NCBI GenBank assembly: GCA_031272245.1 | Contig: JAISUE010000020.1 | Span: 1 to 47,416, forward strand | Length of the DNA stretch: 47,416 nt | Direction of reading: 5' to 3' | Source: Bacteroidales bacterium | Lineage (GTDB): Bacteria; Bacteroidota; Bacteroidia; Bacteroidales; P3 | Part shown: positions 1 to 47,416 of the stretch, piece after piece | Layout: every line of letters starts with the position of its first letter | Numbering within the stretch: the first letter of the stretch is position 1 | Program-made: the position numbers and the translations under genes | Notes under the pieces: model-generated | The model's database searches: none | What the model was told of the DNA's origin: nothing | The model's input: the letters and a program-made list of their open reading frames with translations, nothing else

Positions 1-6
1 AAATGA

Positions 7-117
7 ATTGGTAGTTGTTATTTTATTACATATAATAAAAAAGACGAATTACTTAATGTATTATATTTAGAAGAATATAATCTTAAATTTACGTTATATG
101 TTGAATATGATATTTAA
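7..117 (+). other. Short open 3' frame, possible gene remnant
   Basis: After an in-frame TGA at 4-6 there is a 36-codon open stretch with no in-frame ATG that ends in TAA at 115-117. The predicted peptide is rich in Tyr, Leu and Glu and matches no family I recognise. It may be the tail of a decayed gene that begins outside the window, or a chance frame in AT-rich DNA. The rest of 118-277 holds nothing I can identify. Confidence 0.15.
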
Positions 118-277
118 TCAAAAACCAATTAAAATGAGAAAAATAACATTATTATTGAAATGAGGTTATTATTTTTTTAACAAATAACTTTGAAAACAAA
201 AAAATATATGAATTTATCTATTACATAACAATCTGTTGTTTAGTGGATAAAAGAAGTAAAACAAAGAAAGGAGAAAT

Positions 278-328
278 AAAAAAAGAGAAAAATTTTGTCA
301 GTTAAAAAAAAAGTTGTACTTTTGCAAC
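278..328 (+). repeat. Left arm of a 51-bp exact inverted repeat
   Basis: This 51-bp stretch is the exact reverse complement of 1834-1884. Both arms contain a complete promoter that fires inward, one for tRNA-Asp and one for tRNA-Glu. The arms are about 1.5 kb apart and enclose both tRNA genes, tatD and rpsT. Confidence 0.9.
294..324 (+). promoter_or_regulatory. Promoter of tRNA-Asp (TTTG-N19-TACTTTTG)
   Basis: A -33 TTTG at 294-297 is followed by 19 nt and a -7 TACTTTTG at 317-324. This is the Bacteroidetes primary sigma-factor consensus with ideal spacing. The tRNA 5' end lies 28 nt downstream of the -7 box. Confidence 0.85.
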
Positions 329-351
329 TTCAAAACAAGTGAATATAATAC

Positions 352-426
352 GGTCTGGTAGTTCAGCTTGGTTAGAATACATGCCTGTCACGCATGGGGT
401 CGCGAGTTCGAGTCTCGTCCAGACCG
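352..426 (+). tRNA. tRNA-Asp (GTC)
   Basis: The cloverleaf folds fully. The acceptor GGTCTGG pairs with CCAGACC. The D arm is 361-378. The anticodon stem CATGC/GCATG closes a loop with anticodon GTC at 387-389. The T arm GCGAG/CTCGT holds the TTCGAGT loop. The discriminator is G426, as expected for tRNA-Asp. CCA is not encoded. It is a single-gene unit with its own promoter and terminator. Confidence 0.95.
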
Positions 427-460
427 CAACGATTTTATAGATTAATACTTTATTTACATT

Positions 461-487
461 GGCTATCATTTTGATAGCCTTTTTTAT
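461..487 (+). terminator. Intrinsic terminator of tRNA-Asp
   Basis: GGCTATC pairs with GATAGCC around a 5-nt loop and is followed directly by a run of T residues, 35 nt after the tRNA. Confidence 0.85.
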
Positions 488-612
488 TGTTAATAATTGA
501 TGGAAATAAAAGATTGTTAAACAAATGTATTTTTTTAATTGGTTATTATTGTTTGCACGCAATAATTATCATTTTTAAATTTAGCAGGAAAGGTTATTCT
601 AAATTTTGAGTA

Positions 613-1389
613 TTATGCCAAATTTAACAATTCTAATGCTGTATTAGTAGTTATTTCAGCCACTTCTTCAATGGAAATACTTTTTATTTCGGCTATTTTT
701 TGTGCAATTAATGGAATATAGCTGCTTTCATTTCTTTTTCCTCTAAAAGGAACAGGGGCAAGATAAGGGCAATCGGTTTCTAAAACAAGCTTATTTAGAG
801 GTATTTTTGCTATAATATTCTGTAAATTACTATTATTCTTAAACGTTATAATTCCACCTATTCCAAGAACAAAACCCATTTCAATGACTTTTTCAGCAAT
901 ATCAATATCACCGGAAAAACAATGAAAAATGCCATGATATGTTTGTTTATTCAATTTTTTCAAACTTAATAAAATTTCATCACAAGCATTACGATTATGA
1001 ATAACAACAGGAAGATTATATTCAAAACTCCAAAGCATTTGTTGTTCAAAAGCAAAAATTTGTTGTTCTATTAGTTTTTTACTCCAATATAAGTCAATAC
1101 CTATTTCTCCAATAGCAATGAAACTATTAGATTTTGTAATATGAGATTTTAAAAAGTTTAGTTGTTTTTCAATGTTTAATGTTACACTTGTAGGATGCAA
1201 ACCAAGCATTGGGTAAAAATAATTTGTATCTGTTGCTGCCAAATTTAGCATTGCAGCAAGACTTTTCTCATCTATATTTGGGAGAAATATTTTATAAATA
1301 CCATTATCTTTTGATCTTTTGACTATTTCGTCTAAATCATTCTCAAAAATTTCATCGTAAAGATGTGCGTGAGTATCTATAAAATTCAT
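613..1389 (-). CDS. tatD: TatD family metal-dependent hydrolase (DNase)
   Basis: This 258-residue protein is the usual TatD length. The TIM-barrel metal ligands are visible: His7 and His9 in the N-terminal DTHAH motif, the Glu of GEIGID near residue 94, the His of IHNR near 131, the His of HCFSGD near 156, and the Asp of ETDCPYLAP near 206. Family members are two-metal 3'-5' exonucleases or deoxyribonucleases thought to act in DNA repair. The gene lies downstream of rpsT on the same strand, with a strong terminator between them, so it probably gets only read-through or a weak promoter of its own. YcfH/TatD subtypes cannot be told apart here. Confidence 0.93.
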   Translation of the reverse strand: MNFIDTHAHLYDEIFENDLDEIVKRSKDNGIYKIFLPNIDEKSLAAMLNLAATDTNYFYPMLGLHPTSVTLNIEKQLNFLKSHITKSNSFIAIGEIGIDLYWSKKLIEQQIFAFEQQMLWSFEYNLPVVIHNRNACDEILLSLKKLNKQTYHGIFHCFSGDIDIAEKVIEMGFVLGIGGIITFKNNSNLQNIIAKIPLNKLVLETDCPYLAPVPFRGKRNESSYIPLIAQKIAEIKSISIEEVAEITTNTALELLNLA

Positions 1390-1402
1390 AATTAGTGTTA
1401 TA

Positions 1403-1438
1403 ATAAAAAAGCCTCTCCATGTGTTTTATGGAGAAGCT
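1403..1438 (-). terminator. Intrinsic terminator of rpsT
   Basis: On the minus strand an 11-bp stem (AGCTTCTCCAT/ATGGAGAGGCT, one G-T pair) with a 7-nt loop is followed by a T run. It sits between rpsT and tatD and should separate their expression. Confidence 0.85.
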
Positions 1439-1460
1439 AATGTAACTAAACTATCTTGTT

Positions 1461-1712
1461 TTATAATGTAGCAACTTTGTGCATACATTTTGATTTAAGA
1501 TTAGCTGCTTTATTTTTATGAATAACTGTCCTTTTTGCTAATCTGTCAATATTAGATACAAGCTTAGGTAAAAGTTTTTCAGCTTCACTTTTATCAGTTA
1601 ATGCTCTAAAATCCCTGAGCATGTGTCTCATTGTCTTTGCATAATAGCGATTAGCTATTCTCTTTTTTTCGTTTGCACGAATTCTTTTGATTGCACTTTT
1701 ATGGTTTGCCAT
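1461..1712 (-). CDS. rpsT: 30S ribosomal protein S20
   Basis: This is an 83-residue, strongly basic, helical protein that starts [18 protein letters not shown], the classic S20 N-terminus. S20 binds 16S rRNA early in 30S assembly. The gene begins 22 nt downstream of tRNA-Glu on the same strand, so it is probably co-transcribed from the tRNA-Glu promoter and separated by tRNA processing. It ends at a strong terminator. Confidence 0.97.
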
Positions 1713-1734
1713 TTTTCAAATTTTTTTAAATCAG

Positions 1735-1810
1735 TACCCCGTAGGGGATTTGAACCCCTGATTTCAAGAATGAAAATCTTGCGTCCTAGGCCAGACTAGA
1801 CGAACGGGGC
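1735..1810 (-). tRNA. tRNA-Glu (TTC)
   Basis: Read on the minus strand, the acceptor GCCCCGT pairs with ACGGGGT (G-T at the first pair). The anticodon loop carries TTC. The T arm contains GGTTCAAATCC and the discriminator is A. CCA is not encoded. The gene leads directly into rpsT. Confidence 0.95.
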
Positions 1811-1833
1811 AAACTATTTTTCCGTTTTTTGAG

Positions 1834-1884
1834 GTTGCAAAAGTACAACTTTTTTTTTAACTGACAAAATTTTTCTCTTTTTTT
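1834..1884 (-). repeat. Right arm of the 51-bp exact inverted repeat
   Basis: This is the exact reverse complement of 278-328. It carries the tRNA-Glu promoter. It reads as a duplicated promoter block or as a target for homologous inversion. Confidence 0.9.
1838..1868 (-). promoter_or_regulatory. Promoter of tRNA-Glu and rpsT
   Basis: On the minus strand TTTG (1865-1868) is followed by 19 nt and TACTTTTG (1838-1845). It is identical to the tRNA-Asp promoter. Confidence 0.85.
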
Positions 1885-1906
1885 TTGATTTTTTATTGTA
1901 AAATTA

Positions 1907-1936
1907 TTGTTTTCTTGGCTTTTTATTGTACTTTTG
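1907..1936 (+). promoter_or_regulatory. Promoter of ssrA
   Basis: TTG at 1907-1909 is followed by a 19-nt spacer and TACTTTTG at 1929-1936. The mature tmRNA 5' end lies 24 nt beyond the -7 box. It is arranged divergently from the tRNA-Glu promoter. Confidence 0.8.
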
Positions 1937-1960
1937 CAAAATAAAACACTACAAAAACAT

Positions 1961-2350
1961 GGGGGTGGGTTGGTTTTGACAGCAAGGTAAATGATTTTGT
2001 AAGCACGCAGGCACAGGTAACAAATGCCTTAAATAAGGTTGCAAACAATTAATTGGCGAAAATAATTACGCTTTTGCAGCTTAACCGAAATAGAGTAGGT
2101 TAGCGTATGGACACAAAGTTGTCCAGCAAGACATCTCTCCAAAGCCTTCGCTCTGCGGCTAAGGATTAAGAGGTGCTCGGATAGCAGAGATAGTTATTTA
2201 AGAGTTTCGATTGAATAACAAAATTTTAGAAACTAAGCTTTGAATAGGGTGTTTGTCCTCAGTTCATTGACGAAAACTAATGACAAAATAAGCGTGTAGA
2301 AAGCAAAGTTGTTTCTTGTTTGGACCAGGGTTCGAATCCCTGCACCTCCA
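1961..2350 (+). ncRNA. ssrA: tmRNA (SsrA), one-piece
   Basis: The 5' end GGGGGTG pairs with CACCTCC at the 3' end to make the tRNA-like acceptor stem (one G-T). The conserved TTTTGACAGC follows the 5' arm, and a T arm with GGTTCGAATCC sits just before the 3' arm. The tag reading frame at 2055-2084 encodes GENNYAFAA and then TAA; the resume codon may be one codon upstream. Length is about 390 nt, normal for a one-piece tmRNA. It rescues stalled ribosomes and tags nascent chains for proteolysis. The end of the tag is AFAA where Bacteroidetes usually have ALAA. Confidence 0.95.
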
Positions 2351-2408
2351 CATCAACATAACATAGATAATGTACAAAAGCTATTCCATCTAAAAGAGTA
2401 AGAGAAGA

Positions 2409-3854
2409 TTAAAGCAAATATTTTTTATTTACGTTATAAATAAAGAACAATACAGCAAAAACAATACTTACTCCTATTCCGCAAAACACAGAAAGTAAAT
2501 ATGGCAAACTAAAACCTTCAGGGGCAAATAATATATATGTTATGCAAACAGCTGTCATAAACATTGCAGGAATTAGAGTTATAATATAAGCATAATGCAT
2601 AGCTTTTGTTTTGACTTTTCTACGTGCGAACCATAATGTTAATGCCCAAAGTGTGAATACTGATAGAGTTTGATTAGACCATGCAAAATAACGCCAAAGT
2701 ATATCAAAATTTATTTGCAACAAAATAAAACAGGCTATAAATAATGGTAAAGCTATTGCTATTCGTTTCCATAAAGATTTTTGTTCTATATGAAGAAAAT
2801 CGGCTATTATCAGACGTGCAGAACGCAAAGCCGTATCACCGGAAGTGATAGGTGCAGCAACAACTCCAAGCATTGCTAATGCTCCTCCAATAATTCCGAG
2901 CCATGAATGAGAAATAAGATTTACAACTTCTGCAGCTGCATTAGTATTCTTTGGTAATGAAGCAACATATTCCTGCAATCCGCCAATAGAACCAAAAAAA
3001 GAACTTGCTGCCGCAGCCCAAATCAATGCAACAATGCCTTCTGCAACCATTGCTCCATAGAAAACCCTTTTGCCAAGTCTTTCATTTGTAAGACAGCGTG
3101 CCATTAAAGGAGATTGCGTTGCATGAAAACCGGATATTGCTCCACACGCAATAGATACAAACATCATTGGAAATATGGGTAAATGTTGGGGATGTATTGA
3201 TAAACCATCGGAAATTTCAGGTATTGGTGCATTATTCCGGAATAATGCTATTAAAATACCCAATGCCATAAAAAGTAATGCAAACCCAAATACAGGATAA
3301 AGTCGTCCGATAAGTTTATCTATAGGCAACAATGTAGCCATAACATAATACATAAAGACTATTACAACCCACCATACAATAGAAATTTTAGGAACTAATC
3401 CATTTAAAAGTCCGGCAGGTCCGGATATAAATACCGCTCCAACAAGTATTAATAAAACAATAGTAAAAATTCTCATAACCTGCTTAACTCCTATTCCAAG
3501 TTGTTGTCCTACAATTTCAGGTAAAGATTCACCGCCATTGCGGACAGAAAGCATACCACTCACGTAATCGTGAGTTGCACCGGCAAAAATTGTCCCTAAA
3601 ACTATCCAAATAAAAGAGGCTGTCCCATACATTGCTCCCATAATTGCACCAAAAATAGGTCCAAGACCTGCAATATTAAGAAATTGAATGAGAAAAGCCC
3701 GCCACCATTTCATAGGAACATAATCTACTCCATCTGAATGAGTAAATGCAGGAGTTTTTCTTTCTTTGTCTGCTCCAAAAACTTTTTGGACAAAGCTACC
3801 ATAAAATACATAGCCCAAAATAAGGACGAGCAGTGAAATGATAAAACTTAACAT
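2409..3854 (-). CDS. cstA: CstA-family carbon starvation / peptide transporter
   Basis: This is a 481-residue, highly hydrophobic protein with about 12-13 predicted membrane helices. It shows CstA landmarks such as FGAIMGAMYG, GATHDYVSGMLSVR near residue 90 and SGFHATQSPLMARC in the middle. E. coli CstA has about 700 residues; the roughly 480-residue form is common in Bacteroidetes. CstA and its relatives take up peptides or pyruvate and are induced on carbon limitation; the substrate here is unknown. It starts 15 nt downstream of mscL on the same strand, so the two form an operon driven by the promoter before mscL. Confidence 0.88.
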   Translation of the reverse strand: MLSFIISLLVLILGYVFYGSFVQKVFGADKERKTPAFTHSDGVDYVPMKWWRAFLIQFLNIAGLGPIFGAIMGAMYGTASFIWIVLGTIFAGATHDYVSGMLSVRNGGESLPEIVGQQLGIGVKQVMRIFTIVLLILVGAVFISGPAGLLNGLVPKISIVWWVVIVFMYYVMATLLPIDKLIGRLYPVFGFALLFMALGILIALFRNNAPIPEISDGLSIHPQHLPIFPMMFVSIACGAISGFHATQSPLMARCLTNERLGKRVFYGAMVAEGIVALIWAAAASSFFGSIGGLQEYVASLPKNTNAAAEVVNLISHSWLGIIGGALAMLGVVAAPITSGDTALRSARLIIADFLHIEQKSLWKRIAIALPLFIACFILLQINFDILWRYFAWSNQTLSVFTLWALTLWFARRKVKTKAMHYAYIITLIPAMFMTAVCITYILFAPEGFSLPYLLSVFCGIGVSIVFAVLFFIYNVNKKYLL

Positions 3855-3869
3855 GTAATATAAGAAATT

Positions 3870-4268
3870 TTATTTATTTTTATCTTTTAATAAATCTCTT
3901 ATCTCCGTGAGCAGTTGTTCTTGTGCAGAAGGGGTTGCAGGTTTGGCATCCTCTTTCTTTTTTAGCTTGCTTATACCTTTAACAAAAAGGAATATAGCAA
4001 ATGCTATAATCAAAAAGTCAACCGCAGCTTGAATAAAATTACCATAATTAAGTGTTACTGCTGCATGTGTAGCTGTTTCGTGTTGAATAGTAATACTTAA
4101 TTGTGTAAAATCCATGCCTCCAAGTAATACGCCAATAGGAGGCATTATTATATCAGCAACTAATGATGAAACAATTTTTCCAAAAGCAGCACCTATAATT
4201 ACTCCGACTGCCATATCAATTACATTGCCTTTAACAGCAAATTCTTTAAATTCTTTAATGAAACTCAT
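3870..4268 (-). CDS. mscL: Large-conductance mechanosensitive channel MscL
   Basis: The 132 residues start [20 protein letters not shown], the conserved amphipathic N-helix and first transmembrane helix (the Ala/Gly-rich pore helix [12 protein letters not shown]). A second membrane helix lies at about residues 75-95 and a charged C-terminal bundle follows. The product is a pentameric inner-membrane emergency valve that opens under hypo-osmotic stress. It is the first gene of an operon with cstA. Confidence 0.95.
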
Positions 4269-4290
4269 ATTATAAATATTTTTTTAAGAG

Positions 4291-4298
4291 CAAAAGTA
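4291..4298 (-). promoter_or_regulatory. -7 element of the mscL-cstA promoter
   Basis: On the minus strand TACTTTTG lies 22 nt upstream of the mscL ATG. No clear -33 TTG is seen. The 4299-4645 gap is very AT-rich and shows no gene or RNA I can support. Confidence 0.7.
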
Positions 4299-4645
4299 TA
4301 AAAAAAAGATTTTTATATATGTAAAATATATTGATATGCAAAAAACTAATCAATTACTGTTAAGGGGAATAAAAATTAGATTTTAATTTATTTTTTCTTT
4401 ATTTTAATTATCAATTTTTCAAGTTTTATAATAGTGAAAACAAGGATATTTTCTAATTAAAAAGTTAATATGATTAATGACGTTATGTCTAAATCTAATT
4501 GAAAAATAAAGTAAATAATTAAAAATAAATAAAGTATTTTTTAATAAAATATGGTTATAAATATGAGAAATAAATATGTCTAATCCTCATATACTTACGT
4601 TTAACAACTATTTAATTATAAAAAATCATATCGCTTTTTATCTTT

Positions 4646-4679
4646 TTTGATTTTAATTTCATTTTTTTTTGTAACTTTG
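4646..4679 (+). promoter_or_regulatory. Promoter of aspS
   Basis: TTTG at 4646-4649 and TAACTTTG at 4672-4679 are separated by 22 nt. The -7 box lies inside the ORF-track extension of aspS, which rules out the 4647 start and supports the ATG at 4701. Confidence 0.75.
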
Positions 4680-4700
4680 CAGTTTAAAATTTGTAACTAT

Positions 4701-6440
4701 ATGTTAAGAACGCACAACTGCGGTGAATTAAAAATAAAGGATGTAGGATTAAACGTTACACTTTGTGGTTGGCTACACAGATTGCGTAATTTGGGTGGCA
4801 TGACATTTATTGATATTCGTGATAGATATGGAATAACACAGCTTGCATTTGATGAAAAAACTAATAAAACGCTGTGTGATTTTGCACAAACACTCGGACG
4901 GGAATATGTTTTACAAGTGAAAGGAGTTGTAAAAGAACGGAGCAGTAAAAATCCTAAAATGCCTACAGGGGACATAGAGATAGAAGTTAATGAAATAAAA
5001 ATATTAAATAAATCAAAAATTCCTCCTTTTACTATTGAAGACAATACTGATGGTGGTGATGAATTAAGAATGCACTATCGCTATTTGGATTTACGAAGAA
5101 ACATCATAAAATTAAATCTTTCTCTTCGTCATCGTTTATCAATTCTTATAAGGAACTATATGAATGATAATGGGTTTATGGAGATAGAAACACCGTTTTT
5201 AGTTAAATCTACTCCTGAAGGAGCGAGAGATTTTGTTGTCCCTTCAAGGATGAATGTTGGGCAATTTTATGCTTTACCTCAATCTCCACAAACATTCAAA
5301 CAACTTCTTATGGTTGCAGGTTTTGATAAGTATTTTCAGCTTGTAAGATGTTTTCGGGACGAAGATTTACGAGCAGACCGTCAACCGGAATTTACGCAAT
5401 TGGATTGCGAAATGTCGTTTGTTGAACAGGAAGACGTGTTACAGATGTTTGAAGGTTTAATAAAATATCTGTTTGACAAAGAAAAAGGATTACAATTTAA
5501 CAAATTTCCCCGTTTAACGTGGGAAGAGGCAATGCGTTTATATGGTTCCGACAAGCCTGATATTCGTTTTGGAATGAAGTTTGTTGAAATCAATGACGAA
5601 GTTAAAGGTAATGGATTTAGTATTTTTGATAATGCAGAATTAGTTGTTGGTATTTGTGCAAAAGGGTGTGCGAATTATACCCGCAAACAATTAGACGAAT
5701 TAACCGATTTTGTAAAACGTCCGCAAGTAGGAGCAACAGGATTGGTATATATAAAATGTGGTGAAGATGGAATAAAGTCTTCTATTGATAAGTTTTATTC
5801 TGTGGAGAAATTAGAACAAATAGCTCATAAATTTAATGCTGAAAAAGGTGATTTGATTTTAATTCTCGCAGGAGAAAAAGGAAAAACGCGTGCGTCATTA
5901 AGTTGTTTGCGCTTAGAACTTGGAACAAGATTAGGTTTAAGAAATCCTAATACTTTTGCTCCTTTATGGGTTATAGATTTTCCATTATTAGAATGGGATG
6001 AGGAAACACACCGTTTTTATGCTATGCATCATCCGTTTACTGCTCCAAAACCTGAAGATTATGAAAAATTATTTACTCATCCGGCAGAAGTTCGTGCTAA
6101 TGCTTATGACCTTGTAGTTAATGGTGTTGAACTTGGCGGCGGATCTATTCGTATTCACGACAGAAAAATGCAAAATGATATGTTTAAAGCGTTGGGTTTT
6201 TCGGAAGAGGAAGCACAAAATCAATTTGGTTTTCTGTTAGATGCTTTTGAATATGGGGCGCCACCTCATGGAGGAATAGCTTTTGGCTTTGATAGAATTT
6301 GTTCAGTGTTTTCAGGTGTGGAATCTATTAGAGATTTCATTGCTTTTCCCAAAAATAATAATGGAAGAGATGTTATGCTTGATGCTCCTTCTAATATATC
6401 ATTACAACAATTAGATGAATTAAATATAAAATTAAAATAA
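4701..6440 (+). CDS. aspS: Aspartyl-tRNA synthetase
   Basis: From the ATG at 4701 the protein is 579 residues, normal for bacterial AspRS. The start [11 protein letters not shown] fits the family, while the longer ORF begins upstream of the promoter. Domains in order are: N-terminal OB-fold anticodon-binding domain (about 1-105); class II catalytic core with motif 2 containing [18 protein letters not shown]; the bacterial insertion (GAD) domain at about 270-400; and motif 3 with GGIAFGFDR near the end. It charges tRNA-Asp with aspartate in the cytoplasm. The araC-like gene follows after 36 nt on the same strand. Whether it is discriminating or also charges tRNA-Asn cannot be decided here. Confidence 0.96.
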
Positions 6441-6476
6441 ATAATAAAGTAATAAATTAAAAAAACAATTAAGCGT

Positions 6477-7376
6477 ATGACGAAAAGTAGAAATTTATTG
6501 ATGTCTTATGAGGAGCATGCAGTATGTAGTAGCTGGATGTCTGATTACAATGTAGGATTTAAAAAATATATCTTACAACAGGGAGATACATTAAGTACAG
6601 ATTTTGGTAAAGGATATAACAGTATTTGTTTTCTTTTAAAAGGAGATGCAACACTTATGTACAATGAAAGGGAATTTACATTGGAAACAGATACTATGTT
6701 TTTCATTCCTTCTTCCATTCCATGTGATATTATTGCAAATTCCAAAATATTTCTTCTTGTAAACAGTTTCAACAAGCCTGTAAATAATATTGTTGATACT
6801 TGCGAAAGGATGAGTTTGGAAAGTATTGAACCTCCTTTTAATAAAGATACAGATCTGTACAATCCGTTATTACCTATCAGAACAACACTTAAGACTTTCC
6901 TTTTATTGTTAATTCAGATGATAGATGATGGTGTTTATTGTAAACATTTTCATAATGAAGAATTTAATAAATTTTTCTTCATTTTGAGATTTTATTACAC
7001 TAAAGAAGAAATAGGTAATCTATTTGCTCCAATACTTGGACAAAATATGGACTTTAAACATTTGGTTTTGAAATCTTATACTCGTGCAGGAAGTGTTAAA
7101 GAATTGGCAGAAGAATGTGGTTATTCTTTGGCAACATTTAATCGTTTATTTGCTGAAAATTTCCATGATACACCTTATAAATGGATACAAAAAAAGAGAT
7201 TACAACAAGTGATTGCACGTCTTTCAGATAAAGATATTAATATTGCGCAGATTGCAGAGGAATTAGGTTTTTCTTCTCCCGGACATTTAACAGTATTTTG
7301 CAAAGAGTTCCTTCATGTTACACCTTCTCAATTCCGAAAACAGACTGTTAAAGAAAAGTATCACGAACAAGAATAA
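6477..7376 (+). CDS. AraC-family transcriptional regulator
   Basis: This 299-residue protein has an N-terminal cupin-like sensing domain (about 20-110, with alternating hydrophobic strands) and a C-terminal double helix-turn-helix (about 195-290). The first helix region contains VKELAEECGYSLATFNRLF. The second contains IAQIAEELGFSSPGHLTVFCKEF followed by TPSQFRK, both typical of AraC/XylS proteins. It lies 36 nt after aspS and ends at its own terminator, so it is probably transcribed with aspS. The effector and targets are unknown; the next gene downstream, a surface protein, is a candidate by position only. Confidence 0.85.
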   Translation: MTKSRNLLMSYEEHAVCSSWMSDYNVGFKKYILQQGDTLSTDFGKGYNSICFLLKGDATLMYNEREFTLETDTMFFIPSSIPCDIIANSKIFLLVNSFNKPVNNIVDTCERMSLESIEPPFNKDTDLYNPLLPIRTTLKTFLLLLIQMIDDGVYCKHFHNEEFNKFFFILRFYYTKEEIGNLFAPILGQNMDFKHLVLKSYTRAGSVKELAEECGYSLATFNRLFAENFHDTPYKWIQKKRLQQVIARLSDKDINIAQIAEELGFSSPGHLTVFCKEFLHVTPSQFRKQTVKEKYHEQE

Positions 7377-7395
7377 ATAGAACTTTAAATACGGT

Positions 7396-7432
7396 AAAAG
7401 AGGTTGCCAAAATGGTAGCCTCTTTTTTTTAA
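7396..7432 (+). terminator. Intrinsic terminator after the AraC regulator
   Basis: GAGGTTGCC pairs with GGTAGCCTC (two G-T pairs) around a 5-nt loop, followed by eight or more T residues. The stretch 7433-7599 up to the next promoter shows nothing else. Confidence 0.85.
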
Positions 7433-7599
7433 TACTTAAAACGGAAAGTGCATTTCTAATTTTATTTTACTTGTTTTTAACGACTTACAAATAGAGTTTC
7501 AAAACGATTTTTGTACATTTTGGCTTAATAGACAAAAGTGAGACTGAAAAATTTTAATAGATATTTAAATTAGGTGCAAAACAATTTAATAGAAAATGC

Positions 7600-7607
7600 T
7601 ACCTTTG
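7600..7607 (+). promoter_or_regulatory. -7 element for the GLUG surface protein
   Basis: TACCTTTG lies 82 nt upstream of the ATG at 7690, leaving a long A-rich 5' leader. No clear -33 TTG is visible. Confidence 0.6.
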
Positions 7608-7689
7608 CATCAATTTAATTATAATAAAGATTATTTTATGTGTATCTGAAAACTTAAAATTTAGAAAATCAAAACATAAAAACTAAAAA

Positions 7690-10146
7690 ATGAATTTTAG
7701 ACATTTACTCTTTTCTCAAAAACGCTTTATATTAGCAGGCATTATGTTTGCCTGTTCTTTTTCCTGTTATGCACAATGGGAGAAAATAGACAGTTGTTAT
7801 ATGATTACTAATGAAAAAGACCTCATTACTTTGACTACAAATGTAGAAAATGGAAATAGTTATCAGGGAAAATGTTTTAAAATACATGATACTGTTACAG
7901 CCATTGTTCTGCATAACTTTACTCCGATAGGATCTTTTAACAAACCTTTTAATGGTTCATTTGACGGTAACAATAAAATAATCAATGGAACAATTAAAAC
8001 AAATAGGGATTGTGCAGGTTTATTTGGTTGTACTGCTCCGGATATTAAAGGAATGGAAATAAAAAATATTATCCTCTCTGATTGTAATATATCGGGGAAT
8101 GATTATGTTGGAGGCATTCTTGGATACCAACAGACAAAAGTTAATAAAAAGACTAAAGATACAAGTTCAACCAAAGTAATAAATTGTATTGTAACAGATT
8201 GTATTATATCAGGCAACAACTATGTTGGAGGTTTGATAGGCAATGCTCTTGGTTTAATAGAAAATTGCGGTAGCAGATATTGTCAGATAACAGCTAAATT
8301 TTATGTTGGCGGTTTATTTGGTAATCTGTCTTCAACAGTTTCTAATAGTTATTCGTCAAAATGTAACATCATTGCAAACAATGCAGCGGGAGGCTTAATA
8401 GGACAGAAAAACAGCAATGCCATTTTTAATTGTTATGCTGCAAATAAAATTGATAGATGTGATACTTCAGATAAAACTAATTTTGGAAGTTTTGTTGGGA
8501 AACGAAATAAAGAGGGTTCAAATAACTGTTTTACTCTTGCAGAAAATGACTGGAGAGGAAATAATTTACCTAATAACATACATATTGATGATACAAGTGT
8601 TGTCGTAAAAACGTTTGAAGAAATGAAATCTGAAATTTTTGTTAATAATCTTAACAACTATACCACAAATTTTTTTGTACATGAAGCATTATGGTTGCAT
8701 AATGACGGCTTACCTGTTCTTTTTTATGAGTTAGTAATGCCTCGTATTATAAGAAATGGAGAAATAATGAATGTCCCTAATGATTATTCTCTATCTGATA
8801 CTTCTGTTTTAACTATAAGAGATGGGGGACAATTTATAAACAAAAGCAAATATAACTTCAATATAATTTTTGAAAGAATTATTGATTATAATAAATGGGA
8901 ATTTTTTGGTTCTCCAACAGGAAATACAACCTTTGGATTCTTTTCAAATGATACATCTTTTCTTAACTCACAAGGTTTATCTGCTTTTCGTAACTCATCA
9001 CATAATTTTATAGTAGCCTATCCTTATAATTATAATGATAATAACTGGTATTCCGAATACGCATATAGAACAGATTCATTAAAAGCAGGTGAAGGTATTT
9101 TTGTTTGGAATGGAGGCATTGACATATCTGAAAATAATGAAGGTAATAATACGGCAACAACCATTTATTTTAACGGAGAAACAATAAATACAAGTCCTTT
9201 TTATTTCTCTGTTCAAAATTATAATGAACCTGAATGGATAGCACTCTCTAATCCATATCCTGCTGCTATTCATTCTTCATCTTTTATTAAAGAAAATGAA
9301 AAAGAATCATTGTTTATTCAAGGGAAAGCTGTTTATATTTGGGATAAAAATCTTAATAATACAGGTGATTGGATTATAAAAGATATGTATGATGATACTT
9401 TAATTTATCCTTCTTATGGTTTTATGATAGCATTCCCTGACAGCATAATGCAACAACAAGTAATGTTCTCAAAAGAAATGTATAACGAACCTAATAAAAC
9501 TTATTCTCTTGAACAAATAACTATTAATGCAACGACAAATAATTTTTCTCAAAAAGCAAACATAGCATTTTTGGAAACGGCTTCAAATGATTTTGATATT
9601 TATGATGCTTATGCTCTCTTTTCGGATAACCATCTTATTGTTTCTCCATATTTTAATATAAAGGGACACTCTATTGTAAAAAATACAATAAAAGAACTTC
9701 CTTATGAAACAGCCATAAATTTTCATTCTTATATTGAGAAAGAAATTTCGTTAAGTTTTTTAGGAATCAGAGAAAATGTACAAATTAATCTTATTGATTT
9801 GAAAAATGGAACAAATACTCAAATATATGAAAATGAAATTTATCCTGTTTATATTTATGAAGGTGAAAATGCTAATAGATTTATACTTAAACTTTCACAC
9901 AATTCAACCATTGACAAATTAACTGATGATAAAACTATAAACATTTGGGTAAATGAGAACAGAATAACCATTGATGGTGATGCTCTTGAAAGCATTGAAA
10001 TATATAATTTAATAGGAAAACGTGTTTTCTTTTCAAAATTATCATGCAATTATTATACAGATATTCTTCCTTTTTTACATGGATATTACATAGCAAAAGT
10101 TCATTCAAAATATGGTTCAAAAACGATTAAATTTGTTTTAGAATAA
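7690..10146 (+). CDS. Secreted GLUG-repeat surface protein with C-terminal sorting-like domain
   Basis: This 818-residue protein has an N-terminal signal peptide (charged start, hydrophobic core about 14-27, CYAQ cleavage context). Residues about 95-260 carry four to five GLUG-type repeats, each ending in a motif like YVGGLIGN or YVGGLFGN, a beta-helix fold seen in adhesins. The middle (about 350-620) is a Trp/Tyr-rich beta region. The last 60-70 residues contain EIYNLIGKRVFF and end in GSKTIKFVLE, resembling the T9SS type A sorting domain. It is therefore likely exported and anchored at the cell surface. It is monocistronic with its own promoter. The exact ligand and role are unknown. Confidence 0.75.
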   Translation: MNFRHLLFSQKRFILAGIMFACSFSCYAQWEKIDSCYMITNEKDLITLTTNVENGNSYQGKCFKIHDTVTAIVLHNFTPIGSFNKPFNGSFDGNNKIINGTIKTNRDCAGLFGCTAPDIKGMEIKNIILSDCNISGNDYVGGILGYQQTKVNKKTKDTSSTKVINCIVTDCIISGNNYVGGLIGNALGLIENCGSRYCQITAKFYVGGLFGNLSSTVSNSYSSKCNIIANNAAGGLIGQKNSNAIFNCYAANKIDRCDTSDKTNFGSFVGKRNKEGSNNCFTLAENDWRGNNLPNNIHIDDTSVVVKTFEEMKSEIFVNNLNNYTTNFFVHEALWLHNDGLPVLFYELVMPRIIRNGEIMNVPNDYSLSDTSVLTIRDGGQFINKSKYNFNIIFERIIDYNKWEFFGSPTGNTTFGFFSNDTSFLNSQGLSAFRNSSHNFIVAYPYNYNDNNWYSEYAYRTDSLKAGEGIFVWNGGIDISENNEGNNTATTIYFNGETINTSPFYFSVQNYNEPEWIALSNPYPAAIHSSSFIKENEKESLFIQGKAVYIWDKNLNNTGDWIIKDMYDDTLIYPSYGFMIAFPDSIMQQQVMFSKEMYNEPNKTYSLEQITINATTNNFSQKANIAFLETASNDFDIYDAYALFSDNHLIVSPYFNIKGHSIVKNTIKELPYETAINFHSYIEKEISLSFLGIRENVQINLIDLKNGTNTQIYENEIYPVYIYEGENANRFILKLSHNSTIDKLTDDKTINIWVNENRITIDGDALESIEIYNLIGKRVFFSKLSCNYYTDILPFLHGYYIAKVHSKYGSKTIKFVLE

Positions 10147-10152
10147 ATGATG

Positions 10153-10172
10153 GTGTTTTAGAAAGTATGCTG
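10153..10172 (+). repeat. Left imperfect inverted repeat of a candidate MITE-like segment
   Basis: This 20-nt stretch, with core TTTTAGAAAGTATGC, recurs in inverted orientation near 10532-10551 at 18 of 20 positions. It begins a few bases after the stop codon of the surface protein. Confidence 0.5.
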
Positions 10173-10339
10173 CAAAAAACACTGACCGTCAAAAATTATA
10201 TCAAAGTCCTCCAAATCAATATTGCAGACATTAAAAAAACTTTTAATGTTACTATAAATCCTTTTTAAGTCTAATTATTTTTAAGACATGGCAATCTTTT
10301 TAATCGGTTAAAAACTTTGTTTGCAAATAGTAAAAAATA

Positions 10340-10402
10340 TTAATCAGGAATAAATATTTATTAGTCAGGAATAAATATTTATTAATCAAGAATAAATATT
10401 GT
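10340..10402 (+). repeat. Three tandem 21-bp repeats
   Basis: Three head-to-tail copies of the unit TTAATCAGGAATAAATATTTA lie at 10340-10360, 10361-10381 and 10382-10402. Copy 2 has one change and copy 3 has three. Each of the first two copies spans the perfect palindrome AATAAATATTTATT. The copies lie about 170 bp upstream of the guanylyltransferase promoter. They may bind a protein or be simple slippage products. The wider gap 10147-10603 has no coding frame of note. Confidence 0.85.
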
Positions 10403-10531
10403 TTATACAGCATAAAATCATATTAAAACGTCCCTTATAAACACATTTTAGAAGGTTAAAATGTTATCTTACAAAAATGAAATTTTTTAATCATTATAAG
10501 ACTGTTTGAATTAACATTTTCATCTTAATTA

Positions 10532-10551
10532 TTCGGCATACTTTCTAAAAT
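10532..10551 (-). repeat. Right imperfect inverted repeat of the candidate MITE-like segment
   Basis: On the minus strand this reads with the same core TTTTAGAAAGTATGC as 10153-10172. The two arms enclose about 400 bp of non-coding DNA, including the 21-bp repeats. Confidence 0.5.
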
Positions 10552-10569
10552 ACTGTTAAATAAATTTAT

Positions 10570-10577
10570 TACTTTTG
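10570..10577 (+). promoter_or_regulatory. -7 element of the mannose-1-phosphate guanylyltransferase gene
   Basis: TACTTTTG lies 26 nt upstream of the ATG at 10604. It sits just downstream of the right inverted repeat. Its position favours 10604 over the ORF-track start at TTG 10598, which would leave almost no leader. Confidence 0.7.
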
Positions 10578-10603
10578 CCTAAAAATAAAATTATACTTTG
10601 TAT

Positions 10604-11689
10604 ATGAATACAAATAATTATTGCGTAATTATGGCTGGGGGAATAGGAACTCGTTTCTGGCCTATGAGCAGACAACGCAAACCAAAACAATTTATAGATG
10701 TACTGGGAGTAAATAAATCATTACTTCAATTAACTTTTGAACGAATGGAACAAATTGTTCCAAAACAAAATATATTTATAGTAACAAATGAAATATATCG
10801 TAATTTAGTTTTGACTCAAATTACATGTATTGACGAAATGCAAGTCTTATGCGAACCAAGCAGACGAAATACTGCTCCCTGCATTGCATATGCCAATTAC
10901 ATAATACGACAAATAAATCCTAACGCAAACATAGTTGTAGCTCCTTCCGATCATGTTATAAATGACGAAGAGTTATTTATACGTACTATAAATCAGGGAT
11001 TGTTAGCTGTAGAACAGGAAAATATACTTATAACATTAGGCATTAAGCCTGCGTATCCAAATACAGGTTATGGATATGTACAATATTTAGAAAAAAAGAC
11101 TTGTAAAACTGATAAAGACATCAAAAAAGTCAAATTATTTGCAGAAAAACCAAATGAAGATATGGCTAAAAAGTTTATTGCGAGTGGAGATTTTTTATGG
11201 AATGCAGGTATATTTATTTGGAATATGCATTCTATAGATGAGGCTATGCGTACATATTGTCCTGATGTATTTAATGCATTTGAATACAATAGCGAAAAAC
11301 AATTAGACGAAAAAGATTTTATTAACGCAGCATACTCTTCTTCACCTGCTATTTCCATTGATTATGCAATTATGGAAAGAGCGGAAAATGTGTATATAAT
11401 TCCTTCTAATTTTGGTTGGAGTGATGTTGGAACATGGAAAGCATTGTATAATGTGGGGAAGAAGGATGAAAATATGAATGCGATAGTTGGTCGTAATGTT
11501 ATGGCTTATGAAACAACAAATTGTTTAGTAAATGTTCCTAAAGATAAATTAGTAGTATTACAGGGCTTAAATGATTATATTGTTGTAGAAAGCGATAATA
11601 TTCTAATGATTTGTCGCAAAGAAGACGAACAACGCATTCGTCAATTTGTAACAGATGTTGAAGTAGAACGTGGCGGACAATTTATTTAA
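10604..11689 (+). CDS. manC: Mannose-1-phosphate guanylyltransferase
   Basis: From the ATG at 10604 the protein is 361 residues. The nucleotidyltransferase signature AGGIGTRFWPMSR near residue 10, with PKQF just after it, identifies the GDP-mannose pyrophosphorylase family. FAEKP near residue 180 and GWSDVGTWKAL near 270 are also typical. It makes GDP-mannose from GTP and mannose-1-phosphate for glycan and polysaccharide synthesis in the cytoplasm. The short type lacks the C-terminal phosphomannose isomerase domain of bifunctional enzymes. kamA follows after 71 nt with its own promoter-like box. Confidence 0.92.
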   Translation: MNTNNYCVIMAGGIGTRFWPMSRQRKPKQFIDVLGVNKSLLQLTFERMEQIVPKQNIFIVTNEIYRNLVLTQITCIDEMQVLCEPSRRNTAPCIAYANYIIRQINPNANIVVAPSDHVINDEELFIRTINQGLLAVEQENILITLGIKPAYPNTGYGYVQYLEKKTCKTDKDIKKVKLFAEKPNEDMAKKFIASGDFLWNAGIFIWNMHSIDEAMRTYCPDVFNAFEYNSEKQLDEKDFINAAYSSSPAISIDYAIMERAENVYIIPSNFGWSDVGTWKALYNVGKKDENMNAIVGRNVMAYETTNCLVNVPKDKLVVLQGLNDYIVVESDNILMICRKEDEQRIRQFVTDVEVERGGQFI

Positions 11690-11712
11690 ATAGTTTATTT
11701 AACTGTGTTTAT

Positions 11713-11720
11713 TAATTTTG
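11713..11720 (+). promoter_or_regulatory. -7 element before kamA
   Basis: TAATTTTG fits TANNTTTG and lies 40 nt upstream of the kamA ATG. The gene could also receive read-through from the guanylyltransferase gene, because no terminator is visible between them. Confidence 0.5.
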
Positions 11721-11760
11721 TACTATCTAAAAAATATAAACTCATAATAATATCAAATAT

Positions 11761-13026
11761 ATGCAAGTAAATAATAGAAAATTGATGTTTCCAAACATTA
11801 CAGACGAGCAATGGAATGATTGGAAATGGCAGGTAAAAAACCGAATAGAAACTCTTGATGAGTTAAAAAAGTATATAAATTTGACCAAAGAGGAAGAAGA
11901 AGGTGTCGCAAAGTCTTTAACTTCTTTGCGAATGGCAATAACACCTTACTATCTTTCATTAATAGATGTTAATAATCCAAATTGCCCTGTAAGACGACAA
12001 GCTATTCCAACTGCTAACGAATTACATAAAGTTGATGCTGATTTATTAGACCCTTTGCATGAAGATGAAGATTCTCCTGTTCCGGGACTTACTCACAGAT
12101 ACCCGGATAGAGTTTTGTTTCTAATTACTGACATGTGTTCAATGTATTGTCGTCATTGTACAAGGAGACGTTTTGCAGGTCAGCATGATTGCGAAAGTCC
12201 TTCTGTAAAAATTCAGCAAGCAATAGATTATATTGCTGCTACACCTCAAGTGAGAGATGTATTGTTGTCAGGAGGAGATGCACTAATGGTAAGTGATAAA
12301 ATGCTTGAATCAATTATAGAACGGTTAAGATCTATACCTCATGTTGAAATTATTAGAATAGGCAGCCGTGTTCCTGTGGTTTGTCCGCAAAGAATAACTG
12401 ATGATTTATGCAATATGTTAAAAAAATATCATCCTGTTTGGCTTAATACTCATTTTAATCATCCTAATGAATTGACACAAGAAGCAAGGGAAGCATGTGC
12501 AAAACTTGCAAATGCAGGAGTGCCGTTAGGAAATCAAAGTGTATTATTAAGAGGAGTAAATGATGATGTCAGGGTTATGAGAAAGCTTGTTCACGAATTA
12601 GTAAAGGCAAGGGTTAGACCTTATTATATCTATCAATGTGATCTGTCTATGGGACTTGAACATTTTCGTACTCCTGTTTCAAAAGGAATAGAGATAATAG
12701 AAAATTTACGCGGACATACTTCCGGTTACGCTGTGCCAACTTTTGTTGTAGATGCTCCCGGTGGCGGAGGAAAAACACCTGTTATGCCACAATATGTAAT
12801 ATCTCAAAGTCCAGGACGAGTAGTGTTAAGAAATTTTGAAGGAGTTATCACTACTTATACAGAGCCTGTTGATTATACACCCGGCAAATGCGATGTAGAT
12901 TTTCTGAAATATGAAGAAAACAAAGCCGCAAGTTTGGAAAGAGAAGGTGTTGCTTCATTGCTTCATGGTGATAGTTTAGCTTTAGAACCATCACATCTTG
13001 AAAGACATGAAAGAACGAAAAAATAA
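11761..13026 (+). CDS. kamA: L-lysine 2,3-aminomutase
   Basis: This 421-residue radical SAM enzyme interconverts L-lysine and L-beta-lysine. The Fe-S cluster motif CSMYCRHC (CxxxCxxC) lies near residues 124-131. The PLP-binding lysine is in APGGGGKTP near residue 335. The RRRF following the cluster and the SGGDAL motif are conserved in the family. The length matches the fermentative KamA enzymes rather than the shorter EpmB (about 340 residues). It acts in lysine fermentation to acetate and butyrate, or in beta-lysine osmolyte synthesis. A KamB-like gene follows after 67 nt, which favours the fermentation role. The B12-dependent kamD and kamE genes are not in this window. Confidence 0.93.
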   Translation: MQVNNRKLMFPNITDEQWNDWKWQVKNRIETLDELKKYINLTKEEEEGVAKSLTSLRMAITPYYLSLIDVNNPNCPVRRQAIPTANELHKVDADLLDPLHEDEDSPVPGLTHRYPDRVLFLITDMCSMYCRHCTRRRFAGQHDCESPSVKIQQAIDYIAATPQVRDVLLSGGDALMVSDKMLESIIERLRSIPHVEIIRIGSRVPVVCPQRITDDLCNMLKKYHPVWLNTHFNHPNELTQEAREACAKLANAGVPLGNQSVLLRGVNDDVRVMRKLVHELVKARVRPYYIYQCDLSMGLEHFRTPVSKGIEIIENLRGHTSGYAVPTFVVDAPGGGGKTPVMPQYVISQSPGRVVLRNFEGVITTYTEPVDYTPGKCDVDFLKYEENKAASLEREGVASLLHGDSLALEPSHLERHERTKK

Positions 13027-13093
13027 AAAAAAGTTTGTTTTAAACATAGCTTTTAATAAAAATGATAAACAATATTTCTACACATAAATTATT

Positions 13094-14101
13094 ATGTCTC
13101 TAATATCAGATATATTGCGTTATCGTAGTATTTCATTTGTTGGAATGGAAAAAAACACAGGGAAGACAGAAACATTAAATTATGTTTTATCTTCCCTTTA
13201 TTGTAAAAATTTGCGAATAGCTTTAACTTCTGTTGGTGTAGATGGAGAAAAACAGGACAGTATTTTTGCAAACTCCAAGCCTGAAATCACAATTTATCCA
13301 CAAACTACTTTTATTACTGCAGAAAAACTTTATCCATTAAAGCAAATAACTGCATCTATTCAAGGTATATCCGACAAACATACAGCATTGGGAAGACTTA
13401 TAAAAGCAAAAGCTATGAATAAAGGAAAAGTTTTATTAGCAGGTCCTTCCGATACAACATGGTTAAAAAAAATTATAGATGAATTATTACAGGATAATGA
13501 TTTATGTTTAATAGATGGAGCATTGTCAAGATTAAGTTTTGGCAGTCCTTCCATCACAGAAGCAATGATACTTTCTACCGGAACAGCTCTTTCAATGAGT
13601 ATAAATCAAATAGTAAAGAAAACAGACTTCGTTTTCAGAATGACTTTATTACAACCTGTTACCAAAAATTTAACATGCAAATTAGTAAATATTAAAAATG
13701 GTATTTATGTTATTGAGAACAATGAAAATATAATTCCTTTGCCTATACCATCTCTTTTAATGTTAGAAAAATATAAGGATATAATCTTTTCTAAAGGAAA
13801 AACATTATTTATAAGTGGTATATTAACCGACAGCCTTATTAAATTCATATTAACTCAACCCGATATTTCAAAAATTGAACTTATAATAAAAGATTTCACA
13901 AAAATATTTTCTTCTCCTGCAAATACTGATTTATTTTTGCAAAATGGAGGGAAAATTAAAGTATTAACTCCTGCAAATCTTATTGCAATAACAATAAACC
14001 CTATTGCTGCAAATGGGTTTAAACTTAATTCAACAAAACTTATAGATGCTCTCTCAAACAAAATAAATATACCTGTTTATAATGTTAAAGAAATGAATTA
14101 G
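13094..14101 (+). CDS. kamB: KamB-like P-loop protein, probable lysine 5,6-aminomutase reactivase subunit
   Basis: This 335-residue protein has a Walker A motif GMEKNTGKT at about residues 17-25. The following segments (TSVGVDGEK, LLAGPSD and LIDGALSRLSFGSP) match my memory of KamB, the protein encoded next to kamA in lysine fermentation operons of Fusobacteria, Clostridia and Porphyromonas. KamB is thought to work with the MutS-like KamC to reactivate B12-dependent lysine 5,6-aminomutase. Immediate linkage to kamA supports the call. No kamC follows: the operon stops at a bidirectional terminator and the next gene is on the other strand. If the assignment is wrong it is still a P-loop NTPase of the same layout. 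Confidence 0.7.
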   Translation: MSLISDILRYRSISFVGMEKNTGKTETLNYVLSSLYCKNLRIALTSVGVDGEKQDSIFANSKPEITIYPQTTFITAEKLYPLKQITASIQGISDKHTALGRLIKAKAMNKGKVLLAGPSDTTWLKKIIDELLQDNDLCLIDGALSRLSFGSPSITEAMILSTGTALSMSINQIVKKTDFVFRMTLLQPVTKNLTCKLVNIKNGIYVIENNENIIPLPIPSLLMLEKYKDIIFSKGKTLFISGILTDSLIKFILTQPDISKIELIIKDFTKIFSSPANTDLFLQNGGKIKVLTPANLIAITINPIAANGFKLNSTKLIDALSNKINIPVYNVKEMN

Positions 14102-14226
14102 TTTTTACTTGCATTGTTTGGTCGGGTTGATAAATTGGAAGGTTTAAATGTTCTTAACTTTTTGAAAACATAATTGAACCTAAATATTTTTATGAGTATT
14201 TTTTGTTTTCCTACTATATATATCAA

Positions 14227-14267
14227 CAAAAAAGCCAAGGAAATAAATATCTCTTTGGCTTTTTTTC
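14227..14267. terminator. Bidirectional terminator between kamB and rny
   Basis: AAAAAAGCCAA and TTGGCTTTTTTT flank a loop of roughly 15-20 nt, giving an A-run/stem/T-run structure that works in both directions for the convergent kamB (+) and rny (-) genes. Confidence 0.8.
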
Positions 14268-14285
14268 TATCAGTTTAAGTATTAA

Positions 14286-15830
14286 CTATTTTGCAAAATT
14301 AACAGATCTTGTTTCGCGAATAACTGTTACTTTTATCATGCCGGGAAACACCATTTCGGTTTGTATCTTTTTTGACAAATCAAATGATAATTGGCTTGCT
14401 TCAGCATCAGTAAGTTTGTCTGCGGCTACAATAACACGCAATTCACGTCCCGCTTGTATGGCATAAGTCTTAAGAACACCATTATACGACATTGCTAATT
14501 CTTCCAATTTATTAAGACGGTTAATATAGGCTTCAACAACTTCGCGTCTTGCTCCTGGTCTTGCTCCGGAAATAGCATCGCAAACCTGAACAATAGGAGC
14601 ATAAAGACTATTCATTTCTGTTTCATCGTGGTGAGAGCCAATAGCATTACATATTTCCGGTTTCTCCTTAAATTTCTCTGCAAGTTTCATCCCTAAAAGT
14701 GCATGTGGTAATTCAGGTTCATTATCTGGTACTTTCCCTATATCATGTAAAAGCCCTGCACGCTTTGCTATTTTAGCGTTAAGACCAAGTTCCGAAGCCA
14801 TAGTCGCACATAAATTGGCAACTTCACGAGAATGTTGTAAAAGATTTTGTCCATAAGAAGAGCGATATTTCATTTTACCAACCATCCTTATCAATTCAGG
14901 GTGAAGATTAACTATACCCAAGTCTATACATGTTTTTTTACCTATTTCAATTACTTCCTGTTCTAACTGTTTCTTTGTTTTTGCAACAACTTCTTCAATA
15001 CGTGCCGGATGGATACGCCCATCTGTTACAAGCTTATGTAATGAAAGACGTGCAACTTCACGACGAACCGGGTCAAAACATGACAATAAAATAGCGTCAG
15101 GGGAATCATCTATTATGATTTCTACACCAGTTAAACTCTCTATTGTTCTGATATTACGACCTTCACGTCCTATAATTCTGCCTTTTATTTCTTCATTTTC
15201 AAGATTAAAAGCTGTTACTGTATTTTCTATTGCAACTTCTGCAGCTGTACGTTGAATAGATTGAACGATTATTTTTTTTGCTTGTTGATTTGCAGTAAGT
15301 TTTGCCTCTTCAACAATATCCATAATTTTGCCTGCAGCTTCTGAACGTGCTTCGTCAACAAGTGTTTCTACTAACTGAGTTTTTGCCTGTTCTGCCGATA
15401 AACCTGCTATTTGCTCTAATCGTTCTACACTTTGACGATAAGTTTTTTCTACTTCCTGTTGACGTGCTGCAAGTCTTTCTTGTTGACGATTAAAATTTTC
15501 TTTTGCAGTTTTAAATTCATTGTCTTTTTTTTGTAGTTCTTCCAATTTTTGACTTGCTGACCGTTGCTGCTCTTTAATTTTATTTTCAATTTGAGCAATT
15601 TTGTTATTACGCTCTTGAATTTGTTTGTCATGCTCAGATTTCATTTGAAAAAATTTTTCCTTCGCCTGCAACATCTTTTCTTTCTTAATGATTTCTGCTT
15701 TATCCTCCGCTTCCTGTAATACTTTCAAGCTACGTTTTTGCAATTTTTTACTGAAAACAGTTGTGGCAACAAGTACTCCTATTCCCAAGCCAACAACCCC
15801 TGTAATGATTCCTATTATTAACTCATTCAT
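14286..15830 (-). CDS. rny: Ribonuclease Y
   Basis: This 514-residue protein has the full RNase Y layout. There is an N-terminal transmembrane helix (about 5-25, with [15 protein letters not shown]). A long coiled coil follows (about 30-190), rich in Lys, Glu and Gln. Then comes a KH RNA-binding domain with [15 protein letters not shown] near 215, and an HD domain with LLHDIGK near 360 and SHHDETE near 400. It is a membrane-anchored endoribonuclease that starts mRNA decay. The gene is the last of a minus-strand block with zapA and the 6S RNA. Confidence 0.95.
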
Positions 15831-15889
15831 ATTTTATTAAATTAAATTTATTATATATTATAACTTTCGTTATTGTTTTCAACAAAACC

Positions 15890-16082
15890 AAAAAAGAACT
15901 GCACCAACAGACAAATGGAGTTGGTCAAACTCCGATAAATTACGTTTTGAGAGCCTTGTGTATCAAACTTCTACCGCCAAATTATGGATTCCAAAAAGGA
16001 ATTGAAGCCTGTTTTCCTCACAATGAGCTTACTCGGTTCGTGTTTAGTGTTGAGTTTGCAAACTGTTTTGTCTAATTGATGC
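15890..16082 (-). ncRNA. ssrS: Probable 6S RNA
   Basis: The 290 bases between zapA and rny hold no reading frame but have dense potential structure on the minus strand. AGACAAA near the 5' end pairs with TTTGTCT near the 3' end, extended by CAA/TTG, to give a closing stem. Inside are two hairpins, ATTCC-TTTTT-GGAAT and GGAGTT-TGACC-AACTCC, leaving a long rod with internal bubbles. 6S RNA genes lie next to zapA in many bacteria, and Bacteroidales have a recognised 6S homologue of about this size. It would bind RNA polymerase holoenzyme and damp transcription in stationary phase. The ends are estimates; the 3' end is placed at a T run. Confidence 0.72.
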
Positions 16083-16121
16083 AGCTATATAAGTCTGTTT
16101 ATTTCAAAGAACTGCTATTTA

Positions 16122-16418
16122 CTACCTTCTTATATCAATTTGTTCGTTTAGAAATCTATCTAATTGTTCAAGTCTTTGAGTTACTTCTTCGTCCTTAAAA
16201 TTACGTTTTTCTTCTATTTTGATATATTGTGTTACATATTCCAATAACACCATCGCTAATAAATCCTGTTTATCCTTATAAGCATACAATCGTGCATAAC
16301 CTTCTAATTTTTCTTTGATAAGATTGGAAGCATTACGAAATACCTCTTCCTCATCTGTCTGAATTTTTACCTTATACTTTCTATCGGCAATCGTTATCGT
16401 TACAGGTAATTCTTCCAT
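16122..16418 (-). CDS. zapA: Cell division protein ZapA
   Basis: From the ATG at 16418 the protein has 98 residues. The ORF-track start is a TTG two codons earlier that overlaps the preceding stop, so the ATG is preferred. The N-terminal part (VTITIADRKYKVKIQTDEEE) is the ZapA globular domain, and the rest is a long helix that forms the coiled-coil tetramer. ZapA bundles FtsZ protofilaments at midcell. The upstream coiled-coil gene ends 2 nt before this start codon, so the two are tightly linked. Confidence 0.88.
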   Translation of the reverse strand: MEELPVTITIADRKYKVKIQTDEEEVFRNASNLIKEKLEGYARLYAYKDKQDLLAMVLLEYVTQYIKIEEKRNFKDEEVTQRLEQLDRFLNEQIDIRR

Positions 16419-16420
16419 AA

Positions 16421-16711
16421 TCAATCGTTATCACTTGTTATCATTGTTATACATTTATTGATCTTACGCACCAACTCATTTATTTTTGTTTTGCTTTCGG
16501 CAATATCCGAATGCGTTATTATTCCTATATTTATTTGCTTTATTTTTTCCTCTAAATGTTTATTTTGTTCTATCGTTTCTAAAATTTGTGATTCCAAAGT
16601 TAAAATACGTTCCTTCAAAACAGAATTTTCAATTTTTAAATAGCCGTTTTGTTCAACAATTTTTCTTGATTTATAGTCTATTGCAGAGACTAATGATTCA
16701 ACCTTGTCCAT
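16421..16711 (-). CDS. Small coiled-coil protein upstream of zapA (ZapB-like candidate)
   Basis: From the ATG at 16711 the product is 96 residues, almost entirely helical, with heptad-like spacing (VLKERILTLESQILETIEQ). The longer ORF in the track starts upstream of a -7 box, and its extra hydrophobic N-terminus is therefore unlikely to be made. Size, coiled-coil character and linkage to zapA suggest a division-ring partner such as a ZapB analogue, but I see no sequence signature that proves homology. A septation role is inference from context. Confidence 0.6.
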   Translation of the reverse strand: MDKVESLVSAIDYKSRKIVEQNGYLKIENSVLKERILTLESQILETIEQNKHLEEKIKQINIGIITHSDIAESKTKINELVRKINKCITMITSDND

Positions 16712-16735
16712 CTTAAAATCATAGTTAACGTGTTG

Positions 16736-16743
16736 CAAAAATA
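16736..16743 (-). promoter_or_regulatory. -7 element of the coiled-coil/zapA/6S/rny unit
   Basis: On the minus strand TATTTTTG lies 24 nt upstream of the ATG at 16711. It falls inside the ORF-track extension and therefore decides the start. Confidence 0.7.
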
Positions 16744-16995
16744 CAAAAAAATTATCAATAGATAAAATAAACAAACAAATAAATATTAAATAGTTCATTT
16801 TATAAATCTTTATAGTGTTCTACATTTAACGTTATTCTAAATACTTAAAATTATATTATTAAAAAAAATGTGCAAACTCAACAAAAAATATTCAGCTATA
16901 TTTCTAATAAAATTAAAAGATTGTTTTAAAATTTTTTTATCAAATAAAAACTGAAAAAAACAGCGGTTTTTAATTTAAATATTTTAAGTTTTTAG

Positions 16996-17003
16996 TATTT
17001 TTG
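16996..17003 (+). promoter_or_regulatory. -7 element of the GH92 gene
   Basis: TATTTTTG lies 20 nt upstream of the ATG at 17024. It drives the mannosidase and the carrier gene behind it. The gap from 16801 is AT-rich with nothing else supported. Confidence 0.7.
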
Positions 17004-17023
17004 CCGCATAAAAATCATTATTA

Positions 17024-19960
17024 ATGAAAAAATATTTATTATTTTTCCTGCTTTTAGCAGGAAGTGCGAATTATATTTTTGCACAAAAAACTATTTTGGT
17101 AAATCCATTTATTGGTACTGATGCTCACGGACATACTTATCCCGGAGCAGTAGCTCCTTTTGGACAAGTGCAACTTTCTCCTGATACGAGATTAGACGGA
17201 TGGGACGGATGCAGTGGTTATCATTGGACGGATAAAACAATTTATGGCTTTTCTCATACCCATCTTTCCGGTACAGGATGCAGTGATTTTTGTGATATTC
17301 TCTTCATCCCAACAACATCTATTGATTTGAAAGCGGATCATTCTTCTGATTTCAAAAAAGAACATGAAAAGGCTGAAGCAGGCTTGTATAAAGTGCATCT
17401 TGATAAATATAATATTAGTGTGGAACTTACTGCTACACAACGTTGCGGTTGGCATAAATATACTTATCTGTTGAATATGGAAAAAGCTATAATCGTGGAT
17501 TTAAAACACAGAGATGAATTGCTTGATTGTTCGTGGTCTAAAATTGATGAAAATACTATTGTTGGAAAAAGAATTAGTAAAGCTTGGAATGAAGAACAAG
17601 TTGTTTATTTTGCTGCGCATTTTTCAAAACCTTTAAAAAAGGTAAAATATGATAATGAACTTAACAGATTGTTATTAACTTTTGGCAAATCACGTAAAAA
17701 AAATAATACAATAGAAGCTACTGTTGCATTGTCATCAGTGAATGAAGACGGAGCTTTAAAAAACTTAAAGGCTGAAAAATCTCAAACTTTTGAACAGGCA
17801 TTAAAAGAAGCTCATGATTTATGGGAAAATGAATTAAGCAAAATAAAGATAGAAGGTGGTAGTTTCCAAAACAGAGTTAAATTTTACACTGCTCTTTATC
17901 ACAGTACCATTTGCCCAAATCTTTATTCTGATGTAAATGGAAAATATCTTGGAATGGATAAAAAGATACATTCTGCAACAGGTTATAACCGCTATCACGT
18001 ATTTTCTTTATGGGATACTTACAGAACTTTACATCCTTTGCTGGCAATCATAGACACTAAACGTTCAAAAGAATTTGCTTTAACTTTTTTAGATATTTAC
18101 AAACAGTCAGGTTTATTACCTATGTGGGAACTTGGTTCTTGGGAAACATACTGTATGATTGGACAACACGGAGCAAGTGTTTTAGCAGACCTTTACTTGA
18201 AAGGTTTAGTTGGAAATGATAAATATGTCCTTGAAGCACTGATAAACACTCTTGACCCTGAAAAAAGAAAAATAAATTTGACCAAAATGGGACAGAAAAA
18301 CTATCATTATTTTGGTCTTGATATGTTTGACAAGTATGGATTTATCCCTTCTGAAAAGGAACACGAGAGTGTTTCAAAGACTTTGGAATATTCTTACAAT
18401 ATGTATTGTGTTGCACAAGTTGCAAAGGCAATGAAAAAACAGGATATTTATGAACAATATATAGCCAAAGCTCAATACTACAAAAATCTGTTTAATCCAA
18501 AAACTAATTTTATAGAACCCAAAGAAAATAATCGCTTTTTACCTAATTTTGATCCTCGCCAAATAGACCGTAATTATACTGAAGGTAATGGCTGGCATTA
18601 TACTTTTTATGTGCCACAAGATATAGAAACTCTTAAAGAAATGATGGGAGGCGATGAAGCTTTTGTAACTAAACTTGATTCTTGTTTTTTTACTTCTTCT
18701 CAAACAACAGGGAGAAAGCAAGCTGATGTTACAGGTTTAATTGGACAATATGCTCATGGAAACGAACCTTCTCAACATACAGCTTATCTTTATGCTTATG
18801 CAGGAGCAGCATATAAAACACAAAAATTAGTAAGATTGATAATGGACAGTCTTTATACTTATAGTCCAAATGGACTTTGTGGAAATGATGATGCAGGACA
18901 AATGAGTGCATGGTTTGTTATGTCTGCATTGGGTTTTTATCCTGTTAATCCTGTATCGCATGAATATGTTTTAGGATCTCCTTTATTTGACAAAGCTATC
19001 ATTCATCTTGAAAGTGGAAAAACATTCACTATCACAGCAAAAGATGCCGAGAAAAAGAAATATGTACATTCTGTATCTCTTAACGGACATCCTTATAACA
19101 AAGCATTTATAACATATGAACAAATAATGGCAGGGGGAAATCTTACATTTGAAATGAGCGAAGAGCCCAATCCTTATTTTGCTTCTTCAAAAGACGAACA
19201 ACCATCTTCAAAAATAGAAGATAATCTTATTGTTCCTGTACCTTATGTTGAGTATGAAGGTACGTCTTCTTTCAGCAATATATTGGATTTAACAATCAAA
19301 CCTGCCGAAGACAATGATTCAATAGTTGCTGTTAGTAATAAAAACGATGGGGTTTCCGATGTAGCATTTAATTTCAAAGACTACAAAGTAAATTTATTAT
19401 TTGACAGAAGCTGCGAAATATCTGCCGCATCTATTAATGATAATGGTAAAATGAGTAAAATGATTACAAGTAAGTTTGTAAAAATACCAAGTGGCAGGAG
19501 TATTAAGATTTATTCTCATTATGATAATCAGTATTCTGCAGGAGGAGATTTTGCTTTAATTGATAAACAAAAAGGAAGTGATAATTGGCGTTTAGGTTCT
19601 TGGCAAGGCTATCAAGGTGAAGACGTTGTTTGTGTTGTTGATTTGGGAAAAGAAACTTCTGTAAAGAGAGTTGGAGCAAATTTTATTCAAGACGCAGGGG
19701 CATGGATATTTATGCCTGTTCAGGTTAAATATTCTTATTCAATGGATGGAGAAAATTATACAACATCTGAAATAATGGGAAATCCTATAAGTGAAAAAGA
19801 AACAGTTAAAACAATTAACACTTTTTATACATCTCAACCTGTAAAATGTCGCTATCTAAGATTAGAAGCTACTAATAGAAAAACAAATCCCGAATGGCAT
19901 ATTTCAGCAGGTGAGCCTTCATGGTTATTTATAGATGAAATAGAAATAGAAGAAGAATAA
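17024..19960 (+). CDS. GH92 family alpha-mannosidase with C-terminal discoidin-like domain
   Basis: This 978-residue protein has a signal peptide (first 20 residues, cleaved before QKTI). The GH92 beta-sandwich domain begins at VNPFIGTDAHGHTYPGA, and WDGCSGYH lies near residue 65. The (alpha/alpha)6 catalytic domain shows SLWDTYRTLHPL near 330, GNEPSQHTAY near 580 and GNDDAGQMSAWF near 620, all hallmark GH92 motifs. Residues about 740-978 extend beyond the core and end in a discoidin (F5/8 type C)-like fold. GH92 enzymes are calcium-dependent exo-alpha-mannosidases used by Bacteroidetes on N-glycans and yeast mannan. Linkage specificity cannot be read here. A carrier gene follows after 20 nt. 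Confidence 0.92.
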   Translation: MKKYLLFFLLLAGSANYIFAQKTILVNPFIGTDAHGHTYPGAVAPFGQVQLSPDTRLDGWDGCSGYHWTDKTIYGFSHTHLSGTGCSDFCDILFIPTTSIDLKADHSSDFKKEHEKAEAGLYKVHLDKYNISVELTATQRCGWHKYTYLLNMEKAIIVDLKHRDELLDCSWSKIDENTIVGKRISKAWNEEQVVYFAAHFSKPLKKVKYDNELNRLLLTFGKSRKKNNTIEATVALSSVNEDGALKNLKAEKSQTFEQALKEAHDLWENELSKIKIEGGSFQNRVKFYTALYHSTICPNLYSDVNGKYLGMDKKIHSATGYNRYHVFSLWDTYRTLHPLLAIIDTKRSKEFALTFLDIYKQSGLLPMWELGSWETYCMIGQHGASVLADLYLKGLVGNDKYVLEALINTLDPEKRKINLTKMGQKNYHYFGLDMFDKYGFIPSEKEHESVSKTLEYSYNMYCVAQVAKAMKKQDIYEQYIAKAQYYKNLFNPKTNFIEPKENNRFLPNFDPRQIDRNYTEGNGWHYTFYVPQDIETLKEMMGGDEAFVTKLDSCFFTSSQTTGRKQADVTGLIGQYAHGNEPSQHTAYLYAYAGAAYKTQKLVRLIMDSLYTYSPNGLCGNDDAGQMSAWFVMSALGFYPVNPVSHEYVLGSPLFDKAIIHLESGKTFTITAKDAEKKKYVHSVSLNGHPYNKAFITYEQIMAGGNLTFEMSEEPNPYFASSKDEQPSSKIEDNLIVPVPYVEYEGTSSFSNILDLTIKPAEDNDSIVAVSNKNDGVSDVAFNFKDYKVNLLFDRSCEISAASINDNGKMSKMITSKFVKIPSGRSIKIYSHYDNQYSAGGDFALIDKQKGSDNWRLGSWQGYQGEDVVCVVDLGKETSVKRVGANFIQDAGAWIFMPVQVKYSYSMDGENYTTSEIMGNPISEKETVKTINTFYTSQPVKCRYLRLEATNRKTNPEWHISAGEPSWLFIDEIEIEEE

Positions 19961-19980
19961 CCTATTAAAATAACCTTATT

Positions 19981-21465
19981 GTGAAAAAGTTTCCTCATAC
20001 TTATGTTATTATAGCGTTTTTGTTAATCATCGCAATAATTTCTACATGGATTATCCCATCAGCTAAACCTCTTTCGTGGGAAATATTCTCAAGTTTTTCA
20101 TTTGGTTTTTCACGTACCGCTAATATAATATCTTTTCTTCTTATTATAGGAGGTGCTTTCTGGATTTATAATTCAAGCAAGGCTATAGATATTGGTATAA
20201 TTAAATTTCTGAATACATCTTCCAAATTGGAACACTATCGGTTGTTTAAATTTTTAGGGACAAACAATATTATTATGGTTTGTATCATAATCCTATTTTC
20301 TTCTTTTGGTGCATTATTTGGAATGAGTGAAGAAACAATAGCTTTTGTTCCACTCTTTGTTACGCTATCGTTGAAAATGGGATATGATAAACTAACGGGC
20401 ATTTCTCTTTGTTTTCTTGCAGCAGGTTTGGGTTTTGCCGGTTGTATTCTAAATCCTTTTACTCTTGGAATAGCACAGGACATTGTAGGTTTGAAAATGT
20501 TTTCAGGTATAGAATATAGAGTATGGATTTGGATACTGTTCACATTCATAGGTATTGTTTTTATTTTACGCCACACAAAGAAAGTTAAAACTAATACACT
20601 AAAAAAAAATAATGAATTGAAAATAGAATCAGATAATACATTAAATTCTACACACGATTTACCTTTAAATAATAAAAAAGGCTGTTATCTGTCTTATGTA
20701 TTAGTTTCTGTTTCTCTTATTCTTTTTACAATTTTTCAATCATTTAATGGACTTTGTTTAAGTCTATTGATGATTACAGCGATTTTTCTTAGTATTGGAT
20801 ATACATTGATAAAAAAAAGAGGGCAATCTCAATATATGCTATTTATATTTGCTTTCACAATTGGAACATTGATTGTCGGGGTAATTCAATTTGAATGGTC
20901 TTTATATCAAATAGCAGCTTTATTTTTGGCTTTTGCTATTATAAGTGGAATAACTATGGGCTATAATCCTTCAAAAATAGCAGTGGAATTTCTTGCAGGA
21001 GCAAAAGATATGTTAAGCGCGGCTTTAGTAGTAGGATTAGCATCAGGCATAATAGTTATATTAGAAGACAGCAACGTAATCACAGCTCTGCTTTCAGGTA
21101 TTGAAAGACAGGCATCTCACACATCTCAACTTGGAGCATTAGGTTTAATATACAGCGTACAAACTCTTTTAAATGCATTAATCACTTCCGGGTCTGCAAA
21201 AGCAGCATTACTAATGCCAATTTTTGGACAGATTTCTCAAATAGTAGGTCTTTCATTACAAACCACTGTAACAGCTTTTCACATAGGTGATGGCTTCACA
21301 AATCTTTTAACACCAACATCCGGTGTTTTGATAGCCGTTTTGGGAGTTGCTAAAGTTGAATTTGTGGAATGGTTTCGCTTTATTTGGAAATTCATTCTGT
21401 TAATGTGCATTATAGGTTTTCTTGTTTTACTTCCAACATTATATTTCTCTATAAACGGTTTCTGA
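19981..21465 (+). CDS. YfcC/DcuC-type membrane carrier
   Basis: This 494-residue membrane protein uses a GTG start 20 nt after the GH92 gene. It has about 12-13 hydrophobic helices. A loop near residue 110 reads FGALFGMSEETIAFVP, and the region GLGFAGCILNPFTLGIAQ near 160 resembles the YfcC branch of the DcuC/arginine-ornithine antiporter superfamily. A charged cytoplasmic linker lies at about 200-230. A second half-repeat contains HIGDGFTNLLTPTSG. The substrate is unknown; dicarboxylates, basic amino acids or peptides are possible. Co-transcription with a mannosidase does not fit an obvious sugar role. Confidence 0.75.
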   Translation: MKKFPHTYVIIAFLLIIAIISTWIIPSAKPLSWEIFSSFSFGFSRTANIISFLLIIGGAFWIYNSSKAIDIGIIKFLNTSSKLEHYRLFKFLGTNNIIMVCIIILFSSFGALFGMSEETIAFVPLFVTLSLKMGYDKLTGISLCFLAAGLGFAGCILNPFTLGIAQDIVGLKMFSGIEYRVWIWILFTFIGIVFILRHTKKVKTNTLKKNNELKIESDNTLNSTHDLPLNNKKGCYLSYVLVSVSLILFTIFQSFNGLCLSLLMITAIFLSIGYTLIKKRGQSQYMLFIFAFTIGTLIVGVIQFEWSLYQIAALFLAFAIISGITMGYNPSKIAVEFLAGAKDMLSAALVVGLASGIIVILEDSNVITALLSGIERQASHTSQLGALGLIYSVQTLLNALITSGSAKAALLMPIFGQISQIVGLSLQTTVTAFHIGDGFTNLLTPTSGVLIAVLGVAKVEFVEWFRFIWKFILLMCIIGFLVLLPTLYFSINGF

Positions 21466-21521
21466 TAAGAACAAATCAAATAAAGTTTTTTAACTATAAT
21501 TCTTTTCATAAACTTGTACAT

Positions 21522-21552
21522 AAAAAAGGCTTGGAACAATTTGTTCCAAGCC
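21522..21552 (-). terminator. Intrinsic terminator of the Omp28-like gene
   Basis: GGCTTGGAACAA and TTGTTCCAAGCC form a near-perfect 12-bp stem. On the minus strand it is followed by six T residues. It lies between convergent genes, and the plus-strand side lacks a good T run. Confidence 0.8.
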
Positions 21553-21584
21553 AAAACCATTTATCTTTTTTACTTTATTTGTTG

Positions 21585-23432
21585 TTATTTCTTTATTGAA
21601 AGTTTTTTCGTAGAAGAGCCTGCAGCAGTTGTAACTTTAACAAAATACATTCCATTGTTTAAAGAAGATGTATTTAATTCTAAACGATTATTACCAGCCT
21701 GCAAAGTTTTATTTCCAAGCGAAACAACTTCTCTTCCTAACATATCTATAATAGATATTTTTGCTATTGCCGTTTCAGTAAGAGAGACTTCAAGAGTTGT
21801 ACTGTTTTGAGCAGGATTAGGATAAACTAATGTTTGATAAATAGAACCACTAACATTTTCCAATCCAACGTATGCTATACTGAAATCTTTCTTTTCTCCA
21901 AAACCAAACTTACCATTTGAAGACACAAGTATTGTTCCTTCGGCATCTACTATTTTATAATTTCCTGAACCATAACCGGCATTGATTCCATCTCCGTATT
22001 CATCAGAAATTTCAAAAACATAACAGCCATTTCCGGTAACACCTGTTAATAATATAGTATCAGGTTTGCTAGGTGCTGTACTTACATCTGAATAAGGGCC
22101 TCCTGATTGCAAAACATTACCCTCTATATCATAAAGCTTCCAACTTGTTTCTGAACCACATCTATCACGTTTAAGCAATAATTTAGGTGTTCCTTCAGAA
22201 CCTACGGTAAGATTAGGTTTATTTATAGTAGCTGATAATTGAAAAGTAACAGGTTGTTCGTTAACTTCTGTAATAGAAAAATCTACTTTTACGCTTTTTC
22301 CTGTTCCAACATAAACAACAGGTAATTCTATTTCTGCATCATCAAATGAATTAATATTTCCTGTCCAATTAAAAGTAGGCTCTGCTATGTTATCTACATC
22401 GTAATTGACAGTAATTGAAGTTATAGGTTCTTGACCATAATTTTTAACTGTCAATACAGGTTTAGCCAAACCATTACATTCATATATGTAATCTACTTTT
22501 GCTCCTTTGGTTACTAATGTTGCAGCCTGAGGAAGAACAAGAGTTGGATAAATTGTTTCTCCTGTATATATTTCTTTATGGTCTTTTGCTATGAAAACAA
22601 CCAAATGCAAGTTTTCATATACCATCAATTCGTTGCTGATAGAGTCAGGTATCACATAAGTATAATCTTTGGAAATAAACGTCCCCATAGGAATATTATT
22701 TACTCCGTCAGCAGTTAATGTATCTCCCCATTGACCTGTAATCATATCTCTCAACATGTGCATGTGAATATATTGTCCATCAGCAGTCATTTGAGTAGGA
22801 TTGTAAGCCGAAGCTCCTGTTTGAGGTCCAATAATGCTGTCCTGTAATACAACAATGTTAAGAAAGTTTTTTGAACTTTCAGCATCTGCAGTGTAATAAA
22901 CCTCAGTATGTATAGTCATAGTTTTAGTTGTAACATCTATCTCTGCAGTTGCTGCTACATTAACAAAAGAAGACATAGGACGAATAATATATTCACCAAA
23001 AGCAGCCCATACTCCTCTATTTAATGCTAATGTATCAATTCCTACGGATAATTCATCTGCAGTATAAAGATGTCCGGTGTTGTCATAAAGAGAATCATTC
23101 GGTAAATCATTATAAAAATAATGTCTATTCACAGTACCAACAGGATACCCCGTAAGATTTATTTGTGCCGCAAGTGCATTACCCCATTGAGTTGTATATC
23201 GTGCTGCATACCCTCCTTGATGTATATTTATCAAAGAAACTTGTCCGGGACGAGCTGCCGCATAAGCTGCTGCTCTTTTATGTCCATCAGGACAGTATTG
23301 ACAATTGACACCTGTATATTCTTCTAAAACTACCTTTCTGTTTTGTGGAGTTGTAGAAACAATAGTCGGTGTTTGAGCTGAAACTCCCAATGCGAGAGCC
23401 AAACTAAATATTGAAAATATAAGTCTTTTCAT
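21585..23432 (-). CDS. Omp28-like protein with T9SS type A sorting domain
   Basis: From the ATG at 23432 the product is 615 residues and starts MKRLIFSIFSLALALGVSAQ, a clear signal peptide. The ORF-track extension lies across the promoter. Residues about 25-230 form an Omp28-like/thioredoxin-like domain with VVLEEYTGVNCQYCPDGHK, including a CxxC pair. The middle is beta-rich. The last 80 residues, beginning LVYPNPAQNSTTLEV and ending KKLSIKK, are a canonical T9SS sorting domain. The protein is therefore exported across the outer membrane and anchored or released. Omp28 of Porphyromonas is a surface adhesin; the redox role of the CxxC here is unknown. It is monocistronic. Confidence 0.85.
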   Translation of the reverse strand: MKRLIFSIFSLALALGVSAQTPTIVSTTPQNRKVVLEEYTGVNCQYCPDGHKRAAAYAAARPGQVSLINIHQGGYAARYTTQWGNALAAQINLTGYPVGTVNRHYFYNDLPNDSLYDNTGHLYTADELSVGIDTLALNRGVWAAFGEYIIRPMSSFVNVAATAEIDVTTKTMTIHTEVYYTADAESSKNFLNIVVLQDSIIGPQTGASAYNPTQMTADGQYIHMHMLRDMITGQWGDTLTADGVNNIPMGTFISKDYTYVIPDSISNELMVYENLHLVVFIAKDHKEIYTGETIYPTLVLPQAATLVTKGAKVDYIYECNGLAKPVLTVKNYGQEPITSITVNYDVDNIAEPTFNWTGNINSFDDAEIELPVVYVGTGKSVKVDFSITEVNEQPVTFQLSATINKPNLTVGSEGTPKLLLKRDRCGSETSWKLYDIEGNVLQSGGPYSDVSTAPSKPDTILLTGVTGNGCYVFEISDEYGDGINAGYGSGNYKIVDAEGTILVSSNGKFGFGEKKDFSIAYVGLENVSGSIYQTLVYPNPAQNSTTLEVSLTETAIAKISIIDMLGREVVSLGNKTLQAGNNRLELNTSSLNNGMYFVKVTTAAGSSTKKLSIKK

Positions 23433-23463
23433 AAAGCGATAAATTTTTAATTTTTTAAGAATG

Positions 23464-23471
23464 CAAATGTA
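23464..23471 (-). promoter_or_regulatory. -7 element of the Omp28-like gene
   Basis: On the minus strand TACATTTG lies 31 nt upstream of the ATG at 23432, which supports that start. The remaining 23472-23764 is AT-rich divergent intergenic DNA with no gene seen. Confidence 0.7.
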
Positions 23472-23764
23472 CATTATTTTTTTTATTTTCAAGCAAATTT
23501 GTTGATTTTTTATTTATAAAGAGAAAAAAAACTGCATTTTTAACTGTAAATTCAAGATAAAAAGTAAATAATTCTTTGTTTTATTTTGAAAAAATAGCAT
23601 TTTTATTTAGAATATCTTGATGAAATTTTCATAACGTATATATCTTTGCGACTTATTTTCACTTTTTGGATAAATTAAAAGTTAATGCAGTAATTTTTAA
23701 CTGTTTTAATGAATTAATAAGATTATTTTTATTGCTTTAAACTTAATAATTTAGAAAAAAAACT

Positions 23765-23772
23765 TATTTTTG
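23765..23772 (+). promoter_or_regulatory. -7 element of the MORN lipoprotein operon
   Basis: TATTTTTG lies 16 nt upstream of the ATG at 23789 and 25 nt upstream of the alternative ATG at 23798. The short leader makes the second ATG slightly more plausible. Confidence 0.65.
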
Positions 23773-23788
23773 CAATTAGATTTAATAA

Positions 23789-24517
23789 ATGGAAAATATG
23801 AAACTCTTAAAAAATACATTATTGGTAATAATTGTTTCCATAATTTTTGTTTCCTGCGGAAAAGGGAAAGAAGAAGTTGTCACAAAATATGATAATGGAA
23901 AACCTAAACTTGTTTATTATACCAAAACTATTGACGGGAAAAAACAGTTGGTTTATCAACGAATGTTCTATCCTAATGGCAAAATTCGTTTTGAAGGTTC
24001 TATTAAAACCGATTCAAAATACGGTGTTTGGAATTACTATTTTGAAAATGGAAAAAAGTTTGCTTCGGTAGATTTTACTAATAATAAGGCTGGCAACAAA
24101 TGGGAAATTGTTACATTAGACAGCAAACCTTTGGTAACTATTAATGATACGCTAATTTCCGCAGGATTAACGGCTGATAATGAAATTGTAAATATAAGTA
24201 TTCGTCAAAATGGATTTGAAAAAAAATATATATTCTATGAGTCCTTTAAATTGAAAGAAGCATGGACATTTAAGGGAAATATCTTAAATGGACAATCAAC
24301 AGCCTATTTTGAAAATGGAAATGTGCAGTCTATACATAATTATGTAGATGGAATGCAGGATAGCATTTATATAGTTTATACTGAAAATGGAACAAAACTT
24401 TACAACGGACAATATAAAAAAGGAATAAAAGTAGGTAAATGGGATTTTTATAACAGTGATGGAACATTTGCTCGCAGTGAAATTTATGATGAAAATGGAA
24501 ATAGAATAACGCAATGA
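23789..24517 (+). CDS. MORN-repeat (YwqK-type) lipoprotein
   Basis: This protein has 242 residues, or 239 if translation begins at the ATG at 23798. It has a lipoprotein signal ending in IIFVSC, with the Cys near residue 23. Downstream are MORN_2-type repeats of the form YxNGKxRxEG: KYDNGKPKLVYY, YPNGKIRFEG, YFENGKKFA, YFENGNVQ and YNSDGTFAR. Databases often label such proteins YwqK-family antitoxins, but nothing here suggests a toxin-antitoxin pair. A periplasmic or outer-membrane lipoprotein is the safer description. It overlaps the next gene by an ATGA junction, so the two products are probably translationally coupled. Confidence 0.75.
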   Translation: MENMKLLKNTLLVIIVSIIFVSCGKGKEEVVTKYDNGKPKLVYYTKTIDGKKQLVYQRMFYPNGKIRFEGSIKTDSKYGVWNYYFENGKKFASVDFTNNKAGNKWEIVTLDSKPLVTINDTLISAGLTADNEIVNISIRQNGFEKKYIFYESFKLKEAWTFKGNILNGQSTAYFENGNVQSIHNYVDGMQDSIYIVYTENGTKLYNGQYKKGIKVGKWDFYNSDGTFARSEIYDENGNRITQ

Positions 24518-25089
24518 AAAAAAATGTAACTTTTATTTTTTTATTTATTTTGTTTTGTAATAGCATTGTGGCTCAACAACGATATGAACTAATTACCCCA
24601 ATACAGAATAATGACACTATAATTTACACACTTGGAAAAGAAAATTTGAAAATTTGTGTAAAAAAAGACGTTGGCGGATTGTCGGTTGCAGAATTTTTTT
24701 ATAGAAACGATTTGAAATATATTTCGCAGGATGAAGGAACAGAATTTAATTTTGAAATTTTTTATAATAAAAAACAGAATAATGCTTTCCTGTTTGCACA
24801 TAAACAATTAGAATACAGCAGAGGTTGTGAAACATTTTTTATTGAAAAAAACATTATTACTCCGATAGGGCTATTGCCTGTAGCTGCTTATATCAAAAAA
24901 GATAAAACTATGGAATACACTAATATACTACCTTATCTTTCCATAGTTAAAATATCTGATCGTATTTTGATGAGTTTTGAAACTCCATTAGTAGTTCTTT
25001 ATCCGTCAACAAAGCAGGAACAAATAGTGGAAAGTAATAAGATATTTTATATTTTTTCCAATAACAAGTTAGAAAAGCAAGAACATTAG
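24514..25089 (+). CDS. Secreted protein of unknown function
   Basis: This 191-residue protein has a signal peptide (about 1-21, with a hydrophobic core and SIVAQQ cleavage context). The mature part is mostly beta-strand-like, with many Tyr, Phe and Lys residues and a single Cys near residue 108. I do not recognise a family. Its start overlaps the stop of the MORN lipoprotein (ATGA), so the two likely form a functional pair at the cell envelope. A strong terminator follows. Confidence 0.65.
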   Translation: MKKNVTFIFLFILFCNSIVAQQRYELITPIQNNDTIIYTLGKENLKICVKKDVGGLSVAEFFYRNDLKYISQDEGTEFNFEIFYNKKQNNAFLFAHKQLEYSRGCETFFIEKNIITPIGLLPVAAYIKKDKTMEYTNILPYLSIVKISDRILMSFETPLVVLYPSTKQEQIVESNKIFYIFSNNKLEKQEH

Positions 25090-25117
25090 AATAAACAAGT
25101 TTATATTTGTTTGGAAA

Positions 25118-25151
25118 GGCAGCGTAATCAAAAAAAACGCTGCCTTTTTTT
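25118..25151 (+). terminator. Intrinsic terminator before the dcw cluster
   Basis: GGCAGCG and CGCTGCC flank an A-rich loop and are followed by seven T residues. Confidence 0.9.
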
Positions 25152-25327
25152 GTTTGTGCATCAAAGATGTATTTGATTTACTTTAGAAATTAAAGCAAAA
25201 AGTCTTATAAATAAAAAAATTTTTTGCAAGTGTAACCTTTTTCAACTTCATTCGTATAGAAAAACAACTTGAAAAGCAAAAAAAAGAAAAAAAAAGTAGA
25301 AAAAAGTATTTTATAAAGAAAAATTAG

Positions 25328-25335
25328 TAATTTTG
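25328..25335 (+). promoter_or_regulatory. -7 element of the dcw cluster promoter
   Basis: TAATTTTG lies 24 nt upstream of the mraZ ATG. The preceding 70 bases are almost pure A, which may act as an UP-like element. The MraZ operator repeats known from other phyla were not recognised. Confidence 0.65.
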
Positions 25336-25359
25336 TAATCTTAAAAAATAATAAAACGA

Positions 25360-25833
25360 ATGAACCACTTAATAGGAAACGACTGCTGTAAAGTAGATAT
25401 AAACGGAAGATTTAAACTGCCGGCCAAACTTATGGAGCAGTTAGATTTAGCCGATAATCGTTCGTTTGCTATAAGAAAAAAACTTGATGATCATTGTTTG
25501 GAACTATTTTCTTTTCAGGGATTTCAAGAAGAAATGGGTTGGATTTTAAAACATGTTAACAGATACGGAACAGATGACGATGAAGCTTTATATGATGATT
25601 TAACTGATGTAGATATTATAGAACTTGATAAAAGTAACAGATTGCCTTTACCTAAAAGATTTAGTGAAGAAATAAATATAGTAAGTGATATTGTAATCCG
25701 TGGAGCAGGAAATTGTTTTGAAATTCGTAGCAAACAGGATTACGAAAACAAACGCATTGAAAGAAAGAAAAGAGAAAAAGATTTGAAAGCTTTAAGAGCA
25801 AGTCTTTCAAAACAAATAATAGATAATAATTAA
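25360..25833 (+). CDS. mraZ: Transcriptional regulator MraZ
   Basis: This 157-residue first gene of the dcw cluster has two SpoVT/AbrB-like swapped-hairpin domains. The first contains VDINGRFKLPAKLMEQL (about 12-28) and the second ELDKSNRLPLPKRF (about 88-101). A basic C-terminal tail follows. MraZ forms rings and represses its own cluster in other bacteria. rsmH starts 7 nt downstream. The second-domain motif is LDKSNRLPLP rather than the usual DxxGRxxIP, a mild divergence. Confidence 0.9.
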   Translation: MNHLIGNDCCKVDINGRFKLPAKLMEQLDLADNRSFAIRKKLDDHCLELFSFQGFQEEMGWILKHVNRYGTDDDEALYDDLTDVDIIELDKSNRLPLPKRFSEEINIVSDIVIRGAGNCFEIRSKQDYENKRIERKKREKDLKALRASLSKQIIDNN

Positions 25834-25840
25834 TTCAAAT

Positions 25841-26746
25841 ATGAATCTAACATACCATACTCCTGTTATGCTGAAAGAATGCATTGAAGGTTTGAATATC
25901 AAACCTGATGGAGTGTATGTTGATGTTACATTTGGTGGAGGCTCACATTCTGCAGCTATTCTTGCTTTACTAAATGAGCATGGACGGCTTTATGCTTTTG
26001 ATAGAGACAACCAAAGCAGACAGAATATAATATTGGACAATCGTTTTATTCTAATAAATGATAATTATTCTACTCTAAAGAACTATCTTCGTCTTTACAG
26101 AGAAATGAAGGTTAATGGCATTTTAGCTGATTTAGGAATTTCTTCTCATCAGATTGACGAACCTTCACGAGGTTTTTCTACACGTTTTGACGGTAAATTA
26201 GATTTAAGAATGGATAATTCTCAGGGTTTTTCTGCCGGAGATATTGTGAATGAATACGAAAAAGAAGACCTTATAAGGGTATTTCGAGATTATGGAGAGT
26301 TGAAAAATGCTATTAAAATAACTTCACACATTATTAATAGGAGAGAAAAAAAACCAATTGAAACTACTTTTGAATTAAAAGATGCTTTATATGATTTAGC
26401 TCCCGCCAAACAAGAAAACAAATTCTTCGCAATAGTATTCCAAGCTTTAAGAATAGAAGTAAATAATGAACTGGAAAGTTTAAAAGAAATGCTTAAACAA
26501 GCGGAAGAATGTTTGATTTCTGGCGGAAGAATAGTTGTAATGTCTTATCATTCTTTGGAAGATAGATTAGTTAAGAATTTTCTTCGCTATGGAAATTTTG
26601 AAGCAAAAGAAGAAAAAGACTTTTTTGGAAATAAACTATCTCCTTTTAAGCTTATACAACGAAAACCTGTAATGGCAAGTGAAGAAGAAGTTAAACATAA
26701 TCCAAGGGCAAGAAGTGCCAAGTTAAGAATTGGACAAAAAATATAA
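25841..26746 (+). CDS. rsmH: 16S rRNA (cytosine(1402)-N(4))-methyltransferase
   Basis: This 301-residue protein starts with YHTPVMLKECIEGL, typical for RsmH. The SAM-binding motif DVTFGGGSHSAAIL lies at about residues 29-42, and ADLGISSHQID with GFSTRFDGKLDLRMD follows near 100-125. VMSYHSLEDRLVKNF near 240 is the conserved catalytic-side motif. It methylates C1402 of 16S rRNA in the decoding centre. The gene ends 4 nt before ftsL. Confidence 0.96.
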   Translation: MNLTYHTPVMLKECIEGLNIKPDGVYVDVTFGGGSHSAAILALLNEHGRLYAFDRDNQSRQNIILDNRFILINDNYSTLKNYLRLYREMKVNGILADLGISSHQIDEPSRGFSTRFDGKLDLRMDNSQGFSAGDIVNEYEKEDLIRVFRDYGELKNAIKITSHIINRREKKPIETTFELKDALYDLAPAKQENKFFAIVFQALRIEVNNELESLKEMLKQAEECLISGGRIVVMSYHSLEDRLVKNFLRYGNFEAKEEKDFFGNKLSPFKLIQRKPVMASEEEVKHNPRARSAKLRIGQKI

Positions 26747-26750
26747 TGTT

Positions 26751-27098
26751 ATGAAAAAGAATAAAAGAATAAAAGTAAAAAATATATTTGACGGTTCATT
26801 TTTAACTTCAAAAAGCTTTATTAAAAATATACCTATTATTATGGTATTTTCAGTTTTTTATATTGTTTATATAGGAATTCGTTATCAAATAGAGCAGACA
26901 ATACAGGAAAAAAACCGCACTATAGAAGAAATTAAAAAACTACAAGATAAGACAAGTGAGCAGAGAGCTATCTTACAACGCAACAGTTTAATGTTAGAAG
27001 TTAGTAAAAAATTGGAAAATCGAGGTGTAAAAGTGTCAGCAGAACCTATAAAAGAAGAAATAATAATACCAAAGGAGGTAGAAAATGGAGGACAATAA
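26751..27098 (+). CDS. ftsL: FtsL-like division protein
   Basis: From the ATG at 26751 the product has 115 residues. The ORF-track start is a TTG inside rsmH. It has a basic cytoplasmic head, one membrane helix (about 27-44, IIMVFSVFYIVYIGIRY) and a periplasmic coiled coil (QEKNRTIEEIKKLQDK). This layout and the position between rsmH and ftsI are those of FtsL, which forms the FtsQLB and FtsWI activation complex. Sequence conservation is low across the family, so the call rests on topology and synteny. The end overlaps ftsI by 14 nt. Confidence 0.82.
   Translation: MKKNKRIKVKNIFDGSFLTSKSFIKNIPIIMVFSVFYIVYIGIRYQIEQTIQEKNRTIEEIKKLQDKTSEQRAILQRNSLMLEVSKKLENRGVKVSAEPIKEEIIIPKEVENGGQ
27071..27087 (+). 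promoter_or_regulatory. Strong Shine-Dalgarno sequence before ftsI
   Basis: AAAGGAGGT ends 5 nt before the ftsI ATG at 27085, inside the ftsL coding region. This is unusual because most starts in this window have A-rich leaders with no such motif. It fixes the ftsI start. Confidence 0.6.
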
Positions 27099-28887
27099 AA
27101 AATATCTTTTGCGAAGACGCACTATTATATACTTATTAATGTTTATTCCATGCATTATTATTCTTGGGTGGATACTTTATGTCCAAATACATTATCACGA
27201 TTCAGCAAAACAAGAATATGAAAGAAACTATAATAAAAAGGAAATATTACCAGCAAAAAGAGGTAATATTTATTCGTTAGATAGTGAAAACGATGACTTT
27301 TTAATCTTCGCTACCGATATTTTACGTTATGAAATAAGATTGGATTTAGGAAATAATTTAGATAAAAAGTGGGATAGTATTTTTAGAACTAATGTTGTTG
27401 CATTAAGTGATTCGTTATCTCGTCTTTTACCTGACAAAACAAAAAAACAATATCTCAAAGAATTGCAACAAGCGAGAAAAGAAAAACGATATAACGTTTT
27501 AATAGCAAAAGAAGTTACTCCTGCACAAATAGCAAGAATGAAAACATTTCCATTTTTTAATCGGTGTTGGAATTTACCGTCAATAACAAAAAGAGAATAC
27601 TATAAACGTTTTTATCCTTATAATGATTTGGGGAAAATGGCTCGCAGGACAATAGGTATCTGGCAAAGTGAAATAAGTCTTTATGACGGTATAGCAGGAA
27701 AATATGATTCCTTATTATTACGACCTGCGGAGAGTATATCAACAAAAAAAGTAGCAGCATCTTTAATTGACAGACAAATAATAAATAAAGAACCATGTGA
27801 TATTATTACCACTATAGATGTCAGTTTACAGGAACTTGCAGATTATTCTTTGGAAAAATGCCTTATTGAAAACAATGCTAAATCAGGTTGTGTAATTCTT
27901 ATGGAAGTTTCCACAGGTCATATTAAGGCTATTTCAAATTTGGAATATGACTCTATAACGGGACAATATAGAGAATTAAGAAATATAGCATTAATAGACA
28001 GAATGGAATCAGGTTCTACATTTAAGACTGTTACTTCAATGTTAATGTTAGATAAAGGATTAGCACAAATAACCGATACTGTACCAAAAGGTAGTATGTT
28101 TTTTCCTAAAACAAAAAAAACTATTGAAGATGATAATGCCAAAAATGGACGGTTTACATTTTCTGAAGCATTGGAATACTCTTCAAATGTTGGTATAAGC
28201 TATTTAGTTTATGAAAACTATGTAAAAAAAGGAAAACAAAAACAATTTATAGATGATATAAAACAATATTTTCGTTTTGACAGTATTTTAGGATTAGACT
28301 TTCAATTCATATTTAAAAAAAATAACAAACCATATATTGGAACAGAACCGTTGCCTTCTATTACTGCAAGATCTTCATCGGTTGACGATGTTTTAAGATT
28401 GAGTTATGGTTATGTATCACTTATAACACCTATGCAAATGCTTACTTTTTATAATGCTATTGCAAATAATGGTGTAATGGTTAAACCAATGTTTGTTTCT
28501 CATATTTTAAAAAATAACAATGGGGAAATAGACACTATAAAATTAAAGACAAATATTTTAAGAGAAAAGATTTGTAATGATAAAACAATTGAAACTTTGC
28601 AATCTGTTTTAAAAAGGGTTGTTGAACATGGAACAGCAAAATTATCAAGAACTACTTATGGTGTTGCAGGAAAAACAGGTACCGCCGAAATAAACCGCGA
28701 TAAAAGTCGTAATAGAGCATCTTTTGTTGGTTATTTTCCTGCTGACAAGCCATTATATTCATGTATTGTTATTATTTCTGAAGCTCAATTAGGCAAACAA
28801 CATGGAGGTGAATTAGCGGCTCCTACATTCAAAACATTAGCTGATAGAGCTATGGCAAGAAAGTCAATTAAACTTAAAAATAAATAA
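27085..28887 (+). CDS. ftsI: Septal peptidoglycan transpeptidase FtsI (PBP3)
   Basis: This 600-residue class B penicillin-binding protein has an N-terminal membrane helix at about 11-32. The PBP dimerisation region starts at KREILPAKRGNIYS-like sequence (about 50-65). The transpeptidase domain has SGSTFKT (SxxK, Ser near 311), SSN near 366 and GKTGTAE (KTG) near 530. It crosslinks septal peptidoglycan together with FtsW. It lacks the C-terminal PASTA domain found in many Bacteroidetes homologues, which makes it about 100 residues shorter. murE follows after 3 nt. Confidence 0.92.
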   Translation: MEDNKKYLLRRRTIIYLLMFIPCIIILGWILYVQIHYHDSAKQEYERNYNKKEILPAKRGNIYSLDSENDDFLIFATDILRYEIRLDLGNNLDKKWDSIFRTNVVALSDSLSRLLPDKTKKQYLKELQQARKEKRYNVLIAKEVTPAQIARMKTFPFFNRCWNLPSITKREYYKRFYPYNDLGKMARRTIGIWQSEISLYDGIAGKYDSLLLRPAESISTKKVAASLIDRQIINKEPCDIITTIDVSLQELADYSLEKCLIENNAKSGCVILMEVSTGHIKAISNLEYDSITGQYRELRNIALIDRMESGSTFKTVTSMLMLDKGLAQITDTVPKGSMFFPKTKKTIEDDNAKNGRFTFSEALEYSSNVGISYLVYENYVKKGKQKQFIDDIKQYFRFDSILGLDFQFIFKKNNKPYIGTEPLPSITARSSSVDDVLRLSYGYVSLITPMQMLTFYNAIANNGVMVKPMFVSHILKNNNGEIDTIKLKTNILREKICNDKTIETLQSVLKRVVEHGTAKLSRTTYGVAGKTGTAEINRDKSRNRASFVGYFPADKPLYSCIVIISEAQLGKQHGGELAAPTFKTLADRAMARKSIKLKNK

Positions 28888-28890
28888 TAG

Positions 28891-30336
28891 ATGAAAAAAC
28901 TAAAAGATATATTAAAACACGTAAAATACGAAACATCTATAGGCAATATAGAAAGACAGGTAAGTATTATTTGTTTTGATTCTCGTAAAGTTGAAAAGGA
29001 TTGCATATTTGTTGCTCAACACGGCACTATTATTGATGGACATAAATTTATTGAACAAAGTATTAAAAATGGTGCAAGTGTAATTGTCTGTGAAACTTTA
29101 CCTGATGAATTAAATAATGAAGTAACATATATTAAGGTTAAGAGTTCAGATACTGCTCTTGGTTTTATGGCGGCAAACTATTTTGGTAATCCGTCTACAA
29201 AGCTTAAACTAATAGGTGTAACTGGTACTAATGGAAAAACTACAATTGTAACACTTCTCTATAACCTTTTTATTTGGGCAGGTTATAATGCAGGTTTATT
29301 ATCTACTATCGTAAATAAGATAAATGATAAAACTGTAACAGCAACTCATACCACACCTGATGCATTGGAATTAAATTATCTTCTTGCTCAAATGGTTGAT
29401 GAAGGTTGTGAATATGTTTTTATGGAAGTATCTTCTCATTCAATTGTTCAGCAAAGAATCGCAGGATTAAAATTTTTTGGAGCTGTTTTTACTAATATAA
29501 CTCACGATCATCTGGATTATCATCACACATTTGATAATTATATAAAGGCAAAAAAACTTTTCTTTGATAATTTATCCAAAACAGCTTTTGCTTTAGTTAA
29601 TACTGATGACAAGCATAGTTCTGTTATGATTCAAAATACTAAGGCTCAAACTTACACTTATGCCATTACACATATAGCAGATTTTCATGTTACTATTATG
29701 GAAAACAGTTTTGAAGGACTGATACTTAATTTTAATGGAGTAGATGTTTCTACACGGTTAATAGGAAAATTCAATGCTTCTAATTTGTTAGCTATTTATT
29801 CCGTTTCTATTTTATGTGGATTAGAAAAAGAAAAATCTCTTTTGGGAATTTCTCTTTTGCAATCTGCAGAAGGACGTTTTAATCTTGTTCCTTTGAAAAC
29901 AGGTGCAATGGCTATTGTAGATTATGCACATACTCCTGATGCATTACATAATGTTCTTTTTACAATTAATGAAATTGTACATGGAAAGTCAAATATTATC
30001 TGTGTAGTTGGTTGTGGTGGCAACAGAGATAAGACCAAAAGACCTGAAATGGCGGCAATAGCTCAAAAAGAAAGTAATTATTTAATAATAACTTCTGATA
30101 ATCCTCGCAACGAAGATGCTCAAAAAATTATAAATGACATGATTACAGGATTAAAAACTTACGACAATGTTTTAACTATAGTAGATCGTAAGTCTGCTAT
30201 TAAAACTGCATGTATGCTTGCAAAAAAAGGAGATATTGTGCTTGTTGCTGGTAAAGGTCACGAAAAATATCAGGAGATAGATGGTATAAAATATCATTTT
30301 GATGATAAAGAAGAATTGTTAAACTTTAATTTGTAA
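28891..30336 (+). CDS. murE: UDP-MurNAc-L-Ala-D-Glu:meso-diaminopimelate ligase
   Basis: This 481-residue Mur ligase has all three domains. The N-terminal UMAG-binding domain includes SRKVEKDCIFVA. The ATP-binding domain has GVTGTNGKTT near residue 108 and MEVSSHS near 178. The C-terminal domain carries the DNPRNED motif near 402. DNPR is the signature for meso-diaminopimelate, so the stem peptide carries mDAP at position 3. It requires UDP-MurNAc-L-Ala-D-Glu, the product that MurD normally makes, which matters because the cluster murD is only a relic. mraY follows after 3 nt. Confidence 0.95.
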   Translation: MKKLKDILKHVKYETSIGNIERQVSIICFDSRKVEKDCIFVAQHGTIIDGHKFIEQSIKNGASVIVCETLPDELNNEVTYIKVKSSDTALGFMAANYFGNPSTKLKLIGVTGTNGKTTIVTLLYNLFIWAGYNAGLLSTIVNKINDKTVTATHTTPDALELNYLLAQMVDEGCEYVFMEVSSHSIVQQRIAGLKFFGAVFTNITHDHLDYHHTFDNYIKAKKLFFDNLSKTAFALVNTDDKHSSVMIQNTKAQTYTYAITHIADFHVTIMENSFEGLILNFNGVDVSTRLIGKFNASNLLAIYSVSILCGLEKEKSLLGISLLQSAEGRFNLVPLKTGAMAIVDYAHTPDALHNVLFTINEIVHGKSNIICVVGCGGNRDKTKRPEMAAIAQKESNYLIITSDNPRNEDAQKIINDMITGLKTYDNVLTIVDRKSAIKTACMLAKKGDIVLVAGKGHEKYQEIDGIKYHFDDKEELLNFNL

Positions 30337-30339
30337 TAT

Positions 30340-31593
30340 ATGTTGTATTATTTATTTGATTGGCTTTATAGAGATTTTGACATACCATTAACAGGTGTAT
30401 TTCAATATATATCTTTTCGCGCTGCAATGGCTGTTATAACATCTTTATTTATTTCAATAGTTTATGGTAAGAGAATTATCTGTTATTTGAAATTAAAACA
30501 AGTTGGAGAAAATGTACGTGAGTTAGGACTTAAAGGACAAAAGGAAAAGGAAGGAACTCCTACAATGGGCGGATTGATAATTCTTGCAGCTATAATAATT
30601 CCAACACTTTTATTCGCAAAAATCCTTAACATCTACATTATAATTATGCTTGTTACTACAGTATGGCTTGGGCTTTTAGGATTTGCAGACGATTATATAA
30701 AGGTGTTTCGTAAAAACAAGCGTGGGCTTTCCGGTAAAGTTAAAATTATTGGACAAGTTATACTTGGAGCAGTAGTAGGGGGGTTAATTTATTTTCATCC
30801 TGCACTAACAATAAAAGAAAAAGTTGATATAGACACGTATGTTCAAGCACACAATATACAAAATCAGACAAAATATGAAAAAGCTAAAATGGATTTTCAA
30901 CAACAATCTAAACGTTCTACCAAAACTACAATCCCATTTATTAAAAATCATGAATTTGATTATACTTCTCTGGTCAAATGGACAGGTAAAAACTATAAAG
31001 ATTGGGCATGGTTAATCTTTATTCCAATAGTTATTTTTATAATTACAGCAATGTCAAATGGTGCAAACCTTACAGATGGCATAGATGGATTAGCTACAGG
31101 TACATCTGCAATCATAGGGAGTACTCTCGCTATTCTTGCATGGGTATCAGGTAATATTATGTTTGCTCATTATTTGAATATAATGTATATCCCAAATGCA
31201 GGAGAACTTACGATATTTATTGCTGCCTTTATTGGGGCTACAACAGGTTTTCTTTGGTATAATGCTTTTCCTGCTCAAATATTCATGGGAGATACGGGTT
31301 CTCTATCAATAGGAGGTATAATTGCTGTAATTGCCATCCTAATAAGAAAAGAATTTTTGTTACCAATCCTTGCCGGTATCTTCTTAATGGAAAATCTTTC
31401 CGTAATAATTCAGACCTCATATTTCAAATATACAAGACGAAAAACAGGTGTAGGAAAACGTGTTTTTTTAATGTCGCCTCTACACCACCACTATCAGAAA
31501 AAGGGTTATGCAGAGCCAAAAATTGTTCAGAGATTTTTTATTGCAAGCATAATCCTTGCAGTATTAACCATTGTAACATTAAAATTAAGATAA
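30340..31593 (+). CDS. mraY: Phospho-N-acetylmuramoyl-pentapeptide transferase MraY
   Basis: This 417-residue integral membrane enzyme makes lipid I from UDP-MurNAc-pentapeptide and undecaprenyl phosphate. It has about 10 membrane helices. Conserved motifs include TPTMGG near residue 72, FADDYIKV near 115, [12 protein letters not shown] near 243 and FMGDTGSL near 318, with a HHHYQKKGY motif near the C-terminus. A periplasmic insert of about 60 residues (from KEKVDIDTY) is typical of Bacteroidetes MraY. The murD-like gene begins 43 nt downstream. Confidence 0.96.
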
Positions 31594-31613
31594 TAATAAA
31601 GTAAAAATTATAA

Positions 31614-31637
31614 ATGAATAAATTCAAGAAAAAATAA
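31614..31637 (+). other. Seven-codon leader frame coupled to the murD-like gene
   Basis: ATG at 31614 opens a frame encoding MNKFKKK that ends in TAA at 31635-31637. The last A is the first base of the next ATG, giving a TAATG junction. It could be a coupling leader, a remnant of the lost MurD N-terminus, or chance. Confidence 0.3.
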
Positions 31638-32185
31638 TGAAAAACACAACTTTTTATATTGAAAATACGCAAAATAAAACACTCGCATCAAGAAATTATG
31701 CCTCAATAGCAAACGTTAGAAAAAGAGTTCTGCAACAAATGTTTGAATATAATGGGATACAAAATCACAGAATGCGAGAAGTCGCAACTGTGAAAGGAGT
31801 GAAATTTATTGATGATGCAGCAGCTTTGTGTGCAAATTCTACTTGGTTTATGTTGGAAAGTCTTAATCAAAATGCTATTTGGATAATTGGATGTGAACGT
31901 TATTACGAATTAAAGTCTAAAAATTATGAAGAACTTTCTACTCTTATTCCGTCTGCGAGTGAAAAAGTAAGGATTTTAATCAATATTGGCAATGAAGATA
32001 GACTTAAACCTTTTGTTGGCATTGTACCTACAATGATAAATGTAGCTAATGTTGAAGAAGCTGTCAAAATAGCTTATGAATATGCAAGTAATGACGATGT
32101 TGTTGTATTCTCACCTGCCTGTGGAGAAAAAGAAAATGTAAGTATAAATGCTACAAACTATATTAGGGCTATAAACGAACTTTAA
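31637..32185 (+). CDS. MurD-like relic: C-terminal Mur ligase domain only
   Basis: This 182-residue protein sits exactly where murD lies in Bacteroidetes dcw clusters. MurD proteins have about 445 residues in three domains; here only the end of the central domain (NYASIANVRKRVLQQMF) and the C-terminal domain are present. There is no UMA-binding domain and no GxxGKTT P-loop. Family motifs can be aligned but are altered: the DDSKATN region reads DDAAALCAN, the GGxDKGNDY region reads GCERYYELKSKNY, and SPACASFDLFKNYEDRG reads SPACGEKENVSINATNY. It therefore cannot be a MurD ligase by itself. The frame is intact, starts with a TAATG coupling and ends with a TAATG overlap into ftsW. A retained non-catalytic role or ongoing decay are both possible. 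Confidence 0.8.
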   Translation: MKNTTFYIENTQNKTLASRNYASIANVRKRVLQQMFEYNGIQNHRMREVATVKGVKFIDDAAALCANSTWFMLESLNQNAIWIIGCERYYELKSKNYEELSTLIPSASEKVRILINIGNEDRLKPFVGIVPTMINVANVEEAVKIAYEYASNDDVVVFSPACGEKENVSINATNYIRAINEL

Positions 32186-33396
32186 TGCAAAAAAATATGG
32201 ACAAGCAAATAAAAACAGGTAGAGCTTTTCTCAAAGGAGACATGGGAATATGGATAATTTTCATATTACTTATGCTTATTTCTTTAGTGGAAGTATATAG
32301 TGCTATAGGAAATGAAGCCTACACTATTGATAAAAGTACTTTTGGACTGTTCATAAAACACTTTATTACGATAGCATTTAGTTTTGTTTGTATTTACACT
32401 TGTTCTCAAATATCATACACAAAAATTTCTAAATTTCTTGCTCCGCTACTTTTAATTTCTATAGGTTTACTTATATTTGTTTTGATTATACATAAAAGAT
32501 GGATACCTATACCCGGTTTTGGAGCATTTCAGCCATCAGAAATGGCAAAGTATATACTTGTATTATATATGGCAAGAGAACTTGTTTTATTGAAAGACAG
32601 GTTGAAAACCAAAGAAGCCTTTATTCGCATAATAATTCCTGTCGGAATAGTATGTGGTTTGATAATACCTCAAAGTGCAACTGCAGCAGGAATAACTTTT
32701 CTATCATGTTTTTTACTTATGATTATTGCAGGAATGCGAAAAAAATATCTTATTAATCTTGCTTTAATTGTGGGAATATCTTTAACTATAGCATTCACTC
32801 TTACATCTAAATATCCGGAACAAATGAAAAATATTCCGGGAATGGATAGAATTACTGAAGGATATGAACGAATTTTTCCTCAAGAATTGAACATACAAGT
32901 TAAAAATGCAAGATTAGCTCTTGGTACAGCAGGAGTGATGGGAAAAGGAATAGGAAATTCTCAATTAGCTAACTTTCAACCTGAAGCACATAATGACTAT
33001 ATTTATACTATTATTTTAGAAGAAGGAGGATTTCTTTTTGGCTTCGTTGTAATGCTTCTTTATATGATTTTACTTTATAGATGCTTTATGATTGCTAAAA
33101 AGTCAAAAGGAATGTTTGGGGCTTTCATTGCGATAGGAGTAGGGTTAGTTATTATAATACAGTCTTTGATAAATATGTTTGTAGGTTCTGGATTTAGAAT
33201 AGTTACAGGACAGACTTTGCCATTCATAAGTAAAGGAGGAACTTCATATATGTTTGCATGTATTGCTTTAGGTGTTGTCCTTAACATTTCATCACAAGGA
33301 GAAAAGAAAGAATCTTATGATGAAGATATGGAAGAAGTTAATGAAAATAGTAGTTTAGATAATTTAATTCAAACTAAAGAGGAAGAAAATAGGTAG
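32185..33396 (+). CDS. ftsW: Septal peptidoglycan polymerase FtsW (SEDS family)
   Basis: This 403-residue SEDS protein has about 10 membrane helices. The conserved FQPSEMAKY motif lies near residue 115, the essential loop GMGNSQ-like segment appears as GKGIGNSQLANFQPEAHNDYIY near 255, and PFISKGGTSYMFA near 350. It polymerises glycan strands from lipid II at the septum with FtsI. The acidic C-terminal tail (about 370-403) is cytoplasmic. The start overlaps the murD-like stop by one base; a second in-frame ATG lies 4 codons later. Confidence 0.94.
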   Translation: MQKNMDKQIKTGRAFLKGDMGIWIIFILLMLISLVEVYSAIGNEAYTIDKSTFGLFIKHFITIAFSFVCIYTCSQISYTKISKFLAPLLLISIGLLIFVLIIHKRWIPIPGFGAFQPSEMAKYILVLYMARELVLLKDRLKTKEAFIRIIIPVGIVCGLIIPQSATAAGITFLSCFLLMIIAGMRKKYLINLALIVGISLTIAFTLTSKYPEQMKNIPGMDRITEGYERIFPQELNIQVKNARLALGTAGVMGKGIGNSQLANFQPEAHNDYIYTIILEEGGFLFGFVVMLLYMILLYRCFMIAKKSKGMFGAFIAIGVGLVIIIQSLINMFVGSGFRIVTGQTLPFISKGGTSYMFACIALGVVLNISSQGEKKESYDEDMEEVNENSSLDNLIQTKEEENR

Positions 33397-33476
33397 AAAG
33401 ATTGATAAGTATATATTGATATTTCAAGTATATAATTTTTGAAAAATGTTTGCATAAAAATAAATGGTAATAAACA

Positions 33477-34577
33477 ATGATAGAAAATAGAATATTAGAC
33501 ATAAAAAAAGTAATTATTAGTGGAGGAGGCACAGGAGGACATATTTTTCCTGCGATTGCTATTGCTAATGAATTAAAAAATAAATATGATTGTGAAATAC
33601 TCTTTATTGGAGCAAATGACAGGATGGAGATGCAAAAAGTACCGGAAGCAGGTTATAAAATAGAAGGGTTAAACATCATAGGTTTTGATAGACATAATAT
33701 TTTGAAAAATATAAAAGTGTTAATTTTATTCATAAGAAGTCTGAGAAAAGCATCCAAAATCATTAAAGAATTTTGTCCTCAAATTGTGATAGGGGTAGGA
33801 GGATATGCTTCTTCTGCAGCTCTTTATGCAGCAACTCGTTTAAACATACCGACTTTAATTCAAGAACAAAATTCATTACCCGGAATAACTAATAGGGTAC
33901 TATCCAAAAAAGTAGATATTATTTGTGTAGCATATCCAAATATGCAAAAATGGTTTCCAAAAAATAAGATTGTTTTATGTGGTAATCCTGTAAGAAATAC
34001 AATTAAAAATCTAACTGATCAAATTGAAAACAACAAATGCGATAGAAAATCGGTATTAGCTGTCGGTGGTTCATTAGGAGCATTAACAATTAATGAGAGT
34101 ATTGCTGAAAATATTGATTATTTCGTACAAAATAATATTTATTTAATATGGCAAACAGGTAAGAATTATTATAACAAAGCTAAAAAATTAGTTGAAGATT
34201 TAGAGGGAAATAACATAAAAGTATATGAATTTATTCGCGATATTGATAAAGCATATAATGAAGCTGACTTTATTATATCACGAGCAGGCGCTTTAGCAAT
34301 AGCAGAATTAGCTATCGTTGGTAAACCATGTTTACTTGTTCCTTCTCCAAATGTAGCAGAAGATCATCAAACAAAAAACGCACTTGCACTTGCCGACAAA
34401 AAAGCAGCTATTTTAGTAAGAGACAACGATGCGAGAACTAAACTTATACCTGAACTTGACCGTATAATTAATGACAAAGAACTTTGCACAACATTGGAAA
34501 AGAACTTAAAAAAAATTGCAATGCCGAATGCTTTAGAAAAAATAGTAAATGAAATAGAAAAAATAGTATTGAAATAA
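33477..34577 (+). CDS. murG: UDP-GlcNAc:lipid I N-acetylglucosaminyltransferase
   Basis: This 366-residue GT28 glycosyltransferase makes lipid II on the cytoplasmic face. The N-terminal SGGGTGGHIFPA motif lies at about 14-25, GVGGYAS near 103, QEQNSLPGITNR near 129 and AVGGSLGA near 197. The UDP-GlcNAc-binding RAGALAIAELA lies near 267. An 80-nt gap separates it from ftsW, the second largest gap inside the cluster, and could hold an internal promoter, though no exact TANNTTTG is present. Confidence 0.95.
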   Translation: MIENRILDIKKVIISGGGTGGHIFPAIAIANELKNKYDCEILFIGANDRMEMQKVPEAGYKIEGLNIIGFDRHNILKNIKVLILFIRSLRKASKIIKEFCPQIVIGVGGYASSAALYAATRLNIPTLIQEQNSLPGITNRVLSKKVDIICVAYPNMQKWFPKNKIVLCGNPVRNTIKNLTDQIENNKCDRKSVLAVGGSLGALTINESIAENIDYFVQNNIYLIWQTGKNYYNKAKKLVEDLEGNNIKVYEFIRDIDKAYNEADFIISRAGALAIAELAIVGKPCLLVPSPNVAEDHQTKNALALADKKAAILVRDNDARTKLIPELDRIINDKELCTTLEKNLKKIAMPNALEKIVNEIEKIVLK

Positions 34578-34588
34578 AAAGTAGAAAT

Positions 34589-35938
34589 ATGAACAAAAAT
34601 ATTTATTTTATTGGCATAGGTGGTATAGGAATGAGTGCATTAGCCAGATATTTTGCTCACAAAGGTTATAATATTTTTGGTTATGATCGCACAAAAACGG
34701 ATTTGACCGAACAACTTTCTTCCGAAGGAATAAAAATAACCTATGAAGATGATATAAATATTTTACCACAGGAACTTGATTTAGCTATTTATACTCCTGC
34801 TATTCACTTTGAAGACAGCCATATTCTCACCGAATTACACAGAAGAAATACTCCAATTTATAAACGTTCACAGATTTTAGGTCTCATTTCTGAAGATAAA
34901 AAGACACTCGCTGTTGCCGGAACACATGGAAAAACTACTATATCAGGTATGATAGCTCATATTTTATTTCAGTCACCTATTAGTTGCACTGCGTTATTAG
35001 GAGGAATTTCAAAAAATTATGATACTAATTTATTATTTAATCATAATGAAAAAAGTAAATATTTAGTTGTGGAAGCTGACGAATATGATCGTTCTTTTCT
35101 TACTCTTCATCCGTTTAATTCTGTTATATCTGCTGTAGATGCAGATCATTTAGATATTTACAACACAAAAGAAAATCTGCTTTCTGCTTTTCAACAATTT
35201 GCTTCTCAGACAAACATGAAAGAGGGAACATTATTCGTAAATGAAAAGATAGCCAATTTATTTGAAGGAAATATAGAAACATATTCATTAAATAACATTG
35301 AAACGGATTATTATGCGTGGAATATCCGTGTTTATAAGGGAAATTATTACTTTGATTTTCATACACCAAATAAAGTTTATTTTGATATGTGCCTCTCTTA
35401 TCCTGGACTGCACAATATAGAAAACGCTATAGTTGCTATGGGCGTATGTCTTAAATGTGGAATAGATGAAGAATCTTTAAGAAAGGGCTTACAGTCATTC
35501 AATGGTATGAAGAGACGTTTTGATGTGAGAGTGAAAAATAATAATACAATATATATAGATGATTATGCTCATCACCCTGCTGAAATAGAAACCTGTATCA
35601 AATCTATTAGACATCTTTACCCTGATAAACGGATAACAGGAATTTTTCAGCCGCATCTTTATTCCCGTACTCGCGATTTAAAAGATGAATTTATTACATC
35701 ATTGGAATTATTGGATGAAATAATATTATTGGACATTTATCCTGCAAGAGAACAGCCAATAGAAGGAATAACATCTCATATACTATTCAGTAATATAAAA
35801 AAAATGAATAAATATTACGTAACGAAAGACCAGTTATTGGAATTAATACCTGCCTTAAAGCCTCAGATATTACTTACCATTGGAGCAGGAGATATAGATA
35901 AATTAGTTAAACCTATAGAGGATATATTGCAACAATGA
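34589..35938 (+). CDS. murC: UDP-N-acetylmuramate:L-alanine ligase
   Basis: This 449-residue Mur ligase has all three domains. The N-terminal Rossmann part starts with FIGIGGIGMSALAR at about 6-19. The P-loop GTHGKTT is near residue 112. EADEYDRSFL is near 157, and the C-terminal domain has DDYAHHPAEIE near 327. It adds L-Ala to UDP-MurNAc, the first stem-peptide residue. It is full-length with intact motifs, in contrast to the murD-like gene three positions upstream. It ends with a 4-nt ATGA overlap into ftsQ. Confidence 0.96.
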   Translation: MNKNIYFIGIGGIGMSALARYFAHKGYNIFGYDRTKTDLTEQLSSEGIKITYEDDINILPQELDLAIYTPAIHFEDSHILTELHRRNTPIYKRSQILGLISEDKKTLAVAGTHGKTTISGMIAHILFQSPISCTALLGGISKNYDTNLLFNHNEKSKYLVVEADEYDRSFLTLHPFNSVISAVDADHLDIYNTKENLLSAFQQFASQTNMKEGTLFVNEKIANLFEGNIETYSLNNIETDYYAWNIRVYKGNYYFDFHTPNKVYFDMCLSYPGLHNIENAIVAMGVCLKCGIDEESLRKGLQSFNGMKRRFDVRVKNNNTIYIDDYAHHPAEIETCIKSIRHLYPDKRITGIFQPHLYSRTRDLKDEFITSLELLDEIILLDIYPAREQPIEGITSHILFSNIKKMNKYYVTKDQLLELIPALKPQILLTIGAGDIDKLVKPIEDILQQ

Positions 35939-36711
35939 AAAAATTTCTGATAACAATTTCCATAATAGCAGGAGTAGCAATTCTAATTTTTGCGGCAAAT
36001 GTCACAGCTCAATACATAAAAGTAAAAGAAGTAATACTGACTTTACACTATCAAAGTGATGACAAAATGCTGACAATTGAAGAAATAAATAAAGATTTAA
36101 TTGCACATTTTGGCGATTTTAAAGGGAAAAAACGCAAAGAAATTTCCGTAAAAGAAATAGTTAAATATCTTAATGCTTTAAACTTTGTTTATTCTTCTAA
36201 AGCTGAACTTGGAATATTAGGTAAATTAGAAATTAACGTTGTACAAAGTAAGCCAATAGCTGTATTGATTTCAAAAAATAAAAATCATAAATATCTATCT
36301 TCTGATGCAAAAATTTTGCAACCCGTTGCTAATGTCCATCAGGCAAAGGTTATACAGATAAATATTCCTGAAATTATTAGCAAAACTGTAAAAGATACAA
36401 CAAATAATTCCTTGCTTGTAAGTGTTTATAAGATTGCTTCCCAAATATATAATAATAATAGTCTGAAAGAAAGAATAAATAGTATCAATATTAAATCTAA
36501 TATAATAAAAAAAGAAAAGTTTTTTACTTACACTTTGATACCATATAAAGAAAATTATACTATAAAACTTGGCGACACAACTAATATTATCAATAAGTTA
36601 AAACGACTTGAATATCTTTATAAGGATACAAATATATCTAAAGAACAATGGAATAAATACAGTGAAATAAGTTTAATTTTTCATGGACAGGCAGTATGTA
36701 CAAAAAGATAA
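35935..36711 (+). CDS. ftsQ: FtsQ/DivIB-like cell division protein
   Basis: This 258-residue protein has a short cytoplasmic N-terminus, one membrane helix (about 4-25, ISIIAGVAILIFAANVTA) and a periplasmic domain. The call rests on topology and position between murC and ftsA, as FtsQ sequence is poorly conserved. The periplasmic part has a POTRA-like region (about 40-110) with KEIVKYLNALNFVYSSKAEL. FtsQ recruits FtsL and FtsW/I and restrains their activity. ftsA follows after 26 nt. Confidence 0.82.
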   Translation: MKKFLITISIIAGVAILIFAANVTAQYIKVKEVILTLHYQSDDKMLTIEEINKDLIAHFGDFKGKKRKEISVKEIVKYLNALNFVYSSKAELGILGKLEINVVQSKPIAVLISKNKNHKYLSSDAKILQPVANVHQAKVIQINIPEIISKTVKDTTNNSLLVSVYKIASQIYNNNSLKERINSINIKSNIIKKEKFFTYTLIPYKENYTIKLGDTTNIINKLKRLEYLYKDTNISKEQWNKYSEISLIFHGQAVCTKR

Positions 36712-36737
36712 TAATTAAATAATAAAACAGTAAAAAT

Positions 36738-38027
36738 ATGGAAGAAAAAAAATTTATAGTCGGTTTAGATATCGGAACAACTAAAGTGAAAGTCTTTATT
36801 GGTATCAAAAATAAAGATGGTAAAATAGAAATTATAGGTATGGGTTCTACAGAGTCTGTAGGTGTTGAACGTGGTGAAGTTGTTAATCCGGGTAAAACAG
36901 CCGATTCCATAAAAAAAGCTATAGCTCAAGCAGAAGAAATAGCTAAAGTTAAAGTATCAGAAGTTTATGTTGGTGTTGCAGGCTATCACATTCAAAGTAG
37001 AACTGTTCAGGGTTCTATGACAAGAATGTCGCCAAATGAACTCATAACAGAAGATGAGGTTTATAAACTTCACGAAGACCAAAAATATGCAAATAAACCT
37101 GCTGGTACAGATATTATAGATATAGTCGTGCAATCTTATTCTGTAGATGGTATAGATTGTTTAGACCCTGTTGGTATGATTGGTAATAAGCTTGAAGGAA
37201 CATTCAATATAGTGTTTGGATCACGTGATTGCATCAACAAAATTATTAAGAGTGTTGAAACGGCAGGATATAAATTAAAAGGTTTAATTTTACAGCCTGT
37301 TGCTTCAGCTGATGCTGTTCTTGAAATTCAAGACAAAGAAGACGGAGTTGCTTTGGTTGATATAGGCGGTGGCACAACTGATATAGCAGTATTTAAGCAA
37401 GGATTTATGCGGCATATAATTAGTATTCCAATGGCAGGGAATCATATTACTAATGATATAGAAACTACTTATAAAATAACAAGAAAAAATGCTGAAAATC
37501 TTAAAGTAAAATATGGTACTTGTTTGCCCGAAGCAGTAAAAGAAGATTTAATAGTAACCATTCCTGGTTTTCGTGGGGGACAACCAAAAGAAATACGCGT
37601 TCAACATTTGGCAGGGGTTATTCAATATAGAGTAAAACTAATGCTTGATTTTATTCTCGTAGAACTTAGCAAAGATAAATATCTTGACAAATTACAAGCT
37701 ATTATTCTTACGGGCGGCGGTTCTTTAATAAGACATATAAAGCAATTTACTGAATACCATATTGCGGACTTAGTTACCAATATTGGCTTTATTGAAGAAA
37801 ATAATTTTTCTAAACTTACAGACGAACAAAAAAATCCTATTTATGCCACAGCTCTTGGATTACTTATTGCCGCTTTTAGAAAAGAAGAGGAAGAGGAAAA
37901 AAGAAATCCAAAACCTATAGTTATTGAAGATGTTAAAAAGCAGGAGAAGACAAAAGATAGAAGTTTTAAAATAAGTAATTGGTTGCAATCATTTACAAAA
38001 ACTTTTGACGACGAAGACTCTTTTTAA
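36738..38027 (+). CDS. ftsA: Cell division protein FtsA
   Basis: This 429-residue actin-family protein tethers FtsZ to the membrane. The phosphate-1 motif GLDIGTTKVKVFIG lies at about residues 9-22, DIGGGTTDIAVF near 212 is the second phosphate motif, and ILTGGGSLIRHI near 323 is the adenosine motif. A 1C domain (about 85-165) replaces the actin 1B domain. The C-terminal ISNWLQSFTKTF is the amphipathic membrane-targeting helix. The protein ends with an acidic DDEDSF tail. It looks normal, in contrast with the adjacent FtsZ. Confidence 0.95.
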   Translation: MEEKKFIVGLDIGTTKVKVFIGIKNKDGKIEIIGMGSTESVGVERGEVVNPGKTADSIKKAIAQAEEIAKVKVSEVYVGVAGYHIQSRTVQGSMTRMSPNELITEDEVYKLHEDQKYANKPAGTDIIDIVVQSYSVDGIDCLDPVGMIGNKLEGTFNIVFGSRDCINKIIKSVETAGYKLKGLILQPVASADAVLEIQDKEDGVALVDIGGGTTDIAVFKQGFMRHIISIPMAGNHITNDIETTYKITRKNAENLKVKYGTCLPEAVKEDLIVTIPGFRGGQPKEIRVQHLAGVIQYRVKLMLDFILVELSKDKYLDKLQAIILTGGGSLIRHIKQFTEYHIADLVTNIGFIEENNFSKLTDEQKNPIYATALGLLIAAFRKEEEEEKRNPKPIVIEDVKKQEKTKDRSFKISNWLQSFTKTFDDEDSF

Positions 38028-38132
38028 GTATAATTAAGTTATAAACAATAATGTGTTAAAAACTTTTTAAAAATAAAAATATTAAAAAAATAGATAATAG
38101 TAATTTTACTTTTTAAATAGCAGAAGAATATT

Positions 38133-39767
38133 ATGGATAATAATTTAAATAATAATGCTCCTATTTTAAATATGGATGCACCTAAACCACAATCAAATTA
38201 TATAAAGGTTATAGGAGTAGGAGGATGTGGGACAAATATTGCAAACTATCTTTTTAAGATGGATTCTGATAAAGTAGATTTTATAGTTTGTGATACCAAT
38301 GCTAGACATCTTGCTAATAGTCCTATTCCTGTAAAAATTCAATTAGGTGATAGCGGACTTGGAGCTGGATTAGACCCTGATGTTGCTCGCAAAGCCGCAG
38401 AAAACCAAAAAGAAGAAATCAAACAAGCAATAGGTAATAATGTACGTTTACTTTTTATTACTGCTGGACTTGGCAAAGGTACAGGAACAGGTGCTGCACC
38501 TGTTATTGCTAAAATTGCTAAAGAGATGGAACAAGAAATAGGTGAAGATATATTAGTTATAGCTATTGTTACTACACCTCTTAAAGATGAAGGCATAAAA
38601 TATATAGAACGTGCTAATGAAGGACTTGCTGCTTTACGAGATATAGTAAATACATCTATGCCTATTGATAATAATAAACTTGATGAATATAATGATGATG
38701 ATATAGATGAAGACGAAGCTTATGAAAAGGTAGATAATGTACTTGTAACATGGGTTAAGTGTATTTATGATATGATGACATCGGATGCAAGACAAAATAC
38801 AGATTTTAATGATATAAAACGTGTATTAAAAAAAGCTCGCAACGCACAGGTTGGTGTTGGATATGGAAGTGGGGAAGACAGAGCAAGACAAGCCCTTGCA
38901 GAAGCTATTAGTTCAGAATTTATAAATGATTTGGATTATAAGGAAGCAAAAAATGTATTGGTATCTATATCTTCTTCGCAAGAAGCTAAACTTAAAAGAT
39001 CTGAAAGCAGGTATATTCTTGATTACGTAACTAACACTTTAACAAGTTCCGAAGAAACAATCCCAAGTAAAAATACTAACGATAGTACACTTGGTGATAA
39101 ATTAAAGGTGGCGATTATAATAGCTGGATTTAGTGATGAAAAGTTAAATACAAAAAATATCAATATCAACAAAACCGAACCACTGTCTCCTATTATTCCT
39201 TCTGAAATTCATACAATGTCTTTGCCTCCCCTTCCTGTTAAATCTGCAAACGAGATAACAGACCCTGATACACTCTTTGTACCCGAAGAAAAGCTTCAAG
39301 AAAAATTAAACAGTTATGATACTATTAATGAAAACACTAAACCATTATACTCTGATATGGAAACTGTATCTTTTGAAAAAGAAGCATATAATGTTACCTC
39401 TCAAATGGAAATTGCAGATATTGGGCTAAAAGAAAACATAAATACAAATTTACAGGATGAAAATTTTAACGAAATAGTTATTGCTTCACCAAATTTATCC
39501 TCGCTTGATGAAGAATCTAAGGAAGCTTATACTGCAAAAATAGCAGAACGTATAGCCAAAATAAGAGATATATTTAATGATCCTCAAAAAATGAAAGAAT
39601 ATGAACGAAAGTCTCCTGATGAACTTAAAGCATATTTGGGAGAGGATGATTTATCTGATAAAAATAATATGGTTAACGTATCTGAAAAATCAACTATAGC
39701 AAACTGTAATGCAAAAGGTGAAAAAGATATAAATACTACTGCTTTTCTTCATGATATTCCTGATTAA
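38133..39767 (+). CDS. ftsZ: Divergent cell division protein FtsZ
   Basis: This 544-residue tubulin-family GTPase is in the expected position after ftsA. The N-terminal GTPase domain runs about 22-205, the C-terminal domain about 205-315, and a long acidic, low-complexity linker about 315-470. The tail contains ERIAKIRDIFNDP, which resembles the conserved C-terminal stretch of Bacteroidetes FtsZ. Nucleotide loops differ from the family: the usual VGGGGGN reads VGGCGTN, and the tubulin signature GGGTGTG reads GKGTGTG. The segment normally FEGxKR reads DEGIKY. The T7 loop NTDFNDI keeps both catalytic Asp residues, so GTPase activity is plausible. The protein is longer than the usual 430-450 residues. 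Confidence 0.9.
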   Translation: MDNNLNNNAPILNMDAPKPQSNYIKVIGVGGCGTNIANYLFKMDSDKVDFIVCDTNARHLANSPIPVKIQLGDSGLGAGLDPDVARKAAENQKEEIKQAIGNNVRLLFITAGLGKGTGTGAAPVIAKIAKEMEQEIGEDILVIAIVTTPLKDEGIKYIERANEGLAALRDIVNTSMPIDNNKLDEYNDDDIDEDEAYEKVDNVLVTWVKCIYDMMTSDARQNTDFNDIKRVLKKARNAQVGVGYGSGEDRARQALAEAISSEFINDLDYKEAKNVLVSISSSQEAKLKRSESRYILDYVTNTLTSSEETIPSKNTNDSTLGDKLKVAIIIAGFSDEKLNTKNININKTEPLSPIIPSEIHTMSLPPLPVKSANEITDPDTLFVPEEKLQEKLNSYDTINENTKPLYSDMETVSFEKEAYNVTSQMEIADIGLKENINTNLQDENFNEIVIASPNLSSLDEESKEAYTAKIAERIAKIRDIFNDPQKMKEYERKSPDELKAYLGEDDLSDKNNMVNVSEKSTIANCNAKGEKDINTTAFLHDIPD

Positions 39768-39874
39768 AATTATTTTGCAAATTATATAGCAATTCAAATA
39801 ATCACAGAACTATTCAAGAGCATATTTTATGCTATTTAATTGCTCTAAAAATTAAAAACATATTATTGTTACAG

Positions 39875-39931
39875 AAATTACTGTTTTCATCTACAAAAAT
39901 CAAAATTTTATAGATGAAAACAGTAATTTTA
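39875..39931. terminator. Long bidirectional hairpin terminator between ftsZ and the M3 peptidase
   Basis: A 19-bp perfect stem (AAATTACTGTTTTCATCTA and its complement) encloses a 17-nt loop, with T-rich flank on the plus side. It lies between convergent genes, about 108 nt after ftsZ, and reaches the stop codon of the peptidase gene. Confidence 0.75.
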
Positions 39932-42046
39932 TTTTATAAATCCACAACGCTTCAACAAAGCATCTTTTGTTGGCGCCTGCCCTCTAAAAGTTTTATAAAG
40001 TTCCATTGGATCTTTTTTACCACCTTTAGAGAGAATGTTTTTACGAAATGAATCTGCAACTTCACGATTGAAAATGCCTTTTTCTTTAAATAGCGAAAAA
40101 GCATCTGCATCCAACACTTCTGCCCATTTGTATCCATAATATCCGGCTGCATAACCACCTCCAAAAATATGAGAAAACTGTGTAGACATCATACAACCTT
40201 CTATCGGAGAGAATAATTCAGCACGTTTTGATGCCTTATTTTCCATTGTATCAACATTTCCAGTAAATGACGATGAAATAGAATGCCAATTCATATCTAT
40301 TATGCCAAAAAATAACTGGCGAATAGAGAGCCATCCTGCAAGATAACGTTCAGAAGCAATTATTTTGTCTATTAATTTTTGAGGAATCTTTTCTCCTGTT
40401 TTGTAATGTTGGGCAAACATATCCAAAAAATCTTTCTCTGTCGCAAAATTCTCCATTAACTGAGAAGGCAATTCAACAAAATCGTGTTCAACATTAGTAC
40501 CTGAAAGGCTAGCATAATTACATTGAGTTAAAATTCCATGCAAACAATGACCAAATTCATGTAAAAAAGTATTAAACTCTTCAAAAGTTAGCAGTGAAGG
40601 ACTTTTTTTTGTCGGTTTTGTAAAGTTACAAACCATTTGAATTAAAGGTCGTACATCCTCACCGTTTTCTATTCTCTGCCCACGAAAGTCTGTCATCCAC
40701 GCACCGCTTCTTTTAGATTCTCTTGGGAAAAAGTCCATATAAAGTATAGCCATAAACTTCCTTTGTTTCTTATCCCAGACTTCATAAACAATAACATCAT
40801 CGTGATACTTTTCTATTTGTTTATTTTCTTTAAATTCCAAATCATAAAGTTTGTCTGCAAGAGCAAAAATACCATCCTTTACTTTTTCCAACTGAAAATA
40901 AGGTTTTAACAGTTCAGGATTTATATCATATTTTTCATTTTTTAATTTTTCAGACCAGTAAGAAAAGTCCCATCGCTGCATTTTGTCTTTAAATCCTTTT
41001 GTTTTTGCATACTCACAAATCATATCCAAATCCTTTTTAGCAAAAGGTAAAGATGCTGTAAGCAAATCATCAATAAAACCATTAACAATTTCTGAAGACC
41101 CAGCCATTGTATTGTCAAGTCTGTAATCAGCAAATGTTTTATAACCCAAAAGTTGTGCTAAACGCAGACGCAAATTAACAATTTGCACTAAAATATCTTT
41201 ATTGTCATTGGTATCATTGTGATTAGCTTTACTGTTTGAAGCACGCCAAAGCTCTTCTCTCAAAGAACGATTATCAGCAAAAGTTATAAATGGAATATAA
41301 CTTGGAGCATCAAGCGTAAAAACCCATCCTTTCAACTTACGATTTTTAGCAAGTTCAGCAGCAGCTTCAATAGCATAAGAAGGCAAACCATGTAAATCTT
41401 TTTTATCTGTAATATGCAATGAATATGCATTATTGTCTGCCAAAACATTTTGATTAAATTTTAAAGTCAGTAAAGAAAGTTCTTCGCTTACCTTCCTAAA
41501 TTCCGCTTTATCTTGCATATTTTCAATCATAGCTCCGCTTCTAACAAATGCTTTATAAGTATTTTCCAATAATTTTCTTTGCTCTATTGTAAGAGGAATA
41601 TCATCCTGTTGCTCATAAACGGTTTTAATACGTGCAAATAATACCGGATTTAAATGTATATTATTTGAAAATTCTGTAAGCAAAGGAGATATTTCAAGTG
41701 CAACTTTCTGCATAGTATCATTGGTATTTGCTTCATTTAAATTAAAAAACAACGAAGTTATCTGTCCAAGTAACTTTCCCGAATTTTCCAACGCTAAAAT
41801 TGTATTTTCAAATGTTGGCGTGCTTTTATTTTCTGTAATATCTGCTACTTCTTTTTCTGCTACTTTGAGAGCATATTTAATAGCTGGTTCATAATGTTCC
41901 GTCTTTATTTTGCTAAAAGGCGGAGTTTGATAAGGAGTATTCCAAGTCATTATTAAAGGATTTTCCTTAATTGCATGGTTATTTTGTGCCATAATTATTT
42001 GATTTGATAAAAATAATATTGAAATTAAAATTGTTATTTTATTCAT
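39929..42046 (-). CDS. dcp: M3 family peptidase, Dcp-type dipeptidyl carboxypeptidase
   Basis: This 705-residue protein begins with a signal peptide (MNKITILISILFLSNQIIMAQ). The zinc site HEFGHCLHG (HExxH) lies near residue 490, and EELPSQLMENF-like sequence (VELPSQLMENFA) follows with the third ligand region. The all-helical M3A fold and length match peptidyl-dipeptidase Dcp. It releases dipeptides from C-termini in the periplasm, a common trait of asaccharolytic or peptide-using Bacteroidales. It has its own promoter and ends at the shared hairpin. Oligopeptidase A is a less likely alternative because of the signal peptide. Confidence 0.9.
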   Translation of the reverse strand: MNKITILISILFLSNQIIMAQNNHAIKENPLIMTWNTPYQTPPFSKIKTEHYEPAIKYALKVAEKEVADITENKSTPTFENTILALENSGKLLGQITSLFFNLNEANTNDTMQKVALEISPLLTEFSNNIHLNPVLFARIKTVYEQQDDIPLTIEQRKLLENTYKAFVRSGAMIENMQDKAEFRKVSEELSLLTLKFNQNVLADNNAYSLHITDKKDLHGLPSYAIEAAAELAKNRKLKGWVFTLDAPSYIPFITFADNRSLREELWRASNSKANHNDTNDNKDILVQIVNLRLRLAQLLGYKTFADYRLDNTMAGSSEIVNGFIDDLLTASLPFAKKDLDMICEYAKTKGFKDKMQRWDFSYWSEKLKNEKYDINPELLKPYFQLEKVKDGIFALADKLYDLEFKENKQIEKYHDDVIVYEVWDKKQRKFMAILYMDFFPRESKRSGAWMTDFRGQRIENGEDVRPLIQMVCNFTKPTKKSPSLLTFEEFNTFLHEFGHCLHGILTQCNYASLSGTNVEHDFVELPSQLMENFATEKDFLDMFAQHYKTGEKIPQKLIDKIIASERYLAGWLSIRQLFFGIIDMNWHSISSSFTGNVDTMENKASKRAELFSPIEGCMMSTQFSHIFGGGYAAGYYGYKWAEVLDADAFSLFKEKGIFNREVADSFRKNILSKGGKKDPMELYKTFRGQAPTKDALLKRCGFIK

Positions 42047-42069
42047 TTTGTATTTAGTTTATTAGGGGG

Positions 42070-42077
42070 CAAAAATA
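42070..42077 (-). promoter_or_regulatory. -7 element of the M3 peptidase gene
   Basis: On the minus strand TATTTTTG lies 23 nt upstream of the ATG at 42046. Confidence 0.7.
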
Positions 42078-42163
42078 ATTATTTCTCTTATTCTATAAAA
42101 TGTATAGCATACAATCAAAATACTTCATAATTATTTTTTGATGTTTTAGTCAATATTAACTGT

Positions 42164-43585
42164 TTATTTTCCTCTGCCTTGAAAAACTATTATAAAGGTA
42201 TAAAGCATAATTTTTATATCAGTTATAAGGCTCATATTTTCTAAATACAATAAATCATATTGTAGTCTCTCTACCATTTCATCAACATTTTCTGCATATC
42301 CAAATTTAACTTGTCCCCAAGATGTAATACCGGGTTTTATATTATGTAGAAGACGGTATTCCGGAGCTTGCAATACAATTTGATCTATAAAGTATTTTCG
42401 TTCAGGTCTTGGTCCAACTAAACTCATTGTGCCACGAAAAACATTATAAAATTGGGGAATTTCATCTAAACGTATTTTTCTCATAAACTTCCCAAAAGGT
42501 GTTATACGGGAATCGTTATCATTAGAAAGCATTGGTACTTCTTTTTCTGCATCAAGATACATAGAACGAAATTTATGCATATAAAAAGGCTTTCCCTTGT
42601 AGCCTATTCGTTCTTGTTTGTAAAATACAGGTCCTTTACTTGTACTCCAAACAATAATAGCAGTAATAAGATAAACTGGCAATAAAATAATCATAGCAAG
42701 TAGAGAAAAAACTATATCGGCAAGACGTTTTAACATCACTTGCCATTGAGGCATAAGATTTTGAGAAATAAGAACTAATGGAGTATGAAAAATAGCTGTC
42801 ATCTTTACTCTTCCCAACAAAATATCTTTTCTATCAGCAGGCATTTTTATTTGAAGATTTGAAATACCCTCCAATGAAGCAATTATTTTGTATAATTTTC
42901 TATCATCCTCACATTCTAAAGCAATGATTAACTCCTCTATTTTGTATGTTTTAATTATTTCTTTCAAATGCTCTAAATTTCCAAGACAGGGAATAGATGT
43001 ATCAAAAACCGATTCATTATTATTTTGACAAGGATATATGTAACCAATTAAAAGATTACCTGAATAAATTTCCTGTTTTTGCAGTTCATTATAAATATTT
43101 AATGCTCTTTGTTTATTTCCAATTATAAGTGTAGGAAATCCTATTTCTCTTTTATGTATTTTATGAACTGTAGATGAAGTTATGATTAAACGTGGTAAAT
43201 AAGTAAGAATAAAATGAGTTACAAGCAAAATAAGAAAAGATATATAATAGTTTTTATATGTTCCGACATAATCATCAAGTAAAATGACAAAAAAGATAAT
43301 AACAATACCTGTTAAAGTTATCCAAAATGTTTGACTTAATTCTCTTAAACGAGACTTTCTATATACATCTTTATAAGACCCCTGAGTATAATAAAGAAAT
43401 AGCCAAAACAAAGGCACAAAAAACATTCCAATATATAAATTACGGTCGCTAAAAACTTGATTTATATCGTCAAAATCACCATTTTCAATACTTATTTTAC
43501 GAAAAAGAAAAAACAATATCCATGATAAAAGAGCGGAAAATAGATCCGAAACAATGTACTTTGTTCTCTGTTTAGTTCTGTTCAT
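42164..43585 (-). CDS. Exopolysaccharide polyprenyl glycosylphosphotransferase
   Basis: This 473-residue protein has four to five membrane helices in the first 130 residues, a Rossmann-like CoA-binding-type domain (about 145-260), and one more membrane helix near 285-310. The C-terminal bacterial sugar transferase domain contains KRLADIVFSLLAMI, YKQERIGYKGKPFYMHKFRSM and KIRLDEIPQFYNVFRG, and ends near LVGPRPERKYF. These are the WcaJ/WbaP-type signatures. It transfers a hexose-1-phosphate to undecaprenyl phosphate to start capsule or exopolysaccharide repeat units. The lipoprotein gene lies 25 nt upstream on the same strand. No other polysaccharide genes are present, so it is an orphan initiating transferase. 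Confidence 0.92.
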   Translation of the reverse strand: MNRTKQRTKYIVSDLFSALLSWILFFLFRKISIENGDFDDINQVFSDRNLYIGMFFVPLFWLFLYYTQGSYKDVYRKSRLRELSQTFWITLTGIVIIFFVILLDDYVGTYKNYYISFLILLVTHFILTYLPRLIITSSTVHKIHKREIGFPTLIIGNKQRALNIYNELQKQEIYSGNLLIGYIYPCQNNNESVFDTSIPCLGNLEHLKEIIKTYKIEELIIALECEDDRKLYKIIASLEGISNLQIKMPADRKDILLGRVKMTAIFHTPLVLISQNLMPQWQVMLKRLADIVFSLLAMIILLPVYLITAIIVWSTSKGPVFYKQERIGYKGKPFYMHKFRSMYLDAEKEVPMLSNDNDSRITPFGKFMRKIRLDEIPQFYNVFRGTMSLVGPRPERKYFIDQIVLQAPEYRLLHNIKPGITSWGQVKFGYAENVDEMVERLQYDLLYLENMSLITDIKIMLYTFIIVFQGRGK

Positions 43586-43610
43586 TATAAAAATTGTATT
43601 GTATATTGTT

Positions 43611-44546
43611 TTAATCGTGATATGTTACCAACTTAACATTGTCTATATGCACCCAACCGTTTGATATTTTATTTGGATTGGAAGGTTCAAAATAAAAACG
43701 AAAATAAGATGGATAACCTAACTGACTCCAAACTTTTCCTAACACAACATATATTTTTTTCCATTCATTGTTATAATTTTCTACATTGTTAGAAGCATTA
43801 GGATTTAGTCCCATTGCAGAAATATATTTATAAGTTCCTGTTCCATCATAATTACCGTAAATTCCTATTTCAAAAGGAATATTGGCATGATAATCTATTT
43901 CAAGTATTGCTCCGGCAGTATTTGTATAATATATTGAATCTTTGCATATCATTTTATAACTTTCTGTATTTGTATTCATATACATTGCTCCACAATAATT
44001 ACCATACTTAACACTGTCATTGCGTTCGGTTTTTTGCATTACATTGAGAATTGTATCTATTCTCACTTCTTTGAACGCTACGTATGAATCTTCAAACTCT
44101 TCATTCAACCGTATTTTTGTCATTGCCGGATTATACATAATATCAATAACACCCAAATCAATTATAGAATCTTCAACCAAATTCACATTCTTAATTAACG
44201 CTGAATAAAAAGGGTAATAATCACGTGTAGTTTTTATTCCATTTAATTTAACACCTGCTTGAACAATTATTTTTGTATCCCCTGTATGTAGAACAGGAAT
44301 TAAACATCCATCGGTTTTAAGAGGAAAACGTTGCATGGTATCACTTCCAACAGTAACACAAGCATCTATTATTTCATTAGACAAAAAACCTACACTTTGA
44401 TTTTGTTCAGTCCATGATGGATTTTGTATTAAATTAAATCCTCTTATACGAATATATGCAGGAATTTCCTGTTCTCCATCAAAATTATCACAAGCTACAA
44501 ATAACATTATAATACTTGCAAAAATTCCAAAGATGTATCTTTTCAT
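43611..44546 (-). CDS. Lipoprotein of unknown function
   Basis: From the ATG at 44546 the product has 311 residues. The signal MKRYIFGIFASIIMLFVAC gives a lipobox Cys at position 19; the ORF-track extension adds an unlikely leader. The mature part starts DNFDGEQEIPAYIRI. The C-terminal part (about 170-311) is beta-rich with many Tyr and Trp residues and ends in GWVHIDNVKLV, resembling carbohydrate-binding-type jelly rolls. I do not recognise the family. Expression with the sugar phosphotransferase downstream suggests a cell-envelope role. Confidence 0.7.
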   Translation of the reverse strand: MKRYIFGIFASIIMLFVACDNFDGEQEIPAYIRIRGFNLIQNPSWTEQNQSVGFLSNEIIDACVTVGSDTMQRFPLKTDGCLIPVLHTGDTKIIVQAGVKLNGIKTTRDYYPFYSALIKNVNLVEDSIIDLGVIDIMYNPAMTKIRLNEEFEDSYVAFKEVRIDTILNVMQKTERNDSVKYGNYCGAMYMNTNTESYKMICKDSIYYTNTAGAILEIDYHANIPFEIGIYGNYDGTGTYKYISAMGLNPNASNNVENYNNEWKKIYVVLGKVWSQLGYPSYFRFYFEPSNPNKISNGWVHIDNVKLVTYHD

Positions 44547-44668
44547 TATTATATGGTTATAAATTATCATTATCAAACGCTAAAAATCTTCTTTTATTAT
44601 TATTAAAACAAAGATTTAGAAGATAAAAACACTATTTTATAACAGAAAAACAGTGATATTTTAACCTA

Positions 44669-44698
44669 TTTGCATTTTTTATCTTTTTTTTACTTTTG
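44669..44698 (+). promoter_or_regulatory. Promoter of serA
   Basis: TTTG at 44669-44672, 18 nt, then TACTTTTG at 44691-44698. The serA ATG lies 51 nt downstream of the -7 box. Confidence 0.75.
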
Positions 44699-44749
44699 CA
44701 ATCTCTTTTAAGAGTAAAAATTATTTAATAAATACAAAAACAAACAACT

Positions 44750-45670
44750 ATGACAAAAGTTTTAGTAGCAACAGATAAGCCTTTTTCAACTATAGCCGTT
44801 AATGGTATAAGAAAAATAGTAGAAGATGCAGGCTTTGAATTTGCTTTATTGGAAAAATATACAGATGTTAAAGACTTCCTTGAAGCCGTTTCTGATGTTG
44901 ATGCTTTAATTGTACGCAGCGATAAAGTAACAAAGGAAGTAATAGATTCTGCAAAGAATCTGAAAATCGTAGTACGTGCAGGTGCAGGATATGACAACAT
45001 AGATCTTGACGCTTGTTCTGCAAGAGGTATTGTAGCCATGAATACACCCGGGCAAAATTCTAATGCAGTTGCAGAATTAGCTATTGGATTTATGATTTAT
45101 ATGGCTCGCACATGTTTTACTCCTGCAACAGGAAGCGAATTGTATGGTAAACGTTTAGGTATTCACGCTTATGGTAATGTCGGACGTCTTGTTGCACAAA
45201 AAGCAAAAGCCATGGGAATGGAAGTTATGGCATTTGACCCATTTGTTTCTGTCGACATAATAACAAAAGACGGAGTTAAAGTGGCAAATACTGTTGAAGC
45301 ATTATATGAAAACAGTGATTATTTATCTTTGCACATACCTTCAACATCTGAAACAAAACAATCTATAAATTACTCTTTACTTTCCCGTATGCCAAAAGGA
45401 GCTTGTTTAGTAAACACGGCAAGAAAAGAAGTGATAAATGAAGCTGATATGGCAAAATTACTTGCGGAACGCAATGATTTTAAATATATTACCGATATAT
45501 CAGCGGACAATAACACCGAACTTACAACCTTTGCTCCTCGTTATTTTGCTACTCCAAAAAAAATGGGGGCTCAAACAAATGAAGCAAATGTTAATGCAGG
45601 ACTTGCTGCGGCGAAACAAATAGTAGAATTTATTAAAAATGGAGTTACTAAATTTCAAGTAAATAAATAA
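44750..45670 (+). CDS. serA: D-3-phosphoglycerate dehydrogenase, type III (K form)
   Basis: This 306-residue D-2-hydroxyacid dehydrogenase is the short type without regulatory ACT or ASB domains. The N-terminal substrate domain has VRAGAGYDNIDLDAC near residue 75. The NAD-binding fold has GIHAYGNVGR near 138. LVNTARKEVI near 222 carries the catalytic Arg. The usual catalytic PHxG motif is replaced by TPKKMGAQT near 267, the lysine variant described for type IIIK enzymes. It opens serine synthesis by oxidising 3-phosphoglycerate. serC, which is often adjacent in Bacteroides, is not here. Confidence 0.88.
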   Translation: MTKVLVATDKPFSTIAVNGIRKIVEDAGFEFALLEKYTDVKDFLEAVSDVDALIVRSDKVTKEVIDSAKNLKIVVRAGAGYDNIDLDACSARGIVAMNTPGQNSNAVAELAIGFMIYMARTCFTPATGSELYGKRLGIHAYGNVGRLVAQKAKAMGMEVMAFDPFVSVDIITKDGVKVANTVEALYENSDYLSLHIPSTSETKQSINYSLLSRMPKGACLVNTARKEVINEADMAKLLAERNDFKYITDISADNNTELTTFAPRYFATPKKMGAQTNEANVNAGLAAAKQIVEFIKNGVTKFQVNK

Positions 45671-45707
45671 TAAAGATACTACATTAAAATTAGAGTATTA
45701 TAACACA

Positions 45708-45743
45708 AAAGTATATGTAAAAATTTTTACATATACTTTTTTT
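45708..45743 (+). terminator. Intrinsic terminator of serA
   Basis: AAGTATATGTAAAAA and TTTTTACATATACTT form a long AT-rich stem with a T run on the plus strand. Confidence 0.75.
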
Positions 45744-45795
45744 ATTGTCCAATCACTAAATAAATTAATCAAGTATTTTATTAAAATAAAAAATG

Positions 45796-45803
45796 TATTT
45801 TTG
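45796..45803 (+). promoter_or_regulatory. -7 element of the DUF3127 gene
   Basis: TATTTTTG lies 40 nt upstream of the ATG at 45844 and overlaps the ORF-track start at 45793, ruling that start out. Confidence 0.75.
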
Positions 45804-45843
45804 CAACTTCAAAGAATTGTTAATTAACATAATAATTAAGAAT

Positions 45844-46299
45844 ATGGAAATTATAGGAAAATTAATCAAGATTTTGCCTGAACAAAGTGGGCAAACAGAC
45901 AGAGGAACTTGGATTAGAGGAGGTTTTGTTATAGAAACCGAAGAACAGTTTCCTCGTCAGGTAGCATTTACTCTTTTCGGAGAAGATAGAGTTAAAGCTA
46001 TTCATTCAATAAATGTTGGAAATCAAATAAGAGTCAGTTTTTCTCCTGAGTCAAGAGAATTTAATGAACGTTGGTATACAGATTTGCGGTGTTTCAAAAT
46101 AGAAACTTTCAATCCTGTAGTAGGAGCTGATTTTTCACAAAACAGCAGCAATGGATCTTTTGTTCAAAATTCTCAATATCCTGTTAACAATGTTGCCGAT
46201 ACTCAGAACAATAACATAGCTCCTGCTCCTTCTACTCCTGTGCAAGAGGCAGGTAATTTTAATCAGCAGGCAACAGAAGATGACGATTTACCTTTTTAA
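45844..46299 (+). CDS. DUF3127 protein with SSB-like acidic C-terminal tip
   Basis: From the ATG at 45844 the product has 151 residues. Residues 1-90 form a DUF3127 domain, which looks like an OB-fold: MEIIGKLIKILPEQSG, then WIRGGFVIETEEQFPRQVAF, then VKAIHSINVGNQIRVSF. A disordered linker rich in Asn, Gln, Ser and Pro follows (about 97-142). The last residues are EDDDLPF, closely matching the DDDIPF tip by which single-stranded DNA-binding protein recruits repair and replication partners. It may bind single-stranded DNA or compete for SSB partners; this is inference from architecture. Confidence 0.82.
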   Translation: MEIIGKLIKILPEQSGQTDRGTWIRGGFVIETEEQFPRQVAFTLFGEDRVKAIHSINVGNQIRVSFSPESREFNERWYTDLRCFKIETFNPVVGADFSQNSSNGSFVQNSQYPVNNVADTQNNNIAPAPSTPVQEAGNFNQQATEDDDLPF

Positions 46300-46353
46300 T
46301 ATTTAATTTATTTCTCAAGGTTCATTCACAATATCATTACAACTATTTTTTCA

Positions 46354-47346
46354 ATGAAGAATATGAAAAAAACAGTAATAATAATTATAATAGCAAATCT
46401 TTTTTTATCTGTCGGTTGCGTTTCAAAAAAACAATACACTGAACTTGAAAATAAATATAAGAATGCAAAGAAAGATTTGCAAAACTGTCTTACTGAACGA
46501 CAAAATTTTGATAATGAAAACACTAAACTTTTAGATCGTATTGACGGAATAAAACAAAAGTATGTTTTGATACAAAATGAAAAGGAGGATTTGAAAAAAG
46601 ACAATGAACATTTAAATAATGTTAATAAAGACTTGAAAACTCAACTTGCAGATGTTAATAATCGCTTTGAGCAAGCTATTTCTTCAAAAGGTGCTGATAT
46701 GCAACGTTTAAATAATGAGTTAAATTCTGCACGGGAAGCTTTGAATAAAAGAGCAGAGGAATTAAATTCAAAAGAAGCAGAGTTAAGTTTGTTGCAAACG
46801 CAGTTCAAAGACAAGGAAGATGCTTATAATTCTTTACAAAAAGCATTAAATGATAAGGAGGCAGAGTTGGAAATGATTGAAAAAAAAATATCTTCTGCTC
46901 TTTTAGGCTTTACAAATAAAGGATTAAGTGTAGAAACAAAAGATGGGAAAGTTTATGTTTCAATGGAAGAAAAACTTTTATTTTCATCCGGAAGTTGGGA
47001 GATAAACTCTGAAGGTGCTGCTGCATTAAGAGAGATTTCTAATGTTTTGGCTCAAAATCCTGATATTAGTGTAATGGTTGAAGGGCATACGGATAATGTA
47101 CCTCTTAAAGGGAAAAATCAAATCAAAGATAATTGGGATTTATCTGTGATGCGTGCCACTTCTGTTGTAAAAATTTTATTGGAGAACAATAAAGTTTTAC
47201 CTTATCGTGTTATTCCATGTGGTCGTAGCGAATATTCGCCTGTTGCTGAAAATACAACATCTGATAATCGTGCAAAAAATCGGCGTACGGAAATAATACT
47301 GACACCAAAAGTAGATGAACTTTTGAATATAATTAAAAATAAATAG
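46354..47346 (+). CDS. OmpA-family lipoprotein with coiled coil
   Basis: This protein has 330 residues, or 327 from the ATG at 46363. The lipoprotein signal ends LFLSVGC (Cys 22). A coiled coil of about 150 residues follows (about 30-180), rich in Glu, Lys, Asn and Leu with a repeated Asn/Glu/Leu pattern. The C-terminal OmpA domain (about 200-320) has VEGHTDNVPLKG and NWDLSVMRATSVV, with the Asp and Arg that bind diaminopimelate in peptidoglycan. It tethers the outer membrane to the wall; mDAP specificity agrees with the DNPR motif in the MurE of this window. A terminator follows. Confidence 0.9.
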   Translation: MKNMKKTVIIIIIANLFLSVGCVSKKQYTELENKYKNAKKDLQNCLTERQNFDNENTKLLDRIDGIKQKYVLIQNEKEDLKKDNEHLNNVNKDLKTQLADVNNRFEQAISSKGADMQRLNNELNSAREALNKRAEELNSKEAELSLLQTQFKDKEDAYNSLQKALNDKEAELEMIEKKISSALLGFTNKGLSVETKDGKVYVSMEEKLLFSSGSWEINSEGAAALREISNVLAQNPDISVMVEGHTDNVPLKGKNQIKDNWDLSVMRATSVVKILLENNKVLPYRVIPCGRSEYSPVAENTTSDNRAKNRRTEIILTPKVDELLNIIKNK

Positions 47347-47390
47347 GCTTAAAAACAATTTTCAGAGCTATAAATTATTTACATACAAAA

Positions 47391-47416
47391 AGGGCGAGAA
47401 TTAAAACTCGCCCTTT
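47391..47416 (+). terminator. Intrinsic terminator of the OmpA-family gene, cut by the window edge
   Basis: GGGCGAG and CTCGCCC flank an 8-nt loop, and the T run begins before the window ends. Confidence 0.85.

Follow-up and report, generated by a model that had tools for sequence, protein, structure and literature searches.

6S RNA, a small RNA that holds RNA polymerase, is among the most widespread regulators in bacteria. In the beta- and gamma-proteobacteria its gene, ssrS, is reported in the order ZapB-ZapA-ssrS (PMC7641849); in E. coli, as at the locus reported here, it directly follows zapA, with the difference that E. coli has fau downstream instead of rny. The Bacteroidota forms are kept in Rfam as two separate families: 6S-Flavo (RF01685), whose members with intact flanks lie between zapA and rny and, like the window copy, carry ACUCAACA and GGAGUUU in their two arms, and whose model spans only the inner 108 positions of the RNA; and Bacteroidales-1, also termed 6S-Bacteroidales (RF01693). 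Both 6S RNA and its pRNAs have been detected experimentally in B. thetaiotaomicron (PMC7366714). In the open-access literature we found no paper linking either boxA or rny with 6S RNA in Bacteroidota, and an earlier mention of the zapA-6S-rny order in Bacteroidetes is possible.

The locus considered here lies in a contig of a Bacteroidales bacterium (JAISUE010000020.1), the whole analysed stretch of which, 47,416 nucleotides, we refer to as the window. The genes of the locus are all on the minus strand and comprise, in the direction of transcription: a 125-aa protein (16421..16798) that overlaps the start of zapA; zapA itself, coding for the cell division protein ZapA (16122..16424; PF05164, E 1.7e-15); the Bacteroidota-type 6S RNA gene (15890..16085, with approximate ends, the 3' end falling within a T run); and rny, coding for RNase Y (14286..15830; PF12072, E 8e-38; TIGR03319, E 1e-190, scoring 634.6 bits where the cut-off is 454). 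The 125-aa protein gives coiled-coil-type (leucine zipper) matches to PF15294 and NF009640 that are weak and under cut-off, and it may be called ZapB-like by position only. A preliminary description of this DNA had placed a probable 6S RNA at 15890-16082, which is correct to about 3 nt. It had also remarked on the neighbourhood of zapA, an adjacency that we see across Bacteroidota and in E. coli, and on the position directly before rny, which is borne out as a conserved gene order.

At the curated gathering thresholds, Rfam gives no match at the 6S locus and recovers only a tmRNA (1961-2353, plus strand; RF00023, 147.4 bits) and two tRNAs (352-426, plus strand; 1735-1810, minus strand) in the window. 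Only under an E-value threshold do matches appear at the locus itself. RF01693 and RF01685, the models of the covariance search that had been proposed as a check, rank first there: both match the 15890-16085 region over the full model, and both fall under their cut-offs (31.3 bits against 60 and 31.1 bits against 85, respectively). The two models also overlap on the same RNA in related genomes. Other weak Rfam matches nearby (LhrC, bxd_4, SNORD36, Fluoride and GcvB) were rejected as chance. The sub-cut-off scores mark a limit of the library models, a score above the curated cut-off being no defining feature of 6S RNA as such.

As a test of homology independent of these sub-threshold matches, we aligned the zapA-rny spacers of related genomes. 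RNAalifold on this alignment yields 19 pairs, with 94.4% of cells paired and double changes at 13 pairs; none of 500 shuffles reaches any of these measures, and when the partner is slid the pairing amounts to at most ~43%. A covariance model, R1, scores the window RNA at 147.3 bits, while a held-out model, R3, built solely from other genera and including no sequence of the window's genus, still scores it at 112.7 bits (E 5e-24), which settles the homology in favour of the 6S identity first suggested for this RNA. R3 finds all 12 of the 6S-Flavo loci with zapA/rny flanks, as well as four RF01693 loci, at which the matches of R1 and R3 have coordinates identical to those of RF01693 itself. As R3 finds the loci of both families, RF01685 and RF01693, though separate in Rfam, are most likely two descriptions of a single RNA, to which the window copy also belongs. 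R3 has no match to E. coli ssrS. Second R1 matches in two assemblies (G000:C57, in the window's own assembly, and G006:C7) are ~90 nt in length, were read as protein-coding sequence and were rejected. The locus encodes an RNA whose structure is conserved by covariation, which shares homology with both 6S-Flavo and Bacteroidales-1 and which is fixed between zapA and rny; that it is the 6S RNA of this Bacteroidales bacterium, in a diverged form, we hold to be very probable.

The zapA-rny intergenic region folds on the minus strand into a rod with a minimum free energy of -54.8 kcal/mol; 200 dinucleotide shuffles give a mean of -38.3 (sd 3.7; z -4.4), with none as good. Fold and covariation together display a 6S architecture of ~190 nt: a closing stem, a central bubble and a terminal stem-loop. 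The closing stem is formed by nine base pairs between its 5' arm, CTGCATCAA (16076..16084), and 15899-15907 in the 3' arm, TTGGTGCAG, which together with the T run occupies 15890..15907; six T in a row follow the stem. Across 29 relatives, 97.4% of the outer four pairs are maintained, with double changes from CG to UA. Judging from its sequence, this stem with its T run is probably also the intrinsic terminator of the transcript. It encloses a further stem, AGACAAA (16067..16073) paired with TTTGTCT (15909-15915), which the preliminary description had taken as the closure of the rod: the stem is present, but the outermost pairing is the 9-bp one. In three congeners the inner stem reads CAGTAAA/TTTATTG, CAATAAA/TTTATTG and CGGTAAA/TTTGCTG, so that compensatory changes have kept the pairing.

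Beside the bubble lies the rod helix CAAACTC (16052..16058) with its partner GAGTTTG (15926-15932), paired in 98% of cells; one of its pairs in the alignment, 35-198, occurs as five pair types with double changes in 19/29. The 5' strand of the central bubble, as given by the fold, is AACACTAAACACGAA (16037..16051), and the AAACTCAACA flanking it is among the most conserved tracts. By analogy with known 6S RNAs, this strand is presumed to be the pRNA template region. The GGAG tract has two alternative conserved pairings, one with the 5' arm (98%) and one with the CUC of the 3' arm (92%), an arrangement consistent with, though no proof of, a switch that would collapse the bubble. A third, local hairpin can be formed in the window by GGAGTTTGACCAACTCC (15917-15933, minus strand) with GGAGTTT, which also pairs with the 5' arm, and a similar local hairpin is visible in several relatives.

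The RNA is found directly before rny in 51 of 61 related genomes. Four more (G038, G055, G057 and G059) have none there and instead possess a strong RF01693 copy elsewhere in the genome; these strong members, while found by the same models, differ from the window copy in having their own promoter and in being without the GTTCTTT motif discussed below. In the last three of the four, the region before rny holds a short terminator-like hairpin only. 6S RNA was undetected in the remaining genomes of this set: two that are incomplete and four of a single genus, g2 (G004, G015, G025 and G034; loci L024 and L026-L028). The g2 genomes, which belong to the same family, have a zapA-rny gap of ~250-360 nt with no detectable 6S in it and no R1 match elsewhere in the genome; their 6S may have been lost or may have diverged past recognition. 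Beyond this set, the zapA-rny position also holds for all 12 of the 6S-Flavo loci with intact flanks and for at least 18 of the class-wide loci. The RNase Y loci taken from public genomes number 80; at 58 of these, among them the loci of Butyricimonas synergistica DSM 23225 and Pedobacter sp. B4-66, the RNA stands just upstream of rny on the same strand, at a median distance of 51 nt. By contrast, rny is without a 6S match at seven loci of Prolixibacteraceae type (L204-L206, L215-L217 and L221; Mariniphaga, Draconibacterium, Sunxiuqinia and Maribellus).

Between the zapA stop and the 6S gene lies a boxA-like element, GTTCTTTGAAATA (16100..16112, minus strand). The consensus of the element before 6S is ACGTTCTTT(G/A)AAATA. 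In the 120 nt that precede 6S, its GTTCTTT core is present at 39 of 74 loci, against a shuffle mean of 0.53 and with no copy on the opposite strand. Among the RNase Y-anchored loci, 46 of 57 have the core upstream of 6S, where background would give ~1.4 and the opposite strand has 3. In both sets, which were drawn separately and overlap in part, the motif lies between zapA and 6S. About one-third of the loci examined are without the core. Most of the other genera in the window's family are among them, and at several core-less loci in this family the 6S begins a few bases past the zapA stop. With the boxA-like element included, the series zapA, boxA-like element, 6S and rny appears typical of many Bacteroidota lineages.

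The 16S rRNA of the window's assembly was not found; hence, we drew 16S leaders from relatives within the class. Of the 27 Bacteroidia 16S leader regions counted, a few of which are a second match within one genome, 21 have the core, and it mostly follows a complete TTG/TAnnTTTG promoter there. Exact matches of the motif are found, too, in the rRNA spacers behind 16S or tRNA genes. The boxA consensus of gamma-proteobacteria is GYTCTTTAANA (PMC5725501), and the element matches this gamma-proteobacterial pattern except that a G often stands at the first A of boxA. On account of its presence in 16S leaders and rRNA spacers and of this match, we read the element as a putative boxA: it resembles the antitermination signal of the rRNA operons, at which NusB/S10 act, and differs from it in preceding 6S rather than rRNA. 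The survey of boxA targets by its own statement left out non-coding RNAs (PMC5725501). GTTCTTTGAMATA has one occurrence in this 1.8 Mb assembly. Genome-wide, the pattern CGTTCTTTRAMATA and its reversed control have about the same frequency, and most matches of the pattern outside the rRNA spacers and one 6S locus look like chance; the boxA claim therefore rests on position and not on abundance across the genome. A search of this assembly, which is 95.8% complete, did not find NusB, probably owing to an assembly gap; three congeners have it, and it is present in 56 of 60 relatives. No boxA-like match is seen in the E. coli stretch. As a separate observation, CGTTCTTTGAAATA has three copies per genome in G229 and G190 (L154 and L156, plus two further places in each); the two copies read have a similar downstream stretch (...TTTGGTAGCCCAATG...), and these places may represent a repeat or a further RNA led by a boxA.

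The presence of the element is set against that of a promoter. We sought the consensus TTG-N17..21-TAnnTTTG up to 400 nt upstream of 6S, so that all calls of absence pertain to this one consensus: it is absent from 73 of 74 and from 57 of 57 zapA-rny loci. Among relocated 6S genes, the six clearest (L001-L004, L140 and L146) show the opposite pattern, each having a consensus promoter that ends 17-28 nt before 6S and none having the GTTCTTT motif. The picture is mixed for the other copies that are relocated or unplaced, with L138, L139 and L147 having the motif and lacking the promoter. Where the boxA-like element precedes 6S, it follows zapA, with no promoter match in between. A scan with a sigma-70 promoter model returned fewer sites than in shuffles and was discarded. 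In genus g3 (L029, L034 and L035), the zapA frame overlaps the 6S 5' arm by ~30 nt or more, its stop codon sitting in the conserved TTTGTAAACTC tract of 6S, an overlap that fits co-transcription.

These observations bear on three other explanations. That the fold is a chance one, or the spacer a functionless, terminator-rich one, could be argued from the sub-threshold Rfam matches, but the covariation, the score of the held-out model and the synteny leave this with a negligible probability. It is likewise improbable, though to a lesser degree, that the RNA is no free 6S and instead acts in cis, as a structured leader of rny (or as a zapA trailer) that serves, for instance, in the stability or autoregulation of RNase Y. 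At the zapA-rny loci it does precede rny in every case and with matching orientation, ending ~50 nt before the start codon; further, in B. subtilis RNA polymerase associates with the rny mRNA (PMC11077062), and RNase Y is described as autoregulating its own mRNA (PMC10303841). Nevertheless, in several lineages homologues lie away from rny with promoters of their own, and the 6S/pRNA pair of B. thetaiotaomicron speaks for a free RNA. A cis role may still exist beside the 6S function. The link between RNase Y and 6S raised in the preliminary description is a possibility based on conserved adjacency, the gene order being consistent with read-through into rny.

The GTTCTTT motif could, alternatively, be part of a 6S promoter, namely the -33 TTTG of Bacteroidota, rather than a boxA, as TTTG is often part of it and its usual distance to 6S is 20-50 nt. 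Still, no -7 element of the form TAnnTTTG comes after it, its copies in 16S leaders are mostly preceded by a complete promoter, its exact matches extend to rRNA spacers, and the relocated 6S genes with clear promoters are without it; we accordingly rate a promoter part as unlikely, if less so than a cis-acting leader.

In the best reading, a zapA transcript shielded by Nus antitermination is the precursor out of which 6S is cut; the boxA and co-transcription part of this reading, drawn from sequence, stands at about an even chance. Under this reading, 6S at the zapA-rny locus would usually lack its own promoter and be transcribed from the zapA unit; the boxA-like leader would recruit NusB/S10, and by virtue of this the untranslated RNA would be spared from Rho termination. 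The zapA-6S precursor would then be cut to the mature 6S; the closing stem and T run would end most transcripts, and rny would be fed by read-through or by a separate promoter. As in 6S biology elsewhere, the rod with its central bubble would mimic an open promoter and bind the housekeeping RNA-polymerase holoenzyme, and pRNA synthesis would release RNA polymerase from 6S. We extend this, with confidence evenly divided for and against, to much of the class Bacteroidia: a promoterless 6S would be processed out of a zapA-6S-(rny) transcript on which boxA/Nus antitermination of the rRNA type acts, and lineages with a relocated 6S would have gained a promoter and lost the boxA.

The 6S RNA itself is of a known type; nevertheless, many Bacteroidota copies are missed by the Rfam library models, two Rfam families are indicated to be one, and the conserved genomic address of the RNA is fixed. 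The unexpected part is the boxA-like leader, along with the loss or gain of a promoter with position. If the proposed scheme is true, the supply of 6S would depend on the rRNA-synthesis machinery, and read-through would couple the sequestration of RNA polymerase to the level of RNase Y. Should boxA act on 6S, the antitermination machinery of rRNA would also make a global inhibitor of RNA polymerase, which would change the view of how 6S is supplied.
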